Positions 1 through 64,000 of a stretch of DNA of 64,000 bases are shown piece after piece. This stretch comes from Maritimibacter sp. DP1N21-5. GTDB taxonomy: Bacteria > Pseudomonadota > Alphaproteobacteria > Rhodobacterales > Rhodobacteraceae. Positions within the stretch are counted from its first letter, which is position 1. Each line of letters opens with the position of its first letter. Below the pieces are notes generated by a model that made no database searches, was not told where the DNA came from, and worked only from the letters and a program-made list of their open reading frames with translations. A program made the translations under genes and the position numbers. The stretch is from NCBI RefSeq assembly GCF_019218295.1, contig NZ_JAHUZF010000006.1, positions 1,674,001 to 1,738,000 of the forward strand, read 5' to 3'.

Positions 1-839
1 CCGCGCAGCCGCGCGCGCAAAGGCTCGACCCCATAGGCGGGGGACGGCAGGTAGGTGGAGTAGAACACGCGTGAGACGTCCATGCCGATGAGCCCCGACA
101 ATCCCGGCGGGTTTGCGCGTTTGACCGTGCCATAGATCTGTCCGGTCACGGCATCGCGCGCGAAAATCCCGTTCTTGAACCCGTTTCCGATGAGCAGGTC
201 GAACCCGATCTGCGCGTAGCCCTCGAGCCCCGCGTGAACGACGGCATAGTTGCGCACCGTGACCAGATCGCTCACGGGCCAGCGATAGGCGACCTCGCCG
301 TGAAGGAGCGGCATGATCCGGTTGCCGATCTGCGCGCCGAGGACGGCTGGGGACGCCCGGTCGGACCGCAGACGCGCGTGGAGACGGTCCTGAAAGGCGA
401 GCACGCCGGTATTCGGCCCGACTGCCTCGACCCCGAGGCCGAGATCGAACTCCCAGGCCCCGCGCATTACCCGGTTGTGGACCGCGCCCCGCAGAACGCC
501 TGCTGCACGCCGGTCTCCGGCCGCCGGGGCAGCGGTGTTTGCGGGGGTGATGATCTGGTAGCCGCTGCGCAGTTCGAACAACCGCCCGAATTCATAGGGC
601 GGCGATCTGAGCCCCTTGGGACCGAAGAGCAGCGAGAGCGAATTGGAACTGGTCTGCCAGCGGTCCTGACGGTCGCCATAGAAATCGTTGTTGGACAGGG
701 CGCCCCAGCCGACGAAACCCCAGCCGGCGTCCGCCTGAGCACGCGCAGGCAGGGCCACGAGGCCGCCCCCGAGACCCAGAACAATCAGAACCACCAGACG
801 CAAGACGAAGCCCAGCGGACGTTGGAAGGACACAGACAT
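1..839 (-). CDS. LpxR-like lipid A deacylase (DUF2219), partial
   Basis: The frame is open from an ATG at 839 to the left edge, so about 279 N-terminal residues are present and the C-terminus is missing. A hydrophobic stretch from residue 12 ending in ALPARAQA looks like a Sec signal peptide. The mature part opens with NNDFYGDRQDRWQTSS followed by SLSLLFGP, the Asn-Asp and Thr/Ser-rich pattern of the LpxR/DUF2219 outer-membrane beta-barrel family. Further on, a VGPNTG segment is followed by QDRLHARL, where the family has its conserved Gln and catalytic His. Members remove the 3'-linked acyl chain of lipid A in the outer membrane. The family call is from remembered motifs; the enzymatic activity is inferred. 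It is divergent from the LysR gene at 1000. Confidence 0.7.
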   Translation of the reverse strand, partial: MSVSFQRPLGFVLRLVVLIVLGLGGGLVALPARAQADAGWGFVGWGALSNNDFYGDRQDRWQTSSNSLSLLFGPKGLRSPPYEFGRLFELRSGYQIITPANTAAPAAGDRRAAGVLRGAVHNRVMRGAWEFDLGLGVEAVGPNTGVLAFQDRLHARLRSDRASPAVLGAQIGNRIMPLLHGEVAYRWPVSDLVTVRNYAVVHAGLEGYAQIGFDLLIGNGFKNGIFARDAVTGQIYGTVKRANPPGLSGLIGMDVSRVFYSTYLPSPAYGVEPLRARLR

Positions 840-999
840 CATATTCTCCCGGCCCCCACCAGGTTCGTTTTGCCTATCGGCATTTCCGATTCGAGCCGAG
901 TCATTTGTGGCGAAATCGTGGCTTTGCCCGATCGCCCCTACCCCGCGCTGCACTTTGGCCTTAGGTTTCAAAGGGAAGCGTCCTTTGAGCCTCCAGACC

Positions 1000-1908
1000 A
1001 TGCTCCCCAAGCTCGACATGTTCCTAGCCCTCGCCAAGCACCGTCACTTCGGGCGGGCGGCTGAAAGCCTTGGCATCACGCAGCCCACGCTGTCGGCGGG
1101 GATCAAGCAGCTCGAGGCCGAGCTTGGCGTGAAGCTCGTGTCGCGCGGGGCGCGGTTCGGAGGACTCACCCCCGAGGGTCAGCGCGCCCTGGTCTGGGCG
1201 CGCCAGATCGTGGGCGACGCGCGGCGTCTGAAAGACGAGATGCGGTTCTCGCGCGAAGGGCTGTCGGGCCATCTCACGCTCGCCACGATCCCCACGGCGC
1301 TCACCTGGGCCTCGCGGCTGACGGCGCGTTTCGCCGCCGACCATCCCAACGTGCGCTTCACCGTGCTGTCGCGCGCATCGAGCGAGATCCTCGACATGCT
1401 GGAATCGCTCGAAGCCGATGTCGGCCTGTCCTATCTCGACAACGAACCACTGGGGCGCGTAGCGACGGAAGCGCTCTACCGGGAAACCTACGCCCTCGTC
1501 TGTCGCGAAGGCAGCCGTTATGCGGACCCGGGCCTTGCCACGACCAAGGGCACAATCAGCTGGGCGCAGGCGGCGGAAGAAGAACTGTGCCTGCTAACCC
1601 CCGACATGCAGAACCGGCGCATCATCAACCGGGCCTTTATGGAGGCGGGCGTCTCCCCGCCCGCACGGATGGAATCCAATTCCACCGTGGTGCTCGTCAG
1701 CCTCGTGGAACAGGGCGGCTGGGCCACGATCCTGCCCTCCGACATGGCCGAGGCACTCGCTCGCGGACGGCCCTTGGTGGTGCGCCCCATCGACAACCCC
1801 TTGCCGGGGCCGAGTGTCGGGCTCGTCGCGCCGCATCAGGAACCCCAGACCCCGGTGATCGCAGCGCTCATGGAGGCGGCGCGCGCACTCGCTGGTCAGG
1901 ACCGCTGA
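1000..1908 (+). CDS. LysR-family regulator of the formate dehydrogenase operon
   Basis: A 302-residue LysR protein. The N-terminal winged helix-turn-helix reads HFGRAAESLGITQPTLSAGI (about residues 17-36) and is followed by the usual linker helix and a substrate-binding domain. An upstream extension is open from GTG 907, but the ATG at 1000 gives the standard LysR length and begins right before the HTH; a TTG at 985 is an alternative. It lies just upstream of fdsG in the same direction, with an inverted repeat in the gap, so it is probably the formate-responsive activator of the fds operon (inference from position; FdsR-like genes occupy this place in related bacteria). Confidence 0.88.
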   Translation: MLPKLDMFLALAKHRHFGRAAESLGITQPTLSAGIKQLEAELGVKLVSRGARFGGLTPEGQRALVWARQIVGDARRLKDEMRFSREGLSGHLTLATIPTALTWASRLTARFAADHPNVRFTVLSRASSEILDMLESLEADVGLSYLDNEPLGRVATEALYRETYALVCREGSRYADPGLATTKGTISWAQAAEEELCLLTPDMQNRRIINRAFMEAGVSPPARMESNSTVVLVSLVEQGGWATILPSDMAEALARGRPLVVRPIDNPLPGPSVGLVAPHQEPQTPVIAALMEAARALAGQDR

Positions 1909-1919
1909 ACAGCTTATTC

Positions 1920-1956
1920 CGATAGAGAAACCCTATCGCTTGACGGATTTACGATA
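1920..1956. promoter_or_regulatory. inverted repeats between lysR and fdsG
   Basis: CGATAG at 1920-1925 is mirrored by CTATCG at 1933-1938 (7-base spacer), and TATCG at 1934-1938 is mirrored by CGATA at 1952-1956. Stacked dyads of this kind in front of the target operon are typical of LysR binding regions. A TTGACG at 1940-1945 could be a -35 element, but no convincing -10 follows at standard spacing. The role as an operator is inferred. Confidence 0.4.
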
Positions 1957-2006
1957 TTGATCTGACGACCAAGTTGATCGAAAATCCGCGCGACTTCGGA
2001 GGATAC

Positions 2007-2498
2007 ATGCCAGCCCACCTGCCAGCCCAAGCGCCTGCGCCCGCCCCGGACGCGGGCCAGATCGACGCCGTGATCGCCCGCTACACCCATCTCGAAGGCC
2101 CGCTCCTGCCCATCTTGCATGGGATGCAGGAGGACTTCGGGTTCGTGCCGCAGGGGGCGATAGATCCCATTGCCAAAGCGCTCAATATCTCGCGCGCGGA
2201 GGTGCATGGCGTCATCAGCTTCTACCACGATTTCCGCGACGCCCCTGCCGGTCGTCATGTGGTCAAGATCTGTAGGGCAGAGGCCTGTCAGGCCGCCGGC
2301 GGCCGCGACGTGGAAGCTGCGGCCCTCGCCAAGCTCGGCACAGTCTGGCACGGCACCACCGCCAATGGCTCCGTCACAATCGAGCCGGTCTATTGCCTCG
2401 GCCTCTGCGCCTCGGGTCCTGCGGCAATGCTGGACGACCGCCTTCACGCGCAACTGGACCCGGGCAAGATCGAATCCCTTCTGGGCGAGGTGATGTGA
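2007..2498 (+). CDS. fdsG: NAD-dependent formate dehydrogenase, gamma subunit
   Basis: A 163-residue NuoE-like subunit that carries a [2Fe-2S] cluster in the soluble FdsABG(D) formate dehydrogenase. The thioredoxin-like fold holds the four cluster cysteines in CRAEAC and CLGLC; the N-terminal helical part has the NuoE pattern GVISFYHDF. An extension is open to 1974, but the ATG at 2007 is preceded by a good ribosome-binding site (GGAGGA at 1997-2002). The stop codon overlaps the fdsB start by one base, so the two are translationally coupled. Confidence 0.95.
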   Translation: MPAHLPAQAPAPAPDAGQIDAVIARYTHLEGPLLPILHGMQEDFGFVPQGAIDPIAKALNISRAEVHGVISFYHDFRDAPAGRHVVKICRAEACQAAGGRDVEAAALAKLGTVWHGTTANGSVTIEPVYCLGLCASGPAAMLDDRLHAQLDPGKIESLLGEVM

Positions 2499-3997
2499 TG
2501 AAGATCTATCTGTCACAGGACGCCGTTGCCCGCGCACTGGGAGTCGATGATGTGGCCGCGGAGCTTGCAAAACACGACGTCGAGGTGATCCGCGTCGGCT
2601 CGCGCGGGATGGTCTGGCTCGAACCTCTGGCCGAGGTCGAAGTGGACGGCGTGCGCCATGCCTTCGGACCGGTGAGGGCCAGCGATGTCCCAGCACTGCT
2701 GGACGGGACGCTTGATGGGCATGGTCCCACGGAAGAGATCCCCTTTTTCGCGCAACAGACCCGGCTGACGTTCCAGCGCTGCGGCGTGATCGACCCGCTC
2801 GATCTCGATGCCTACCGGGCGCACGGCGGGCTTGTCGGCCTCGAGCGCGCCTTGGGCATGGAGGGGCTGGGCATCGTCGATGAGGTCAAGGCCTCGGGTC
2901 TGCGCGGGCGCGGCGGCGCGGGGTTCCCGACGGGGATCAAGTGGGAGACCGTGGCCAAGGCCAAGGCCGACCGCAAGTATATCGTCTGCAACGCCGACGA
3001 GGGCGACTCGGGCACCTTCGCTGACCGAATGATCATGGAAGGCGACCCCTTCTCGCTCATCGAGGGCATGGTGATCGCCGGGATCGGCGTGGGGGCCACG
3101 AAGGGTTTCGTCTACACGCGCTCTGAATACCCCGACGCGATCCGGGTCATGAACGCGGCCATCGAGGTGGCGCGGGCGCGCGGCGTGCTGGGCGCGGGGG
3201 TCATGGGCCGGGGGCCGGCCTTCGACATGGAGGTGCGCGTGGGCGCAGGCGCCTATGTCTGCGGCGAGGAGACCTCGCTTCTGAACTCGCTCGAAGGCAA
3301 GCGCGGGGTGGTGCGGGCGAAACCGCCTCTGCCTGCTTTGGAAGGAGCCTTTGGCAAGCCGACCGTGGTGAACAACGTGATTTCGCTGGCCACCATCCCG
3401 GTGATCTTCGAGAAGGGTGCCGCATTCTATTCCGAATTCGGGCTGGGGCGGTCGAAGGGCACCATCCCGCTGCAGATTGCGGGGAATGTGAAATTCGGTG
3501 GCCTCTTCGAGACCGCGTTCGGCATGCCCTTGGGTGAAATCGTCAACGTGATCGGTGGCGGCTGTTTCACTGGCAAGCCAGTGAAAGCGGTGCAGGTGGG
3601 CGGGCCGCTCGGGGCCTATTTCCCGGTGAGGCAGTTCGATGTGCCCTTTGGCTATGAAGAGTTCGACGGGGCCGGCGGTCTCATCGGGCACGCAGGCATC
3701 GTGGTGTTCGACGAGGACGCCGACATGCTTGGCATGGCGCGGTTCGCGATGGAGTTCTGCGCGGTGGAAAGCTGTGGCAAATGCACCCCCTGCCGGATCG
3801 GGGCGGTCCGGGGTGTCGAGACGATCGACCGGATCGCGGCGGGCGATCCGGCCGCAGTGCCGCTCCTGACCGACCTGTGCGAGACGATGAAGGACGGCTC
3901 TTTGTGTGCCTTGGGTGGCTTCACGCCCTACCCGGTGATGTCGGCGCTCACGCATTTCCCGGACGAGTTCGCGGGTGCGCGCGAGGCGGCGGAATGA
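2498..3997 (+). CDS. fdsB: NAD-dependent formate dehydrogenase, beta subunit
   Basis: A 499-residue NuoF-like subunit that carries FMN, the NAD-binding site and a [4Fe-4S] cluster; it passes electrons from the alpha subunit to NAD+. The glycine-rich loop GRGGAGFPTG (about residue 140) is the NADH/FMN-binding signature. Near the C-terminus, ESCGKCTPCRIG followed by a more distal CALGG supplies the cluster cysteines. About 120 residues precede the NuoF core, as in other FdsB proteins. The ATG at 2498 overlaps the fdsG stop by one base; the longer upstream reading frame is discarded for that reason. Confidence 0.95.
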   Translation: MKIYLSQDAVARALGVDDVAAELAKHDVEVIRVGSRGMVWLEPLAEVEVDGVRHAFGPVRASDVPALLDGTLDGHGPTEEIPFFAQQTRLTFQRCGVIDPLDLDAYRAHGGLVGLERALGMEGLGIVDEVKASGLRGRGGAGFPTGIKWETVAKAKADRKYIVCNADEGDSGTFADRMIMEGDPFSLIEGMVIAGIGVGATKGFVYTRSEYPDAIRVMNAAIEVARARGVLGAGVMGRGPAFDMEVRVGAGAYVCGEETSLLNSLEGKRGVVRAKPPLPALEGAFGKPTVVNNVISLATIPVIFEKGAAFYSEFGLGRSKGTIPLQIAGNVKFGGLFETAFGMPLGEIVNVIGGGCFTGKPVKAVQVGGPLGAYFPVRQFDVPFGYEEFDGAGGLIGHAGIVVFDEDADMLGMARFAMEFCAVESCGKCTPCRIGAVRGVETIDRIAAGDPAAVPLLTDLCETMKDGSLCALGGFTPYPVMSALTHFPDEFAGAREAAE

Positions 3998-4030
3998 TCG
4001 GTTTCGAATTTTGCTGCGCAAAATCCGACC

Positions 4031-4086
4031 GAGGGGGGGGCGCTGCCCCCCGCACCCCCCGGGATATTTATGAACCAGAGAAGAGG
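4031..4086 (+). repeat. dispersed intergenic repeat, copy 1 (partial)
   Basis: A G-run at 4033-4040 pairs with the C-run ending near 4051 to form a very strong hairpin around GCGCTGC. It is followed by CCCCCCGGGATATTTATGA and an AG-rich tail. The tail matches the reverse complement of the first part of the repeats at 38669 and 50411. Here it sits inside the fds operon between fdsB and the DUF4287 gene. It may dampen or process the message, and its AG-rich end may provide the ribosome-binding site of the next gene. Confidence 0.6.
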
Positions 4087-4094
4087 ACCCGGGC

Positions 4095-4301
4095 ATGACC
4101 GAGAAGGTGAAGGGTCCGGCGTCCTATTTTCCGTCGATCGAGGCGAAATATGGCCAGCCGATCGACCACTGGCTAGGGCTCGTGGCGGGCAAGACCGACA
4201 TGAAGCATATGGAAATCGTGAACTGGCTGAAGGCCGAGCACGGGCTGGGGCATGGACATGCCAATGCCATCGTCGCCCATCAGCTTGCGAAGAAAGGGTG
4301 A
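4095..4301 (+). CDS. DUF4287 domain protein within the fds operon
   Basis: A 68-residue protein, KGPASYFPSIEAKYGQPIDH near the start and EIVNWLKAEHGLGHGHANAI in the second half. This matches the DUF4287 family as I remember it: a short helical domain often found alone or duplicated. No catalytic motif is visible and its function is unknown. It starts 97 bases after fdsB and ends 4 bases before the fdsA start, so it is almost certainly co-translated with fdsA. Its place between two catalytic subunits suggests a link with formate metabolism, but that is inference. Confidence 0.8.
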   Translation: MTEKVKGPASYFPSIEAKYGQPIDHWLGLVAGKTDMKHMEIVNWLKAEHGLGHGHANAIVAHQLAKKG

Positions 4302-4305
4302 GACC

Positions 4306-7236
4306 ATGAAGGACTTCATCATTCCCTCGAAAGAGAGCCTGAACGATGTGGACATGGGCACGCCCAGAAAACAGGGCGCGCCGGTTACGCTGACCATCGA
4401 CGGTGCGGCGATCACCGTCCCGGAGGGCACGAGCGTCATGCGCGCGGCCTACGAGGCCGGTATCACCGTGCCGAAGCTCTGCGCCACGGACAGTGTCGAG
4501 GCCTTCGGGTCCTGCCGGCTTTGCGTGGTCGAGATCGAGGGGCGGCGCGGCACACCCGCCTCCTGCACGACGCCGGTGGCCGAGGGCATGGTGGTGCACA
4601 CCCAGTCCTCCAAGGTCCGCAAGATCCGCAAGGGGGTGATGGAACTCTACATCTCCGACCACCCGCTCGATTGCCTGACCTGTTCGGCCAATGGCGATTG
4701 CGAGTTGCAGGACATGGCCGGGGCCGTGGGCCTGCGCGATGTGCGCTACGAGTACGGCGACAACCACTTCGACCCGACGGGCGACGGGGCGTTGTCGCTG
4801 GCGGATGCGCGGCGGCGGTCAGGCGACGTGCCGGGCAACTTCCGCTATTTGCCCAAGGACGAGAGCAATCCCTATTTCACCTACGATCCGTCGAAATGCA
4901 TCGTCTGTTCGCGCTGTGTGCGGGCCTGTGAAGAGGTGCAGGGCACTTTCGCGCTGACCATTCAGGGGCGGGGGTTCGACAGCCGGGTCTCGGCGGGAAC
5001 CCTCGCTGACGATTTCCTCGCATCGGACTGCGTGTCCTGCGGCGCCTGCGTGCAGGCCTGTCCGACCGCGACTTTGCAGGAGAAGTCCGTAGCCGAGCTT
5101 GGCACGCCGACGCGGTCGGTGATCACGACCTGCGCCTATTGCGGGGTGGGCTGTTCGTTCAAGGCGGAACTCAATGGCGACCAGCTGGTGCGCATGACGC
5201 CGTGGAAGAACGGCAAGGCGAACCGGGGGCATAGCTGCGTGAAGGGCCGCTTCGCCTATGGCTACGCGAGCCACCAGGACCGCATTCTGAGCCCGATGAT
5301 CCGCGACACCATCGACGAGCCCTGGCGCGAAGTGTCCTGGGACGAGGCGCTCGGGTTTGCGGCCAACCGTCTGAAGGGCATTCAGGAAAAACATGGGCGG
5401 CGGTCCATCGGGGTCATCACGTCGAGCCGTTGCACGAACGAGGAGACCTATCTCGTCCAGAAGCTCGCCCGTGGCGTGTTCATGAACAACAACACCGACA
5501 CCTGTGCGCGGGTGTGCCATTCGCCCACCGGCTATGGTCTGGGACAGACCTTTGGCACCAGCGCGGGGACGCAAGATTTCGACTCGGTCGAGCAGACGGA
5601 TGTGGTCATCGTGATCGGGGCGAACCCGACCGACGGGCACCCGGTCTTCGCCTCGCGGCTGAAGAAGCGGCTGCGTCAGGGTGCGAAGCTCATCGTCATC
5701 GACCCGCGTCGGATCGACCTCGTGAAGTCGCCGCATATCAAGGCGGCGCATCATCTCGCGCTCAAGCCCGGCACCAACGTCGCCGTGGTCACGGCGCTGG
5801 CCCATGTCATCGTGACCGAGGGGTTGGCGGACGAGGCCTATATCCGCGAGCGGTGTGATTGGAACGAGTTCCTCGAATATGCCGAGTTCGTGCGCGCCCC
5901 GCGTCATTCGCCGGAAGCGACCGAGATGCTGACGGGCGTGCCCGCCGAAGAACTGCGCAAGGCCGCGCGGACCTTTGCCCGGGGCGGCAATGGCGCGATC
6001 TATTATGGGCTGGGCGTGACCGAGCATTCGCAGGGGTCCACGACCGTGATGGGCATCGCGAACCTCGCCATGCTCACCGGCAACGTGGGCCGTCCGGGCG
6101 TGGGGGTGAACCCGCTTCGGGGGCAGAACAACGTGCAGGGGTCCTGCGACATGGGGTCCTTCCCGCATGAATTGCCGGGCTATCGGCACGTCAAGAACCC
6201 CGAGGTACGCGAAATTTTCGAGAGCCTCTGGGGCGTGGCCATCGACCCGGAACCGGGGCTGCGTATCCCGAACATGCTGGACGCAGCCGTGGAGGGCACC
6301 TTCAAGGGGCTTTACTGTCAGGGCGAGGACATTCTTCAGTCCGATCCGGACACGAAACACGTCATGGCGGGGCTGGCCGCGATGGACTGCGTCATCGTGC
6401 ATGACCTGTTCCTCAATGAGACGGCGAACTACGCCCATGTGTTCCTGCCGGGGTCGTCGTTCCTCGAAAAGGACGGGACCTTCACCAACGCCGAGCGGCG
6501 CATCAACATGGTGCGCAAGGTGATGGCGCCGAAAGCGACTTTTGCCGACTGGGAAGTGACCCAGATGCTGGCCCAAGCGATGGGCGCGGACTGGAATTAC
6601 ACCCATCCGCGCGAGATCATGGCGGAGATCGCAGCGACCACGCCGTCTTTCGCGGGCGTGACCTATGAGAAGATCGACGCCATGGGGTCGGTGCAATGGC
6701 CGTGCAACGAGGACGCGCCGGAAGGCACGCCCCTCATGCACGTCGATGGCTTCGTGCGCGGCAAGGGGCGGCTCATGATCACGGAATACGTGGCAACGGA
6801 GGAAAAGACCGGGCCGCGTTTCCCGCTGCTCCTGACCACCGGACGGATCCTCAGCCAGTATAACGTGGGCGCGCAGACGCGGCGCACGGCCAACAGCACC
6901 TGGCATGAAGAGGACCTTCTGGAAATCCATCCCCACGATGCCGAGGTGCGCGGCGTGAAGAACGGCGACTTCGTCAAGCTCGCCTCGCGGTCGGGTGAGA
7001 CGACGCTGCGCGCGACGCTCACCGACCGGGTGTCGCCGGGCGTGGTCTATACCACCTTTCACCACCCGGACACGCAGGCGAACGTCATCACCACGGACTT
7101 CTCGGACTGGGCGACGAACTGTCCGGAATACAAGGTGACGGCGGTGCAGGTCAGCCCGTCGAACGGGCCGACCGACTGGCAGGAGCGCTACAACGCCCAG
7201 GCCGAGGCATCGCGGCGCATCCTTGCGGCGGAATAG
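4306..7236 (+). CDS. fdsA: NAD-dependent formate dehydrogenase, alpha (catalytic) subunit
   Basis: A 976-residue molybdenum/tungsten bis-MGD enzyme that oxidises formate to CO2. The N-terminal NuoG-like part holds a [2Fe-2S] site (C59, C70, C73 in LCATDSVEAFGSCRLC), a HPLDCLTC cluster motif, and two ferredoxin [4Fe-4S] motifs (CIVCSRCVRAC and CVSCGACVQAC). The catalytic domain begins with a further [4Fe-4S] motif, CAYCGVGC. The motif CARVCHSPTG places the metal-ligand cysteine and neighbouring histidine at C404-H405, matching the C386-H387 pair known from the Rhodobacter capsulatus enzyme. The start at 4306 is chosen because it follows GAAAGGGTGAG and directly succeeds the DUF4287 stop; an upstream extension to 4252 would overlap that gene. 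Confidence 0.96.
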   Translation: MKDFIIPSKESLNDVDMGTPRKQGAPVTLTIDGAAITVPEGTSVMRAAYEAGITVPKLCATDSVEAFGSCRLCVVEIEGRRGTPASCTTPVAEGMVVHTQSSKVRKIRKGVMELYISDHPLDCLTCSANGDCELQDMAGAVGLRDVRYEYGDNHFDPTGDGALSLADARRRSGDVPGNFRYLPKDESNPYFTYDPSKCIVCSRCVRACEEVQGTFALTIQGRGFDSRVSAGTLADDFLASDCVSCGACVQACPTATLQEKSVAELGTPTRSVITTCAYCGVGCSFKAELNGDQLVRMTPWKNGKANRGHSCVKGRFAYGYASHQDRILSPMIRDTIDEPWREVSWDEALGFAANRLKGIQEKHGRRSIGVITSSRCTNEETYLVQKLARGVFMNNNTDTCARVCHSPTGYGLGQTFGTSAGTQDFDSVEQTDVVIVIGANPTDGHPVFASRLKKRLRQGAKLIVIDPRRIDLVKSPHIKAAHHLALKPGTNVAVVTALAHVIVTEGLADEAYIRERCDWNEFLEYAEFVRAPRHSPEATEMLTGVPAEELRKAARTFARGGNGAIYYGLGVTEHSQGSTTVMGIANLAMLTGNVGRPGVGVNPLRGQNNVQGSCDMGSFPHELPGYRHVKNPEVREIFESLWGVAIDPEPGLRIPNMLDAAVEGTFKGLYCQGEDILQSDPDTKHVMAGLAAMDCVIVHDLFLNETANYAHVFLPGSSFLEKDGTFTNAERRINMVRKVMAPKATFADWEVTQMLAQAMGADWNYTHPREIMAEIAATTPSFAGVTYEKIDAMGSVQWPCNEDAPEGTPLMHVDGFVRGKGRLMITEYVATEEKTGPRFPLLLTTGRILSQYNVGAQTRRTANSTWHEEDLLEIHPHDAEVRGVKNGDFVKLASRSGETTLRATLTDRVSPGVVYTTFHHPDTQANVITTDFSDWATNCPEYKVTAVQVSPSNGPTDWQERYNAQAEASRRILAAE

Positions 7237-7239
7237 CCG

Positions 7240-8061
7240 GTGCGCGGGATCACGACGAAACCCGGGCTGACGGTCGGGCGCGAGGGCGCCCGGCAGATCA
7301 CCCGTGCCCTGCCCGACGAGGTGCCGGTGGCGGTGAGTTTCGACGGGACCACGCTGGCCGTCATGATGGCGACCCCCACGGATATCGAGGACTTCGCGCG
7401 TGGCTTTGCCCTGACCGAAGGCATCGTGACCGGACCGGAGGATGTCGAAGACTTCGAGGTGGTCGAGCACGACAGCGGGATCGAGGCGCGGTTCTGGCTG
7501 CGCGGTGACCGGTCCGAGGTTCTGAAGGCCCGGCAGCGTGCACTGATGGGGCCGGTGGGCTGTGGCCTCTGCGGGATCGACTCGCTCGAGGGGGCCCTGC
7601 CCGACCTGCCGGCCGTCACAAGCGGTCTGCGCCTCAACTGGGAAGAGATCGCGGCGGCGACCGAGGCCCTGCGAGGACATCAGCCACTCCACGACAGGAC
7701 GCGCGCAGTCCATGCTGCCGGATTCCTGGTGCCGGGACGGGGGATCCTTCTCGCCCGCGAGGATGTGGGCCGGCACAACGCGCTCGACAAGTTGATCGGC
7801 GCCATGCTGCGGGCGGACATCGACGCGGGCACCGGCGCCGTGGTTCTGACCAGCCGCGTCTCGGTGGAAATGGTGCAGAAGACCGCGCGGGCCGGATCGC
7901 CCGTGATCATCGCCGCTTCCGCCCCGACGACGCGGGCGCTCGAACTGGCACAGGGCGCGGGGATCACCGTGGCCGCCTTCGTGCGAGGCGAAGGTTTCGA
8001 CGTCTACGCGCACCCTGAACGGATCGACATGGGAGGGGCGGAGATCGCCCAGAACAGATGA
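7240..8061 (+). CDS. fdhD: formate dehydrogenase accessory sulfurtransferase FdhD
   Basis: A 273-residue protein that delivers sulfur to the bis-MGD cofactor of formate dehydrogenase. The key pair C108-G-L-C111 (GPVGCGLCG) is the FdhD Cys-x-x-Cys motif. AREDVGRHNALDKLIG and LTSRVSVEMVQK are the conserved C-terminal blocks of the family. The start is a GTG at 7240, three bases after the fdsA stop. The stop overlaps the fdsD start (ATGA), so maturation factor and structural subunits are made from one message. Confidence 0.95.
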   Translation: MRGITTKPGLTVGREGARQITRALPDEVPVAVSFDGTTLAVMMATPTDIEDFARGFALTEGIVTGPEDVEDFEVVEHDSGIEARFWLRGDRSEVLKARQRALMGPVGCGLCGIDSLEGALPDLPAVTSGLRLNWEEIAAATEALRGHQPLHDRTRAVHAAGFLVPGRGILLAREDVGRHNALDKLIGAMLRADIDAGTGAVVLTSRVSVEMVQKTARAGSPVIIAASAPTTRALELAQGAGITVAAFVRGEGFDVYAHPERIDMGGAEIAQNR

Positions 8062-8279
8062 AGACAGAAAAGATGGTCACCATGGCGAACCAGATCGCCA
8101 CCTTCTTCGCCAGCCAGCCCGGCGACCGGGCGGGCTTGATCGCCGCGCATATCAACGACTTCTGGGAACCCAGGATGCGCCGTCAGTTGTTCGACCATGT
8201 CGCGGCGGGCGGCGCGGGGCTTGATGCGCTCGTTCTGGATGCGATGGAGCAGGTTCACGAACCCGCGGACAGCGCCTGA
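8058..8279 (+). CDS. fdsD: formate dehydrogenase delta subunit
   Basis: A 73-residue protein beginning MKTEKMVTMANQIATFF with FWEPRMRRQLFDHVAAGG in the middle. This is the pattern of FdsD, a small subunit needed for assembly or activity of Fds-type formate dehydrogenases in Rhodobacter and Cupriavidus relatives. It overlaps fdhD by four bases (ATGA) and closes the operon fdsG-fdsB-DUF4287-fdsA-fdhD-fdsD. An internal ATG nine codons in (MANQIA) could be the true start. Confidence 0.9.
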   Translation: MKTEKMVTMANQIATFFASQPGDRAGLIAAHINDFWEPRMRRQLFDHVAAGGAGLDALVLDAMEQVHEPADSA

Positions 8280-8408
8280 AATTCAAGTGAGAGATGGTTA
8301 TCCGATCACCTGACTTCACGTCGCGGTGAACGGGGTCATCCATCCGGAAAGGGTCGCCGTAGTCCTCCTGTCACGACAGACAATCAGACAGACAACCTGG
8401 AGGAAACC

Positions 8409-8924
8409 ATGAAGACCCTGACCAAACTCGCTGTTGCGGGAACCATCTCTGCGAGCCTTTTCGCGACGGCCGCCAGTGCCGAGACCATTGCCGAAATCGC
8501 TGCGGGGAACGAGGACTTCTCGACCCTGATGGCCGCCGTCGAGGCCGCCGGACTGGGCGAGACGCTGGCGGGCGAAGGGCCGTTCACCGTCTTCGCACCG
8601 ACCAATGCGGCCTTCGAGGCGCTGCCTGAAGGCACTGTCGAGAGCCTGCTCGCCCCCGACATGAAAGAAGACCTGACCAACATCCTGCTCTACCACGTCG
8701 TCGGGGCCAATGTGCCCTCGGGCGACATCGCCGAAGGCACTGCCGCGGTCGAGACCGTGGCCGGACCCGCAGTCTGTGTCACCAAGGGCGCCGACGGGGT
8801 GAGCCTGACCGATGGCGCCGGCAACACGGCGATGGTCGTGACCGCCGACATCGCAGCCGACAACGGCGTGATCCATGTCATCGACACGGTGATCATGCCG
8901 GGCGAAAGCGGCGCGAGCTGCTGA
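8409..8924 (+). CDS. exported fasciclin-domain protein
   Basis: A 171-residue protein with a clear signal peptide (MKTLTKLAVAGTISASLFATAASA). A single fasciclin (FAS1) domain follows: FTVFAPTNAAFEALPEG is the H1 box, LLYHVVG comes next, and NGVIHVIDTVIMP is the H2 box. Two cysteines (AVCVTKG and the C-terminal GASC) may form a disulfide in the periplasm. FAS1 domains mediate adhesion or interactions; the partner here is unknown. The ATG at 8409 follows CTGGAGGAA. It stands alone, 129 bases after fdsD and before the sRNA pair. Confidence 0.9.
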   Translation: MKTLTKLAVAGTISASLFATAASAETIAEIAAGNEDFSTLMAAVEAAGLGETLAGEGPFTVFAPTNAAFEALPEGTVESLLAPDMKEDLTNILLYHVVGANVPSGDIAEGTAAVETVAGPAVCVTKGADGVSLTDGAGNTAMVVTADIAADNGVIHVIDTVIMPGESGASC

Positions 8925-8976
8925 GCGGAAACGGGCGAACGTCGCGCAGGGTCGGGAAAGTTTTTTCGGACCAGAT

Positions 8977-9001
8977 GGAACCGAACCGGCCTTCCGCGCG
9001 T
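8977..9001 (+). promoter_or_regulatory. putative alternative-sigma promoter of sRNA copy 1
   Basis: GGAACCG begins 34 bases before the conserved RNA sequence and is followed, 17 bases after GGAAC, by CGT inside GCGT at 8998-9001. GGAAC-N17-CGT resembles promoters of the EcfG-type ECF sigma factors of Alphaproteobacteria. The same element stands at the identical distance from the second copy, although most bases between the two boxes differ. The sigma factor involved is not identified. Confidence 0.5.
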
Positions 9002-9010
9002 CTCATAATC

Positions 9011-9088
9011 GTCCCATGACTGTCCCGGCCGGGGTTTCCCTACCCTCCCCGGCCATGACCCGGAGCTTCCCGGCTCCGGGTCTTTCTT
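9011..9088 (+). ncRNA. candidate small RNA, tandem copy 1
   Basis: About 78 bases. After GTCCCATGACTGTCCC comes a perfect 8-bp stem (GGCCGGGG 9027-9034 with CCCCGGCC 9047-9054) carrying a 12-base pyrimidine-rich loop (TTTCCCTACCCT). A 10-bp terminator stem follows (9057-9066 with 9073-9082) with a T-rich tail at 9083-9088. The first 45 bases recur with one change at 9197, and the terminator stems differ yet stay paired, which supports conserved RNA structure. The C/U-rich loop could pair with Shine-Dalgarno sequences, as in CcsR/AbcR-like alphaproteobacterial sRNAs; membership of a known family is not established. Confidence 0.65.
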
Positions 9089-9162
9089 CGTGCACTTCCT
9101 TGCTCACCTGCATCCCCGAAAATGCCTCTCGCCTAGGCACGCAAAAATTTCTGCGCGCCGAG

Positions 9163-9187
9163 GGAACCGGATGCGCTCGCCGTGCGT
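9163..9187 (+). promoter_or_regulatory. putative alternative-sigma promoter of sRNA copy 2
   Basis: GGAACCG at 9163-9169 and GCGT at 9184-9187 have the same spacing, and the same 34-base distance to the RNA start, as in front of copy 1. Conservation of just these two boxes between otherwise different upstream sequences is the main evidence for a promoter. Confidence 0.5.
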
Positions 9188-9196
9188 AGTTCAAAT

Positions 9197-9276
9197 GTCC
9201 CATGACTGTCCCGGCCGGGGTTCCCCTACCCTCCCCGGCCACCAGACCCGAAGCCTGTCCCGGCTTCGGGTCTTTT
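9197..9276 (+). ncRNA. candidate small RNA, tandem copy 2
   Basis: About 80 bases, near-identical to copy 1 over its first 45 bases. The 8-bp stem (9213-9220 with 9233-9240) carries the loop TTCCCCTACCCT. A 12-bp terminator stem (AGACCCGAAGCC at 9244-9255 with 9262-9273) has loop TGTCCC and ends in TTTT. The terminator differs from copy 1 by paired changes that keep the stem intact. It lies 108 bases after copy 1 and is convergent with the asparaginase gene that ends at 9302. Confidence 0.65.
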
Positions 9277-9301
9277 CATGTGGCCGGCATGGGTCCCGGG
9301 A

Positions 9302-10162
9302 TCAGCCCGGCGTATCCAGCCAAAGCCGCACGAAGGCCGCCGCGGGCGTTTCGCGGCCGCCATTCTCGACCCCGGCATCCCAGAGCGGCGCTCCGGCAGC
9401 ATAGCTTCCGGGAACGAGCCCGCCCGCCTCGCATTGGCTGACCGCGCGGAGGCGAAGGCCACGGGCCGTGGCCTCGGACAGGGCGGCCAGAAGGTCAGGG
9501 TCATGCATGACCGTGCCCGCACCAAACACGCGCAGCACGGCAGCATCGAGCGTGCCAAGGGCCGCGCGCACCATCGCCGCCGGAAGACCGGGGGTCAGGG
9601 CGAGTACGGCCACGCGCCGGTCGGGATCGAAGCGGCGGCGTGAGGGCACGGGAAGCGGATCTTGCGGCACGGCGCGGAAGGCATCGTCCCCAACGGTGTC
9701 ATGCTTGACGAGGGCCCCGGCATCGAGGATGCGGCGTGCGAAGGCGCAATTCACCCCGGTCCAGTTCGGATCGAGCAACGTGACCACGGCAAGGTTCAGG
9801 TTCGCCCTCGCGCCCTCACCCGCCCCAAGTGGCGCCATCGCCCCGCACAGCATGACGCGCGCCCCGGTCCCGGCCAGCGTCTGCGACAGCGCCGCGCCGG
9901 TGTAGCTCATCGTGTCGGTGCCATGAGTTACGAGAACAGAGTGATCGGGATGGGCCGCGATCAGGTCAAGCATGGCGTTCCAATGCCCGGGTCCGACATC
10001 GGCACTGTCCAGAAGCGGATCGAAGACATGGATGGCAAGTGTCACATGCTCGGGGAGCATCGCCGCGACGGCGGCCTCCACCCGCCCGGCCTCGGGCACC
10101 AGACCCTTCGGCCCGGGAACCATGCCGATTGTGCCACCTGTGTGGATGAGGAGAAACTTCAT
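9302..10162 (-). CDS. asparaginase (type I/II family)
   Basis: A 286-residue L-asparaginase-family enzyme that hydrolyses asparagine to aspartate and ammonia. The first catalytic motif HTGGTIG (T11) is near the N-terminus, and the second, VTHGTDTMSYTG (T79, T82, D83), follows. No signal peptide is seen, so it is probably cytoplasmic. The reading frame extends to 10225, but MKFLLIHTGGTIG from 10162 is the natural start. At 286 residues it is a little shorter than typical bacterial enzymes (about 320-340). It is a single gene, divergent from the AI-2E permease. Confidence 0.88.
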   Translation of the reverse strand: MKFLLIHTGGTIGMVPGPKGLVPEAGRVEAAVAAMLPEHVTLAIHVFDPLLDSADVGPGHWNAMLDLIAAHPDHSVLVTHGTDTMSYTGAALSQTLAGTGARVMLCGAMAPLGAGEGARANLNLAVVTLLDPNWTGVNCAFARRILDAGALVKHDTVGDDAFRAVPQDPLPVPSRRRFDPDRRVAVLALTPGLPAAMVRAALGTLDAAVLRVFGAGTVMHDPDLLAALSEATARGLRLRAVSQCEAGGLVPGSYAAGAPLWDAGVENGGRETPAAAFVRLWLDTPG

Positions 10163-10263
10163 GTGATCGGTATGCGGCGAGTTCCCGCGCCGTTCAACCT
10201 TGATCCCCCGCCCGCCTTCCGCCAAGACTGCACCGAAGCCAATGCCCCGGTGAAGGACCCGCC

Positions 10264-11349
10264 ATGACCCTGTCCGTCAGCACGCAAGCGAAATACTGGG
10301 GGATCGCCGCCCTCGTATTCTTTGCTCTGCTCTATCTCCTTGGCGACGTGATCCTGCCTTTCCTGCTCGGGGGCGCCATCGCCTATTTCCTCGATCCGAT
10401 CGCGGACAAGCTCGAAGCCATCGGGTTCAGGCGGATCTGGGCGACCGTGACCATCACGATAATCGGGCTCCTCGTGTTCACCCTGATGATCCTGCTCATC
10501 GTGCCGACGCTGGTGCAGCAGACCACCGAGCTTTTCGACGCGGTTCCACAGATCGCCACGAGCCTGCGCGAATGGCTCGTGGCCCAGTTCCCCGACGTGG
10601 TGAACGAGGAAAGCGTGCTCCGGCAGTCGCTCGATGGTGTCGCCGCGACCATTCAGGAACGGGGTGGCGAGCTTCTCAACGCGATCCTCACCTCGGCGCA
10701 GAGCGTAATCTCCGTCGTCGTCTTACTGGTCGTCGTTCCCGTGGTGACCTTCTATCTCCTGTGGGACTGGGACCGGATGGTGGCCGCCATCGACGATCTT
10801 CTGCCCCGCGATCACGCACCCACCATCCGCTATCTGGCGAGCGAGGTGGACAAGACGCTGGCGAGCTTCATCCGGGGACAGGGCACGGTCTGCCTGATCC
10901 TGGGCACCTTCTACGCCGTCGCGCTCATGATTGCGGGACTGTCCTTCGGCCTGATCGTGGGCGCCATCGCGGGGGCCCTGACCTTCATTCCCTATATCGG
11001 AGCGCTGGTGGGCGGGGCGCTCGCCATCGGGCTCGCCTTCTTCCAGTTCTGGGGGGAATGGTGGCACATCGCCATCGTCGCGGGCATCTTCGTGATCGGC
11101 CAGTTCCTCGAAGGCAACTTCCTCACCCCGAACCTCGTGGGCTCCTCGGTCGGGCTGCATCCGGTCTGGCTCATCTTCGCCCTGTCAGCCTTCGGCACGC
11201 TCTTCGGCTTCGTCGGGATGCTGGTCGCGGTGCCGGTCGCAGCGGCCCTTGGCGTGGTGCTGCGGTATTTCATCGGGCGCTACAAGGAGGGGCGGCTCTA
11301 CAAGGGCCTGTCCGAGGGTGCGCTCCTGCCGGAAGACACGGTCGAGTAA
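10264..11349 (+). CDS. AI-2E family transporter (PerM-like)
   Basis: A 361-residue inner-membrane protein with about seven to eight hydrophobic segments and a soluble loop in the middle (about residues 90-150). The motifs LPFLLGGAIAYFLDPIAD at the start and EGNFLTPNLVGSSVGLHPVW near residue 280 are those of the AI-2E/PerM family. Members have been linked to autoinducer-2 export or Na+/H+ exchange; the substrate here is unknown. The stop overlaps the hdaA start by one base, an arrangement that couples their translation. Confidence 0.9.
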   Translation: MTLSVSTQAKYWGIAALVFFALLYLLGDVILPFLLGGAIAYFLDPIADKLEAIGFRRIWATVTITIIGLLVFTLMILLIVPTLVQQTTELFDAVPQIATSLREWLVAQFPDVVNEESVLRQSLDGVAATIQERGGELLNAILTSAQSVISVVVLLVVVPVVTFYLLWDWDRMVAAIDDLLPRDHAPTIRYLASEVDKTLASFIRGQGTVCLILGTFYAVALMIAGLSFGLIVGAIAGALTFIPYIGALVGGALAIGLAFFQFWGEWWHIAIVAGIFVIGQFLEGNFLTPNLVGSSVGLHPVWLIFALSAFGTLFGFVGMLVAVPVAAALGVVLRYFIGRYKEGRLYKGLSEGALLPEDTVE

Positions 11350-12032
11350 TGCCCAGGCAACTGGCGTTCGACCTGCCCGTGCGCACCTCGCGGGAGCGCG
11401 GGGACTTCTTCATTGCCGAGAGCAACGCCGTGGCGCTGGCCGCGATCGAGCGCTGGCGCGACTGGCCGGGCAAGAAGCTCGTGCTGACCGGGCCAGAAGG
11501 ATCGGGCAAATCGCATCTGGTGGAAGTCTGGGCGAGCCTGTCGGGGGCCGACGTCATCTCGGCCCGGCGCCTGACCGAGGCTGCGGTCGACACGCTGGCC
11601 GGACACAACGTGGCGGTCGAGGACGCGGACCGGATCGCGGGCGACACCGAGGCCGAGACGACGCTCTTTCACCTTCACAACCTCGTCCTTGCCGAAGGGG
11701 GCGCGCTCCTCGTCACCTCGCGGCTCGCGCCAAGCCGCTGGGGGCTCGAGTTGCCCGACCTCGCGAGCCGGATGGAGGGCACGCCCTCGGTCGCGCTGGA
11801 CACGCCCGACGAGGCCCTGATGAGCGCGGTTCTCGTCAAGCTCTTCGACGACCGGCAGATTGCCGTCACCCCGCCGCTCGTCGCCTATCTCGCACCACGC
11901 CTGCCCCGGTCGCTCGCTTCCGCGCAGGATTTCGTCGCGCGTCTGGACCAGGAGGCGCTGGCCGCAGGCAAACCCGTGGGCCGGCGGCTTGCCGCGCGAT
12001 TGCTGGACAAAACGGGTGACGGGCAGGCATAA
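11349..12032 (+). CDS. hdaA: HdaA, DnaA-related regulator of replication initiation
   Basis: A 227-residue protein similar to the AAA+ domain of DnaA but lacking its DNA-binding domain. The start MPRQLAFDLPVR fits Hda-type proteins, whose N-terminal QL-x-L/F segment binds the beta clamp. The Walker A motif is GPEGSGKS (about residues 45-52). Instead of a canonical Walker B, VAVEDADRI is present, as in Hda relatives. In Caulobacter, HdaA promotes DnaA-ATP hydrolysis after replication starts; the same role is inferred here. It overlaps the upstream permease by one base and is followed closely by ppk. Confidence 0.85.
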   Translation: MPRQLAFDLPVRTSRERGDFFIAESNAVALAAIERWRDWPGKKLVLTGPEGSGKSHLVEVWASLSGADVISARRLTEAAVDTLAGHNVAVEDADRIAGDTEAETTLFHLHNLVLAEGGALLVTSRLAPSRWGLELPDLASRMEGTPSVALDTPDEALMSAVLVKLFDDRQIAVTPPLVAYLAPRLPRSLASAQDFVARLDQEALAAGKPVGRRLAARLLDKTGDGQA

Positions 12033-12053
12033 CGTCATGGAACGGTTACGTTC

Positions 12054-14285
12054 ATGCCGGATACACCGCCCATGCCAGACGACAGCACGAACATCCCCGA
12101 CCACGCCCCGACGCTGAACCCGGATTTCCTCGAGACCGCGTTCCCGACGCCCGTGACCCTGCCGCCCGAGGCCTATGAAGGCTCGAAGAGGTTCTTCAAC
12201 CGGGAGCTGTCGTGGCTCGGCTTCAACTGGCGCGTGCTGGAAGAAGCCGCGAACCTGCGGGTGCCGCTGCTCGAACGGCTCAGGTTCCTGTCGATTTCGG
12301 CCACGAACCTTGACGAGTTTTATACCGTGCGCGTCGCCGGCCTGCGCGAGCTGGCCAAGGCGGGCAACACGACCCCGGGTGCCGACGGGCTCTCGCCCGC
12401 CGAACAGCTCGTGCTGATCAACGCCGATGCCCGCAAGCTCATGACGCAGCAACAGGAAACCTTCGATGCACTGACCCGCGAAATGTCGGATCAGGGCATC
12501 GTCATCTGCACGCGCGGCAAGCTGACCAAGGCGGACCACACCTATCTTGAAGGCGTTTTCCTCAACCGGGTCTTCCCGGTGCTTTCACCTTTGGCCATCG
12601 ACCCGGCCCACCCCTTCCCCTTCATTCCCAACACCGGCTTCTCGCTCGCCCTGCAACTCGAGCGGGTGTCGGACAAGCGCAAGCTTCAGGCGCTTCTGCC
12701 GATCCCGCATCAGATCGACCGTTTCGTGCGCCTGCCCGAACGCAACGGCGCCGCACGGTTCCTGCCGCTCGAAGAGCTGCTCCTGCTCAACATCGGTTCG
12801 CTCTTTCCGGGCTATGCCGTGGCCGGCCACTGCGCCTTCCGCGTGCTGCGCGACAGCGATCTCGAGGTCGAGGACGAGGCCGAAGACCTTGTGCGCGAGT
12901 TCGAGACCGCGCTGAAACGCCGGCGCCGGGGCGAAGTCGTGCGCATGAAGATCTCGGCCAAGGCACCCGAGGCGCTGCAGGCGCTGATCAAGCGGGAACT
13001 GCATGTCTCCGACGACGAGGTGGTCGAGGTCGACGGGCTGATCGGCATGTCGGACCTGTCGGAACTGGTGCTAGATGAACGTCCCGACCTGCTCTGGCCC
13101 ACCTTCAATCCCCGCGTCCCCGAGCGGGTGCGCGACCACGAAGGCGATATCTTTGCCGCGATCCGGCAAAAGGACATGCTGCTTCATCACCCCTACGAGA
13201 CCTTCGACATGGTGGTGAAGTTCCTGGAACAGGCCGCGCTCGATCCCGACGTCGTCGCGATCAAGCAGACGCTATATCGAACGTCGCGCAACTCGCCCAT
13301 CGTGGGGGCGCTGTGCGAGGCCGCCGAGGCGGGCAAGTCCGTTACCGCGCTCGTGGAACTGAAGGCCCGCTTCGACGAGGCCGCGAACATCCGCCAGTCC
13401 CGCAGGCTCGAACGCGCGGGGGCGCATGTGGTCTATGGCTTCATGAACTACAAGACCCACGCCAAGATCTCGACCGTGGTGCGGCGCGAGGGCGACGATC
13501 TTGTCACCTACACGCATTTTGGCACGGGCAACTACCACCCGATCACCGCGCGGATCTACACGGACGTGTCGCTCTTCACCTGCGACTCGGCCTTGGGGCG
13601 CGATGCGACGCGGGTCTTCAACTATCTCTCCGGCTACGCACAGCCCGAGGGGCTTGAAAAACTGGCGATTTCGCCTCTGACACTGAAGTCCACCCTACTC
13701 GACATGATCGCCGCCGAAGGCGCCCATGCCGAGGCGGGCCGGCCCGCGGAAATCTGGGCCAAGATGAACAGCCTCATCGAGGAGGACGTGATCGATGCGC
13801 TCTATGCAGCCAGCCAGCGCGGCGTGAAGATCACCCTTGTCGTGCGGGGCATCTGCGGGCTCAGGCCCGGGATCGTCGGCCTGTCGGAAAACATCCGGGT
13901 GAAGTCCATCGTAGGCCGTTTCCTTGAGCATTCGCGCATCGTCTGTTTCGGGAACGGGCATGGCCTGCCGTCCAAGAAATGCCGGGTCTTCATGTCCTCA
14001 GCCGACTGGATGGGCCGCAATCTCAATCGCCGGGTGGAAACACTGGTCGAGACGACGAACCCCACGGTGAAGGCCCAGATCGTGTCGCAGATCATGGCCG
14101 CGAACCTGCACGATCAGGCGCAAAGCTGGGTCATGCAGCCGGACGGGTCGTTCCTGCGCCCTGACGTGGCAGCGATGGAGAACCCTTTCTCCTGCCACCG
14201 GTTCTTCATGGAATATCCCTCGCTCTCGGGACGCGGCAGCGCCGGGGCCTCGGACGTGCCGGAGCTTGCCCACAGCCACGACTGA
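12054..14285 (+). CDS. ppk1: polyphosphate kinase 1
   Basis: A 743-residue enzyme that reversibly polymerises ATP gamma-phosphate into polyphosphate. The N-terminal domain contains [19 protein letters not shown] and [16 protein letters not shown], both hallmark PPK1 blocks. The two active-site histidines are at H469 (YKTHAKIS, the autophosphorylated residue) and H626 ([10 protein letters not shown]). The length is normal. A second in-frame ATG (MPDDSTN) lies six codons in and could be the start. It is 21 bases after hdaA and 105 bases before the Ppx/GppA gene, which degrades the same polymer. Confidence 0.96.
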
Positions 14286-14390
14286 CGCGGCGCCCTGAAC
14301 ATTACGTCCTTGTCCGCGTTGGGCAAAAACGGCTTGCGACGAGGCCCGCACGCGGGTCATAAGCGGCAGGAGGCCAACCGGGAGACCCGC

Positions 14391-15929
14391 ATGGACGGAA
14401 CCGAGGAACGCAACTGGGGCCCCTTTGGGCGGCCTCTGTTCGAGGACCCTTCCACCCGAAACCTGAGCCGTGTGGGCGTGGTCGACATCGGGTCGAACTC
14501 GGTGCGTATGGTGGTGTTCGACGGGGCGGCGCGCAGCCCGGCCTATTTCTACAACGAAAAGATCATGTGCGGTCTCGGCACCGGGATTGCGGAAAGCGGG
14601 CGCCTGCATCCCGAGGGCCGGATCCGCGCGCTGAAGGCGATCAAGCGATTTCAGTTGCTCGCGGCCGGGATGAAACTGCCCCCTCTGACCGCCGTGGCCA
14701 CCGCCGCCGTGCGCGACGCCGAGGACGGGCCGGACTTTCGCGAAGAGGTTCTGCGCGAGACGGGGCTCACCATGCATGTCATTGACGGGCTGGAAGAGGC
14801 GCGGCTGTCGGCGCAGGGCGTGCTTCTGGGCTGGCCGGACGCCAATGGCCTCATGTGCGATATCGGCGGCTCGTCGATGGAGCTTGCCGTGATCCAGAAC
14901 GGCGAAGTGGGCAAGCGCGTGACTTCGGGACTGGGTCCCTTGAAGCTCGCCGGGATCAAGGGCGGGAAGAAGGCGCTGAAGGCGCATATCGACGAAACGC
15001 TCGCCCGGCTCGCCGAAGAGGTCGGAACCGGACACGAACGACTGTTCCTCGTCGGCGGCTCATGGCGGGCCATCGCGCGGCTCGACATGCACCGGCGCAA
15101 TTACCCGCTGACCGTCCTGCACGAATACCGCATGTCCCCTTCTGCCCTCGCCTCCACGCTCAAGTGGATCGGCAAGGTCGATCTGGAAGAGGTCCGCGCC
15201 CATACCGGCACGTCATCGTCTCGTATGTCACTGGTGCCGACCGCCGCCGAGGTGCTCAAACGCCTGACCCGCACCTTCCGGCCCAAGGAAATCGCGGTCT
15301 CGTCTTACGGCATCCGCGAGGGCATGCTTTACGAACAGATGCCTGACCGGCTGCGGGCGCGCGATCCGCTGATCGAGGCCTGCCGCTTTGCCGAACAGAA
15401 AGACGCGCGGATGCCGGGCTTCGGCAAGTCGCTCTATGCCTTCATCCGGCCCCTCGTCGCCACCGACCCCGCGCCCCGCCGACGGATCGTGAAGGCGGCC
15501 TGCCTGCTTCACGACGTGACCTGGCGGGCGCATCCGGATTATCGCCACGAGGTCTGTTTCGACAATGCTACGCGGGCAAACCTTGGCGGGCTGACCCATT
15601 CCGAGCGGGTGTTTCTGGGGCTGTCGCTTCTGCACCGCTACAAAAACAGCCGCGACGACAGTCCGTTCGAGGATCTCTTCGGCCTGCTCACCGAAAAGGA
15701 AATCGCGCGGGCCGAGGTCGTCGGAAAGGCGATGCGGTTCGGGGCCATGTTCGCGGTCGACGAGCCGCACAAGAAGGCCGAGCTTCTCTATCGCCCGAAA
15801 AAGCACGAACTGCATCTGACCATCAAGCCGGACGCTGCCGGGCTTTACGGCGAAGTCGCCGAGGCGCGGTTCCAGAGCCTCTGCCAGGCGCTGGGGGCGG
15901 AGCCCATGGTCAGGATCAAGGACTTCTGA
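14391..15929 (+). CDS. ppx: exopolyphosphatase (Ppx/GppA family)
   Basis: A 512-residue ASKHA-fold phosphatase that removes phosphate from polyphosphate ends and/or pppGpp. The phosphate-binding loop is VVDIGSNSVRMVVFDG (about residues 30-45); TAVATAAVRDAEDG and CDIGGSSMELAVI are the next two sugar-kinase-like motifs. The C-terminal half resembles the HD-like domain of longer Ppx proteins (KAACLLHDVTWRAHPDYRHE). The ATG at 14391 is preceded by CCGGGAGA and replaces a longer frame from 14310. Pairing with ppk1 suggests joint control of polyphosphate levels. Confidence 0.93.
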   Translation: MDGTEERNWGPFGRPLFEDPSTRNLSRVGVVDIGSNSVRMVVFDGAARSPAYFYNEKIMCGLGTGIAESGRLHPEGRIRALKAIKRFQLLAAGMKLPPLTAVATAAVRDAEDGPDFREEVLRETGLTMHVIDGLEEARLSAQGVLLGWPDANGLMCDIGGSSMELAVIQNGEVGKRVTSGLGPLKLAGIKGGKKALKAHIDETLARLAEEVGTGHERLFLVGGSWRAIARLDMHRRNYPLTVLHEYRMSPSALASTLKWIGKVDLEEVRAHTGTSSSRMSLVPTAAEVLKRLTRTFRPKEIAVSSYGIREGMLYEQMPDRLRARDPLIEACRFAEQKDARMPGFGKSLYAFIRPLVATDPAPRRRIVKAACLLHDVTWRAHPDYRHEVCFDNATRANLGGLTHSERVFLGLSLLHRYKNSRDDSPFEDLFGLLTEKEIARAEVVGKAMRFGAMFAVDEPHKKAELLYRPKKHELHLTIKPDAAGLYGEVAEARFQSLCQALGAEPMVRIKDF

Positions 15930-15936
15930 GCCGCCC

Positions 15937-16251
15937 TTAAAGCTCGGTCCCCTCGGGCGCCTCGATCATTTCGTCTTCGGGCATCGGCGTTTTGCGGCGA
16001 ATGATGATGTCGCCATTGGGCAGCCGCTCGGGAGCTTCGTAGTCGGTCAGATCGTCCAGATCCTCGAGCATCTCGCGCCAGGCATCCGCCACATCGCGCG
16101 ACAGGGGCTCGAGCTCTTCCGACAATCCTTCGAGAAGCAGGCGAAACGCCTCGCTCATCTTGTCACGTCCCTGTTCGCCCTCGGTGTCCGACTGGGCGAA
16201 GACAGGAAGGGCGAGCGAAACGCAGAGGGCGATCAGGATCAATTTTCTCAT
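15937..16251 (-). CDS. small exported protein of unknown function
   Basis: A 104-residue protein with a signal peptide (MRKLILIALCVSLALPVFAQ). The mature part is acidic and mostly helical (EAFRLLLEGLSEELEPLSRD), ending in a short PNGDIIIRRKTP segment that looks like a beta hairpin. I recognise similar AAA+-independent exported proteins in Rhodobacteraceae but no named domain. The start at 16251 is chosen to place the signal peptide at the N-terminus. It converges on ppx with a 7-base gap. Confidence 0.75.
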   Translation of the reverse strand: MRKLILIALCVSLALPVFAQSDTEGEQGRDKMSEAFRLLLEGLSEELEPLSRDVADAWREMLEDLDDLTDYEAPERLPNGDIIIRRKTPMPEDEMIEAPEGTEL

Positions 16252-16308
16252 GAAGAGAATATGGGGCGCCGGCACGGGCGCTCAAGATGTGTGGACGAAA
16301 TGCCCCGA

Positions 16309-17337
16309 TCAGATGGGCAGATCGACGCTGACCGGGAAATGATCCGAGGCCGCCAGCAGCGCATCGCGCAGTTCGGGTGTCTCGTAGCAGACGGGGTCGT
16401 CGAAGGGGTGCCAGATACGCCAGTCGGGCGAGAGCGCGGCGAGGTCGGGCGAGACCATGACATAATCTAGGAGCGCCTGAAGGAAGCGCTTCTCCTGCCG
16501 GATGTAGAAGCGCGCCGTGACCGGCATGGCGCCCACACGCGTGGAGAGCGCGAGGCGGGCGTGCGGGTCATAAAGCTGCGCTGCACCGCCCTCGCCCAGC
16601 ACGATCTCGACCCCGGAACGACCGAAGAGCTTTTCGTATTCATCGAGCCCCGGACCATCGTTGAAATCGCCCAGCACGATCAGGCTCTCGCCCGCGATCA
16701 GATGCTCGTCCACCCTTTGCCGAAGCCAGATGCACTGCGCCATCTGCTTGCGCCGGTTCTCGATCGCGATGCGCGTGATCTCTTCGGGATCGTTCGAGCC
16801 GTAGGGGGCTTTCGATTTGGCGTGCACCCCGATGAGCCGCATCTCGCGCCCGCTGGGCAGATGGGTGAGCGCGACCTCGAGCGGCGGCTTCGACCAAGTG
16901 ACGAGCTCGGGTGCCGCATCAATATCGAGGTCGATCCGAAACGTGCCGTCAAACCGGGGCGCGTCCGGGGCGCCCTTCTTGCCGGTTTCATGCCCGATGG
17001 GGTCGTGCCGGGCCGCGATCACGGCGGGATCGTAAAGCAGCGCGATTTCCTGCTGGGTCTGGTTCTCAAACCCCAGAAGCGCCCGCGAGGTGCGAAGATC
17101 GAAGGTGCGTGCGAAGTTTTCCAGCGCCGTGACGGTCGAGCGGCGGCGGCTCTCGTCGGGGGCCTCGATGATCATGACCGCGTCGGCGTCCATCGCGGTA
17201 AAGACGATCCCCAGAGCCGCCAGTTGATCCGCGCGGGTCACGTTGTGGCGCGCCGACCAGCCGTCATCCGCCAGAAGCCCGCCTTCCTTGTCGAAGAGGT
17301 TGTCGAACCATTCGACGTTGTAGGTCGCGATCCGCAT
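16309..17337 (-). CDS. endonuclease/exonuclease/phosphatase family protein
   Basis: A 342-residue EEP-fold protein. MRIATYNVEWFDNLF carries the catalytic Asn, IIEAPDES the metal-binding Glu, LIVLGDFNDGPG the Asp-x-Asn pair, and ASDHFPVSVDL the C-terminal Asp-His pair, all in the expected order. No signal peptide is seen. The family covers nucleases and lipid phosphatases, so the substrate is unknown. The start is at 17337, where the ATG overlaps the stop of the upstream TerB-DnaJ gene by one base; a longer frame through that gene is an artefact. Confidence 0.88.
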   Translation of the reverse strand: MRIATYNVEWFDNLFDKEGGLLADDGWSARHNVTRADQLAALGIVFTAMDADAVMIIEAPDESRRRSTVTALENFARTFDLRTSRALLGFENQTQQEIALLYDPAVIAARHDPIGHETGKKGAPDAPRFDGTFRIDLDIDAAPELVTWSKPPLEVALTHLPSGREMRLIGVHAKSKAPYGSNDPEEITRIAIENRRKQMAQCIWLRQRVDEHLIAGESLIVLGDFNDGPGLDEYEKLFGRSGVEIVLGEGGAAQLYDPHARLALSTRVGAMPVTARFYIRQEKRFLQALLDYVMVSPDLAALSPDWRIWHPFDDPVCYETPELRDALLAASDHFPVSVDLPI

Positions 17338-18020
17338 CAGGCCGCCGCGCTCTGGATCTCTTCCCAGGCGCGGTTGATCGCGATGAGCTGTTTCTCGGCA
17401 AGCTTCACGGCCTCCTCCGGCACGCCACGTGCAATGAGCTGGTCGGGGTGGCTTTCGCGCACCTGGCGCCGCCATTCCGCCCGGATGTCCTCGATCGACA
17501 TGTCCGGGCTCACGCCAAGGACGGTGTAGGGGTCGGGCGCCGCATCGGGCACGAACCGCGCGCGGAGCGCCCGGAACCGGCGCTCGTCGATCCCGAAGAT
17601 GCGGGCCACCTGCTTCAGAAACTCGTTCTCTGCCGGGTGATATTGCCCGTCCGCCACGGCGATGTAGAAGAGCCCCTCCATCAGGTCGCAAAGCGCCGGG
17701 TCGCCCTGTCCGAACATGCGCGCGATCCTTTCGGCGTAGAGTTCGAAACCGGCAACGTCCGTGCGCGCGAGGTTGAAGACCCGCGCGGCATTCTGTTCCT
17801 CGGATGCGGGAATCGTGAAAACCTCGCGAAAGGCCGACACCTCGTTGCGGGTCACCTCGCCGTCGGCTTTCGCCATCTTGGCGCCAAGGGCGATGACGGC
17901 GATGGCGAAGGCCGCCGACCGTTCCGGCGGCGTGCCGGAAAACCGCGAAAAGACCTCGGACAGGCTTTCGCCTTTCGCGAGCGCGGCAAGGGCTTCGGTG
18001 ATACGGGTCCAGAGCGACAT
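17337..18020 (-). CDS. TerB-DnaJ co-chaperone (DjlA-like)
   Basis: A 227-residue protein. An N-terminal TerB domain (about residues 35-150; AKMAKADGEVTRNEV, YIAVADGQYHPAENEFL) is joined to a C-terminal J domain (about 165-227; PYTVLGVSPDMSIEDIRAEW, then the essential HPD in ESHPDQL). This order is that of DjlA/DjiA co-chaperones that stimulate DnaK, but the N-terminal membrane anchor of E. coli DjlA is absent. MSLWTRITEAL at 18020 is preferred to the longer start at 18038. It is translationally coupled to the EEP gene downstream. Confidence 0.88.
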   Translation of the reverse strand: MSLWTRITEALAALAKGESLSEVFSRFSGTPPERSAAFAIAVIALGAKMAKADGEVTRNEVSAFREVFTIPASEEQNAARVFNLARTDVAGFELYAERIARMFGQGDPALCDLMEGLFYIAVADGQYHPAENEFLKQVARIFGIDERRFRALRARFVPDAAPDPYTVLGVSPDMSIEDIRAEWRRQVRESHPDQLIARGVPEEAVKLAEKQLIAINRAWEEIQSAAA

Positions 18021-18050
18021 GGGCCGATCTAACATCAATTGGACGGTCGG

Positions 18051-18701
18051 TTACAGGTCCATCTGGGCGGCAGCACGGCAAAGATCGCGCCCGCCGTCGG
18101 GCGTGTCGATCCGCGCCGTCATCGACAGGGGACCTTCCACCACGCGCACCCGGTCACGAAGCGTCGGATCGGTCAGGAAGGGTGCGAGCGCCTTGGCGAG
18201 CGCCAGCGCGTCCGGGTGGTGCAGGGTGAGCGACAGGAGGCGCAGGCCGGCTTCGGGAATGTCCGGACCGGGATGCGCGCCGTCCCATTGAATGAGGCTC
18301 GGAAAGAGGCCGTCGAACGGCAGTTTTCCGTCCGGCGGCACCGCCATGCGCCAACTGTAGGCCCCGCGCGACAATGCCGTACCCTGCCCCATGCCCGGCG
18401 GGGCGACGGCGAGCGCGGACCCGAGGTTCGGCACCCTGAGCACCCAGTTCGTCAACCGGGCCTCGCTCCGGGGCGTGTCCAGATCGAAGAACCGGGGCCG
18501 TCCCGGCGCGGTTGCGACGGGGTTCACCGCGATCACTTCGAGGTATTCTTCGGGCCCCAGCGAAAGAAGCCGGTTGTGGGTGCCCATGGCGACATGATCG
18601 CCGCCCCCGTCCATCGGTTGCCCGAGCGTGGTTTCGACAAGGGCCACCCCCTTGTCCAGCGCCGGGGTTGTGACCACCAGGTGGTCAAGTCGTGCAAGCA
18701 T
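18051..18701 (-). CDS. VOC-family (glyoxalase-like) protein
   Basis: A 216-residue protein beginning [20 protein letters not shown], the first beta-alpha unit of the vicinal-oxygen-chelate fold, with [20 protein letters not shown] as the second metal-ligand region (H and E). It fits the glyoxalase-like domain family (PF13468 type), whose substrates are mostly unknown. It is 30 bases upstream of the TerB-DnaJ gene in the same direction and may head a leftward transcript 18701-16309. Confidence 0.82.
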
Positions 18702-18803
18702 GATCCCAATCTCCGGGCGCGATTGTTACATGAAATGATTTCCAACGAAAATGTTATCTGGATCCATCCGTTAAGGGCGGGCGGAATGGTAAACTGGCCC
18801 TAT

Positions 18804-18818
18804 ATGTTCACGTAACAT
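18804..18818. promoter_or_regulatory. imperfect palindrome upstream of nhaA
   Basis: ATGTTCACGTAACAT has matching 5-base ends (ATGTT/AACAT) and ends 28 bases before the nhaA start. It could be an operator for nhaA. No regulator is suggested by the sequence. Confidence 0.25.
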
Positions 18819-18846
18819 TGAACAATCAGGAAAGGGGACGGCGTCG

Positions 18847-20043
18847 ATGCTCGAGAAGTTTTTCAAACATGAGGCGGCGGGCGGCATCGCGTTGATGTTC
18901 GCGGCCATAGCGGCGCTCATCATCGCGAACTCGGGACTTTCGACCTATTATGACCTCGGACTGAACTCGATCCTGTCGATCACCATCGCGGGCGAAGGCC
19001 TGTCCAAACCCCTGATCCTGTGGATCAACGACGGGCTCATGGCGATCTTCTTCTTCTACATCGGCCTCGAGCTGAAACGCGAAATCGTCGAAGGCAAGCT
19101 GAAGAACCCCCGCGACATCATGCTGCCCGGCCTTGCCGCCGTTGGGGGCATGGCGGTTCCAGCGGTGCTATATGCCGCCGCGAACTGGGGTCAGCCGACC
19201 ATCGTCGGCTGGGCCATTCCCGCCGCGACCGACATCGCCTTCGCGCTGGGTCTGCTCGCGCTCGTCGGGAGCCGCGCGCCTGCCGGGCTCAAGATCTTCC
19301 TGCTCACGCTCGCGATCCTCGACGACATGGGGGCGATCATGATCATCGCGCTGTTCTACACGGCCGATCTCAAGACCTACTACCTCCTGCTCTCGCTCAT
19401 CCCGCTGGCGCTCATGGGATGGCTCAATTTCCGCGCCGTGCACCGGATTGGGCCGATCATCATCCTGGGCATCGTGCTCTGGGTGCTGGTGCTGAAGTCC
19501 GGCGTCCATGCCACGCTGGCTGGCGTCATCACCGCCTTCTTCATTCCGCTCAATGACCGTTGGGGCAAGTCGCCGCTTCGATCGCTGGAGCATATGCTGC
19601 ACCCCTGGGTCAGCTTCTTCATCATCCCCGTCTTTGCCTTCGCGAACGCCGGGGTCGTGATGGCCGGACTGACGCTTCAGGACCTCTTCGCCCCGATCAC
19701 GCTGGGCATCGTGGCGGGCCTCGTGCTGGGCAAGCAGATCGGTGTGCTCGGCATCACCTGGCTCGTCGTCAAACTGCGCCTTGCCGACCTGCCTTACGGC
19801 GTGAACTGGAAACACGTCTACGGCGTCTCGGCGCTGGCCGGGATCGGCTTTACCATGTCGCTCTTCATTGGCGGGCTCAGTTTTGCGACAGCGGCCGATA
19901 TGAACCACGTGCGGCTCGGTGTTCTGGTGGCCTCGCTCATTTCGGGCCTGATCGGGTTCTTCGTCCTCTTCGCCGCCGGCAACCCGGCCGAAGCGAAGAC
20001 CGAGGTCTCCGACGCGACACCGGTTCAGCAACCCGCGCAGTAA
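18847..20043 (+). CDS. nhaA: Na+/H+ antiporter NhaA
   Basis: A 398-residue inner-membrane antiporter with about twelve transmembrane segments that expels Na+ in exchange for protons. Family signatures present include INDGLMAIFFFYIGLELKRE, IPAATDIAFALGLLALVGSR (the paired-function Asp of TM IV-V), LAILDDMGAIMIIALFYT (the Asp-Asp transport site), and GIGFTMSLFIGGLSF near the C-terminus. The usual length is about 390. GGAAAGGGGA lies just upstream of the ATG. It stands alone and converges on the deaminase gene. Confidence 0.96.
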   Translation: MLEKFFKHEAAGGIALMFAAIAALIIANSGLSTYYDLGLNSILSITIAGEGLSKPLILWINDGLMAIFFFYIGLELKREIVEGKLKNPRDIMLPGLAAVGGMAVPAVLYAAANWGQPTIVGWAIPAATDIAFALGLLALVGSRAPAGLKIFLLTLAILDDMGAIMIIALFYTADLKTYYLLLSLIPLALMGWLNFRAVHRIGPIIILGIVLWVLVLKSGVHATLAGVITAFFIPLNDRWGKSPLRSLEHMLHPWVSFFIIPVFAFANAGVVMAGLTLQDLFAPITLGIVAGLVLGKQIGVLGITWLVVKLRLADLPYGVNWKHVYGVSALAGIGFTMSLFIGGLSFATAADMNHVRLGVLVASLISGLIGFFVLFAAGNPAEAKTEVSDATPVQQPAQ

Positions 20044-20057
20044 CGCCGGGACAGACC

Positions 20058-21392
20058 TTAGGACATGAGGCGCAGGGCCAAGCGGTTCTGCGCCTTGATC
20101 GTCTGGGCAAGGTCGATGGTCGTCAGATGCCCGTCGCGCACCACCTGCCGCCCCTCGACGATCAGGTGGCGGACCCGCGTCGGACCGCCCAGAAGCAGCG
20201 CCGCCGGATCCCAGTTTCCCGCCGCCTCGATCGTGGCCATGTCCCACAGCGCGAGGTCGGCGCGCTTGCCCACCGCGATCTGGCCGCAGTCGTACCGCCC
20301 AAGCACCTCGGCCCCGCCCCGCGTCGCAATCCAGAGCGCCTCGCGGGCGCTCATCTTGTCGGCGCCATGGACCACCCGTTGCAGAAGCATCGCCATGCGG
20401 GCTTCGGAGACTAGGTTTCCCGCGTCGTTGGATGCCGAGCCATCCACCCCCAGCCCGACTTTGACGCCGGCGTCGCGCATGGCGCGGATCGGAGCGATGC
20501 CGGACCCCAGGCGACAATTCGAGCAGGGGCAATGCGCCACGCCTGTCCGGCTTTTCGCGAACAAGTCGATCTCGGCCCCGTCGAGCTTCACGCAATGGGC
20601 GTGCCACACGTCATCCCCGGTCCATCCGAGGTTCTCGGCATATTGGCCCGGTCGACAGCCGAACTTCTCTTGGGAATAGGCGATGTCTTCGTCGTTTTCG
20701 GCCAGATGCGTGTGCAGCATCACCCCTTTGTCGCGCGCGAGGATCGCGGCCTCGCGCATGAGGTCCCGGCCCACCGAGAATGGCGAACAAGGGGCTACCC
20801 CGACCCGCACCATGGCCCCCTCCGAGGCATCGTGATGCGCATCGATCACGCGGATGCAGTCCTCGAGGATATCCGCCTCCCGTTCGACGAGGCTATCTGG
20901 CGGCAGTCCGCCCGCGCTTTCCCCGATGGACATGGAGCCGCGCGTCGGATGGAACCGGAGCCCGATGTCCCGCGCCGCGTCGATGGTGTCGTCGAGCCGT
21001 GATCCGTTGGGAAACAGGTAGAGGTGGTCGGAGGTCAGCGTGCAGCCCGACAAGGCAAGCTCGGCCAGCCCGGTAAGGGCGGAGACACGCATCTCCTCGG
21101 GCCCAAAGCGGGACCAGATCGGGTAGAGCGTCTTGAGCCAGCCGAAGAGGAGCGCGTCCTGCCCGCCCGGCACCGCCCGGGTGAGCGTCTGGTAGAGGTG
21201 ATGATGCGTGTTGACGAGGCCCGGCGTGATGAGCAGCTGACGCCCTTCCATCACCTCGCCTTTTGGCGGCAGGTCCGGCCCGATGGCTGTGATCATGCCG
21301 CCCGAGATCTGAATATCGCAGTCCGCAAGCTCCGCCCCGGCGTCATCCATGGTCAGAACAAGGCGAGCCTGGCGGATGGTAAGGTCGGTCAT
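20058..21392 (-). CDS. 8-oxoguanine deaminase-like amidohydrolase
   Basis: A 444-residue metal-dependent amidohydrolase of the TrzN/AtzA/SsnA branch. The metal ligands are in PGLVNTHHHLYQT (His-x-His), HTHLAENDEDI, HAHCVKL, and GLGVDGSASND (the catalytic Asp). The closest named activity I recognise is 8-oxoguanine deaminase, which salvages or detoxifies oxidised guanine; related family members deaminate isoxanthopterin, so the substrate is not certain. The start overlaps the stop of the upstream hisN-like gene (ATGA). Confidence 0.82.
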   Translation of the reverse strand: MTDLTIRQARLVLTMDDAGAELADCDIQISGGMITAIGPDLPPKGEVMEGRQLLITPGLVNTHHHLYQTLTRAVPGGQDALLFGWLKTLYPIWSRFGPEEMRVSALTGLAELALSGCTLTSDHLYLFPNGSRLDDTIDAARDIGLRFHPTRGSMSIGESAGGLPPDSLVEREADILEDCIRVIDAHHDASEGAMVRVGVAPCSPFSVGRDLMREAAILARDKGVMLHTHLAENDEDIAYSQEKFGCRPGQYAENLGWTGDDVWHAHCVKLDGAEIDLFAKSRTGVAHCPCSNCRLGSGIAPIRAMRDAGVKVGLGVDGSASNDAGNLVSEARMAMLLQRVVHGADKMSAREALWIATRGGAEVLGRYDCGQIAVGKRADLALWDMATIEAAGNWDPAALLLGGPTRVRHLIVEGRQVVRDGHLTTIDLAQTIKAQNRLALRLMS

Positions 21393-22192
21393 TCTGCCGC
21401 CTTCGAGAGGATCGCCAGAGCGGCGGCATGGATCTGGGGGTTCGCGGCCGCCACGACGCGTCCGCCCATGTGCGCAGGGCCGCCCTGCCAGTCGGTAACG
21501 ATACCGCCCGCGGCCTCGATGACGGCCATGGGGCCCTGAATGTCATAGGCCTGCAAGCCAGCCTCGACCACGAGGTCCACATGCCCCAGGGCGAGAAGCG
21601 CATAGGCATAGCAATCCATGCCATAACGGGTCAGCTTGCAGTGGCTCGCGAGGCCGTGGAAGGCGGCACGGTCCGCCTCGGAACCGACTTCGGGGAAGGT
21701 GGTGAAGATCGTCGCTTCATCGAGCGTCGCGGTTCCACGGGTGGTCAGTGTCGCCTCGCCCATAGGGCCGGTCGAGCGCGCGACGCCGAAGCCGCCCTCG
21801 AAACGCTCGCCGATGAAGGGCTGGTCGACGATGCCGAACCGGGGTCCGGCTTCGTCCCCCACCGCGATGAGCACCCCCCATGTGGGCGTGCCGGAAATGA
21901 AGGCGCGGGTCCCGTCGATGGGGTCGAGCACCCAGATCAGCCCGCTCGTGCCCGGTGTCGTCCCGTACTCCTCGCCCAGAATGGCATCGTCGGGCCGGCG
22001 CGCAGCAAGCACGTCGCGCATGGCGCATTCGGCGGCGCGATCGGCTTCGGTCACGGGATCGAAGCCGGTCGCAAGCTTGTTGTCGGCAAGAAGGGTCGTT
22101 CGGAAGTAGGGCAGAATCACCCCGCGCGCCGCATCGGCCATGGCATGTGCCGTTGCGATGAGATCGCGCTGAACGTCGTCTGAAATCGTCAT
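21389..22192 (-). CDS. hisN: inositol monophosphatase-family protein, probable histidinol-phosphatase
   Basis: A 267-residue IMPase-fold phosphatase. Metal-binding residues are in FDPVTEADRAAE, E74-E75 (LGEEYG) and D90-P-I-D93-G-T, and the second Asp motif is AGLQAYDIQGPMAVIEAAGG. The sequence pattern matches the HisN subgroup, which performs histidinol-phosphate dephosphorylation in Actinobacteria and many Alphaproteobacteria, including Rhodobacterales. Assignment within the fold is inferred. It overlaps the downstream deaminase by four bases, so the pair forms an operon. Confidence 0.82.
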   Translation of the reverse strand: MTISDDVQRDLIATAHAMADAARGVILPYFRTTLLADNKLATGFDPVTEADRAAECAMRDVLAARRPDDAILGEEYGTTPGTSGLIWVLDPIDGTRAFISGTPTWGVLIAVGDEAGPRFGIVDQPFIGERFEGGFGVARSTGPMGEATLTTRGTATLDEATIFTTFPEVGSEADRAAFHGLASHCKLTRYGMDCYAYALLALGHVDLVVEAGLQAYDIQGPMAVIEAAGGIVTDWQGGPAHMGGRVVAAANPQIHAAALAILSKAAE

Positions 22193-22250
22193 ACCGCCTC
22201 CGGTTTCACACCTTGGCGGTACGACCTGTGCCCTCTCCGGTCAAGTCGGC

Positions 22251-22619
22251 CTAGGCCGCGTCGGACAGGACACGGGCGAGTTCGAACAGGCGGCGACGCT
22301 GGTTCTCGGGGATTGCGTAGTAGCTGCGGATCAGTTCGAGCGCTTCCTTGTCGGCGAGGATGTCGTCCGGGAGATACTGCTCCATGCTCCGCTCCGCTCC
22401 ACCTTCGAGACCCTCGAAGAAAAAGCTGACGGGCACGCCAAGCGCATCCGAAATGTCCCAAAGACGCGATGCGGAGACCCGGTTCATGCCGGTCTCATAC
22501 TTCTGGATCTGCTGGAACTTGATCCCCACGCGTTCGGCGAGCTGTTGCTGGGTCATCCCCACCATCCAGCGCCGATGGCGCACGCGTTTGCCCACATGTA
22601 CATCCACAGGATGCTTCAT
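22251..22619 (-). CDS. XRE-family transcriptional regulator
   Basis: A 122-residue protein with an N-terminal helix-turn-helix: GMTQQQLAERVGIKFQQIQK and YETGMNRVSASRLWDISDAL. Next comes a short region (PVSFFFEGL) and a helical tail, probably for dimerisation. Proteins with the opening MKHPVDVHVGKRVRHRRW are highly conserved single-copy regulators in Alphaproteobacteria, but I do not know their target. The ATG at 22619 follows GGAGA and is preferred to a TTG four codons earlier. A long AT-rich upstream region holds possible binding palindromes. Confidence 0.88.
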   Translation of the reverse strand: MKHPVDVHVGKRVRHRRWMVGMTQQQLAERVGIKFQQIQKYETGMNRVSASRLWDISDALGVPVSFFFEGLEGGAERSMEQYLPDDILADKEALELIRSYYAIPENQRRRLFELARVLSDAA

Positions 22620-22989
22620 AACTGTCTCCAATCACTCGGTCCGCAACATCAATAGAGAGCGACAGTTCCCGTTCAACCACAACCTGTCTTTTTGTCCAGT
22701 TGGTAGACATGTTGAATGTCTCATACTTTCCAGACACTTATCAAGTTATCTTGTCTTTTCGATGCAGAAAAGGACTATGTCCTCGCCTCATCGAAATACG
22801 CGCATAGCGTGTTTTGCATCTTGCAATTCGCATTTTGCGAATCCTGGTCCCGAGACTCTTTCGCAGAGGCAACCGAAAGCCGCTCTGATCGTGATTCCGC
22901 CCCGGTGCACTTTCTCTCAAACGACCTACGTAGCGTAGCGCTCGCATCGACACGTTCACCAAAGTAGCGTGACGACCAAGGAGGACACG
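22620..22989. promoter_or_regulatory. AT-richer divergent intergenic region with palindromes
   Basis: This 370-base gap between the XRE gene (leftward) and the oxidoreductase (rightward) is clearly lower in GC than its surroundings. It contains two perfect inverted repeats: AGACAT-N5-ATGTCT at 22705-22721 and ATTCGCA-TTT-TGCGAAT at 22826-22842. No credible coding frame is seen. It probably holds the divergent promoters and operators of both genes. Confidence 0.45.
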
Positions 22990-23958
22990 ATGAGAGCATA
23001 CCAGATTCTTTCCTATGACGAACCCCCGGAGATTGTAGAGGCCCCAGACCCCTCGCCTTCTGCGGGTCAGATCCTCGTCGAGATCGCGGCTTGCGGGCTG
23101 AACTTCGGTGATCTCCTGATGGCCAAGGGCCAATATCAGGAAAAACCGCCCTTGCCTCTGACGCTCGGGATGGAAGTCGCGGGCCGGGTCGCCGGACTTG
23201 GCGAGGGCGTCGACAATGTCGAAGTCGGTCAAAGGGTTATCGTCGGCGCTGGCCACGGCGGACTTGCGGATTTCGGTGTCTTCCCGGCGAACAAAGCGCA
23301 GCCGATTCCGGACAGCATGAGCTATACCGACGCGGCCGCCTTCAATGTCGCCTATGGCACGTCCCACGTCGGGCTCGATTACCGCTGCCGGTTGCAACCC
23401 GGCGAAAACCTGCTCGTTCTGGGGGCGGCCGGCGGTGTCGGCATGACCGCCATCGAGATCGGCAAGATGATGGGGGCCACCGTCATTGCCTGTGCGCGCG
23501 GCAAGGACAAGCTCGCGGTCTGCAAGGAGGCCGGTGCCGATCACCTCATCGACAGCGACGCCGACGACATCCGCGAGGCGGTCAAGGCGCTGGGGGGCGC
23601 GGATGTGGTCTATGACCCGATCGGCGGCGACCAGTTCAAGGCCGCGATGCGCGCCTGCAACCCCGAGGCGCGCATTCTCGTGGTCGGCTTTGCCTCCGGT
23701 GAGGTGCCGCAGATCCCGGCCAACCATCTGCTCGTCAAGAACCTCAATATCATGGGCTACTACTGGAGCGGCTATAACGCCTTCAAGCCCGAGGTGCTTC
23801 AGAACTCCATGCGGCAGCTCATCGCATGGTATGACGAAGGCAAGCTCAAGCCTCACGTGTCCCACGCGTTGCCGCTGGAACAGGCGGGCGAGGCTTACGA
23901 ACTTCTGCGTTCGCGCAAATCGACCGGCAAGGTCGTGGTGACCACCGGTCGCGGCTGA
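22990..23958 (+). CDS. NADPH:quinone oxidoreductase-like zinc-free MDR protein
   Basis: A 322-residue medium-chain dehydrogenase/reductase of the quinone oxidoreductase group. The N-terminal GroES-like domain has LNFGDLLMAKGQYQEKPPLP and lacks zinc-binding cysteines. The Rossmann motif LVLGAAGGVGMTAIEIGK (about residues 140-157) is the NADPH-binding site. Substrate is unknown; relatives reduce quinones or enoyl-CoA esters. The ATG at 22990 follows AAGGAGGACACG. Its last 64 bases overlap the 3' end of the opposing LysR gene. Confidence 0.9.
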   Translation: MRAYQILSYDEPPEIVEAPDPSPSAGQILVEIAACGLNFGDLLMAKGQYQEKPPLPLTLGMEVAGRVAGLGEGVDNVEVGQRVIVGAGHGGLADFGVFPANKAQPIPDSMSYTDAAAFNVAYGTSHVGLDYRCRLQPGENLLVLGAAGGVGMTAIEIGKMMGATVIACARGKDKLAVCKEAGADHLIDSDADDIREAVKALGGADVVYDPIGGDQFKAAMRACNPEARILVVGFASGEVPQIPANHLLVKNLNIMGYYWSGYNAFKPEVLQNSMRQLIAWYDEGKLKPHVSHALPLEQAGEAYELLRSRKSTGKVVVTTGRG

Positions 23959-24851
23959 GGCCACTGGCCGGGCGCATGGGTGGGGGTGATCCCCTGCCCG
24001 AGCGCGGCATAGGCCTGACGCAACATGCGCAGGAGCGCCTCGGCGGGCGCTCCGCGCAGGCTTTCCGCCACATAGAGATTGACGTGATTCGTCGACAGGT
24101 CCGGCAGGGCGCCGCCGTGGTCGATGGGCTCAAGCGGCTCCATCTGGGTGCCTGCCAGCCGCGCGTGGATGGCAAGGTCCGCAATCACGGTCGCGTCGAT
24201 GGTCCGGCTCATCTCGCTCGTCACGGCCATTTCCCATGGGATGCCGGCAGCATCCAGCGCCGCCTGCACGCCGGGCCGGAACTTGCAGCGCTCCTCGAAG
24301 GCAAGCCGCACGGGCCGTTGGCGCCAGGCCTTGCCACCCGGCGCACCGACCCAGGTCATGGGCAGCGTACAGAGCGTTTCGCCGTTGCCCTCGCCCGCGT
24401 CCTCGGTCGTGAGGATCACATCACAGTTGCCGCGGGTGAATTCCTCTTTCAGCGCGCGGGTGAAAGACGAGATCAGGGTGATCTTCATGCGCGGAAACTC
24501 GGTGTTGAACTGGTGCAGGACCGGCGGCAGGGCCGGCAGCACGATATCATGCGGCACGCCAAGGGTGATTTCCCCCTCTAGCGTGTCATCGGTAAGCTTG
24601 GCCCAGATCGTGTCATTGAGCTCCAGCATCCGCCGCGCATAGGACAGAAGCTGTTCTCCCTCGGCCGTGAGGTCGAGCGACCGCCCGGATCGGTCGAAGA
24701 GCGCCGTTCCCACACTTTCCTCTAGTCGCTTGAGTTGCATGGACACCGCCGACTGCGACAGATGCAGAAGCCCCGCCGCGCGGGTGACGCCGCCCACGTC
24801 CACAACGGTGACGAATGCCCGCAGCGCGGTCAGGTCGAGATTGCGGGCCAT
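23895..24851 (-). CDS. LysR-family transcriptional regulator
   Basis: A 318-residue LysR protein. LTALRAFVTVVDVGGVTRAA and LHLSQSAVSMQLKRLEESVG form the DNA-binding helix-turn-helix. The effector domain follows (GEITLGVPHDIVLPAL). The start is set at the ATG of MARNLDL (24851); an open extension to 24914 is ignored. The C-terminus (after about residue 297) is encoded antisense to the end of the oxidoreductase gene and makes the protein slightly longer than usual. It is divergent from the DUF1127 gene, its likely target or a neighbour by chance. Confidence 0.88.
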   Translation of the reverse strand: MARNLDLTALRAFVTVVDVGGVTRAAGLLHLSQSAVSMQLKRLEESVGTALFDRSGRSLDLTAEGEQLLSYARRMLELNDTIWAKLTDDTLEGEITLGVPHDIVLPALPPVLHQFNTEFPRMKITLISSFTRALKEEFTRGNCDVILTTEDAGEGNGETLCTLPMTWVGAPGGKAWRQRPVRLAFEERCKFRPGVQAALDAAGIPWEMAVTSEMSRTIDATVIADLAIHARLAGTQMEPLEPIDHGGALPDLSTNHVNLYVAESLRGAPAEALLRMLRQAYAALGQGITPTHAPGQWPQPRPVVTTTLPVDLRERRSS

Positions 24852-24971
24852 ATCAAACCTCGTGATGGAACAGTTCAAAATCATTCGTTTTGATAATTCA
24901 CGTTTCTGTCGCAAATATCAAGCATCGTCATCAAAACAGACGGAAACATCACATTTCATAAAGGTCCCACC

Positions 24972-25181
24972 ATGCCTATCGCCCTCCGCCGTTTCGGCGC
25001 CCGCCTGCCGCGTTTGCCCCTCATCTCCCTCGTCACGCAGATCGTCGCGACCCGGCGATCGCGCGTGGCCTTGGGCAACCTCAGCGATGCGCATCTCAAG
25101 GATATCGGCCTGACCCGCCGGCAGGCCTGGGCGGAAACAAACCGCCCCTTCTGGGAACTTCCGGAACGCCATCGCTGGTAA
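24972..25181 (+). CDS. DUF1127 small protein
   Basis: A 69-residue, very basic protein. The C-terminal segment SDAHLKDIGLTRRQAWAETN is the DUF1127 motif. In Alphaproteobacteria small DUF1127 proteins have been linked to RNA binding, phosphate and amino acid metabolism and stress responses; the exact role here is unknown. The 120-base gap to the divergent LysR gene contains TCAAAA-N7-TTTTGA at about 24875-24893 and GAACAGTTC at 24868-24876, which may be operator elements. Confidence 0.85.
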   Translation: MPIALRRFGARLPRLPLISLVTQIVATRRSRVALGNLSDAHLKDIGLTRRQAWAETNRPFWELPERHRW

Positions 25182-25270
25182 TCTGTCGAAAATGTTATGC
25201 CCGGGGGCCATTTGGCCTCCGGAAATCCTTGAATTGCCACGCTCCTCTGCCAATATTTCCTCCGAGCCCG

Positions 25271-25285
25271 AGTGCATTGTGCACT
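25271..25285. promoter_or_regulatory. perfect palindrome upstream of the BI-1 gene
   Basis: AGTGCA-TTG-TGCACT is a perfect inverted repeat 32 bases before the start codon of the Bax-inhibitor-1 gene. Its position suits an operator over or just downstream of the promoter. The cognate regulator is unknown. A GC-rich stem (CGGGGGCC/GGCCTCCGG, about 25202-25222) upstream may end the DUF1127 transcript. Confidence 0.35.
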
Positions 25286-25317
25286 TGGCCATGGGATAAC
25301 TCTAACGGAGGCAGCTG

Positions 25318-26055
25318 ATGGCTGAATATCAAACTGCCCGCGCAGGTGCTGGCACCCGCGCTGGACAGATCGACGAGGGGCTTCGTGCCCATATGAACAA
25401 GGTCTACGGGACCATGTCCGTGGGCCTTCTGGTGACCGCGGCGGTGGCCTGGGCCTTTGGCTCGTCGCCGGCGCTGCTGTCTCTCCTGCGTGACCCGGTG
25501 ACGCTGTCGCCGAACATCTTTGGCTGGATCGTCATGTTCCTGCCCCTGATCATGGTCTTCGCCTTCGGCGCGGCGATCAATCGTCTCTCCGCCGCTGGCG
25601 CGCAGCTTTACTTCTACATCTACGCGGCCGTGATGGGCCTGTCGTTGTCGTGGATCTTCGTGGCCTTCACCGGCTTCTCGATCGCGCAGACCTTCCTCAT
25701 TACCGCGATCGCATTCGCGGGCCTGTCGCTCTGGGGTTACACGACCAAGAAGGACATCTCCGGCTGGGGGTCGTTCCTGATCATGGGTCTGATCGGCCTG
25801 ATCGTCGCGTCGATCGTGAACATCTTCCTGGGCTCGCCCGCGATCCACTTCGCGATCTCGGCCATCGGCGTCCTGATCTTCGCGGGTCTCACCGCCTATG
25901 ACACCCAGAAGCTCAAGACCGAATACCTCGCCCACGCTCATGCGATGGACGCGGAGTGGCTCGCCAAATCGGCGATCATCGGTGCGCTGAACCTCTATCT
26001 GGACTTCGTGAACCTCTTCATGTTCCTGCTTTCCTTCCTCGGCAACCGCGAGTAA
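25318..26055 (+). CDS. Bax inhibitor-1 / YccA family membrane protein
   Basis: A 245-residue inner-membrane protein with about seven transmembrane segments. It starts with a short cytoplasmic region (QIDEGLRAHMNKVYGTMSVG), the conserved opening of the BI-1 family, and has the family motif GLTAYDTQKLK near residue 205. Bacterial members act as pH-sensitive calcium-leak channels or modulate the FtsH protease. The ATG at 25318 follows ACGGAGGCAG. A strong terminator follows the gene. Confidence 0.93.
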   Translation: MAEYQTARAGAGTRAGQIDEGLRAHMNKVYGTMSVGLLVTAAVAWAFGSSPALLSLLRDPVTLSPNIFGWIVMFLPLIMVFAFGAAINRLSAAGAQLYFYIYAAVMGLSLSWIFVAFTGFSIAQTFLITAIAFAGLSLWGYTTKKDISGWGSFLIMGLIGLIVASIVNIFLGSPAIHFAISAIGVLIFAGLTAYDTQKLKTEYLAHAHAMDAEWLAKSAIIGALNLYLDFVNLFMFLLSFLGNRE

Positions 26056-26092
26056 CGACGACACATCCGGGCGCTTGATTGTCGCCCGATCC

Positions 26093-26120
26093 GGGCCGGT
26101 CCTTCGGGGCCGGCCCTTTT
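26093..26120 (+). terminator. intrinsic terminator of the BI-1 gene
   Basis: GGGCCGG (26093-26099) pairs with CCGGCCC (26110-26116), followed by TTTT. It lies 38 bases after the stop codon. Confidence 0.8.
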
Positions 26121-26229
26121 CGTTTTCCGTTGGGAAATTCTGGCACGAAAGCATCCGGGACAGGTCGCAATCTCGTCCCATTCGCCCGTCATTCCGATAC
26201 TCGGGGGCTTGGTAAAGAAGGAAGTAACC

Positions 26230-26349
26230 ATGGACACCATCACGCTCATCGGAGCCGGGGCGTTCCTCTGCGGGGTTGCGCTGCTCTACCTTCTGATGCA
26301 GCGGACCCGCAAACGCCGCATGGACAGCATCGAGGGTGGCGAGATCTGA
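26230..26349 (+). CDS. 39-residue single-span membrane protein
   Basis: A short gene: MDTITLIGAGAFLCGVALLY is followed by LLMQRTRKRRMDSIEGGEI. Residues 4-23 form one hydrophobic helix followed by a basic stretch, so the C-terminus should lie in the cytoplasm. AAGAAGGAAG lies 4-14 bases before the ATG, and a terminator hairpin follows 26 bases after the stop. Between two terminators it forms a self-contained transcription unit. No family is recognised. Confidence 0.65.
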   Translation: MDTITLIGAGAFLCGVALLYLLMQRTRKRRMDSIEGGEI

Positions 26350-26374
26350 TCGGACCGCCATCCTGAGGGCGAAC

Positions 26375-26405
26375 GGGCTGCGTGGGACCACGCGGCCCGT
26401 TTCTT
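26375..26405 (+). terminator. intrinsic terminator after the small membrane protein
   Basis: GGGCTGCGTG and CACGCGGCCC pair with one mismatch each around a short loop, followed by GTTTCTT. It also separates this gene from the opposing GNAT gene. Confidence 0.7.
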
Positions 26406-26432
26406 ATGTCCATTCCGTCATGCTGCGAGCGG

Positions 26433-26981
26433 TCACAACACGAGCCGCATCTGCACCGCCGGGAAAGACAGCCCCGGCGCCAGCGACAAAGACACCTGCC
26501 CTTGATCGACAAAACCGTGCCGGGCATAGAACCCGCGTGCCGTCAGCGTGGACAGGCACGACAGAACCCGGACCCCGGCCCCGCGCGCGCCCTCGATCGC
26601 ATGACCCAGAATCACCGAGCCGATCCCCTGTCCGGCATGGCGCGGGTCTACCGCCACGTGGCGCATGTGGCCCCAGTCCATGGGCGCAGCGCCACCCGTC
26701 GGTCCAAGCCAGGTCCAACCGCCCGCCCCCACAAGCGCACCATCGCCCGCCTCGGCCACCTGATAGCCCGCCGCCGCGAGGAGCGACGGCCTGGCGACGC
26801 CGATCGTGGGCAGAGCGGCGGCCAGCACCTCGGGGGCGTAGTCCTTGGCAAGGAGCGTGCCGTAGCTCGCCGTGAGAAGCCGGGTCAGCGCCGCCTCGTC
26901 CTCGAGGCGGGCCGAGCGGATCATGAAGGGCGGGATCGCGGGCCGGGGCAAGTCGGCGCAGATATCGGGAGAGTGGATCAT
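26433..26981 (-). CDS. GNAT-family N-acetyltransferase
   Basis: A 182-residue acetyltransferase. The acetyl-CoA-binding motif A reads VAVDPRHAGQGIGSVILGHA (about residues 110-129), with the R/Q-x-x-G-x-G/A core in RHAGQGIG, and ARGFYARHGFVDQG is motif B. The substrate cannot be inferred. The start at 26981 has GACAGG just upstream, but an internal ATG (MIRSARLEDE, 26924) fits the domain boundary equally well. Confidence 0.85.
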   Translation of the reverse strand: MIHSPDICADLPRPAIPPFMIRSARLEDEAALTRLLTASYGTLLAKDYAPEVLAAALPTIGVARPSLLAAAGYQVAEAGDGALVGAGGWTWLGPTGGAAPMDWGHMRHVAVDPRHAGQGIGSVILGHAIEGARGAGVRVLSCLSTLTARGFYARHGFVDQGQVSLSLAPGLSFPAVQMRLVL

Positions 26982-27044
26982 CCTGTCGGTCCTTTTGGCT
27001 GGTGTTCTTGCCGGGACCGCGCGGGGGAGTTCCTATGTCACCAC

Positions 27045-27080
27045 AAAGAAAAACCGCGCGTCCCGGGAGGGTCGCGCGGC
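27045..27080 (-). terminator. intrinsic terminator of rpmG
   Basis: On the minus strand, CCGCGCG (27079-27073) pairs with CGCGCGG (27060-27054) and is followed by TTTTTCTTT. It starts 27 bases after the rpmG stop. The plus strand also shows a T-run after the stem, so it may act in both directions. Confidence 0.85.
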
Positions 27081-27106
27081 TTTTTCGGTTTCTTTCCGAA
27101 GAAGGC

Positions 27107-27274
27107 TTATTTGATCTTGCCTTCTTTGTACTCGACGTGCTTGCGCGCGACCGGGTCGTATTTCTTTACGACCATCTTTTCGGTCATGGTGCGTGCGTTC
27201 TTCTTGGTCACGTAGAAGTGGCCCGTGTCCGCGGTCGAGTTCAGGCGGATTTTGATCGTGGTCGGCTTCGCCAT
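27107..27274 (-). CDS. rpmG: 50S ribosomal protein L33
   Basis: A 55-residue ribosomal protein: [20 protein letters not shown] then [20 protein letters not shown], ending in [10 protein letters not shown]. This is the proteobacterial L33 without zinc-binding cysteines. It is too short for many ORF finders but is unmistakable. It is transcribed alone and ends in a strong terminator. Confidence 0.97.
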
Positions 27275-27423
27275 GGTTCCAGCTCCTCATCGGGCCTACG
27301 CCCGGTCGAATTCCTTGAAGCCCGCCTTTTACCGACGCCAGCCCGCGAGTCAACAGGGGAAAGCGAACCCTGCGCCAGAAATCCTGACGGAAGGGCTCGC
27401 CAACCGGCCTGTGGCCACCCGGC

Positions 27424-28134
27424 TCAGGGCCTGGGCTTGCCCATCGTGTCGTGAATCTCGGCCACCTGGTCTTCGGTCAACTGCAGGCCGGTCGCGAGAT
27501 TGCGCAGGAACATCTTCTCGGCATCCGTATCGACGCTGATTCCCATCAGGGCCGAGGAATAGACCTGTGTCTTGGCGTTTTCCCCCGCCGAGGTGGCAAG
27601 CGCCATCGGGTCCACCGGCGCGGCGAGTTCGGCCTCGACGAAAGCGATCTCCTCGTCGGAGGCATCGTCCAGCATGTCGAGGATCTGCTTGCGCTCGGTC
27701 GGGTCGATCTCGCCGTCGGACTTGGCCGCCATGATCATCGCACGGATCATGAGCTTGGCGTTCTCTTCGGTCGCGCGGCCCACCGGCGTTCCGGCGGTCA
27801 TCGAGGCGAACATGTCGCTCATCTGGCCCGAGCCCGCCTTCGCCGCCCCGGTCATCGCGGCGATGAGACTGCCCATGCCCGCTTCGGTCGCCTCCGACAT
27901 GTCGGCCGCCTGGTTGCCCATCCGCCCCATCATGTCGCGCACGGCCTTGGCGCCGCCCGGCATGCCGTATTTCTCGGCCATCTGGCCCATCTGGTCGGCG
28001 AAGGTGCCTTCCTTGCCGGCTTCTCGCATCTGTTTGCGCAGCGCGTCCATGCCGCCCATGTCGCGGACCTTCTGCACGCCCTTTGCCGCGGCGAACCCCA
28101 CGGCGAGCGTGGCCAATGTGCGAACGAAACTCAT
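27424..28134 (-). CDS. YebE-like (DUF533/TerB) protein
   Basis: A 236-residue protein. The N-terminal part (MSFVRTLATLAVGFAAAKGV) is hydrophobic and may associate with the membrane. A methionine- and glycine-rich middle (QMREAGKEG to ASMTAG) is probably flexible. The C-terminal TerB-like domain (about residues 120-236) has MIMAAKSDGEIDPTERKQIL and YSSALMGISVDTDAEKMFLR. DUF533 proteins are often induced by envelope stress, but no function is established. It lies just downstream of rnpB on the same strand. Confidence 0.85.
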   Translation of the reverse strand: MSFVRTLATLAVGFAAAKGVQKVRDMGGMDALRKQMREAGKEGTFADQMGQMAEKYGMPGGAKAVRDMMGRMGNQAADMSEATEAGMGSLIAAMTGAAKAGSGQMSDMFASMTAGTPVGRATEENAKLMIRAMIMAAKSDGEIDPTERKQILDMLDDASDEEIAFVEAELAAPVDPMALATSAGENAKTQVYSSALMGISVDTDAEKMFLRNLATGLQLTEDQVAEIHDTMGKPRP

Positions 28135-28204
28135 CGTCAGAACTCCCTGTTGATGTCTCCAGCCTGCGCCGAGCCGGAACAGGATGCAATATGCAGGGGG
28201 GCTG

Positions 28205-28598
28205 GGGCGCGCGGACGGCCTGTAAGCCGGATTCTGTTCCCCGGGGTCTCCCCCGGTTCGACGATCATTCCTCTGGTGACACCGTTGCCGGTGCCCTCTA
28301 GCTGCCAACCCGGACCTCTGGACCAAGGCGGTCCTGCCCACGCGGGGCGCGAGGTCCCTATTCGGCGTTGCTCCCGGTGGGGCTTGCCATGCCGGTCCTG
28401 TTGCCAGTCCCGCGGTGGGCTCTTACCCCACCGTTTCACCCTTACTCCGGTGATCCGGAGCGGTCTGTTCTCTGTGGCGCTTTCCCTTGGGTTTCCCCAG
28501 CCGGGCGTTACCCGGCACCGTTGCCTTGTGGAGTCCGGACTTTCCTCGACGCACCTTCGCTGAGCGGATGCGCCGCGACCGTCCGGCCATCCGCGCGA
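28205..28598 (-). ncRNA. rnpB: RNase P RNA (class A)
   Basis: The catalytic RNA of RNase P, which matures tRNA 5' ends. On the minus strand the universal block GAGGAAAGTCCGGACTCC lies near 28530-28548, followed by GGGTGAAACGG, and the 3' signature ACAGAATCCGGCTTACAGGC is at about 28216-28236. The terminal helix P1 can be drawn between about 28586-28597 and 28208-28220 (GCGCGGAUGGCC with GGCCGUCCGCGC). The ends are approximate. At about 394 bases it has normal alphaproteobacterial size. Reading frames drawn across this region are not genes. Confidence 0.96.
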
Positions 28599-28603
28599 AA
28601 CGG

Positions 28604-28632
28604 GACTTAGGCGCTGGTCACCGGTCGGTCAA
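28604..28632 (-). promoter_or_regulatory. rnpB promoter overlapping the amidase stop codon
   Basis: On the minus strand TTGACC (28632-28627) and TAAGTC (28609-28604) are separated by exactly 17 bases. Initiation about seven bases on would fall at 28597, the first base of the P1 helix of RNase P RNA. The TAA of the -10 element is also the stop codon of the upstream amidase gene. Confidence 0.6.
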
Positions 28633-29332
28633 CGGGAAAGCGCGTGGCGAGATCGCGCAGGATCGCCATGTCGCCATTGTCGAGGGGCCCCCGCGCCCAG
28701 GGTCTAAACCGCTGCCGCAGCGCGTCGAGGACGGCCTCGGCGCCCTCCTCCACCGGATAGCCGAAGGTGGCCGCGTTGGCGAGAAAGGCCTCCTCCCCGA
28801 CCTCGGGCGTCTTGTCCGTCGGCTCGGGCCAGATCCCGTGTCCGGCCCGCGCGAGCCGCCGCCAGTCGAACCGCCGTCCCGGATCGAACTTCCGGCGCGG
28901 CGCGAAATCGGAATGTGCGAGCAGGCCGTGGGCCGGAATGACCCAGCGCGCGCGGATGTCCGACAGGAGCGTCTCGAGCGCGGCCACGAGCGGTTCGGAG
29001 AAGGGGGTGAGGCCCGAATTGTCCAGCTCGATCCCGATGGAGCGCGAATTCACGTCGCCTGTGCCGCCCCAGTCACCGGCGCCCGCGTGCCAGGCGCGCA
29101 TGTCTTCGTCCACCATCTGCCAGACCTGCCCGTCCCGGCCCACAAGGTAATGCGACGATACTTCGTGTTCCGGCGCGCAGAGCCGGTCGAGCGCCGCCTG
29201 GGCGCTCGCCATGGCGGTGAAATGCAGAACGATGAGGTTGGGGCGAAGCCGGTCGCGGCGCGGACCGAAGTTGGGAGACGGGTGCCAGAGCGCGCCCGCC
29301 GCTCCCTTACTGGGCGGTCGAGGTCGCGACAT
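28607..29332 (-). CDS. N-acetylmuramoyl-L-alanine amidase (AmpD-like)
   Basis: A 241-residue amidase_2-fold zinc enzyme that cleaves the lactyl-amide bond of muropeptides. Zinc ligands are seen in LIVLHFTAMASAQAAL (first His), HGLLAHSDFAPRRKFDPG (second His and the Asp). SRSIGIELDNSG contains the conserved Glu. No signal peptide is present, in line with a cytoplasmic AmpD role in peptidoglycan recycling. The ATG at 29332 gives MSRPRPPSKGAAGALWHPSP and overlaps the upstream lipoprotein gene by 26 bases. The gene ends only about 9 bases before RNase P RNA begins. Confidence 0.88.
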   Translation of the reverse strand: MSRPRPPSKGAAGALWHPSPNFGPRRDRLRPNLIVLHFTAMASAQAALDRLCAPEHEVSSHYLVGRDGQVWQMVDEDMRAWHAGAGDWGGTGDVNSRSIGIELDNSGLTPFSEPLVAALETLLSDIRARWVIPAHGLLAHSDFAPRRKFDPGRRFDWRRLARAGHGIWPEPTDKTPEVGEEAFLANAATFGYPVEEGAEAVLDALRQRFRPWARGPLDNGDMAILRDLATRFPVDRPVTSA

Positions 29333-30089
29333 AGTCCGGTTGCGCGGGGACCGCATTGCGGGCGGCACGGAATGGCGCCGGATCCCAGAAACAGGCGAAG
29401 CCGTCGCCGTCCGGGTCGAGCCCCTTGGGATCACGTTCCGGCCCGCCCGCGTCGAGGAAGGCCTCCTGCGCGCGGTCCTGCGAGGTGAACTTGCCGCAGT
29501 TGCGCTCAAACCGGGACTGCGCCGCGATGATCGAACGGGAATACATCTGCTGGCCCTTGGGGTTGTTGGTGGCCAGCGCGTAATGAACGATCGAGGCGCC
29601 ACCGCCACCTTCGCGCTGGGGCAGCGCGGTCGGCTGGATCACCACGTATTGTGCGCGGTTCTCGGCCAGACGCTGGGCATCGGACTCGATGCTTTCACGC
29701 TCGGACACGGCTGCGAAGTTCTGTTCATCGGAAATCGACGACACCGACGCCGCCGTCCCGGTTTCCACCGCCGCGACCGAGGTGCCGACCGTGGCGGGCC
29801 CCGTAGTCATCGGCATGGCCGTGGCATCCGGCATCGCAGTGGTCGCGGCGGGCGCGGTCTGAAATCCAAGCACCTGGCTCGCCTCGGCGGCAATCGCGGC
29901 TCCCTCGCTCGATCCGGCGGTCATGGTCGAATCCGTCGCCATGGCCGACAGCGGCTGCGCGGCCACCGGCGCTGCGGCAGGCATGACAGGTTCCTGCGCC
30001 TGATGGGCGTCATTCGGCATCGAACTCGAACAGGCCGAGAGGACGCCGGCAATAGCCAGAAGGGACAGGGGTGCAGCAAACATGCGCAT
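29307..30089 (-). CDS. lipoprotein with a C-terminal excalibur-like domain
   Basis: A 260-residue predicted lipoprotein. The signal peptide ends in the lipobox LSAC, with the lipidated Cys at residue 20. An Ala/Thr/Met-rich low-complexity region (about 25-110) precedes a folded C-terminal part. That part ends with ERDPKGLDPDGDGFACFWDP, a DxDxDG loop with a cysteine as in excalibur calcium-binding domains; the partner cysteine is in RNCGKFTSQ. Its function is unknown. It overlaps the downstream amidase gene, so both may act at the cell wall. Confidence 0.8.
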   Translation of the reverse strand: MRMFAAPLSLLAIAGVLSACSSSMPNDAHQAQEPVMPAAAPVAAQPLSAMATDSTMTAGSSEGAAIAAEASQVLGFQTAPAATTAMPDATAMPMTTGPATVGTSVAAVETGTAASVSSISDEQNFAAVSERESIESDAQRLAENRAQYVVIQPTALPQREGGGGASIVHYALATNNPKGQQMYSRSIIAAQSRFERNCGKFTSQDRAQEAFLDAGGPERDPKGLDPDGDGFACFWDPAPFRAARNAVPAQPDYVATSTAQ

Positions 30090-30122
30090 GGTCGTGATCC
30101 TAGGAGGAAAGGTCCGTGCGCT

Positions 30123-31607
30123 CTACCACCATTTGTCAGGCTTGGAAACAAAACCCGCAGCTTGTTCCAGCGCATAGGCGGTATTCAGCAGATCGCCCTC
30201 TTCCCACGGCTTGCCGATGAGTTGCAGCCCGAGCGGCAGCCCCTGCTTGTCGAGCCCGGCCGGCACCGAGATTCCCGGCAGACCGGCGAGGTTCACGGTC
30301 ACGGTGAACACGTCCTGCAGATACATTTCCACGGGATCGGCCTCGGACATCTCGCCCAGACCAAAAGCCGCGCCTGGCGTCGCGGGCGTCAGGATGGCAT
30401 CCACGCCCTGACCGAAGGCCTCGTCGAAGTCGCGCTTGATGAGCGCGCGCACCCGGCGGGCACGGTTGTAGTAAGCGTCGTAGAAGCCTGCCGACAGCAC
30501 ATAGGTGCCCACCATCACGCGGCGCTGCACCTCGTGGCCGAAGCCCTCGGCGCGGGTCTTTTCGTACATGTCGACAATGCCCTCGCCTTTGCCGAGCTTG
30601 GCGCGGTGGCCGTAACGCACGCCGTCGTAACGGGCGAGGTTGGACGAGGCTTCCGCCGGCGCGATGACGTAATAGGCCGGCAGCGCGTATTTCGTATGGG
30701 GCAGCGAGATATCCACGATCTTGGCGCCTGCATCCTCGAGCATCTTGCGCCCGGTCTGCCACAATGCCTCGATCTCGTCGGACATGCCGTCGACCCGGTA
30801 TTCACGCGGGATGCCGATGACCTTGCCGCGAATGTCGCCGGTCAGCATGGCCTCGAAATCCGGGACCGCGATGTCGGCCGAGGTCGAATCCTTCGCGTCA
30901 TGGCCCGACATGGCTTCAAGCATGATCGCCGCGTCGCGCACGGTTTTCGTCATCGGCCCGGCCTGATCGAGCGAGGAGGCAAAGGCAATGATGCCCCAGC
31001 GCGAGCAGCGGCCATAGGTCGGCTTGATGCCCACGGTGCCGGTCAGCGCGGCGGGTTGGCGGATCGAGCCGCCGGTATCGGTGCCGGTGGCGGCGAGGCA
31101 GAGGTCAGCAGCGACCGCGCTGGCCGAGCCACCCGAGGACCCGCCGGGGGTCAGGTTGCGCTCGTCCACCTTCCACGGGTTCACGGCATTGCCATAGGCC
31201 GAGGTTTCGTTCGAGGACCCCATGGCAAACTCGTCCATATTGAGTTTGCCCAGCATGACGGCACCCGCGTCCGCGAGCTTACCCGACACGGTCGATTCGT
31301 ATTCCGGCTTGAAGCCTTCGAGGATGTTGGACGCCGCCTGCGAGGCGACGCCTTTGGTGCAGAAGAGGTCCTTGATCCCCACAGGGATACCGCACATGGC
31401 GGGCGCGTCGCCGGCCTTGATCCGTGCGTCGGCCGCCTCGGCCCGCTCCAGCGCGATCTCGGGGGTCTTGTGCACGAAAGCGCCCAGCGCGTCGGCCCCG
31501 TCGATGGCGGCAAGACAGGCTTTGGTCAGTTCGACCGAGGTCACATCACCCTTTTTCAGCGCGTCACGGGCTTCGGCAATGGTCAGTTCGTTCAGATCGG
31601 ACATCAT
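30123..31607 (-). CDS. gatA: Asp-tRNA(Asn)/Glu-tRNA(Gln) amidotransferase subunit A
   Basis: A 494-residue amidase-signature protein that releases ammonia from glutamine for the GatCAB complex. The catalytic triad is Lys79 ([11 protein letters not shown]), the cis-Ser in [12 protein letters not shown] and the nucleophilic Ser in [11 protein letters not shown]. Length and order of motifs are normal. The ATG overlaps the gatC stop by four bases (ATGA). The gatB partner is not in the window. Confidence 0.97.
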
Positions 31608-31891
31608 TCAACCACCTTCGGCACGGCGAAAAAGCCCTCGCGGGCGTCGGGGGCGTTCTTGAGGATCTTGTCGGCCTGATTGCCTTCGGTGACCACGTCC
31701 TCGCGGCGCTTGAGGCGCATCGGCGTGACCGAGGTCATGGGCTCGATCCCGTCCACGTTCACCTCGTTCAACTGCTCGATGAACCCGAGGATCGTGTTGA
31801 ATTCCTCGGCCAGCGCGGGAAGCGCGTCTTCCTCCACCCGGATGCGGGCCAGATGCGCGACCTTGCGCGCGGTGTCCTTGTCGATCGACAT
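31604..31891 (-). CDS. gatC: Asp-tRNA(Asn)/Glu-tRNA(Gln) amidotransferase subunit C
   Basis: A 95-residue protein that wraps around GatA and joins it to GatB. The sequence [20 protein letters not shown] and the C-terminal [17 protein letters not shown] are typical. A longer frame reaching 32566 runs through the opposite-frame ceramidase gene and is discarded. It is translated together with gatA. Confidence 0.96.
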
Positions 31892-31920
31892 GGTGGTCTC
31901 CCGTGTTCTTCCGGGGCGGT

Positions 31921-32601
31921 TTAGCCCTGTGGCGCTGGCTTCGCAAGCGGCGGGGCGGGTGGCGGGACATTGCGCAGGTAGGTCGCGATCAGCCATCCGA
32001 GCAGAAGCGCGTTCAGGCAGTGCCACAGGAAATGCGTGCCGATGGGCAACTGGCCGCACATCGGCTCGTCCAGCGTGCGCAGAAAGAGCGAGAGCGCAAG
32101 AAGAGCGGTCGCCGTCCAGAGGTCCCAGGCGAGCTTGCCCGTAGCCATGAAGGCGAAACCCGCGAGCCAGAGGAGGATCGGCAGGTAGCCCACCGAAGAG
32201 CCGAGCCAGGGCAGCATCGGCGCGGCCTGTGCCACCAGCGCAGTGAAGGGAAAGAACCCCAGCGTGATCGCCGCGGCCCAGATGAGCGGCTGCTTCATGA
32301 GGTCGTGCGCGGTCGCGAAGGTGAAGACCAGCACGAAGATCAGGATCGGCGCGGTATCGGCCACCCCCGCCCAGCGCGTCGCGAAGGTGTGAAACTGGAA
32401 GGATCCGATGCCGATGACCGCGAGGATGCCTGTCAGAAGCTGCGCGAGCGGCAGATCGGGGCGGTGCCGGACCTGCCGCCACATCACAAAGGCGGAGACA
32501 AGGAACGCAAGGTTCGTCACCGCGTTGAGGGGTTCGGCCCAGAAGCCCGGCCCCAGGCGTTCGCAATAGGCATCGACAGCGGCGGTCCAGTCCATGGTCA
32601 T
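31921..32601 (-). CDS. ceramidase-family membrane protein
   Basis: A 226-residue membrane protein with about seven hydrophobic helices. EPLNAVTNLAFLVSAF and the metal-site motifs GIGSFQFHTFATRW and GTHFLWHCLNALLL match the alkaline ceramidase/CREST family. In bacteria the substrate is uncertain, since sphingolipids are absent from most Rhodobacteraceae; hydrolysis of another amide lipid is possible. The ATG at 32601 is preferred because GGAAAG is found eight bases upstream. It diverges from the hydrolase at 32666. Confidence 0.8.
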   Translation of the reverse strand: MTMDWTAAVDAYCERLGPGFWAEPLNAVTNLAFLVSAFVMWRQVRHRPDLPLAQLLTGILAVIGIGSFQFHTFATRWAGVADTAPILIFVLVFTFATAHDLMKQPLIWAAAITLGFFPFTALVAQAAPMLPWLGSSVGYLPILLWLAGFAFMATGKLAWDLWTATALLALSLFLRTLDEPMCGQLPIGTHFLWHCLNALLLGWLIATYLRNVPPPAPPLAKPAPQG

Positions 32602-32665
32602 GTCTTTCCGGTTGTTGGGGCGTCGGGCGCTGGTAGGCTCGGGATCAAAGCGAAGGAGACGCCCC

Positions 32666-33358
32666 ATGAAAATCATCTGGCTCGGACACGCAAGCCTGCG
32701 CATCGAAATCGGCGGTCAGGTTCTTCTGATCGACCCTTGGCTCGAAGGGAACCCCATGCTGGAAGAAGGCCAGTATGACGTGGCGACGTCGGGCGCGACC
32801 CATGTGCTCGTCACCCATGGTCACGGCGACCACGCGTCCTCGGGTGCGGCGCTGTGCAAGAAACTCGGCGTGCCTGCGGTCGGGATTTTCGACCTCATGA
32901 GCCATTGGGAGGAAAAGCACGGGATCGACGTGATCGGCTTCAACAAGGGCGGCACGGTCGATCTGGGGGGCGTCAAGGTCACCATGGTCAACGCCACGCA
33001 TAGTTCCTCGTTCTCCGGGTCCGATGGCCCGGTCTACGCGGGCCACGAGAGCGGCTTCATGATCGAGGGCGAGGGCCACGTGATCTATGTGTCGGGCGAC
33101 ACCGACATCATGGCCGACATGGGGTGGATGGGCGATCTGCACAAACCCGACATCGGCATCCTCTGCGCGGGCGGCCATTTCACCATGGACATGAAGCGCG
33201 CGGCCTATGCGGCCAAGCGGTATTTCGATTTCAAGACGGTCATCCCCTACCATTACCGGACCTTCCCGCTGCTCGCGCAATCGGCCGAGGTGCTTGCCGA
33301 AGGTCTGCCCGGAGTCGAGGTGATCGAGCCGCAGGTGATGGAACCCATCGAGATCTGA
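32666..33358 (+). CDS. metal-dependent hydrolase, UPF0173 (MBL fold)
   Basis: A 230-residue metallo-beta-lactamase-fold protein. MKIIWLGHASLRIEIGGQVL is the family start, VLVTHGHGDHASSG holds the H-x-H-x-D-H zinc motif, and VIYVSGDTDIMADM and IPYHYRTFPLL give further ligands. It matches the UPF0173 group (YtkL-like), for which no physiological substrate is established. GAAGGAGACG lies ahead of the ATG. Confidence 0.9.
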   Translation: MKIIWLGHASLRIEIGGQVLLIDPWLEGNPMLEEGQYDVATSGATHVLVTHGHGDHASSGAALCKKLGVPAVGIFDLMSHWEEKHGIDVIGFNKGGTVDLGGVKVTMVNATHSSSFSGSDGPVYAGHESGFMIEGEGHVIYVSGDTDIMADMGWMGDLHKPDIGILCAGGHFTMDMKRAAYAAKRYFDFKTVIPYHYRTFPLLAQSAEVLAEGLPGVEVIEPQVMEPIEI

Positions 33359-33370
33359 CGAAGGCGCCGA

Positions 33371-34024
33371 TCAGGCCGCCACGGGTTCGATCAGCTCCGG
33401 GCCCGTGGCGCGGTTGGAATTGACCGCTTGGCCGACCCTGTGGAAGGTCAGGACGTCCTCCGCCGGCGGCTGCAGCAGAACCGCCGCGCCGTGGCCCTCT
33501 TCCCCCAGCCATTTGCCCCAGTCGCCCTTTTCCACGACCACCGGAATCCGGTCGTGGATCGGTGACATGAGCGCATTGGCACCGATCGTGAGCACCGCGA
33601 AGGTCGGCATGCGGTCCGCACCCCAGTCCTGCCAGATGCCCGCCATGACCAGCGGCTCGCCATCCGCGCGGTGGAAGTAGTGCGGCACCTTGGTCTCGCC
33701 GGAGCGTTCCCATTCATAAAACCCCGACACCGGCACCAGACAGCGCCGTTCGCGCACCGCATTCCTGAACGCGGGTTTCTCCGTCACCGTCTCGGACCGC
33801 GCATTGATCAGGAGCGGACCGTCGTTCGGTTTCTTGTACCAATGCGGGATGAAGCCCCAGCGCATGGCCCTGAGCCGCCGTTCGCTGTCCGAGGTCACCA
33901 CAGCGACATCGGTCGTGGGGCAGACGTTGAAGTTTGGCACCGGCGGCAGGGCGTTCGCGGGCTGCGCCGCGAAGATCTTTGCCACCATGTCATGGGGCAG
34001 CGTATTCGCCATCCGCCCGCACAT
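33371..34024 (-). CDS. HMCES/YedK-type abasic-site protein (SRAP)
   Basis: A 217-residue SOS-response-associated protein that forms a covalent crosslink with abasic sites in single-stranded DNA. The catalytic Cys2 (MCGRMAN) becomes the N-terminus after Met removal. N74 (LLINARSET), E104 (GFYEW) and H157 (MSPIHDRIPVVV) are the other active-site residues. The start is fixed by Cys2; the frame upstream to 34036 would bury it. Its start overlaps the stop of the DUF1992 gene by one base. Confidence 0.95.
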   Translation of the reverse strand: MCGRMANTLPHDMVAKIFAAQPANALPPVPNFNVCPTTDVAVVTSDSERRLRAMRWGFIPHWYKKPNDGPLLINARSETVTEKPAFRNAVRERRCLVPVSGFYEWERSGETKVPHYFHRADGEPLVMAGIWQDWGADRMPTFAVLTIGANALMSPIHDRIPVVVEKGDWGKWLGEEGHGAAVLLQPPAEDVLTFHRVGQAVNSNRATGPELIEPVAA

Positions 34025-34332
34025 CAGCGGCTCCACTGCTTTCGGGCGATGTCGATCTTCGCTTCCATCATGGACATCTCCTTCATGAGGTCCCTGCGCC
34101 GCACCCTGTCCCCGGTTTCGCGCAATTCGGCCCTAAGCCGCTCCAACTCGCGCGCCATGGCGACGAAGGGGGGCACCGCGCCGTTTTCCCGCATCACCCG
34201 CTTGAGAAGTGCATTCTGCGGGTCGTCCTCCGGCGGCAGGGGCTTGCCCGCGCCGGGCAGGTTGTCGAAGTCGCCATTACGTTCGGCTTCTGCGATTCTG
34301 GCCGAGATCAGGTCGATGAGGGGATGATCCAT
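34024..34332 (-). CDS. DUF1992 (DnaJ homologue C28-type) protein
   Basis: A 102-residue helical protein. DLISARIAEAERNGDFDNLPGAGKPL is the family signature in full, of which NGDFDNLPGAGKPL is the most conserved. DUF1992 is named from DnaJ subfamily C member 28, although no J domain is present; function is unknown. It is translationally coupled to the abasic-site protein gene downstream (TGA/ATG sharing one base). Confidence 0.9.
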   Translation of the reverse strand: MDHPLIDLISARIAEAERNGDFDNLPGAGKPLPPEDDPQNALLKRVMRENGAVPPFVAMARELERLRAELRETGDRVRRRDLMKEMSMMEAKIDIARKQWSR

Positions 34333-34438
34333 GGGGCGGCTCCTTTGCGGGCAATATAGGGCGCTCGAGGTCTTGCGCAAAGGCGGTGGCTGCGCTGAAC
34401 TCCCGCTTACCCCGTCGAACGCTTTCACGAGTCGCCCC

Positions 34439-35107
34439 ATGACCCTCGCCCTCTACGGCCATCCTTTCGCCAACTATTGCTGGAAGGTCTACATCGCCGC
34501 CCGTGAACGAGGGCTCGACTATGACGCGCGGATGGTCGATCCCGACCACCCGGAGCATCAGGCTGTCTGCGCCGAGGCTAACCCCGGCGGGCAGTTTCCC
34601 GTGCTCGTCGATGGCGACACGCGGATTTCGGAATCGGCGGCGATCATCGACTACCTTGATCTGAAGCCCGGTCCTGGTGCCTTCATGATCCCCGAGAATC
34701 CAATGGAGGCCATCGAAGCGCGCATGATGGACCGGATGATCGACGATTACCTCGCCGGCCCGCAAGGTCGCCTCGTCCTCATCGCCCTGCGCCCCGAAGG
34801 GTCCGGAGACCCGCATGGCGAAACGAGCAACCGCGCGCAGCTCGACGCCGCCTATGTCTGGTTCGACCGCTGGATGGAGGACCGCACATGGGCCGCCGCA
34901 GACCGCTTCACCCTTGCCGATTGCTCGGCGGCGGGCGCGATCTTCTACGCCCATTGGACACATCCGATTCCGGAGAACCTCACGCATCTCCACGCCTACC
35001 GCAAACGCTTGCTCGCCCGACCCTCGGTCGCCGCCACCGTGGACGACGCACGCTATTTCCGCCCCTTTTTCCCGCTGGGGGACGGGCGCGATCCGGACCT
35101 TCCCTGA
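34439..35107 (+). CDS. glutathione S-transferase family protein
   Basis: A 222-residue GST. The N-terminal thioredoxin-like domain starts MTLALYGHPFANYCWKVYIA and includes the cis-Pro and Ser-Glu glutathione-binding motif (GGQFPVLVDG and RISESAAIIDYL). An all-helical domain follows, with FTLADCSAAGAIFYA as the N-capping box. The substrate is unknown. It diverges from the DUF1992 gene and ends in front of a long hairpin. Confidence 0.9.
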   Translation: MTLALYGHPFANYCWKVYIAARERGLDYDARMVDPDHPEHQAVCAEANPGGQFPVLVDGDTRISESAAIIDYLDLKPGPGAFMIPENPMEAIEARMMDRMIDDYLAGPQGRLVLIALRPEGSGDPHGETSNRAQLDAAYVWFDRWMEDRTWAAADRFTLADCSAAGAIFYAHWTHPIPENLTHLHAYRKRLLARPSVAATVDDARYFRPFFPLGDGRDPDLP

Positions 35108-35149
35108 CGACAAATCCCCGCCAGTGACCCGGCGGGGATTGCTGTCGTC
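35106..35149. terminator. long hairpin between convergent genes
   Basis: AATCCCCGCC (35113-35122) pairs with GGCGGGGATT (35131-35140), and the stem is extended by GACGACA/TGTCGTC at its base. It lies between the convergent GST and 5'-nucleotidase genes and probably ends both transcripts, though no strong T-run is present. Confidence 0.6.
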
Positions 35150-35163
35150 ACCTGTCGTGCCGC

Positions 35164-36735
35164 TTATTCGGCGACCTTGATCCGCCCGTCGGTGAACGGC
35201 TGATAGGGCGCCATGGAGGCGATGTATTCGGCCGTCACGTCCGCCAGGTCCGGCCCGAAGTCATAGGCGTTGGCCGCATCCTCGAACATCGAGTAACCGT
35301 CACCGCCCGTGCGCACGAAGTTGTTTGAGACCACGAGATAAGTCTTCTCCGGGTCGATCGGCGCCCAGTCCATGCCTTCCATCGTATAGACGTCCACGAT
35401 CCGGCTGCCCGGTTCGGCACCCGGATTGTAGGTGAACTGAAGCCCGGCGACCTGCGGGAAACGCCCGCCACCCTCTTCGATCTGGCTCACGCCGTTCTCC
35501 AACGCCTCGACGATGGTCGCGCCGGTAGCCTCGAAGGTCGACAGCGTGTTCTGGAACGGAAGCACCGTCAGCACTTCGCCCATCGTCACCTCGCCCGCGT
35601 CGATCGAGGCCCGCAGACCGCCACCATTGGTGATCGCGATCTGCACACCCTGATCGGCGACCCGCGCCAGCATTGCCTCGGCCACCAGGTTGCCCATCTG
35701 ACATTCCCCTGCCCGACAGGTTTCGCGCGATCCGTCGATGGCTTCGGCGGTTTCGGCCACGACCCGGTTGCGGATCTCGTCAAGCGGCCCGGCGGCCTCG
35801 GCGATTCGAGCCACGGTGCCCTCATCCTCGGTCACCGCCGCATCCATGATGAGCGGTGCGCCCACCGCCTCGGTCACGTTGCCCTCGTCGTCGAAGGTCA
35901 CGTTCAACTCGCCCAGGAACTTGCCATAGGCATAGGCCGACACGATCGCCGTCGATCCCACCATGGTCGGATAGGGCCCTGCGGCCCCCTCCATGTCGCC
36001 CAGAAGCGTGTTGGTGTGGCCGCCCACGATCACATCGACGCCCGTGGTGTTTTCGGCCACCATCTGGTCAACGCCATAACCCGAGTGGCTGAGAACGATG
36101 ATCTTGTTCACGCCCTCCTCGGTCAGTCGGTCGACCTCGCCCTGCACGGCGTCCGCCGGCTGCGTGAAGATCACGTTCGGACCGGGCGAGGACAGTTCGT
36201 CGGTGTCGACCGGAGTCAGACCGATGAGCCCGATCCTCTCGCCGCCCTTCTCGATGATCGTGGACTTGGCGAGCTTGTCGGCGAGCAATGGCTCGCCCGA
36301 AACGTCGGCGTTGGACATGAGCACGGGGAAGTCCACCGCATCCATGAAGCCGGCCAGCACTTCCGGCCCGTCGTCGAACTCGTGGTTGCCGACGGTCATC
36401 GCGTCATAGCCCATCTTGTTCATCATTTCGGCCGCGAGAGCACCCTTGTAGTAGGTGTAGAAGAGCGTGCCCTGAAACTGATCCCCGCCGTCGACGAGGA
36501 GCCAGTTGTTGGTGCGCCCCTTGGCCTCCTCGATGGCCGTCACCAGGCGCGCCGAGCCGCCAAAGCACTCGCCCGCCGTGTTGTCTTCGGCCGAACAGCC
36601 GGAATCGAACGCCGAAATCGGCTCGAAACGGGCATGGAAATCGTTGGTGTGCAGAATGGTGAGCGAATAATCCGCCCAAGCCATGCCACTGGTCAACGCC
36701 AGAACGGCGGTCGACGCCAGAACGCGATGTTTCAT
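35164..36735 (-). CDS. periplasmic 5'-nucleotidase (UshA-like)
   Basis: A 523-residue protein with a signal peptide (MKHRVLASTAVLALTSGMAWA). The N-terminal metallophosphatase domain has ILHTNDFHARFEP, LLVDGGDQFQGTLF, TVGNHEFDDG, and IIVLSHSGYGVDQ followed by VIVGGHTNT, all metal ligands. The C-terminal nucleotide-binding domain contains ITNGGGLRASI and the substrate-stacking region. Such enzymes dephosphorylate extracellular nucleotides and UDP-sugars for salvage and phosphate supply. It is a single gene; a 176-base region separates it from DUF952. Confidence 0.93.
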   Translation of the reverse strand: MKHRVLASTAVLALTSGMAWADYSLTILHTNDFHARFEPISAFDSGCSAEDNTAGECFGGSARLVTAIEEAKGRTNNWLLVDGGDQFQGTLFYTYYKGALAAEMMNKMGYDAMTVGNHEFDDGPEVLAGFMDAVDFPVLMSNADVSGEPLLADKLAKSTIIEKGGERIGLIGLTPVDTDELSSPGPNVIFTQPADAVQGEVDRLTEEGVNKIIVLSHSGYGVDQMVAENTTGVDVIVGGHTNTLLGDMEGAAGPYPTMVGSTAIVSAYAYGKFLGELNVTFDDEGNVTEAVGAPLIMDAAVTEDEGTVARIAEAAGPLDEIRNRVVAETAEAIDGSRETCRAGECQMGNLVAEAMLARVADQGVQIAITNGGGLRASIDAGEVTMGEVLTVLPFQNTLSTFEATGATIVEALENGVSQIEEGGGRFPQVAGLQFTYNPGAEPGSRIVDVYTMEGMDWAPIDPEKTYLVVSNNFVRTGGDGYSMFEDAANAYDFGPDLADVTAEYIASMAPYQPFTDGRIKVAE

Positions 36736-36911
36736 CGGGAACTCCCTGTTCTTTTTTTTGACTTCTTGGTCAGACTGCGTCGAGTCGGCGCATGTGTCAA
36801 AAGAAGACGCCGGGTCTTTACAGCCCGCCCGTGACAATGCCGTGAATTTGGGCGGCGCGATCAGGGGCCGTGCCGCTTGACGCGGGACCGCACCGGGGGC
36901 AAACGATCCCC

Positions 36912-37250
36912 ATGCTGATCTACAAGATTTTCCGTGCGGACGAGTGGACCGCGTTCCGGGCAAACGGCGAAACGAAGGGCGCACCCGTCGATCTCGCCGA
37001 TGGCTACATCCATTTCTCTACCGCCGCGCAGGTGGCCGAGACAGCGGCCAAGCACTTCGCCGGAGCCGAAGGGCTCGTGCTCCTCGCACTCGACAGCGAG
37101 CGTCTGGGCGCGGCGCTCAAATGGGAGCCTTCGCGCGGCGGGCAGTTGTTTCCGCATCTCTACCGTCCGCTTCACCTCGACGACGTCCTCTGGGACGCGC
37201 CCCTCCTCTTGGGCCCCGAGGGCCATATCCTGCCTGAAGGCGTGAAATGA
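36912..37250 (+). CDS. DUF952 family protein
   Basis: A 112-residue protein. It begins [20 protein letters not shown], with [20 protein letters not shown] (the family's IHxS motif) and [13 protein letters not shown]. The fold resembles ADP-ribosyl transferases, but the function of DUF952 is not known. It overlaps pyrD by four bases (ATGA) and so shares its message with a pyrimidine enzyme. Confidence 0.9.
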
Positions 37251-38311
37251 ATCTGATCGAAAAAGCCGGGCTCATGGCCCTTCACCGGGTCGATCCCGAA
37301 CGGTCGCACCGGCTTGCGCTTATGGCGATGAAAGCCGGGTTCGTGCCGCTCTCTGGCACCTACACCTCGCCCGCGCTCGCCACCCGGCTCGCCGGGCTCG
37401 ACCTGCCCAACCCGGTCGGGCTCGCAGCGGGCTACGACAAGAACGCAGAAGTGGTGGATGCGCTGACACAGGCCGGCTTCGGCTGGATCGAGGTCGGCGC
37501 GATCACACCACGTGCGCAGACCGGCAACCCGAAGCCGCGCCTCTTTCGCCTGTCCGAGGATCAGGCGGTCATCAACCGCTTCGGGTTCAACAACGAGGGC
37601 ATGGACGCGGCCCAGTCCCGGCTTGCCAAACGCAACCGCAGGAGCGGCGTTCCCGTCGGCCTAAACCTCGGCGCGAACAAGGATAGCGTGGATCGGGCGG
37701 CGGATTACGTCGCCGTGCTCGAACGCTGCGCCGATGTGGTCGATTTCGTCACGGTGAACGTATCCTCCCCCAACACCGAGAAATTGCGCGACCTGCAAGG
37801 CGCGGCCGCCCTCACCGCGCTCCTGCGCGGGGTCATGGCGGCGCGGGACGCCCGGGACAAGCCGCTACCCGTCTTCCTCAAGATCGCGCCCGATCTGAAC
37901 GCGGACGAGATCACGGAAATCGCCGGCGTCGCGCGTGAGGCAAAGCTCGACGCAATCATCGCGACCAATACGACGCTGGACCGCGAAGGTTTGAAAAGTG
38001 CAAGCGGGGGCGAAAAAGGCGGGCTTTCCGGCGTGCCATTGTTCGAAAAGTCCACGCGAGTGCTCGCCCAGCTTTCCCGCGATCTCGATGGCGCCCTGCC
38101 CCTCGTCGGCGTCGGCGGTATCTCCTCGCCTGCCGATGCCTATGCCAAGATCCGCGCCGGTGCTTCCGCCGTGCAACTCTACTCCGCCCTCGTCTACAAG
38201 GGCCTTTCCCTCGTGACCGAGATCGCGAAGGGCCTCGAAACCCACCTCGCCAAGGACGGCTTCGGCCATATCTCCGACGCCGTCGCAACCGACAGGAGCG
38301 CATGGCTATGA
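37247..38311 (+). CDS. pyrD: dihydroorotate dehydrogenase (quinone), class 2
   Basis: A 354-residue FMN enzyme of the inner membrane that oxidises dihydroorotate to orotate with quinone, the fourth step of pyrimidine synthesis. The N-terminal membrane-associating helices, [29 protein letters not shown] [27 protein letters not shown] and the catalytic-Ser region [18 protein letters not shown] mark class 2. The C-terminal FMN-phosphate site is [13 protein letters not shown]. It overlaps arsC by ten bases. Confidence 0.97.
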
Positions 38312-38652
38312 CCGTCACCATCTGGCACAACCCCCGCTGCACCAAATCCCGCGAAACGCTGAAGCTTCTGACCGGTCGCGGGATCGACCCGGAGGTGCGG
38401 CTCTACCTCGACAACGCGCCGGATGCCGCGGAACTGCGCCATGCGCTCGACCTGCTGGGGATCGCCGCCATCGACCTCGTCCGCACCAAGGAAGCCGAGT
38501 TCAAGGCGGAAGGCTTGACGAAGGACAGCCCCGACGACCTGCTCATCGCGGCCATGGCCGGCACGCCCAAGCTCATCGAACGTCCCGTGGTCTTCGCGAA
38601 CGGAAAAGCCGCGCTTGGCCGCCCGCCGGAAAACGTGCTCGCCATCCTCTGA
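38302..38652 (+). CDS. arsC: ArsC-family arsenate reductase (glutaredoxin type)
   Basis: A 116-residue protein. The catalytic Cys13 lies in [12 protein letters not shown], and the later [20 protein letters not shown] is the family block with the second Arg. These enzymes reduce arsenate with glutaredoxin or, in YffB-like members, act in unknown thiol chemistry. No arsenic transporter or arsR is nearby, so a resistance role is not supported by context. ATG 38302 or 38308 may be used; AGGAG lies upstream of both. Confidence 0.87.
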
Positions 38653-38668
38653 GCCGAAACACGGCCCG

Positions 38669-38764
38669 CCCCTTCACTGCTTCATGAATACTTCGGAGGG
38701 GTCGGCATTGTCGCGCCATTGGTCCAAGAGACAATGGCGACGGGGGAGGCAGCGCCTTCCCCAG
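38669..38764 (-). repeat. dispersed intergenic repeat, copy 2
   Basis: The first 82 bases match the copy at 50411 at 75 positions. It contains CCCCTTCACTGCTTCAT and GGAGGGG, then an inverted repeat CGCCATTG-N10-CAATGGCG, then a GC stem (GGGGGAGGC with GCCTTCCCC). The two copies differ in the loop and one arm of the last stem, but the stem is kept. It fills the space between the convergent arsC and MATE genes. The strand is given relative to copy 1. Confidence 0.8.
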
Positions 38765-38779
38765 CCGGTCGCCGGCTCG

Positions 38780-40111
38780 TCAGCGCGGCGAAACCTCCCG
38801 CTCGAGCGCCGGATAGCGCAGCCCCAGCGTGACCCCGCGTGCCGCATAGCTCACCAGATAGGCCGCCCAGAGCCCGTGGTTGCCCCAGACGGCCACCAAA
38901 GGCACGGCGCAGGCTACGTAAATCAGCCCCGAGACCACCATCATGTTGCGCATGTCCGCGGTTCTCGTGGCCCCGATGAAGATCCCGTCGAGCATCCAAG
39001 CCGCCCAACCCGCGAGAGGCGCGACGACCATCCATGGCAGGAACGCCCGCGCCGCCTCCCGCACCGCGCTGTCGGTCGCCATCACGTCGATGATCCAACC
39101 CCCTGCCAACGCGAAGGCGAGGGCAAAGCCCAGGACGACCACCGCGCCCCAGATACTCGATACAATGGCCGCACGGCGCAGCGCGGCCCGGTTCCCCGCC
39201 CCCATGGCCTGCCCGACAAGCGCCTCGGCCCCGAAGGCGAAGCCGTCCATCCCGTAGGCGGTGATGTGCAGGAACTGGAGAAGGACCTGATTGGCCGCGA
39301 GCGTCACGTCGCCGAAATCCGCGCCCCAGAACATGAAGCTCACGATCATCGCCTCGAGGATGAGGGACCGGATCAGGATGTCCGAGTTGACCCGCGCAAT
39401 GCGCAGAAGCCGCTCCCGGTCGAAGACCCGCGCCCAGTCCCGCCAGTCCGGCACCCGGAACGCGCCCCGGCAGAACCACAGGCCCAGCGCGAGCCCGGAC
39501 CACTCCGAGAGGAAGGTCGCCAAGGCGACGCCCTCGACGCCCCAGCCGAAACCGAGAACGAACAGGAGATCGAGCGCCACGTTCATGCCGTTCATGACAA
39601 GCTGCACCGCGAGCACCGCGCGGGTCCGTTCCTGCGCGATGAGCCAGCCGCTGATCCCGTAGCCCGCGATCATCGCCGGGGCCGACCAGATGCGAATGCC
39701 CATATAGGCGCGGGCAAGCGCTTCGACCTCGGCGCTCGCGGGCGCGATCCGGAAGGCGAGCCAGAAGAGCGGCCCCTGTAGGAGGATCAGCGACACCCCG
39801 GCCCCAAGGCCGATCATCATCGCCCGTGTCAGAAGCGCTGCAAGCTCGGCCCGGTCGCCCCGGCCCAGCGCCTGCGCGGCGAGCCCGGTTGTGCCCATGC
39901 GCAGGAAGCCGAAGAGCCAGTAGAAGGCGGTCAGGACCACCGCCCCGATGCCCACCGCCCCGATGGGTGCCGCTTCGCCCAACTGGCCCACGACGCCAGT
40001 GTCCACCGCGCCCAGGATCGGCACGGTCACATTCGCCGCGACGACGGGCAACGCGATCTTCAGAACCCGCCTGTGGGTGATGTCCGTGGCCGCGAACCGG
40101 CTCTCAGACAT
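38780..40111 (-). CDS. MATE-family efflux transporter
   Basis: A 443-residue protein with about twelve transmembrane helices in two six-helix halves, each opening with a similar segment (ALPVVAANVTVPILGAVDTG in the first). TTGLAAQALGRGDR and the second-half GFAFGAEALVGQAMGAGNR are the corresponding loop motifs. It matches the DinF-like branch of MATE multidrug exporters, driven by H+ or Na+. The substrate is unknown. It starts within the stop region of the upstream thioesterase gene (8-base overlap). Confidence 0.92.
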   Translation of the reverse strand: MSESRFAATDITHRRVLKIALPVVAANVTVPILGAVDTGVVGQLGEAAPIGAVGIGAVVLTAFYWLFGFLRMGTTGLAAQALGRGDRAELAALLTRAMMIGLGAGVSLILLQGPLFWLAFRIAPASAEVEALARAYMGIRIWSAPAMIAGYGISGWLIAQERTRAVLAVQLVMNGMNVALDLLFVLGFGWGVEGVALATFLSEWSGLALGLWFCRGAFRVPDWRDWARVFDRERLLRIARVNSDILIRSLILEAMIVSFMFWGADFGDVTLAANQVLLQFLHITAYGMDGFAFGAEALVGQAMGAGNRAALRRAAIVSSIWGAVVVLGFALAFALAGGWIIDVMATDSAVREAARAFLPWMVVAPLAGWAAWMLDGIFIGATRTADMRNMMVVSGLIYVACAVPLVAVWGNHGLWAAYLVSYAARGVTLGLRYPALEREVSPR

Positions 40112-40607
40112 TCTTGTCCGGCATCAGGAAATGCCCGGTGGCCTGCGCGAAGAGCCGGGCACGGTTGTCCTGCCAGGCCTCCACGTGGACGCTGGCATAG
40201 CGCCGCCCGGACCGGTTGATCCGCGCCCGTGCATAGGCGTCACGCGGCAGGCCCGAGCGCAGGTAATCAACAGTGAAGTCGATGGTCTTGGGCAGACGCG
40301 GCAGATCGGAAGGCGTCATCGCCGCCACATCCAGTTGCCCGCTTTCCACCGCCGTCCACATGGTCGACCAACCCAGTTCTATGATCGCGGCGATTTCCAG
40401 GAAGGACGCCGTCACGCCGCCATGGATCGCGGGCAGCGCCGGGTTGCCGATGATCATGTCGTCGAACGGCAGCACCGCCGTCAGCTCATCGCCCCGCCGG
40501 TCGAACCGCACGCCCAGGAACCCGATATAGGGCACGCTCTCGACCAGCATCGACAGCGCCCCGTCGCGCCGTTCCTTGATGACCTGCACCGGTTCCGGCC
40601 GCTTCAT
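40104..40607 (-). CDS. PaaI-type hotdog thioesterase (first of two)
   Basis: A 167-residue hotdog-fold protein. The motif NPALPAIHGGVTASFLEIAA places the catalytic Gly-Gly and acidic residue of PaaI-like thioesterases; KTIDFTVDYLRSGLPRDAYA is the next strand pair. Acyl-CoA substrates are likely but unidentified. The ATG (MKRPEP) overlaps the stop of the neighbouring thioesterase by four bases. An alternative longer frame upstream is that neighbour read out of frame. Confidence 0.88.
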   Translation of the reverse strand: MKRPEPVQVIKERRDGALSMLVESVPYIGFLGVRFDRRGDELTAVLPFDDMIIGNPALPAIHGGVTASFLEIAAIIELGWSTMWTAVESGQLDVAAMTPSDLPRLPKTIDFTVDYLRSGLPRDAYARARINRSGRRYASVHVEAWQDNRARLFAQATGHFLMPDKNV

Positions 40608-41056
40608 GCCCGCACCTCGCGCTTGTGGGCGCGACCGCCGTCGGCGGTGAAGGCGCCGGTGGCCATGGCGATCGGGTTGTCGGCGTCGTCGTCGTGGGTC
40701 ACGCAGCGCATGAAGGCGACCGAACGCGTGACGTGAAAGCATTCAGCCCGGCACACGATCCGCTGTCCGGGCGTCGCCGCGCGCATGTAGTCGATCCGCA
40801 GATCGAGCGTCGCCGTCACCAATGGCGCATCCGGGTGGCTCATCACCGCGGCCCCGCCGCAGGTGTCCATAAGAGCCGAGACCGCGCCGCCGTGGATCAC
40901 CCCGGTTTCGGGATCACCGATGAACCGCGCGTCATAGGGCATCGAGATCACCGCGTGGCCGTCGCCGATATCGTCCAGGCGCATCGACAGTGCCTTCGAG
41001 TAGGGGATCGCATTGGTAAAGTGCTGGGCAAGCTGCGCTTTTGTCTCTTTGTCCAT
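40604..41056 (-). CDS. PaaI-type hotdog thioesterase (second of two)
   Basis: A 150-residue hotdog protein with GDPETGVIHGGAVSALMDTC, the HGG motif and catalytic Asp of the PaaI family, and TLDLRIDYMRAATPGQRIVC. It is a distant paralogue of the next gene, with which it shares a four-base overlap; together they may form a heteromer. MDKETKAQLAQHF at 41056 is the chosen start. The operon continues into the MATE gene. Confidence 0.9.
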   Translation of the reverse strand: MDKETKAQLAQHFTNAIPYSKALSMRLDDIGDGHAVISMPYDARFIGDPETGVIHGGAVSALMDTCGGAAVMSHPDAPLVTATLDLRIDYMRAATPGQRIVCRAECFHVTRSVAFMRCVTHDDDADNPIAMATGAFTADGGRAHKREVRA

Positions 41057-41151
41057 GGCTCCGCCTCTGGTATTTTCGCCCGCATGTGCTGCGCGAACGT
41101 CCCCCGTTATTCGCGGTTGCACCAATGAAAACAAGTGCTAAAGTCGGCCAC

Positions 41152-41166
41152 TTGGAACAGTTCTAA
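41152..41166. promoter_or_regulatory. ICE-like palindrome before the metal exporter gene
   Basis: TTGGAACAGTTCTAA is an imperfect inverted repeat (TTGGAAC/GTTCTAA, one mismatch) ending 12 bases before the start codon. It resembles the Irr/iron-control element (TTTAGAA-N3-TTCTAAA). Binding here would block translation initiation or transcription of the metal transporter. The regulator is inferred only. Confidence 0.4.
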
Positions 41167-41178
41167 AAAGGATCGGAC

Positions 41179-42318
41179 ATGACGCCCACAGACTGGATTT
41201 CCGCTGACGCAGGCAGCCGGGTCTGGCCGGCATTCCGCCCTCGCCGTCTGGTCGTTTTGGCGATCCTGTTCCTGCTCACGGTCTTTCCGGGCGAGCTTGG
41301 GGCCTTGACCCGTTCGCTCATGACCGATGCCTATGTGCAGGTATCGGTCTTCGTCGCGGCGACGCTGCTTCTTTTCTACGGGGCCGAGCGTCTGTTCGGC
41401 TTCGATCTGGGCCGGTCGCTGCGCAACGCGGGCCGCGCGCAGGTGCCGCTCGCGGCGCTTCTGGGCGCCACGCCCGGTTGCGGCGGCGCGGTCGTGGTGG
41501 TCGCGGCCTATTCTTCGGGCAACGTCGGTTTCGGCGCCGTGGTCGCCACGCTGACCGCCACGATGGGCGACGCGGCCTTCCTGCTCATCGCCACGAAGCC
41601 CGAGGTGGCGGCCGTCGTTCTCCCCCTGTCTTTCGCCGTCGGCATCGTCTCCGGCTGGATCGTCGATCGTTTCAACCGCGTCGATTTCCGGGTCGACGCA
41701 ACATCGTCCTGCGAGATTGCCCCGCTGATCGGCCGCACCCGCGCCGTGGACTACCTGTTCCTCGCGCTCGCCATCCCCGGCCTCGTCGTCGGGGCCGCGC
41801 AACTGGGCCAGGTCGAGATCCCGTCCGTCGCGGGCATCCCCGTCCTTTGGATCGCCCTCGCCGGGCTCTTCACCGGCCTCGTCATCTGGGCCTTCTCCCC
41901 GCTGGAGGCCATGACCAACCCCGGTGACGCCCCGGTCACGCGCATGGCCGAGGAAACGAGCTTCATCACCGTCTGGGTCATCGCGGCATACCTCGCCTAT
42001 GACTATCTCGTGGCCTTCTCGGGCCTCGACATCGAAGCCGCCTTCTCAGCCATCGCACCGCTCTTGCCGCTCATCGCCATCGCGATCGGCTTCGTGCCGG
42101 GCTGCGGGCCGCAGGTGCTGACCACCACGCTTTACATCAATGGGCTGATCCCCTTCGCCGCCCTCATCGGGAATGCGATTTCCAACGACGGGGACGCGCT
42201 TTTTCCGGCCATCGCGCTCAATCCCAAGGCCGCGATCTGGGCCACGCTCTATTCCGCCGTGCCCGCGCTGATCATCGCCTACGGCTTCTATGTCTTCGCG
42301 CCGGGGTTCCTGAATTAG
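41179..42318 (+). CDS. putative manganese/heavy-metal exporter (ArsP_2/DUF2899)
   Basis: A 379-residue protein with about ten transmembrane helices. Two halves each carry a similar motif, LLGATPGCGGAVVVVAAY (about residues 93-110) and GFVPGCGPQVLTTTLYINGL (about 307-326). It matches the family annotated as putative manganese transporter (PF11449 type). Export of Mn(II) or another soft metal is inferred from the family. The ICE-like palindrome upstream fits metal control. A GGATCGG is seen before the ATG. Confidence 0.75.
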   Translation: MTPTDWISADAGSRVWPAFRPRRLVVLAILFLLTVFPGELGALTRSLMTDAYVQVSVFVAATLLLFYGAERLFGFDLGRSLRNAGRAQVPLAALLGATPGCGGAVVVVAAYSSGNVGFGAVVATLTATMGDAAFLLIATKPEVAAVVLPLSFAVGIVSGWIVDRFNRVDFRVDATSSCEIAPLIGRTRAVDYLFLALAIPGLVVGAAQLGQVEIPSVAGIPVLWIALAGLFTGLVIWAFSPLEAMTNPGDAPVTRMAEETSFITVWVIAAYLAYDYLVAFSGLDIEAAFSAIAPLLPLIAIAIGFVPGCGPQVLTTTLYINGLIPFAALIGNAISNDGDALFPAIALNPKAAIWATLYSAVPALIIAYGFYVFAPGFLN

Positions 42319-42420
42319 ACCGCAGCGCGGAATAGAGTTCCACATATCGAAACGTCTTGTCGGGTCTGGATTCGCCGGTTACCTTGCGTCACAAAGTGTG
42401 CAGGAAACGGACGACAGGGT

Positions 42421-42831
42421 ATGAAAGACGTGACGGATGGCATGAACACCGACCGCCTCTCCTTCAAGGAGATGTGCGCCAAGTTCGACGTGACCCCGCG
42501 CACCTTGCGCTACTACGAATACATCGAGCTGCTCCAGCCCGAGAAAGAGGGCCGCACCCGCTGGTACACGCCGCGTGAGGTGGCTCGTATGACGCTTGTC
42601 ATGCGGGGCCGGAAGTTCGGCTTCTCGCTCGAAGAGCTGCGCCAATGGCTCCTCATCTATGACGAGCAAGGGTCCGAGGCGCAGAACCGTGCCTGGGTCG
42701 CCAATGCGACGAACCAGCTCGCCGTGCTCGACGGCCAGATCGCCGAATTGAAAGAAGCGCGGGACGAGTTGGAGGCGCTACGCGATCAGGTCAAGTCGCA
42801 CCTTGGCGACAAGGTCGAAGGGTCCGACTGA
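42421..42831 (+). CDS. MerR-family regulator 1 of the acyl-CoA degradation block
   Basis: A 136-residue MerR protein. The DNA-binding domain reads MCAKFDVTPRTLRYYEYIEL followed by RWYTPREVARMTLVMRGRKF. A coiled-coil dimerisation helix (ANQLAVLDGQIAELKEARDE-like) ends the protein; no cysteine-based metal site is present, so it senses something other than a thiophilic metal. Start may be 42421 or ATG 42442 (MNTDRLSFKEM). The next gene is a paralogue, and acyl-CoA dehydrogenase follows, as for LiuR-type regulators. Confidence 0.88.
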   Translation: MKDVTDGMNTDRLSFKEMCAKFDVTPRTLRYYEYIELLQPEKEGRTRWYTPREVARMTLVMRGRKFGFSLEELRQWLLIYDEQGSEAQNRAWVANATNQLAVLDGQIAELKEARDELEALRDQVKSHLGDKVEGSD

Positions 42832-42856
42832 GACCTCGCCAATCTGTTACGCAGCG

Positions 42857-42876
42857 TTACGTTGACGTAAACGTAA
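42857..42876. promoter_or_regulatory. MerR-type operator upstream of regulator 2
   Basis: TTACGTT (42857-42863) and AACGTAA (42870-42876) form a perfect inverted repeat around GACGTA. The ACGT-rich palindrome resembles operators of LiuR-like MerR regulators of branched-chain and fatty acid degradation. It lies about 64 bases before the chosen start of the second MerR gene, so autoregulation of the operon is likely. Confidence 0.6.
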
Positions 42877-42940
42877 TCTTTTGCTGAACTCCGAAGCGCA
42901 TGGCCCTATATCGGGGGCCATGAGCGATCCGGAGTATTCC

Positions 42941-43339
42941 ATGACCGAAGATCTTATGACGATCCGCGAGATGTGCGACGCCTATGGTGTGACCGCGCGC
43001 ACGCTTCGCTTCTATGAACAGAAAGAACTGCTCTCGCCGATCCGCGACGGGCAGAAACGCCTCTTCACCCGGCGCGACCGGGCACGGCTGAAACTGATCC
43101 TGCGCGGCAAGCGCTTTGGCTTCCCTCTGGAAGAGATTCGCCAACTGCTCGACCTTTACGACGTCGGCGATCAGCAGGTGACCCAATACACCCGCACCAT
43201 CGCCTTGGCCGAGCATCACTTGGCCGACCTCAGGGCCCAGCGCGAAGAACTGGACGAGGCGATCAAGGACCTGTCCGACCAGCTCGAATGGGGCCGCAAG
43301 ATGCTGACCTCGATGGACAACGACAAGGCCGCCGAATAA
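42941..43339 (+). CDS. MerR-family regulator 2 of the acyl-CoA degradation block
   Basis: A 132-residue MerR protein, paralogous to the gene just upstream. MCDAYGVTARTLRFYEQKEL and KRLFTRRDRARLKLILRGKR are the two DNA-binding motifs; a long helix follows for dimerisation. The ATG at 42941 is preferred since GGAG lies six bases upstream; ATG 42920 is an alternative. The strong palindrome upstream and the acyl-CoA dehydrogenase gene 85 bases downstream point to a LiuR-like regulator of acyl-CoA catabolism. Confidence 0.87.
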   Translation: MTEDLMTIREMCDAYGVTARTLRFYEQKELLSPIRDGQKRLFTRRDRARLKLILRGKRFGFPLEEIRQLLDLYDVGDQQVTQYTRTIALAEHHLADLRAQREELDEAIKDLSDQLEWGRKMLTSMDNDKAAE

Positions 43340-43424
43340 CGCGCCGCGCGTCCGTCTCCTCAGAAGCCAAGCCCGGCCGCCCGCCGGGGAACCGAACCGA
43401 CAAGACACGACTTAGGGAGTGACC

Positions 43425-45203
43425 ATGCCCAGCTATACCGCCGATACCCGCGATATGTCCTTCGTCCTGCACGACGTGCTGAAGGTCCACGAAAGCGACA
43501 TTCCGGGTTTTGACGACCTCGACCCGTCCTTTACCTCCGCCATCCTAGAGGAAGCGGGCAAGATCGCATCCGAGGTGCTCGCACCGCTCAACCGCGTGGG
43601 CGACACCGAGGGTTGCACCCTCGAGAACGGCATCGTGCGCACGCCCACCGGCTTCAAGGCGGCCTTCGATCAGGTCCGCGAAGGCGGCTGGACCTCACTC
43701 GACTGCGACCCGGAATACGGTGGCCAGGGCCTTCCGCATGTCATGGGCAGCGCGGTGGGCGAGTTTCTCACTGCCTCCAACATGGCCTTCAACATGTATC
43801 AGGGCCTGACCCACGGCGCCTATTCCGCGATCCATATCCACGGCACCGACGCGCAGAAGGCAACCTATCTGCCCAAGATGGTGACCTGCGAGTGGACCGG
43901 CACCATGAACCTGACCGAGCCGCACTCGGGCACGGACCTCGGGCTCATGCGCACCAAGGCGATCCCGCAGGAGGACGGGACCTACAAGATCACAGGCAAC
44001 AAGATCTTCATCTCCGCCGGTGACCACGACATGTCCGACAACGTCATTCACCTCGTGCTCGCCAAGATCCAGGGCGGCCCCGAGGGCATCAAGGGCGTCT
44101 CGCTCTTCATCGTGCCGAAATTCCTCGTGAACGAAGACGGCACCCCCGGCGAACGCAACGGGGTGTCGGTCGGTGCGCTGGAAGAGAAGATGGGCATCCA
44201 CGGCAACGCCACCTGCGTGATGAACTACGACGACGCGACCGGCTACCTCCTGGGCGAGGAACACAAGGGCATGCGCGCGATGTTCACCATGATGAACGAG
44301 GCCCGCCTGGGCGTGGCCGTCCAGGGTCTGGGTCAAGCCACCGCCGCCTACCAGAACGCGCTGGAATATGCCCGCGACCGCCTTCAGGGCCGCGCCGTGA
44401 CAGGCGTCGAGGCGCCCGAGAAACCGGCCGACCCGATCATCGTACACCCCGACATCCGCCGCGCGCTCATGGACCAGAAGTCCTTCATCGAAGGCGCGCG
44501 CGCTTTCATGCTCTGGTCGGCCGAAAAGATCGACCGCTTCCAGCGCATGGGCGACAAGGACGCTGACGGCCTCGTCTCGCTGATGATCCCCGTGCTCAAG
44601 GGCTTCCTCACCGACAAGGGATTCGAAAGCGCCGTTCTGGCCCAGCAGGTCTTCGGTGGCCACGGCTATATCGAGGAATGGGGCATGTCCCAGTTCGTCC
44701 GCGACAGCCGCATCGCCATGATCTACGAAGGCGCCAACGGCATTCAGGCGCTCGACCTCGTGGGCCGCAAGCTCGCACAGGACTCGGGCAAGCACGTCAT
44801 GGGGTTCTTCGAGGAAATAAAGGCCTTCAACAAGTCGAACGAAGCCAACGGTCCGCTCAAGGCCGACTTCCTCGACCCGCTGAAGGACGCGTCGAAAGAC
44901 CTGCAAGCCGCCGCCATGTTTTTCATGCAGAACGGCATGAAGAACCCCAACCACGCCCTCGCCGGATCCTATGACTTCATGACCATGTTCGGGCATGTGG
45001 CATTGGGCTACATGTGGGCGATGATGGCCAAGGCCGCGCACGACAAGCTCGAGGAAGGCACCGACGACGCCGCCTTCTACGAGACGAAACTCGCCACGGG
45101 GCGCTACTACATGCAGCGCCAGTTGCCCGCGACCAAGATGCACCTCGCGCGCATCATTTCCGGCGCAGACCCCGTCATGGCGCTGACGGCCGAGGCGTTC
45201 TGA
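43425..45203 (+). CDS. acyl-CoA dehydrogenase (large, FadE-like)
   Basis: A 592-residue FAD enzyme that introduces the trans-2 double bond into acyl-Co[25 protein letters not shown] residues (about 140-170) form the flavin-binding ACADs signature, [20 protein letters not shown] and [17 protein letters not shown] form the C-terminal one, with the usual catalytic Glu in the second. It has the extra C-terminal helical domain of the roughly 600-residue DmdC/AcdA type. GGGAGTGACC precedes the ATG. Its stop shares a base with the start of the next small gene. Confidence 0.94.
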
Positions 45204-45436
45204 TGGCCGGGGTCGTGACCTTCATCCGTGTGGCCTCTGCCATCGTGATGATCGGCGCGGCCCTCATGGCCGGGTTCCAGGTAATCTCGGTCGGCCTGAC
45301 CACCGGCGATGCGGTGCCCGACAACTCGGGTGTCGCAACGTCGCTCTGGATCGCCGGGGGCGCGTTGGCCCTCTATGTAGTGACAAGCCTCTGGTCCCGG
45401 AGGATCGCCGCGAACAAGCCGAAGGACCGCGCCTGA
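45203..45436 (+). CDS. small two-span membrane protein
   Basis: A 77-residue protein with two predicted transmembrane helices (VASAIVMIGAALMAGFQVIS and LWIAGGALALYVVTSLW) and a basic tail. It starts on the last base of the acyl-CoA dehydrogenase stop and abuts the next gene with no gap. No family is recognised. It may be a membrane partner of the acyl-CoA dehydrogenase operon. Confidence 0.65.
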   Translation: MAGVVTFIRVASAIVMIGAALMAGFQVISVGLTTGDAVPDNSGVATSLWIAGGALALYVVTSLWSRRIAANKPKDRA

Positions 45437-45649
45437 ATGCCGAAACGCTTCCGCCTCACCCGCCGCCTGCCCATCGCGATGACCGAAGACGGTTACCGCC
45501 GCCTGAAACGCTTCGCGACCGAGGCCGGGCTCGACGAGGGCGAGGCGTTGTCCTTCCTCTTCGAACACTTCGACAGCGTCACCGACCACGACGCGCTGAC
45601 CCATCGCCTCCGGCTCTTCAATGCCGAGCTGGACGACCGCAAACGCTGA
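45437..45649 (+). CDS. small basic protein of unknown function
   Basis: A 70-residue protein, rich in Arg and Leu. MTEDGYRRLKRFATEAGLDE looks like a helix-turn-helix or ribbon-helix-helix-like segment, but no family is recognised. It begins immediately after the stop of the membrane protein gene, and codon use is like its neighbours. It is probably real and co-transcribed, with moderate certainty. Confidence 0.55.
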   Translation: MPKRFRLTRRLPIAMTEDGYRRLKRFATEAGLDEGEALSFLFEHFDSVTDHDALTHRLRLFNAELDDRKR

Positions 45650-45663
45650 CCGGGAGACCCGCC

Positions 45664-46182
45664 ATGAAGACCCTCATCGCCACCCCCCTTCTGATCACGG
45701 CCCTGATCGCGGCCCCCCAGATCGCTTCCGCCTTTGACGACAGCGACCGCGCCGGCGTCGAGGCCCGTGTCGCGACCTTCGAAGCCGCCTTCACCAGCCG
45801 CGACTACGCCGGTGTGCTCGATGTGCTGCCGCCCCGACTGCTCGATTTCATGTCAGAAGAACTCGACATCCCGCGCGCGGAGCTTGCCGACACGATGACC
45901 AAACAAATGGGCATCTTCCTCTCCGATGTGACGATCGACGCCTTCGCCATGGACACCGCCTCGATGACCACGGGCGAAACGCCCGAAGGCACCACCTATG
46001 CCTTCATCCCGACCACCACGACCTTCACCTCGCCCGAGATCGGCACCCGCACCCTTGAAAGCCAGACCTTGGCCCTCGAGGAGGGCGGCGCCTGGTATCT
46101 CACCCGGATCGAGATGAAGCAGCAATACGACATCGTGAAAGGCATCTACCCGGGCTTCGCGGGGATTCCGCTCCCCGACTGA
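45664..46182 (+). CDS. exported protein of unknown function
   Basis: A 172-residue protein with a signal peptide (TLIATPLLITALIAAPQIASA). The mature part, with FEAAFTSRDYAGVLDVLPPR and later ETPEGTTYAFIPTTTTF, looks like a single alpha-plus-beta domain of NTF2-like type; no catalytic motif is clear. GGGAGACCCGCC precedes the ATG. It lies in the acyl-CoA operon between two unknown genes and a GST. Confidence 0.72.
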   Translation: MKTLIATPLLITALIAAPQIASAFDDSDRAGVEARVATFEAAFTSRDYAGVLDVLPPRLLDFMSEELDIPRAELADTMTKQMGIFLSDVTIDAFAMDTASMTTGETPEGTTYAFIPTTTTFTSPEIGTRTLESQTLALEEGGAWYLTRIEMKQQYDIVKGIYPGFAGIPLPD

Positions 46183-46274
46183 CCCTTTCATCTTTCGACA
46201 AATGCTCCGGCGGTGTGGGGGCTGGCCCCCCCGCAGCCCTCACCAGAACCCCAGACGTCCGGGAGGAGACCGAC

Positions 46275-46910
46275 GTGACCATCAAGCTCTACTGCTTCGG
46301 CGAAAGCGGCAATTCCTACAAGGCCGCCCTGCCTCTCGAACTCACCGGCATGGATTGGGCACCGGTCTGGGTCGATTTCTTCGGCGGCGAGGCGCGCTCG
46401 GAGGCCTACAAGGCAATGAACCCCATGGCCGAGGCCCCGGTGCTCGTCTCGGGCGATCTCACGCTCTCGCAATCGGGTGTCATCCAGGACTGGATCGTCG
46501 AGAAAACCGGCCAGTTCGGCGGCCGGACCCCCGAAGAGCGGCGCGAGATCCTGCGCTGGCAGTTCTGGGACAATCACAAGGGCTCCGGCCAGTTCGGCAC
46601 GACCCGGTTCCTGACGAACTTCCTACCCGAAAAGCATCGCAACCCCGATGTCATCGCCTTCATGACCGGGCGCTGCCGTGCAGCTCTCGCCACCCTGGAC
46701 GCCGTGCTGACGGATCGTGACTGGCTTGCCTCTGACCGCATGACGATGGCCGACCTCTCGGCCTGCGGCTACCTCTACTACCCGGAACCCTTCGGCTTCT
46801 CGCGCGACGACTTCCCCGCGATCAGCCGCTGGCTCGACCGGATTTCCGAAACGCCGGGGTGGAAACACCCCTACGACCTGATGCCCGACTCGCCTGCCGA
46901 CCGCATGTGA
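46275..46910 (+). CDS. glutathione S-transferase family protein
   Basis: A 211-residue GST. IKLYCFGESGNSYKAALPLE is the first beta-alpha unit with the active-site Ser region, APVLVSGDLTLSQSGVIQDW gives the cis-Pro and the glutathione carboxylate site, and MTMADLSACGYLYYPE is the N-capping motif of the helical domain. The start is a GTG at 46275 with GGGAGGAG ahead; an ATG-led frame upstream has no ribosome-binding site. A GC-rich palindromic run (GGGGGC/GCCCCC) lies upstream at about 46216-46231. Confidence 0.87.
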   Translation: MTIKLYCFGESGNSYKAALPLELTGMDWAPVWVDFFGGEARSEAYKAMNPMAEAPVLVSGDLTLSQSGVIQDWIVEKTGQFGGRTPEERREILRWQFWDNHKGSGQFGTTRFLTNFLPEKHRNPDVIAFMTGRCRAALATLDAVLTDRDWLASDRMTMADLSACGYLYYPEPFGFSRDDFPAISRWLDRISETPGWKHPYDLMPDSPADRM

Positions 46911-46943
46911 ACTGGGCCCAATCCGCTAAGAAGGGAGAGACTT

Positions 46944-48155
46944 ATGTCCGACGCCTATATCTACGATTCCGTGCGTTCCCCGCGCGGCAAGGGCCGCGCC
47001 GACGGCTCGCTGCACGAGGTGACCTCGGTCGCCCTCGGCAAACAGATGCTGAACGCGATCAAGGAACGCTCCGGCCTCGACGGCCACGCGGTCGAGGACG
47101 TGATCTGGGGCAACGCCACGCAAGCCTTCGAACAGGGCGGCTGCCTTGCCCGCACCACGGTGCTCGCCTCCGACCTCGACGAACGCATCCCGGGCCTGTC
47201 GATCAACCGCTTCTGCGCCTCCGGCATGGAGGCCGTGAACCTCGCCGCGAACCAGGTCCGCGGTGGCGCGGGCAACGCCTATATCGCGGGCGGGGTCGAG
47301 ATGATGTCCCGCGTCGCGATGGGCTCCGACGGGGCCGCCGTGGCCGTCGATCCGACCGTCGCGATGGACAGCTACTTTGTGCCACAGGGCATCTCGGCCG
47401 ACATCATCGCGACCGAATACGGGTTTTCTCGTGACGACGTCGACATGCTGGCCGTCGAAAGCCAGAAACGCGCCGCCGCCGCCATCGCCGACAAGCGCTT
47501 TGACAAGACGCTGGTCACGATCCGCGACGTGAACGGGCTCCCGATCCTCGACCACGACGAATACGTCCGCCCCGGCACCGACATGCAGGCGCTTGGGAGC
47601 CTCAAACCCGCCTTCAAGGACCTGGGCGAGGTCATGCCGGGCTTCGACAAGGTCGCGAAGCTTAAGTATCCGCATCTCGAGAAGATCAACCACGTGCACC
47701 ACGCGGGCAACTCCTCGGGCATCGTCGACGGCTCTGCCGCGATCCTGATCGGCAACAAGGAGTTTGGCGAGAAATACGGTCTCAAACCCCGCGCCGTGAT
47801 CCGCGCAACGGCCAAGATCGGCACCGATCCGACCATCATGCTCACGGGTCCCGTCCCAGCGACCGAGAAAATCCTCAAGGACAGCGGCATGTCGATCAGC
47901 GACATCGACCTCTTCGAGGTGAACGAGGCGTTCTCGGCGGTCGTCCTGCGCTTCATGCAGGCCTTCGACGTCGACCATTCCAAGGTCAACGTGAACGGCG
48001 GCGCCATCGCGATGGGCCACCCGCTGGGCGCCTCCGGCGCGATCATCATCGGCACGCTGCTCGATGAGCTTGAGCGTTCCGGCGAGGGCACCGGCCTCGC
48101 CACCCTCTGCGTGGCCTCCGGCATGGGCGCCGCCACCATCATCGAACGCGTATAA
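46944..48155 (+). CDS. fadA: acetyl-CoA C-acyltransferase (thiolase)
   Basis: A 403-residue thiolase that cleaves 3-ketoacyl-CoA to acetyl-CoA in beta-oxidation. The nucleophile Cys91 is in INRFCASGMEAV, the catalytic His in NGGAIAMGHPLGASG, and the second Cys in TLCVASGMGAAT at the C-terminus. The length is normal. AAGGGAGAG precedes the ATG. It is separated by 12 bases from fadB, with which it forms the beta-oxidation complex. Confidence 0.95.
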   Translation: MSDAYIYDSVRSPRGKGRADGSLHEVTSVALGKQMLNAIKERSGLDGHAVEDVIWGNATQAFEQGGCLARTTVLASDLDERIPGLSINRFCASGMEAVNLAANQVRGGAGNAYIAGGVEMMSRVAMGSDGAAVAVDPTVAMDSYFVPQGISADIIATEYGFSRDDVDMLAVESQKRAAAAIADKRFDKTLVTIRDVNGLPILDHDEYVRPGTDMQALGSLKPAFKDLGEVMPGFDKVAKLKYPHLEKINHVHHAGNSSGIVDGSAAILIGNKEFGEKYGLKPRAVIRATAKIGTDPTIMLTGPVPATEKILKDSGMSISDIDLFEVNEAFSAVVLRFMQAFDVDHSKVNVNGGAIAMGHPLGASGAIIIGTLLDELERSGEGTGLATLCVASGMGAATIIERV

Positions 48156-48167
48156 GGAGTTCACATC

Positions 48168-50348
48168 ATGGCCGAATTTACCATGACCAAGGACGCCGAC
48201 GGCGTCGCCATCATCACCTGGGATCTGCCGGGTAAATCCATGAACGTCCTCACCCTTCAGGGGATCGAGGAACTGTCCGCCCTCACCGAAGAGGCACTGG
48301 CCGACGACAGCGTCAGAGGCATCGTCGTCACCTCGGGCAAGGACAGCTTTGCGGGCGGCATGGACCTCAACATCCTGGCCGAGTTCAAGCAATCCGGTGC
48401 GGAAGGTGTCTTCGAGGGCACGATGCGCGGGCACAAGATGCTGCGCACGCTCGAACTTGCGGGCATGGACCCCAAGACGAAAAAGGGCGGCAAACCGGTC
48501 GCGGCGGCGCTCCCCGGCACCGCACTCGGCATCGGGCTTGAACTGCCGCTGGCCACCCACCGCATCTTCGCGGCCCCCAATCCCAAGGCCAAGATCGGCC
48601 TGCCCGAGATTCAGGTCGGCATCTTCCCCGGCATGGGCGGCACCACGCGCCTCGTGCGCAAACTGGGCGTCATGGGCGCCTCGCCGTTCCTTCTGCAAGC
48701 CAAGATGTCCTCGCCCGAACAGGCCGTGAAGGCAGGCATCATCGACGAAGTGGCCGACGATCCGGTCGCCGCCGCCAAGGCTTGGGTGCTCCAAGCGACC
48801 GACGCCGACCTCGTGAAACCCTGGGACGCCAAGGGCTACAAGGTTCCCGGCGGCGCGCCCTATCACCCGGCGGGTTTCCAGACCTTCGTCGGCGCGAACG
48901 CCATGATCATGGGCAACACATGGGGCGCCTTCCCGGCCCCCAAGGCGATGCTGTCGGCGGTCTACGAGGGCCTCATGGTCCCCTTCGACACCGCTTTGAA
49001 GATCGAGGCGCGGTGGTTCACCAAGGTCATCATGGACCCCTCGTCCTCGGCCATGATCCGGTCGCTCTTCATCAACAAGGAGGCGCTGGAGAAGGGCGCA
49101 GTGCGCCCCGACGTGCCGGATCAGAAGGTCCGCAAAGTCGGCGTGCTGGGTGCTGGAATGATGGGCGCGGGCATCGCCCTCGTCTCGGCGCAAGCCGGGA
49201 TCGAGGTCGTGCTGATCGACCAGAAACAGGAGGCCGCCGACAAGGGCAAAGCCTATACGGAAAGCTACCTCGACGCTGGCATCGCCAAGCGCAAGACGAC
49301 GCCCGAGAAAAAGGACGACGTGCTGGGCCGCATCACCGCGACGACTGACTACAACGCCCTCTCTGACGCCGACCTCATCATCGAGGCCGTGTTCGAGGAC
49401 GTGGGCGTGAAGGCCGAGGTCACCAGGAACGTCGAAGCCGTCATCCCCGACGACTGCATCTTCGCGACCAACACCTCGACGCTCCCGATCACCGAACTTG
49501 CCAAGGCCTCCACGCGGCCTGCGCAGTTCATCGGCATCCACTTCTTCTCGCCGGTCGAGAAAATGCTGCTGGTCGAGATCATCAAGGGTGCGGATACCGG
49601 CGACGTGGCCACGGCCAAGGCATTGGACTACGTCCGCCAGATCCGCAAGACGCCGATCGTGGTGAACGACGCGCGCTTCTTCTACGCCAACCGCTGCATC
49701 ATCCCCTACATCAACGAAGGGGTGCGGATGGTCACGGAAGGTGTGGAAATGCCGCTCGTGGACAACGCCGCGCGGCTCCTGGGCTTCCCGGTCGGTCCCC
49801 TGCAACTGACCGACGAGACCTCGATCGACCTCGGCGTAAAGATCGCCAAGGCGACCAAGGCCGCGATGGGCAATACCTATGACGACACCACGGACGAGAT
49901 CATGTTCTGGATGGCCGACAACGGGCGGCTTGGTCGCAAGGCCAAGGCGGGCTTCTTCGACTACGACGAGAAAGGCAAACGTCAGGGCTACTCCGATGCC
50001 GTCGCCGAGAAATTCCCGGCCAAGGACGACCAGCCCGATGTGATCGAGGTTCAGCATCGCCTGATGATGGCGCAGGTGCTGGAGGCGGTTCGTGCGCTCG
50101 AAGAAAACGTCCTCATGGACATCCGCGAGGGCGACGTGGCCGCGATCCTGGGCTGGGGCTTCGCCCCTTGGTCCGGCGGGCCGTTCAGCTGGCTCGACAT
50201 GCTCGGCGCGGCCAAGGCGGTCGAGATCTGCGACCACCTGTCCGAGACCTACGGCGAACGGTTCACCTGCCCTGCCCTCCTGCGCGACATGGCGACCAAG
50301 GGCGAAACCTTCTACGGCCGCTTCGGCGCACAGGCCAAAGCCGCCTGA
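48168..50348 (+). CDS. fadB: fatty oxidation complex alpha subunit (hydratase/3-hydroxyacyl-CoA dehydrogenase)
   Basis: A 726-residue fused enzyme. Residues 1-300 are enoyl-CoA hydratase (crotonase fold; GKDSFAGGMDLN gives the oxyanion hole, LPEIQVGIFPGMGGTTRL the catalytic Glu loop). From about 325, VGVLGAGMMGAGIALVSAQ is the NAD-binding loop of the 3-hydroxyacyl-CoA dehydrogenase, followed by FIGIHFFSPVEKM with the catalytic His. The C-terminal duplicated dehydrogenase domain has NGRLGRKAKAGFFDY. AAGGAGTTCACATC leads to the ATG. A strong terminator follows, so this ends the operon. Confidence 0.95.
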   Translation: MAEFTMTKDADGVAIITWDLPGKSMNVLTLQGIEELSALTEEALADDSVRGIVVTSGKDSFAGGMDLNILAEFKQSGAEGVFEGTMRGHKMLRTLELAGMDPKTKKGGKPVAAALPGTALGIGLELPLATHRIFAAPNPKAKIGLPEIQVGIFPGMGGTTRLVRKLGVMGASPFLLQAKMSSPEQAVKAGIIDEVADDPVAAAKAWVLQATDADLVKPWDAKGYKVPGGAPYHPAGFQTFVGANAMIMGNTWGAFPAPKAMLSAVYEGLMVPFDTALKIEARWFTKVIMDPSSSAMIRSLFINKEALEKGAVRPDVPDQKVRKVGVLGAGMMGAGIALVSAQAGIEVVLIDQKQEAADKGKAYTESYLDAGIAKRKTTPEKKDDVLGRITATTDYNALSDADLIIEAVFEDVGVKAEVTRNVEAVIPDDCIFATNTSTLPITELAKASTRPAQFIGIHFFSPVEKMLLVEIIKGADTGDVATAKALDYVRQIRKTPIVVNDARFFYANRCIIPYINEGVRMVTEGVEMPLVDNAARLLGFPVGPLQLTDETSIDLGVKIAKATKAAMGNTYDDTTDEIMFWMADNGRLGRKAKAGFFDYDEKGKRQGYSDAVAEKFPAKDDQPDVIEVQHRLMMAQVLEAVRALEENVLMDIREGDVAAILGWGFAPWSGGPFSWLDMLGAAKAVEICDHLSETYGERFTCPALLRDMATKGETFYGRFGAQAKAA

Positions 50349-50370
50349 GACCACCGCAACCAATCGAAAA

Positions 50371-50397
50371 GGGCTGCCTCCGCCGGCGGCCCTTTTT
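50371..50397 (+). terminator. intrinsic terminator after fadB
   Basis: GGGCTGCC pairs with GGCGGCCC (one G-T pair) around TCCGCC, followed directly by TTTTT. It lies 23 bases after the fadB stop codon. Confidence 0.85.
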
Positions 50398-50410
50398 CAT
50401 GCCCCCTTAG

Positions 50411-50505
50411 CCCCTTCACTGCTTCATAGATACTTTGGAGGGGTCGCCATAGTCGCGCCATTGGTCCGCGAGACAATGGCGACGGGGGAGGCTGGCCTCC
50501 CCCAG
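50411..50505 (-). repeat. dispersed intergenic repeat, copy 3
   Basis: Shares 75 of its first 82 bases with the copy at 38669. The CGCCATTG-N10-CAATGGCG inverted repeat is kept, and the final stem is perfect (GGGGGAGGC-TG-GCCTCCCCC at 50484-50503). A further hairpin, ATGTCGC-GCAA-GCGACAT, lies just beyond at 50514-50531. It is again found between two convergent genes (fadB and the ScfR-type regulator). The strand is given relative to copy 1. Confidence 0.8.
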
Positions 50506-50539
50506 CGGATCGGATGTCGCGCAAGCGACATTCGAAACC

Positions 50540-51826
50540 CTAGACCCTCGCCCCCAGAATGGACGGCTCCCGCCGCGCACCGCAAACTTCGCGCGGGCAG
50601 ATCCGGCAGGAGGTCCCCACGCCCAGCGCCCGCCCGAAAGCCTCCTCAACCGGCTCGATCAGCATCGTCGCCTCCTGCACGGGCGGCGCATCGATGCTCG
50701 CGGCGGGGCGCGGGAGCGACACTGCCACGCAGCGAAAGAGACGTCCCTCCCGTCCCGGCATTTCCACCACCTGCGCCACGGGCTGCGCTGGCCGGCCCAG
50801 CGCCTGGTAAAGCGGCCAGAGCGGACAGGCCGCACCGAAGCGGGGCAGCGCGAAGCCCTCGACCGGCTTGCGAAGCGTGATCGTCCCCGACCCGTCGCAG
50901 ACGACAAGCCCGGACTCCGACAGGCTCGCCATGCGCCGCAGGACCGCATCGAGGCCGACCCCAAACCCCGCGGCGAGCCGCACCGGATCGCCCCCGGCGC
51001 CCGCGAGCGAGGCGCGGAAGGGACGCTCCGGCATTGCGCGGGCATCGGCGAGGTAACGCACCAGCATCGTCCGGGCGAGGTCGCGCGCGCCCCGGTCGCG
51101 CAGCATCTCGGCCCGATCGAGCAGTACCGCGATCTCGCCCTCCCCGACCGCCGGCTTCTCGAGCCCCTCGAAATAGTAGCCTGCCGCCTCGACCATCGCG
51201 GCCATGTCGTCCACCGCCGAGACCTGCATCTCCCGCGCCTCGGCCCCCGCATCGAGGTATGACACAAGCCCCGAGGCGGAATGGGACAGGCGCTGCGCCT
51301 CTTCGCGCATGTTGCGCAGGAAGCGGGCCTGCCAGTCCGGGTCGATGTCCGACGTGTCGGCGAGGATTGCAGCGGTGGAGCGGATTGCCGTCACGGTCGA
51401 GATGACCTCGTGCAACGATGCCGCCAGATGCGGGTCGTGGGTCAAGCGGTCGGACAGCGTTTCGACCAGCCGCTCGAGATCCTCGATCCGCCGCGCCTGC
51501 GAGGCGACCAACCCCGACCAGCCGGGAAAGCGGCCGGCGAATTCCTCGGTCCGGTCCACCTCGACGCCGCCCGCCACGCGAGCCGCCGCGTCGCGCAACC
51601 CCGCCACCAGCGCCTGCGCGGCACCCTGTGACAGTTGCGCAGGTTCAACCTCGAGACGCCGGGCAAGGTCGACGAGCAGTTTGCCGCCGATTCTTCGCCG
51701 GTTGTGTTCGATCAGGTTCAGATAGGCAGGGGAAATCCCCACCTCCCGCGCGAGATCGGCCTGACGCAGGCCCTGTGCGAGCCGCCGATCGCGGATGCGG
51801 CTTCCAGTCAACCGGCTATCCGGCAT
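50540..51826 (-). CDS. short-chain fatty acyl regulator (ScfR/RamB/PccR family)
   Basis: A 428-residue XRE-type regulator. The N-terminal helix-turn-helix is GLRQADLAREVGISPAYLNL and IEHNRRRIGGKLLVDLARRL. A long central ligand-binding region and a C-terminal block CRICPREVCGARREPSILGA, with paired cysteines, are the ScfR hallmarks. In Rhodobacter sphaeroides, family member PccR controls propionyl-CoA assimilation; RamB in Actinobacteria controls acetate use. The ATG at 51826 follows AAAGGAGAAG. It diverges from the importer-acs operon, which is its likely target, together with its own gene. Confidence 0.92.
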   Translation of the reverse strand: MPDSRLTGSRIRDRRLAQGLRQADLAREVGISPAYLNLIEHNRRRIGGKLLVDLARRLEVEPAQLSQGAAQALVAGLRDAAARVAGGVEVDRTEEFAGRFPGWSGLVASQARRIEDLERLVETLSDRLTHDPHLAASLHEVISTVTAIRSTAAILADTSDIDPDWQARFLRNMREEAQRLSHSASGLVSYLDAGAEAREMQVSAVDDMAAMVEAAGYYFEGLEKPAVGEGEIAVLLDRAEMLRDRGARDLARTMLVRYLADARAMPERPFRASLAGAGGDPVRLAAGFGVGLDAVLRRMASLSESGLVVCDGSGTITLRKPVEGFALPRFGAACPLWPLYQALGRPAQPVAQVVEMPGREGRLFRCVAVSLPRPAASIDAPPVQEATMLIEPVEEAFGRALGVGTSCRICPREVCGARREPSILGARV

Positions 51827-51843
51827 GGCTTCTCCTTTCCTCA

Positions 51844-51871
51844 CCGAAAGTAAATTTTCCTTTACTTTCGG
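51844..51871. promoter_or_regulatory. perfect palindrome at the ScfR promoter
   Basis: CCGAAAGTAAA (51844-51854) and TTTACTTTCGG (51861-51871) are perfect inverted repeats around TTTTCC, 18 bases upstream of the regulator's start codon. The AGTAAA/TTTACT halves resemble, but do not equal, the TTTGCAAA half-sites known for PccR. Autoregulation by the ScfR protein is the simplest reading. Confidence 0.65.
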
Positions 51872-51940
51872 GCGCTTTCTGCACCTGCGCGAAAACTTAT
51901 TTACATACCTATCATTGTTCCAGTTCATTTGTTTACAAAA

Positions 51941-51963
51941 AAATCGTTTCTTCATAACGATTT
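51941..51963. promoter_or_regulatory. inverted repeat upstream of the ABC importer operon
   Basis: AAATCGTT (51941-51948) and AACGATTT (51956-51963) form a perfect 8-bp inverted repeat with a seven-base spacer, about 100 bases before the substrate-binding protein gene. The surrounding 150 bases are AT-rich compared with the rest of the window. It may be a second operator or part of the importer promoter. Confidence 0.45.
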
Positions 51964-52066
51964 GTTGCTTCGTTTTCATCGATGCCCCCATACTCTGCAC
52001 AGCCTGTAAATGGCACGCGGCATGCGCGGGGAGGCCTTGCCGTATTTTTCAAAAGGGAGGAGACGT

Positions 52067-53416
52067 ATGTCCAAATCCAACTTCACGCGTCGTGGACTGC
52101 TGAAGACGGGTGCCGTGACCGGTGCCGGTCTTGCGCTGCCCACCATCTTTACCTCGGCCGCTTCGGCCTTCACCAACGAACCGACCGGTTCGACGGTGAA
52201 ATTCGGCTTCAACGTGCCGCAGACCGGTCCCTACGCGGAAGAGGGTCTTGACGAGCTTCGCGCGCAGGAACTCGCCGTCGAGCACATCAACGGCATGGGT
52301 GACGGCGGCATGCTGAACACCTTCTCGTCCAAGGCGCTGGACGGCACCGGGATCCTCGGCAAGAAGGTCGAGTTCGTCACCGGCGACACCCAGACCAAAT
52401 CCGACGCAGCCCGCGCCGCGGCGAAGTCGATGATCGAAAAAGACGGCGTCGTGATGATCAACGGCGGCTCGTCCTCGGGCGTGGCCGTGGCCGTTCAGGG
52501 TCTCTGCCAGGAAGCCGGCATCATCTTCATGGCGGGCCTGACCCACTCCAACGACACCACCGGCAAGGACCGCAAGAAGAACGGCTTCCGTCACTTCTTC
52601 AACGCCTACATGTCGGGTGCCGCTCTGGCGCCGGTGCTCAAGAACGCCTATGGCACCGATCGCCGTGCCTATCACCTGACCGCCGACTACACCTGGGGCT
52701 GGACCCAGCAGGAGTCGATCCAGGCTTCGACCGAGGCTCTGGGCTGGGAAACCGTGAACAACGTGATGACGCCGGTCGGCGCGGGCGACTTCTCGTCCTA
52801 CATCACGCCGGTTCTGAACTCGGGCGCCGATGTGCTCATCCTGAACCACTACGGCGGCGACATGGTGAACTCGCTGACGCAAGCCGTGCAGTTCGGCCTG
52901 CGCGACGCGCAAGCCAACGGCAAGAACTTCGAGATCGTGGTCCCGCTCTACTCCGAACTGATGGCCGCCGGTGCCGGCGAGAACATCAAGGGCGTGTATG
53001 GCTCCATGAACTGGAACTGGCAGCTGTCGGACGAAGGCACGCAGGCCTTCGTGCGCTCCTTCGGCGAGAAATACGGCCGTCCGCCGTCCAACTCGGCCCA
53101 CACCTGCTATGTGCAGACGCTGCTCTATGCGGATGCCGTGGCACGGTCCGGTTCGTTCAACCCCTGCTCCGTGGCCGAGGCCCTCGAAGGCTTCGAGTTC
53201 GATGGCATGGGCAACGGCCCGACACTCTACCGCGCCGAAGACCACCAGTGCTTCAAGGACGTGCTGGTCATGAAGGGCGCCGAGGCCCCGACCACCGAAT
53301 ACGACACCCTCGAGATCGTGGAAGTCACCCCGGTGGATCAGGTCACCTACGAGGCGAACCATCCGATGTTCGGTGGCGACGAAGCCTCGCTGGGCGAGTG
53401 CAACGCCGGCGCATAA
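52067..53416 (+). CDS. ABC transporter substrate-binding protein (branched-chain type)
   Basis: A 449-residue periplasmic binding protein. The signal peptide FTRRGLLKTGAVTGAGLALP carries a twin-arginine motif, so export is probably by Tat. The mature part has the LivJ/UrtA type-1 fold (VKFGFNVPQTGPYAEEGLDE; INGGSSSGVAVAVQGLCQEA). The ligand is unknown; the neighbouring acs and ScfR genes suggest a short-chain carboxylate or related compound rather than a branched-chain amino acid. AAAGGGAGGAG precedes the ATG. Confidence 0.9.
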   Translation: MSKSNFTRRGLLKTGAVTGAGLALPTIFTSAASAFTNEPTGSTVKFGFNVPQTGPYAEEGLDELRAQELAVEHINGMGDGGMLNTFSSKALDGTGILGKKVEFVTGDTQTKSDAARAAAKSMIEKDGVVMINGGSSSGVAVAVQGLCQEAGIIFMAGLTHSNDTTGKDRKKNGFRHFFNAYMSGAALAPVLKNAYGTDRRAYHLTADYTWGWTQQESIQASTEALGWETVNNVMTPVGAGDFSSYITPVLNSGADVLILNHYGGDMVNSLTQAVQFGLRDAQANGKNFEIVVPLYSELMAAGAGENIKGVYGSMNWNWQLSDEGTQAFVRSFGEKYGRPPSNSAHTCYVQTLLYADAVARSGSFNPCSVAEALEGFEFDGMGNGPTLYRAEDHQCFKDVLVMKGAEAPTTEYDTLEIVEVTPVDQVTYEANHPMFGGDEASLGECNAGA

Positions 53417-53428
53417 GCCATCTGCATC

Positions 53429-53454
53429 GAGGGGCGGGACCAGTTCCGCCCCTC
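53429..53454 (+). terminator. hairpin between binding-protein and permease genes
   Basis: GAGGGGCGG (53429-53437) pairs with CCGCCCCTC (53446-53454); no T-run follows. In ABC operons such a stem usually protects the binding-protein message and lowers downstream expression, which keeps the binding protein in excess. Confidence 0.6.
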
Positions 53455-53529
53455 ATCCTTGACCGGTAGCGGGCGCCAAGACCTGCACCGGATTCATCGC
53501 TTACAACCAATCGCACGGGTGGGGACGCC

Positions 53530-54561
53530 ATGGACGCCATCATTCTTCAAATTCTGAACGGGCTCGACAAGGGCTCGGCCTATGCGTTGATCGCGCTGGG
53601 TCTTACGCTGATCTTCGGCACGCTGGGTGTCGTGAACTTCGCGCATGGCGCGCTCTTCATGATCGGCGCCTTCTGTGCCGTTCTGCTCCAGCGCATCATG
53701 GGCCTGTCCTACGAACAGGTCGATCCGGAAAAGACCGACTTCCTGGGCAAACCGCTCGTGGTCAAGGTGCCCTACGTCGAAAGCTGGTTCGGCGCGGACT
53801 TCGGGGCCTGGCTGATCAACTGGTCGGTTCCTCTGTCGATCCTGCTCGCCATTCCGGTGATGCTGCTCGTCGGTTTCATCATGGAGCGCGGTCTGATCAA
53901 GCATTTCTACAAGCGCCCGCACGCCGACCAGATCCTCGTGACCTTCGGCCTGGCCATCGTGCTTCAGGAGCTGATCAAGTATTTCTTCGGCGCCAACCCG
54001 ATCCAGACCGGCGCGCCCACTCAATTCGCGGGGTCGATGGACTTCGGCGCGATCCTGGGCTTCGACCCAAACGTGATCATGTATCCCTACTGGCGGCTGG
54101 TCTACTTCGCCTTTGCGGCCGTCGTGATCTTCGGCGTCTTCGCCTTCCTCCAGTTCACCACCTTCGGGATGGTCGTCCGGGCCGGCATGGCCGACCGCGA
54201 GACCGTGGGGCTTCTGGGGATCAACATCGACCGGCGCTTCACGCTGATGTTCGGCCTCGCCGCCGCCGTCGCGGGGGTCGCGGGAGTGATGTATACGCCA
54301 ATCCTCGCGCCGAACTACCACATGGGCATGGACTTCCTCGTGCTGTCCTTCGTCGTGGTCGTCGTCGGCGGCATGGGCTCCCTGCCGGGTGCCGTCGCGG
54401 CGGGCTTCCTTCTGGGGATCCTGCAAAGCTTCGCCTCGATGAACGAAATCAAAAGCCTCATTCCGGGGATCGACCAGGTCATCATCTACCTCGTCGCCAT
54501 CCTCATCCTGCTTACCCGTCCCCGCGGGCTCTTGGGCCGCGCCGGCGTGATGGAGGAATAA
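53530..54561 (+). CDS. livH: branched-chain-type ABC transporter permease LivH
   Basis: A 343-residue inner-membrane permease with about eight transmembrane segments. [20 protein letters not shown] near the start and [20 protein letters not shown] (EAA-like loop) are LivH signatures. It pairs with LivM to form the translocation channel. A soluble insert at about residues 65-95 ([17 protein letters not shown]) is longer than in E. coli LivH. Confidence 0.93.
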
Positions 54562-54565
54562 GACC

Positions 54566-55771
54566 ATGAAAATTCTCGGACTTTCCAAGAAAGACACGAC
54601 CTTCCTGTTCATCGTGATCGGGCTGACCATGCTCACCCCGTTCCTTCTGCAGCCTTTCCCGGAAGGCACCGGCCTGACCACGTTCAACGCGGGCTATCCG
54701 GATCTCATGCAGCGGATCGCGATCTTCGGGATCTTCGCGATCGGCTTCAACATCCTGTTCGGCCTGACCGGTTACCTGTCCTTCGGCCATGCCGCCTTCC
54801 TGGGTGTCGGGTCCTACTCGACGGTCTGGATGTACAAGCTTCTGGGCTACAACGTCCTGCCGGGGCTTTTGCTGGCCATCGTGGTCTCGGCGCTCTTCGC
54901 ACTCCTTATCGGCTACGTGTCGCTGCGCCGGTCGGGGATCTATTTCTCGATCCTCACGCTCGCCTTCGCGCAGATGTGCTACAACCTCGCCTATTCGGTG
55001 CTGACGCCGCTGACCAACGGGGAAACCGGGCTTCAGGTCTACTCGAACGACCCTCAGGTCCTGATGGGGGACGGCAGCCCCACCTCGCCGCATTTCTTCG
55101 GCATCGTCATGAACGAAAGCGCGAAGCTCAATCTCGGCGGTTGGGAGTTCACCTTCAACAACGGCTACTACTTCGTCGCCATCATCGCGATCCTCGCCTT
55201 CTACGTGTCGCTCCGCATCTTCCGGTCGCCTTTCGGCCTGATGCTGCGCGCGATCAAGACGAACCAGACGCGGCTCAACTACACCGGTGTGAACTCCCGC
55301 CCCTACACCCTCGCGGCCTTCGTGATCTCGGGCATGTATGCGGGACTGGCCGGTGGACTGCTGGCCTCCATGGACCCGCTTGCCGGTGCCGAACGGATGC
55401 AGTGGACCGCTTCGGGCGAGGTCGTCCTCATGGTGATCCTCGGCGGTGCGGGCACACTTCTGGGCCCGGTCCTGGGCGCAGGCTTCATCAAGTATTTCGA
55501 GAACATCTTCTCGAAGATCAACGATCAGGTTCTTCACCAGTGGTTCAGCTGGATGCCGGACGGGATCGAGAACCTGCTCATCGGCATCTCGCACTTCTTC
55601 GTCGGCAAATCCTGGCACCTGACGCTTGGCCTGCTCTTCATGCTGGTCGTGATCTTTCTGCCCGGTGGCCTTGTCGAGGGGGGTCAGCGTATCGCCGGCG
55701 CCTTCCGCAGCCGCAAGTCCAAGGACGACGGCAAACACGCCCCCAAAGCCCAGCCCAGCGCTGCGGAATAA
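54566..55771 (+). CDS. livM: branched-chain-type ABC transporter permease LivM
   Basis: A 401-residue permease with about nine to ten transmembrane segments. [20 protein letters not shown] is the conserved LivM block, and [20 protein letters not shown] is the cytoplasmic coupling loop. It follows livH by four bases. A periplasmic loop ([20 protein letters not shown]) is longer than usual. Confidence 0.93.
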
Positions 55772-55783
55772 GGAGAACGAGAT

Positions 55784-56554
55784 ATGGGTATCCTCGAAGT
55801 CAAGAACGTGGGCAAACGCTTCGGCGGCCTGCAGGCCCTGTCGGATGTGAACCTCTCGGTTCAGGAAAACTCGGTCCATGCGATCATCGGGCCGAACGGC
55901 GCGGGCAAGTCCACCCTGCTCAACTGTTTCGTGGGCAAGCTCATCCCCGATACCGGATCGGTCATGTTCAATGGCCAGTCGGTGCTGGGGCTCAAGCCCC
56001 ACCAGATCAACCAGATGGGCATTTCCCGCGTGTTCCAGACGCCCGAGATCTTCGGCGATCTCACCGTCATGGAAAACGTCATGATCTCCTGCTTCGCGAA
56101 ACGCGACGGGTCGTTCCGGCTCCACCCGTTCGAGACGGTGTCCCATGAGGTGGACATCGTCGAGAAAGCTGAACAGATGCTGCTCGACGTGAATATGGCC
56201 GACAAACGCCACATGCACGCGGCGTCCATGTCGCGCGGCGACAAGCGGCGGCTTGAAATGGCCATGTGCCTGTCGCAGGACCCCAAGCTTCTGCTGCTGG
56301 ACGAACCAACCGCCGGCATGGCGCGCGCCGATACCAACAACACGATCGACCTGCTCAAGGAGATCCGCGAGAAGCGCGACATCACCATGGCGATCATCGA
56401 ACACGATATGCACGTGGTGTTCAGCCTTGCCGACCGGATCACGGTGCTCGCTCAAGGCACGCCGCTGGTCGAGGACGTGCCTGAGAAGATCAAGGGCCAC
56501 CCGAAGGTGAAGGAAGCCTATCTCGGGGAAACCGGCGCGGCGCAAGCGGCCTGA
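55784..56554 (+). CDS. livG: branched-chain-type ABC transporter ATPase LivG
   Basis: A 256-residue ATPase. Walker A is GPNGAGKS (about residues 37-44), the signature is SRGDKRRLEMA (the usual LSGGQ replaced by MSRGD, as in many LivG-type proteins), and Walker B is LLLLDEPTAGM. FQTPEIFGDLTVMENVM is the Q-loop region. AAGGAGAACG precedes the ATG. Confidence 0.94.
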   Translation: MGILEVKNVGKRFGGLQALSDVNLSVQENSVHAIIGPNGAGKSTLLNCFVGKLIPDTGSVMFNGQSVLGLKPHQINQMGISRVFQTPEIFGDLTVMENVMISCFAKRDGSFRLHPFETVSHEVDIVEKAEQMLLDVNMADKRHMHAASMSRGDKRRLEMAMCLSQDPKLLLLDEPTAGMARADTNNTIDLLKEIREKRDITMAIIEHDMHVVFSLADRITVLAQGTPLVEDVPEKIKGHPKVKEAYLGETGAAQAA

Positions 56555-56571
56555 CCCAAGGGAGTGGAAGG

Positions 56572-57366
56572 ATGAAAGACATGAACGACAAGGTCGCCGG
56601 AGAAGCCACCCGCCGCGAGGCCGTGGACCATTCGAAAAACGCCAACCACGCGGCCACCGCGCCCGCCTTTTTCTCGGCCTGGGACATCCACGCCTATTAC
56701 GGCGAGAGCTACATCGTCCAGGGCGTGAGCTTCAACATCCACGAGGGCGAGATCCTCGCCCTTCTGGGCCGCAACGGCGCGGGCAAGACCTCGACCCTCC
56801 GGGCGCTCGCGCGGACCGGCAGCCCGATGGTCACACATGGGGAAATCTGGCTCGACCGCAAGCCCTTGCACCAGATGGCCTCCTACGAGGCGGCGCAGAA
56901 CGGGCTCGCCCTCGTGCCGGAAGACCGCCGGATTATCCAGGGCCTTACCGTGGAGGAAAACCTCAAGCTCGCGCAGATCGCCCCGCCCATCGGCTGGTCG
57001 CTGGAACGGGTCTATGAGCTCTTCCCGCGTCTGGGTGAACGTCGCACGCAGGAAGGCACGACTCTGTCGGGCGGCGAACAGCAGATGCTCGCCATTGCAC
57101 GGGCCCTGGTGCGCGATATCAAGGTTCTGCTCCTTGACGAGCCCTACGAAGGTCTAGCCCCCGTTATCGTTGACGAAATCGAGAAAACCTTGAATGTCAT
57201 CAAGGCGCAGGGCATCACCACAGTGCTGGTGGAGCAGAACGCGGTGCGGGCCTTGGAACTTGCCGACCGGGCCGTGATCCTCGACACCGGTACCGTGGTC
57301 TTCGACGGCACCGCGAAAGAGGTGCTCGACAACGAAGAGCTGCGTCACGAATACCTGGCCATCTGA
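56572..57366 (+). CDS. livF: branched-chain-type ABC transporter ATPase LivF
   Basis: A 264-residue ATPase with an N-terminal extension of about 35 residues before the domain (WDIHAYYGESYIVQGVSFNI). Walker A is GRNGAGKT, the signature TLSGGEQQML, Walker B VLLLDEPYEGLAP, and the switch His is replaced by Gln (VEQNAVRAL), as usual in LivF. It completes the importer. A GC-rich hairpin follows before acs. Confidence 0.94.
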   Translation: MKDMNDKVAGEATRREAVDHSKNANHAATAPAFFSAWDIHAYYGESYIVQGVSFNIHEGEILALLGRNGAGKTSTLRALARTGSPMVTHGEIWLDRKPLHQMASYEAAQNGLALVPEDRRIIQGLTVEENLKLAQIAPPIGWSLERVYELFPRLGERRTQEGTTLSGGEQQMLAIARALVRDIKVLLLDEPYEGLAPVIVDEIEKTLNVIKAQGITTVLVEQNAVRALELADRAVILDTGTVVFDGTAKEVLDNEELRHEYLAI

Positions 57367-57381
57367 CGGCCAAAAGAACGT

Positions 57382-57405
57382 GCGGCGGTCAGGAGGGGCC
57401 GCCGC
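57382..57405 (+). terminator. hairpin between livF and acs
   Basis: GCGGCGG (57382-57388) pairs with CCGCCGC (57399-57405) around TCAGGAGGGG. No T-run follows, so it is more likely a processing or attenuation element than a full stop, and acs may be expressed both with and without the importer. Confidence 0.5.
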
Positions 57406-57489
57406 TCCCGGAACTGGGGCGCGCCGGAAGGGCGGCGGGCCCACAGCGCCCCCATGCGACGGGCGCATAACGGCACGGAGGAGGACCTG

Positions 57490-59427
57490 ATGTCCGACAA
57501 GATGTATCCCCCATCAGAGGCATTTGCGAAGAACGCCCACATCGACGCGGCGACCTATGCCGACATGTATGCAGCGTCCGTGAACGATCCGGACGGCTTC
57601 TGGGCCGCACAATCGGATCGGCTCGACTGGGTAAGGAAACCCACCAAGATCAAGAACGTGAGCTTTGCCTACCCCGATGTCTCGATCAAATGGTTCGAGG
57701 ACGGGGAGCTCAACGTTTCCACCAACTGCATCGACCGCCATCTCGCGACGCGCGGCGACCAGACGGCGATCATCTGGGAAAGCGACAACCCCGACGTCGA
57801 CAAGCACATCACCTATGACGAGCTGTCGCGCAATGTGAACAAGCTCGCCAACGTGATGAAGGGCATGGGCATCGGCAAGGGCGACCGCGTCGTGCTTTAC
57901 CTCCCCATGATCCCGGAAGCGGCCTATGCCATGCTCGCCTGCACGCGCATCGGCGCGGTGCATTCGATCGTCTTCGCGGGCTTCTCGCCGGAAGCGCTCG
58001 GCACCCGGGTCGAGGATTGCGGCGCGAAGTTGATCATCACGGCGGACGAGGCGCCCCGCGGCGGGCGCAACACGCCGCTCAAGTCCAACGTCGACAAGGC
58101 ACGCAAGCATTGCGGCAATGTCCCCTGCCTCGTGGTCGAGCGCACGGGCGGCGACGTCGCCCTGGGCGAGTTCGACATCAGCTACAACGCGAAGATGGCG
58201 GACGCCTCCGAAGACTGCGCGCCCGAGCCGATGAACGCGGAAGACCCGCTCTTCATCCTCTACACCTCCGGCTCGACGGGGAAACCCAAGGGCGTTCTGC
58301 ACACGACGGGCGGTTACCTGCTTTATGCCGCGATGACCCATGAGCTTGTCTTCGACTACCACGACGGCGACATCTACTGGTGCACGGCGGATGTGGGCTG
58401 GGTCACGGGGCACAGCTATATCGTCTATGGACCGCTCGCGAATGGCGCGACGACGCTGATGTTCGAAGGCGTGCCAACCTATCCCGATGCGGGCCGGTTC
58501 TGGCAGGTCTGCGCCAAGCACAAGGTCAACCAGTTCTACACCGCCCCCACCGCGATCCGTGCGCTCATGGGTCAGGGCAAGGAGTTCGTCGAGAAGCACG
58601 ACCTCTCTTCGCTCAAGGTGCTGGGAACGGTGGGCGAACCGATCAACCCGGAGGCCTGGAACTGGTATAACGATGTCGTGGGCAAGGGCACCTGCCCCAT
58701 CGTCGACACCTGGTGGCAGACAGAAACCGGTGGTCACCTCCTGACCCCGCTTCCCGGTGCGACGCCGACCAAACCCGGCTCGGCCACCACGCCCTTCTTC
58801 GGCGTGCAGCCTGTCGTGCTCGACCCGACCACGGGCCAGGAAATCGAAGAGACCGAGTGCGAAGGCGTGCTCTGCCTCAAGGACAGCTGGCCGGGACAGA
58901 TGCGCAGCGTCTATGGCGACCATGATCGTTTCGTGAAAACCTACTTCGCGGACTACAAGGGATACTATTTCTCGGGCGACGGCTGCCGCCGCGATGCCGA
59001 CGGATACTACTGGATCACCGGCCGCGTGGACGATGTGATCAACGTCTCCGGTCACCGCATGGGCACGGCCGAGGTGGAAAGCGCCCTCGTCGCGCACCCG
59101 AAAGTGGCCGAGGCCGCCGTGGTCGGCTTCCCGCATGAGATCAAGGGTCAGGGCATCTATTGCTATGTGACCCTGATGGAAGGCGAGGAATACACCGACG
59201 AGCTCAAGACCGAGCTGCGCAACTGGGTGCGCTCGGAAATCGGCCCGATCGCCTCGCCCGACCATATCCAGTGGGCCCCCGGCCTGCCGAAGACGCGGTC
59301 GGGCAAGATCATGCGCCGCATCCTGCGCAAGATCGCCGAGAACGACTATGGCGCATTGGGCGACACCTCGACCCTCGCCGACCCGACGGTCGTTGAAGAC
59401 CTGATCGAGAACCGCATGGTCAAGTGA
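57490..59427 (+). CDS. acs: acetyl-CoA synthetase
   Basis: A 645-residue AMP-forming ligase that activates acetate. The P-loop is [20 protein letters not shown] (about residues 252-271), the adenylate core [16 protein letters not shown], and the C-terminal lysine, target of acetylation, is in [31 protein letters not shown] is the hinge. The ATG at 57490 follows CGGAGGAGG; an upstream start at 57454 is ignored. Its position behind the importer suggests it activates the imported acid; a propionate-type substrate is possible. Confidence 0.95.
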
Positions 59428-59450
59428 CGCTCTGCCAATCACGGGACATT

Positions 59451-59482
59451 GGGCCGGTGCAGCGATGCGCCGGCTCTTTCTT
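59451..59482 (+). terminator. intrinsic terminator after acs
   Basis: GCCGG and CCGGC pair around TGCAGCGATGCG, extended by flanking G-C pairs, and TCTTTCTT follows. It is very similar to the terminator at 60349. Confidence 0.75.
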
Positions 59483-59607
59483 ATTCCCGCACCAGCCAGC
59501 GGGTCACGCGCAAGTGACTTGCCACCTGTCAGGAACAATTTTCCCGCAGCGGCATTGAGCATCCAACGGCGCCGGAAAAGCGCCGACTGCTCAAAAGGAG
59601 AATTTGA

Positions 59608-60321
59608 ATGAAACCGCTCAACAAGACCCTGATGACGAGCGCCGCGGCCCTGATCATTGCCGCAGGTTCCGCCTTCGCACAGGACACCACGACCGACGTC
59701 GAGACCTCCACTGATGCAGAGGTGACGACCGAGTCGAATATGGAACAGGCTGCGGATGATCTCAATCAGGCTGCCGATGAACTCGAACAAGCCGCGGAAG
59801 ACACCGGCGACGCCATCGAGGAAACCGCCGACGACGTGACCAATGCCGCCGAGAACACCGCCGAAGACGCGGAAGAAGCCGTTGATGACATGGCCGCCGA
59901 AACCGATGCCGCCGTGGACGAAGCCACCGACGAGATGACCGCCGAAGTCGGCGAGATGACCGAAGGCGAAATCTCCGACGACCTCGAAGCCGCCGCTGAC
60001 CTCGAAATCTCGGCCCTGATCGGCACCCCGGTCGTGAGCCAGGACGGCAACGATGTCGGTGAAATCGACAACTTCTACGATGCGAACGGTGAAATCGTCG
60101 CCGTCGTGGGTATTGGCGGGTTCCTCGGGATCGGCGAACACGACGTCGCCGTGGACCTTGACCACCTCGCTGTGGCGGAAACCAACGACGAAGGTGAGCC
60201 GACTCAGTTCATGATCACCGGCTACACCGAGGAAGATCTCAAGGCGATGACCCAATTCGATACGGAATCGGCCTCTGTGATCGACTCGACGACGAGCCTG
60301 CGCAGTGCGTTGAACATGTAA
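59608..60321 (+). CDS. exported acidic PRC-barrel protein
   Basis: A 237-residue protein with a signal peptide (LMTSAAALIIAAGSAFA). Residues about 30-130 form a helical, Ala/Glu/Asp-rich repeat (ADDLNQAADELEQAAEDTGD) that resembles amphipathic apolipoprotein-like helices. A PRC-barrel domain follows (about 140-215; LIGTPVVSQDGNDVGEIDNF and VGIGGFLGIGEHDVAVDLDH). Residues 7-211 contain no Lys or Arg. Function is unknown; a role in the periplasm under osmotic or surface stress would fit. AAAGGAGAATTTGA precedes the ATG, and terminators flank the gene. Confidence 0.88.
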   Translation: MKPLNKTLMTSAAALIIAAGSAFAQDTTTDVETSTDAEVTTESNMEQAADDLNQAADELEQAAEDTGDAIEETADDVTNAAENTAEDAEEAVDDMAAETDAAVDEATDEMTAEVGEMTEGEISDDLEAAADLEISALIGTPVVSQDGNDVGEIDNFYDANGEIVAVVGIGGFLGIGEHDVAVDLDHLAVAETNDEGEPTQFMITGYTEEDLKAMTQFDTESASVIDSTTSLRSALNM

Positions 60322-60348
60322 TCGCCTGTCATTTATCCAACCCGCCCG

Positions 60349-60381
60349 GGGCCGGTGCAAAATGCGCCGGCCCTTGCTTTT
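60349..60381 (+). terminator. intrinsic terminator after the PRC-barrel gene
   Basis: GGGGCCGG pairs with CCGGCCC around TGCAAAATGCG, followed by TTGCTTTT. It is 27 bases after the stop codon. Confidence 0.78.
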
Positions 60382-60469
60382 CAGGGACTTTCAACCGGCA
60401 GGAGTCTCACTTTTTCAACCACTTGGTAAAAAATCTTGACGCATGGGAAGGAATCGTGCTGAATGATAC

Positions 60470-60585
60470 TTGTTGCATCACCTGCTATTTGCGTGGGGCA
60501 AAATACATAGATAGTGCGAAAATTTGTTAACGAGAAGACCACTCAACCCCCAGCGCCGTAAGGCGTTGGGGGTCTTCGTTTTCTT
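60470..60585 (+). ncRNA. candidate small RNA
   Basis: The region between two terminators is AT-rich and has its own signals: TTGACG at 60436-60441 as a -35 box, with a weak CTGAAT at 17-base spacing as -10, and a strong terminator (CCCCCAGCGCC-GTAA-GGCGTTGGGGG at 60547-60572 with TCTTCGTTTTCTT). The transcript would be about 115 bases. A 15-codon GTG frame (60514-60561) runs into the terminator but has no ribosome-binding site, so RNA is preferred. Confidence 0.5.
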
Positions 60586-60612
60586 GGCGATGCGCATACT
60601 AAAGAAATACTC

Positions 60613-60972
60613 TCAGTCTCTTTTTGCGAGCATCAACTCCAGCCGCCGCAGTTCCCGCAGGACGCGGTCGGCCTGAATCTGCGGCATGAGGCTGAGTTTG
60701 AGCGATGTCGCGACGATCAGAAGCACCGCCCCTGTCATCCCCCAGCGCAGCGCCGAAAGCACTTCGGTCGCCGCATAGAATTCCACCGCGCACCAGGCAC
60801 CTGCCACGAAAAGCGCCGTCTGGGCCGCCATGAGCACCCAGGCGACCCAGCCGTTTCGCCCCGTGAACAGGCCGAAGCTCTGTTGGAACCAGCCCTGTTC
60901 GGCAGTCGCTTCGAGGATAGCCCGATCCTCTTCCGACAGCGCTTCTTCGATCATGCGGTCAAGTTTGTTCAT
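60613..60972 (-). CDS. DUF6768-type small membrane protein, partner of the ECF sigma factor
   Basis: A 119-residue protein. The N-terminal part (MNKLDRMIEEALSEEDRAIL) is cytoplasmic and helical, two transmembrane segments follow (about residues 42-64 and 75-96), and the tail is basic (RVLRELRRLELMLAKRD). It matches a family commonly annotated DUF6768 that accompanies ECF sigma genes. An anti-sigma role is plausible from position and topology but not shown. It overlaps the sigma gene by 14 bases. Confidence 0.75.
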   Translation of the reverse strand: MNKLDRMIEEALSEEDRAILEATAEQGWFQQSFGLFTGRNGWVAWVLMAAQTALFVAGAWCAVEFYAATEVLSALRWGMTGAVLLIVATSLKLSLMPQIQADRVLRELRRLELMLAKRD

Positions 60973-61528
60973 CGTCCTCTCCTTTCAGAAGATCGCGCAG
61001 CTTGCGCCGCGCATGCATGAGCCTTGTCTTCACGGTGCCCACCGGCACGTCGAGCGCCGTGGCGACTTCGGCGACGGTCAGGTCGTCCAGGTAGAAAAGC
61101 GCGATGGTCGCCGCCTGATCAGCCGGGAGCCGGGCGATGGCGCGACGCACCTTGGCCGCGTCCGACGCGCCGGGTCCGTCCTCCGGCACCGTCGGGTCGG
61201 TTTCCGCCGCATAGGCCGACGCGAGCGCCCGACCGGCTTGCCTGCGGCGGATGTCCCGCGCCACGCGGCGCGTCGTGATCCGAAGCGCCCAGGGCAGGAA
61301 CGCATGGTCGTCGCGCAGGCGGGGCAGACCCCGCAGAATCTCGACCCAGGCCTCCTGCACGATATCGCGAGCCCCGTCCCGGTCGCCAAGAAGCCGCACC
61401 GCATGCGCGGCGATCCGGTCACCGTGCAGCAACGTCAACTGCCCGGCCGCACGTCGGTCGCCCACCCGCGCCGAAGCAACGAGAAAGGCGGAAAGTGCAC
61501 GTTTCTTTTCGCTGTCCCGGCGGTCCAT
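60959..61528 (-). CDS. ECF-family RNA polymerase sigma factor
   Basis: A 189-residue group IV sigma factor. Region 2 is recognisable in LGDRDGARDIVQEAWVEILR and LPWALRITTRRVARDIRRRQ, and region 4 in ALDVPVGTVKTRLMHARRKL (helix-turn-helix for the -35 box). The ATG at 61528 follows AAGGAAAG; a GTG one codon earlier is possible. A hairpin with 10-bp arms (GTCCGGCCCG/CGGGCCGGAC, 61580-61608) lies in its leader region. Target promoters are unknown. Confidence 0.9.
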   Translation of the reverse strand: MDRRDSEKKRALSAFLVASARVGDRRAAGQLTLLHGDRIAAHAVRLLGDRDGARDIVQEAWVEILRGLPRLRDDHAFLPWALRITTRRVARDIRRRQAGRALASAYAAETDPTVPEDGPGASDAAKVRRAIARLPADQAATIALFYLDDLTVAEVATALDVPVGTVKTRLMHARRKLRDLLKGEDDEQT

Positions 61529-61621
61529 CACTCTTTCCTTCAGGGAACAGGTGCGCGCACCGCCGGATCCGGTTCAATGGTCCGGCCCGGTTTCTCTTCG
61601 GGCCGGACGCGCGTGCGCCGG

Positions 61622-62425
61622 CTACTGCGCGGTCCAGCCGCCGTCTACGGGAATGGTCGTGCCGGTCAGGTTCTGGGCCGCCATGCCGCAGAGGAAGACG
61701 GCGAGCGCGCCAAGCTCCGAGGTCTGGGTCATCCGAAGCGACGGCTGCTTCTCCTTCAGAAGCTCGGCGATGCCGGCGTCCCGATCGCCCCCCGCACGCC
61801 CTGCAGCAGCCTGAATCTGCGACTCGATAAGCGGCGTCTCGGTGAAGCCCGGCGCGATGCAGTTCACCGTGATCGCCCCCTTGGCCGGGTCGCCCTTGGA
61901 AGCGTATTCCAGCGCCACGACCTTGGACATGCCGACGAGCCCGTGCTTGGCGGCGACATAAGGCACCTTCTCGACCGAGGCGACGAGCCCGTGGACCGAG
62001 GCGATGTTGACGATGCGCCCATAGCCTCGGCTCTCCATCAAGGGCAGCACGGCCTTCATGGTGTGAAAGCATGACGACAGATTGATCGCGATGATCGCAT
62101 CCCATTTCGCGTCCGGCATGTCGGTGATCCCGGCGGTGTGCTGAATGCCCGCGTTGTTGACGAGGATGTCGATCGGACCCCAGGCCTCGACCTCCTCGAT
62201 CATCGCACGGATGGCGTCGGGGTTGGAGACGTCGGCTCCGAAGAATTTCGCGTCCGGCGCGCCGGCCTCTTTCATCGCGGCGACGGCGGCCTCGGCCTGC
62301 GCATCACCGGGCAAGGAATGCACGGCGATGCGGACACCGGCGGCGGCCAGCTCGGTCGCGACACCCAACCCGATCCCCGAGGTCGAGCCTGTGACGAGCG
62401 CGGTTTTTCCGTTGAGAAAGGACAT
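61622..62425 (-). CDS. bdhA: 3-hydroxybutyrate dehydrogenase
   Basis: A 267-residue short-chain dehydrogenase. The NAD loop is TGSTSGIGLGVA, LVNNAGIQHTAGI the central motif, and the catalytic Tyr-Lys pair is YVAAKHGL after the Ser region NIASVHGLVAS. GIQHTAGI and APGFTETPLIESQI match 3-hydroxybutyrate dehydrogenases that connect polyhydroxybutyrate breakdown to acetoacetate. It fits with the beta-oxidation and acs genes nearby. AAGGAGTATCC precedes the ATG. Confidence 0.9.
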   Translation of the reverse strand: MSFLNGKTALVTGSTSGIGLGVATELAAAGVRIAVHSLPGDAQAEAAVAAMKEAGAPDAKFFGADVSNPDAIRAMIEEVEAWGPIDILVNNAGIQHTAGITDMPDAKWDAIIAINLSSCFHTMKAVLPLMESRGYGRIVNIASVHGLVASVEKVPYVAAKHGLVGMSKVVALEYASKGDPAKGAITVNCIAPGFTETPLIESQIQAAAGRAGGDRDAGIAELLKEKQPSLRMTQTSELGALAVFLCGMAAQNLTGTTIPVDGGWTAQ

Positions 62426-62629
62426 GGATACTCCTTCGGGTCTATCGCCCGTTTGCGCGGGGTCGCCCGGCATTCGGACTGCTCCCCTGTTGTCGTTTGC
62501 GGCACTGTCACCGCGGCGCTCCTCCACCGGACGCGGGGTCCGGCCCATGGGCCCGAGGTTAGGCCGGGGTGTCACGATCTGCCAGTGGTCACGTCTCGTT
62601 TCGGTTGAAAGATTTCGGTGCCCCGTGCA

Positions 62630-62648
62630 TTCTGTCGATCCGATAGAA
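62630..62648. promoter_or_regulatory. inverted repeat before the TetR gene
   Basis: TTCTGTCG-ATC-CGATAGAA is an 8-bp inverted repeat with one mismatch, 11 bases before the start codon of the TetR gene. Its position suits autoregulation. Confidence 0.5.
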
Positions 62649-62659
62649 AAGGCCCCCTT

Positions 62660-63280
62660 ATGAACATGCAGAAACCGGCGACCCGCATTCAGCGCAAGAA
62701 CCGCGAAACGATCCGCGAGGCGGCGCTCGACGTGTTCTCGCAGCACGGGTTTCGCGGCGCGACGCTTGACCAGATTGCCCAGGCGGCGGGGTTGTCCAAG
62801 CCCAATCTGCTCTATTATTTCCCCTCCAAGGAAGCGATCCATGTGGAGCTTCTGAGCCATCTCATGACCGACTGGCTCGAACCCTTGCGCGCGGTGGACG
62901 CCGGTGGCGACCCGGTGGACGAACTGGTGGACTATGTGCTCCGCAAGCTCGACATGGCGCGCGAAATGCCGCGCGAAAGCCGCCTTTTCGCGAACGAGAT
63001 CGTGCAGGGGGCACCGCGAATCCTCGACATGATCACCGGGGAGCTGCGCGAACTCGTGGACGAAAAGGCCGCCCTCATCCGCGACTGGCAGGCTGAGGAC
63101 CGGCTGGCCAAGGTCGACCCCTATCACCTCATTTTCTCGATCTGGGCGACGACCCAGCATTACGCCGACTTCGACATTCAGGTGCGCGGCGTCCTGGGGT
63201 CGTCCGAAGGTGACGGTCACTTCGACGACGCGCGGGCCTTTCTCACCCATATGTATCGCGCGACCCTTCAACCCCGGTGA
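62660..63280 (+). CDS. TetR-family regulator (RutR/YcdC-like C-terminal domain)
   Basis: A 206-residue TetR protein. The DNA-binding domain is AALDVFSQHGFRGATLDQIA and QAAGLSKPNLLYYFPSKEAI. The C-terminal part (SRLFANEIVQGAPRI and LIFSIWATTQHYADFDIQV) matches the YcdC/RutR-like ligand domain. RutR controls pyrimidine use, but no pyrimidine genes are visible here, so the ligand remains open. ATG 62660 or 62666 may be used. It is divergent from bdhA. Confidence 0.88.
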   Translation: MNMQKPATRIQRKNRETIREAALDVFSQHGFRGATLDQIAQAAGLSKPNLLYYFPSKEAIHVELLSHLMTDWLEPLRAVDAGGDPVDELVDYVLRKLDMAREMPRESRLFANEIVQGAPRILDMITGELRELVDEKAALIRDWQAEDRLAKVDPYHLIFSIWATTQHYADFDIQVRGVLGSSEGDGHFDDARAFLTHMYRATLQPR

Positions 63281-63398
63281 CATCGGCCCTGTGACCAGCC
63301 GAGGGATTAACCCTGTCGGCCTGAAACCTTGGACAGGCGCGCCTGGTCCGCGATAGTCTCGTGTGACACGGTGGGGGCACCGTGACCGGAGACGCGCC

Positions 63399-63899
63399 AT
63401 GGACTTTTCCAACGCTGCCCCCCTCGGTGCCAGACACGCCCTGCCGGCGCCGGCACCCGACCGACGCGTCCATCCTGTATCGCCAGTGGAGGAGCAATCG
63501 GCCTCGTCCGGCGCAGGAACCGACGCGCGCGATCATCCCGAACAGGACCTCCATGGCGCCCTGTCGCGCGATCTGCGCGCCCTGCGCCGCGAGGTCGAGG
63601 ACGGCACGCAATGGGCCGGCCCCGCGCCCGCCTTTGACGTGAGCCTCCTTGAAATGGACAGCGACCTTCGACAGGTCTTGGCACGGATGGAGGCGGACCG
63701 CTCCCGGACCCGCGACGCAGAGGCGCTACAGGTCGCACCCCCACGCGCCGGCAGAGAGGGTGACAACGGCGTAACCGCCTCAGCCCCACCCGATGACCTG
63801 GCACAGGACATACGTCGGGCCAGCCCCGAACCGGCCAAATCCGGCGCAGATGCATCGGGGGCTTTCCCTTCCCCCGGCCCCCGTCCTATAAGCGGATGA
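63399..63899 (+). CDS. uncharacterised protein
   Basis: A 166-residue Ala/Pro/Arg/Asp-rich protein from ATG 63399, preceded by CCGGAGACGCG. The middle segment (LSRDLRALRREVEDG to LRQVLARMEADRSRTR) could form a coiled coil; both ends look disordered. No domain is recognised, and other frames across it are also open, so it may not be real. Confidence 0.4.
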   Translation: MDFSNAAPLGARHALPAPAPDRRVHPVSPVEEQSASSGAGTDARDHPEQDLHGALSRDLRALRREVEDGTQWAGPAPAFDVSLLEMDSDLRQVLARMEADRSRTRDAEALQVAPPRAGREGDNGVTASAPPDDLAQDIRRASPEPAKSGADASGAFPSPGPRPISG

Positions 63900-64000
63900 G
63901 AAAATGCCCCCGCGACAAGACGGGGCCTGTGCCACGGGTGGGAGAGAGATCTGGTGGACGCCCTCGTCCCCCGACACTCCGAGGCCCATTGAGAGAGACG

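Follow-up and report, generated by a model that had tools for sequence, protein, structure and literature searches.

Do two strongly folded, near-identical repeats in the genome of Maritimibacter sp. DP1N21-5 represent genuine small regulatory RNAs, and if so, which system switches them on and what might they act upon? The repeats lie within a 64,000-nucleotide stretch of DNA (the window), where an earlier note had placed a tandem pair of structured sRNAs at 9011..9276; the coordinates were right, and folding confirmed both types of hairpin. The two sRNA genes, 70–80 nt in length, are arranged head to tail on the forward strand (9011-9090 and 9197-9276) as direct repeats with a pitch of 186 nt, and the 45 nt starting at G9011 (GTCCC...GGCCA) recur from G9197 with the one change the note had reported, a T/C difference. 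Each copy is laid out as a 15–16 nt 5′ end, a first hairpin (hairpin 1) and a terminator hairpin of 11–12 bp with a U-rich tail, which is short in both window copies. The 5′ segment GTCCCATGACTGTCCC spans 9011..9026 in copy 1, where G9011 is the predicted transcription start, and 9197..9212 in copy 2. It is followed by hairpin 1 (9027..9054 and 9213..9240), in both copies an 8-bp GGCCGGGG/CCCCGGCC GC stem with a 12-nt C/U-rich loop, and by an intrinsic terminator (9057..9090, with the stem at 9057-9082 and then the U-rich tail, and 9244..9276, with the stem at 9244-9273). The folding energies of the two copies (–41.3 and –42.6 kcal/mol) correspond to z-scores of –6.05 and –6.10, with none of 200 dinucleotide shuffles as stable, and a terminator scan of 2.4 kb returned three intrinsic terminators, both sRNA terminators among them, compared with 1.5 expected in shuffles. 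The GC stem, 12-base loop and Rho-independent terminator ascribed to each copy are thus confirmed. Within the 64-kb window the loop-stem core is found at these two copies only, allowing up to three mismatches, and its mean count in 100 shuffles was 0.

The sRNA is present in all eight Maritimibacter genomes examined, with 12 copies in total: one each in G001, G002, G005, G006 and G007, two each in the genome of DP1N21-5 itself (G000) and in G004, and three in M. alkaliphilus HTCC2654 (G003). Besides the own genome, the carriers of the 16-mer together with the hairpins are M. alkaliphilus HTCC2654, M. harenae, M. dapengensis and four MAGs, and in the own genome a search for the 16-mer that allowed one mismatch found nothing beyond the two copies. 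All 12 copies fold far below their shuffles (z from –4.66 to –7.43, the former for a copy folded with a shortened terminator).

The gene neighbourhood is retained as well. Just upstream in the window lies a gene for a fasciclin-domain protein (8409..8924, +, PF02469), which also adjoins the sRNA in the seven other genomes (tblastn; in G004 only the gene end is seen, at a contig edge). Downstream follow a convergent asparaginase-family gene (9302..10225, –, PF00710) and a gene for an AI-2E/PerM family transporter (10264..11349, +, PF01594); a PerM-like gene lies downstream of the sRNA in 7/7 other genomes (tblastn), with the asparaginase gene in between in the window and in five of the seven, and missing there in G005 and G007. 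The first and second sRNA copies of M. alkaliphilus are separated by a small ORF that looks SnoaL/NTF2-like by eye. Copy 1 starts 87 nt past the fasciclin stop codon and in the same direction, and this proximity, together with the gene association kept in seven other genomes, would suit a reading in which the repeats are no more than a 3′ UTR processed from the fasciclin message, or else terminators with no regulatory role. However, invariant promoter elements stand at a fixed distance before each copy, and copies 2 and 3 of M. alkaliphilus, situated 600 and 774 nt past copy 1, retain both promoter and 5′ end. Because a separate, conserved ECF-type promoter precedes every copy, an origin in the fasciclin 3′ UTR alone, an objection that the earlier note had raised against itself, is unlikely, and we give this reading as a whole very little weight.

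These promoters stand out clearly in the 12-copy alignment. The –35 element GGAACC (8977..8982 before copy 1 and 9163..9168 before copy 2, both +) and the –10 element GCGT (8998..9001 and 9184..9187, both +) are invariant in 6/6 and 4/4 columns, respectively (mean pairwise identity of 1.0 for each), compared with 0.44 in the spacer between them and 0.41 in the 9–10 nt that follow. The start of GGAACC is exactly 34 nt from the G of GTCCC in 12/12 copies, and conservation begins abruptly at the +1 predicted from the promoter. Upstream of the copy 1 promoter a T6 tract (8961..8966, +), absent at copy 2, is a possible UP-like element in view of a wider enrichment of T-runs described below. A promoter scan of the 2.4 kb around the sRNAs found no sigma-70-like promoter. 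Judged from sequence, the locus holds two complete-looking transcription units, each with promoter, start, body and terminator.

Within the RNA, conservation is concentrated at the 5′ end. The 16-nt 5′ end (GUCCCAUGACUGUCCC as RNA) is identical in 12/12 copies, a mean pairwise identity of 1.0; the two arms of hairpin 1 reach 0.83 and 0.89, the loop between them 0.58 and the arms of the terminator 0.56–0.57. The earlier note had regarded the loop as the key element, but the loop motif CCCTACCCT occurs in 4/12 copies, restricted to the own genome and G004, while complete invariance is confined to the first 16 nt of the RNA; what all 12 loops keep is a CCC run. That note had overlooked how poorly the loop sequence is conserved, along with the promoters and the invariance of the 5′ end.

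An invariant stretch of this kind invites two readings other than that of an RNA recognition segment. It could be the beginning of a short leaderless peptide gene, ATG ACT GTC CCN GCC (MTVPA), with its AUG 5 nt from the predicted 5′ end; the base between the 16-nt stretch and hairpin 1, which varies freely (G, A, T or C), would then be the free third position of a fourfold-degenerate proline codon. Against this, the other fourfold sites (ACT and GTC) and the 5 nt preceding the ATG are invariant in 12/12 copies, the frames diverge in length and sequence past about the sixth codon (by eye), the two window frames have no Pfam match and both helices covary as RNA, so that a peptide gene here seems most improbable. 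Slightly less remote, but still improbable, is a stretch kept as DNA, with GTCCC-N6-GTCCC at +1 to +16 bound by a repressor or a response regulator, while the RNA would act via its C-rich loop. The pitch of 11 bp between the two GTCCC, one helical turn, and their position directly after the –10 element would suit such a site; yet the 6 bp between the repeats are equally invariant, the loops vary, and 16 identical bases that include the exact predicted 5′ end are better explained by a recognition segment of the RNA.

The two helices are maintained in a different manner from the 5′ end, by compensating changes. The alignment of the 12 copies was fitted to the model structure and is biased towards it; with this bias, standard pairs fill 99.6% of 231 alignment cells, compared with 79.2% in shuffles, and 16 of the 20 pairs show changes on both sides (5/8 in hairpin 1 and 11/12 in the terminator), compared with a shuffle mean of 7.3 and with 0/500 shuffles reaching 16. 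The weakest of the covariation measures, further pair types, gave 23 versus 18.3 in shuffles, a value reached by 7/500, and shifting the pairing partner by 1–3 columns lowers pairing to 34–56%. In hairpin 1 there are two clear G-C to A-U swaps (G004a and G006); the other changes there come from the G007 copy, which is shifted by one base, plus one U-G pair. The earlier proposal that the terminator stems differ yet stay paired, indicating selection on RNA structure, is therefore borne out, and extends to both helices in eight genomes.

Promoters and RNA bodies do not group the copies in the same way. The promoter spacers of the first own copy, G004a and G003c are 0.57–0.70 identical to one another, while those of the two own copies reach 0.46; the RNA bodies of the two own copies are 0.91 identical and those of G003a, b and c 0.82–0.94, compared with 0.62 between the first own copy and G003c. 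The promoters thus look orthologous across species, whereas the bodies look homogenised inside each genome, an effect clearest for the own genome and for G003; the two bodies of G004 are less alike (0.73). Promoters alike across species combined with bodies alike within a genome suggest gene conversion between the tandem copies, a lead that comes from pairwise identities of short segments.

The form of the promoter points to a particular class of sigma factor. The sRNA promoters read GGAAC-N17-CGT[A/C] in 11 of the 12 copies and have N16 in one (G003c), with the –10 element being CGTA in seven, CGTC in five and CGTT in none. The EcfG1 motif of Rhizobium etli is described as GGAAC-N16-CGTT, and the EcfG-driven ReC64 RNA of the same species as starting where that motif predicts (PMC3892343). 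The Maritimibacter sRNAs likewise have an EcfG-type promoter at the right distance from their start, with a reservation on the fourth base of the –10 element (A or C, not T). A PhyR-NepR-EcfG system is also described for R. sphaeroides (PMC5830050), and NepR is present in 8/8 of the Maritimibacter genomes, with two loci in the own genome (C3:87013 and C6:193083) and one in each of the other seven. Each own nepR locus includes a PhyR-like gene in divergent orientation, together with an ECF sigma gene (NF009198 above cut-off at both) that we take to be EcfG by its position; PhyR domains were confirmed at the C3 locus, the one locus covered by that test. The intergenic regions of seven of the nine nepR loci contain 11 GGAAC-N-CGT promoters, often as facing pairs, nine of which are GGAAC-N16-CGTT; a pattern search of the remaining two loci, those of G003 and G005, found no GGAAC-N-CGT promoter.

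A further feature is shared by the two sets of promoters. A T-run of at least five within 35 nt upstream of GGAACC is seen at 8/12 sRNA promoters (it is missing at the other four) and at 9/11 of the nepR/phyR promoters listed, compared with 0/64 other GGAACC sites (background loci, nearly all from the genus). The resulting signature, T5-N5-16-GGAACC-N15/16-CGT, matched 34 rows or 20 distinct sites in the eight genus genomes, of which eight are sRNA promoters, eight are nepR/phyR promoters and four lie elsewhere, and the reversed control pattern gave seven raw matches in eight genomes. That 16 of the 20 sites belong to sRNAs or nepR/phyR ties the sRNAs, through promoters that appear to be EcfG-type, to the general stress response without proving the connection. 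Two of the four sites elsewhere precede plausible stress genes, named by eye: one, a T-tract/GGAAC-N16-CGTT site (G000:C6:318010, –), lies before a heme-oxygenase-like ORF, a candidate member of the stress regulon, and the other, in G006, before a small hydrophilic ORF and then a host-attachment-like ORF.

As the –10 element of the sRNAs is never CGTT, in contrast to 9/11 at nepR/phyR, another ECF sigma factor or a weak use of EcfG is possible. In this case the sRNAs would be real and yet stand outside the general stress response, being driven by an ECF sigma factor other than EcfG, or by EcfG through crosstalk only, and the spacer, one base longer in 11/12 sRNA promoters compared with 10/11 of the nepR/phyR promoters listed, would fit such a distinction. 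However, both promoters of the second own nepR locus (near C6:193083) have CGTA, and one of the two also shares the N17 spacing, while the C3 locus has CGTT, and the T-tract signature is largely confined to the sRNAs and nepR/phyR. We therefore consider control by a different sigma factor unlikely, though less so than the peptide and DNA-site readings, and retain EcfG as the preferred regulator.

If these are regulatory RNAs of the general stress response, are they a known family? A covariance model of promoter plus RNA (R1), built from three copies only, scores the 12 genus copies at 63.9–139.3 bits; two further genus matches, at 25.7 and 22.9 bits on the opposite strand of terminators, were excluded from the 12. 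In 93 genomes from outside the genus, searched with stricter filters that may lose weak homologues, the best among the matches listed reached 32.8 bits (G018) and 30.8 bits (G049), and the 17 matches listed lack promoter and 5′ end by eye, resembling terminators or chance. At G049:C16:138945-139040 a terminator hairpin from another genus is much like that of copy 2 and comes without promoter or 5′ end, probably by chance. A pattern search of 394 family genomes for GTCCCATGACTGTCCC with up to one mismatch gave 19 carriers other than Maritimibacter, and inspection by eye showed this hairpin and promoter in none of them. The exact 16-mer occurs in 59 stretches of the species genome collection and has the structure in the seven Maritimibacter ones; one non-Maritimibacter stretch folds as stably, but with other hairpins and no such promoter. 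The plasmid collection contained no match to the sRNA. The idea of a new or lineage-specific pair has thus held up, with no convincing homologue outside the genus in the 93 genomes searched by model or the 394 searched by pattern.

Comparison with Rfam, which the earlier note had recommended, gave no sRNA family at threshold in the window or at the loci of the seven other genomes. AbcR, to which the note had likened the pair, is represented in Rfam and was among the sRNA families that did not reach the gathering score in either set. The best sub-threshold match was sX13 (RF02232) at copy 2, with 28.8 bits versus a gathering score of 50 (E 0.0011). The sole Rfam match above threshold in the window is a bacterial class A RNase P RNA (28207-28594, –, 287 bits).

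The other likeness suggested in the note was to CcsR. The CcsR or cuckoo RNAs carry the motif CCUCCUCCC in their hairpin loops and occur as tandem siblings with C/U-rich loops; tandem siblings, C/U-rich loops and the same bacterial family are what the Maritimibacter pair has in common with them. CcsR1-4 of Rhodobacter sphaeroides are described as following a DUF1127 gene, sharing an RpoHI/RpoHII promoter and being excised by RNase E (PMC10253847). In Maritimibacter, by contrast with that description, there is no DUF1127 gene, the upstream gene encodes a fasciclin protein, each copy has an ECF-type promoter and a terminator of its own, and CCUCCUCCC is absent from 12/12 copies, so that membership in CcsR is not supported by the features compared.

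Closer parallels are found in the mode of control and in the C-rich recognition elements of other sRNAs. GsrN of Caulobacter is controlled by sigma-T/EcfG, and EcfG sRNA candidates are described in rhizobia too (PMC5869019). It resembles the Maritimibacter sRNA, as far as its description goes, in having an EcfG-type promoter, a small structured RNA and, if the C-rich 5′ end in Maritimibacter has such a role, a C-rich recognition sequence near the 5′ end that is thought to pair with G-rich sites in mRNAs (PMC5869019). Compared by description, GsrN differs in presenting six cytosines in a 5′ loop, where the Maritimibacter sRNA has a linear 5′ end plus a loop. In the published account BLASTn matches to GsrN are limited to Caulobacteraceae, candidates in other families being assigned by position, and GsrN homologues typically lie near the GSR locus, with C. 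crescentus as an exception (PMC5869019); the Maritimibacter sRNAs lie away from the GSR loci (C6:1683011 and C6:1683197, versus C3:87013 and C6:193083). The LhrC1-5 RNAs of Listeria are described as sibling copies under the two-component system LisRK, and UCCC in unpaired stretches of LhrC and of staphylococcal sRNAs as binding Shine-Dalgarno sequences (PMC4132741). Near-identical copies, a probable stress control and UCCC predicted to be mostly unpaired are shared with LhrC, a likeness of description and not of sequence, while the host group is unrelated and the control by LisRK is different. For RybB, a 5′ 16-nt target-recognition domain is established and targets are known; ECF sigma control and the use of the 5′ end as target-recognition segment, both only proposed for the Maritimibacter pair, are its points of resemblance. 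RybB is a sigma-E-dependent sRNA of enterobacteria (PMC1804206), and thus has another sigma factor and another host group.

The anatomy of the 5′ end suggests how the sRNAs may act. It contains two UCCC which, with the C-rich loop, form a C-rich element near the 5′ end that is mostly predicted to be unpaired. The mean predicted probability of the 5′ 16 nt being unpaired is 0.68–0.70 in 12/12 copies; a weak 3-bp GUC/GAC hairpin is predicted within it, the bases of which are mostly paired (minimum unpaired probability 0.15–0.18). Its reverse complement, GGGACAGUCAUGGGAC, is built like a translation start (GGGA, a short spacer and AUG). Antisense action of the 5′ end on start regions, read from this anatomy, has in our view about an even chance of being right. 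The masking of Shine-Dalgarno sequences that the earlier note had assigned to the loops remains plausible, but mainly through the 5′ end and not the loop, given the restriction of CCCTACCCT to 4/12 copies.

A sigma factor alone only activates, and the EcfG general stress response is a central stress switch of Alphaproteobacteria. Under stress, PhyR would free the sigma factor EcfG from NepR, and EcfG would read the GGAACC/GCGT promoters to yield RNAs of about 72–80 nt with their first base at or close to G9011 and G9197. Their 5′ end GUCCCAUGACUGUCCC, which is mostly unpaired and includes two UCCC and a CAU, would then pair with the start regions of mRNAs that read GGGA(CA)...AUG and keep the ribosome off, giving an activating sigma factor a repressing arm. 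In such a scheme the C-rich loop would serve as a secondary contact site, the terminator hairpin would protect the 3′ end of the sRNA, and two or three copies would provide a higher dose, with slightly different promoters driving one RNA. Taken together, we think that the locus probably encodes two sibling trans-acting, EcfG-controlled sRNAs of the general stress response, the 5′ ends of which would pair with translation starts.

The searches for targets were, as a whole, weak or negative. The exact complement of the sRNA 5′ end that we used as target word, GGGACAGTCATG, has 20 sites in the eight genus genomes, 12 of which are the sRNAs themselves. By a criterion of an ORF of at least 100 codons preceded by an in-frame stop no more than 40 codons away, six of the eight other sites lie at start codons, compared with 5/20 contexts read (of 46 sites) for 31 control words in the genus; the criterion errs in both directions, as the G007 site is probably no true start and a true-looking start in G004 (lysozyme-like by eye) fails. 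Outside the genus the word has 20 sites in 53 family genomes and seven in 40 class genomes, with 7/17 of the family contexts read and 0/5 of the class contexts at start codons. This placement at starts in the family indicates that it is largely a property of the word, so the 6/8 in Maritimibacter is no evidence for targets. The number of sites in the genus, eight versus 46 over the 31 other words of class GGGASWSWSATG, none of which exceeds five, is suggestive at most. The sites are also denser in the genus than in the 53 family genomes. However, the GC-richer neighbour at one mismatch, GGGACAGCCATG, is at least as common as the target word, with 16 sites, eight of which are a single conserved site at rpmF and eight of which remain.

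Conservation of individual targets gave a similar picture. There are 134 sites with up to one mismatch, of which 12 are the sRNAs, 16 with a changed ATG were excluded and 106 contexts were read, with orthologs assigned by blastp among ATG-frame ORFs of at least 50 codons; pairing over 6–8 nt would be missed by this approach. Across these 106 contexts no gene keeps a sense-direction site in three or more of the eight genus genomes, the maximum being two. The two-genome ortholog pairs, named by eye, are an NhaP-like antiporter (G003/G002), a lysozyme-like lipoprotein (G000/G004), and Lon-like (G001/G003), NrdR-like (G006/G007), DedA-like (G004/G000), SRPBCC-like (G003/G001) and unnamed (G005/G004) genes. 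The sole site found in 8/8 genomes is that at rpmF (start MAVPQNK, by eye), which was rejected as a target because it lies on the antisense strand. In the mRNA sense the start of rpmF (ribosomal protein L32, by eye) reads CATGGCTGTCCC in 8/8 genomes, one base off the CATGACTGTCCC of the sRNA; this resemblance is likely a coincidence, although the sRNA could be mimicking rpmF.

EcfG-controlled sRNAs as a class are already known from Caulobacter and rhizobia (PMC5869019, PMC3892343). Among the open-access papers searched, none mentions Maritimibacter together with an sRNA, and the titles and opening abstract lines of papers on the general stress response, EcfG and sRNAs indicated no such sRNA in Rhodobacteraceae. 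The pair, unnamed so far, appears to be confined to one genus, as far as searched. More tentatively, and with somewhat more doubt than confidence, we propose a genus-specific sRNA family in which the invariant first 16 nt would act as a general anti-translation-start element, complementary to a Shine-Dalgarno-like GGGA and to AUG, and would form a repressing arm of the general stress response in Rhodobacteraceae, and in which tandem copies would keep distinct promoters while their bodies are homogenised. In a genus that can be cultured, so compact an sRNA, with 16 nt at its end that never vary, would make the genes turned down by the stress response accessible to experiment, along with the way in which sibling sRNAs remain similar when their promoters diverge.
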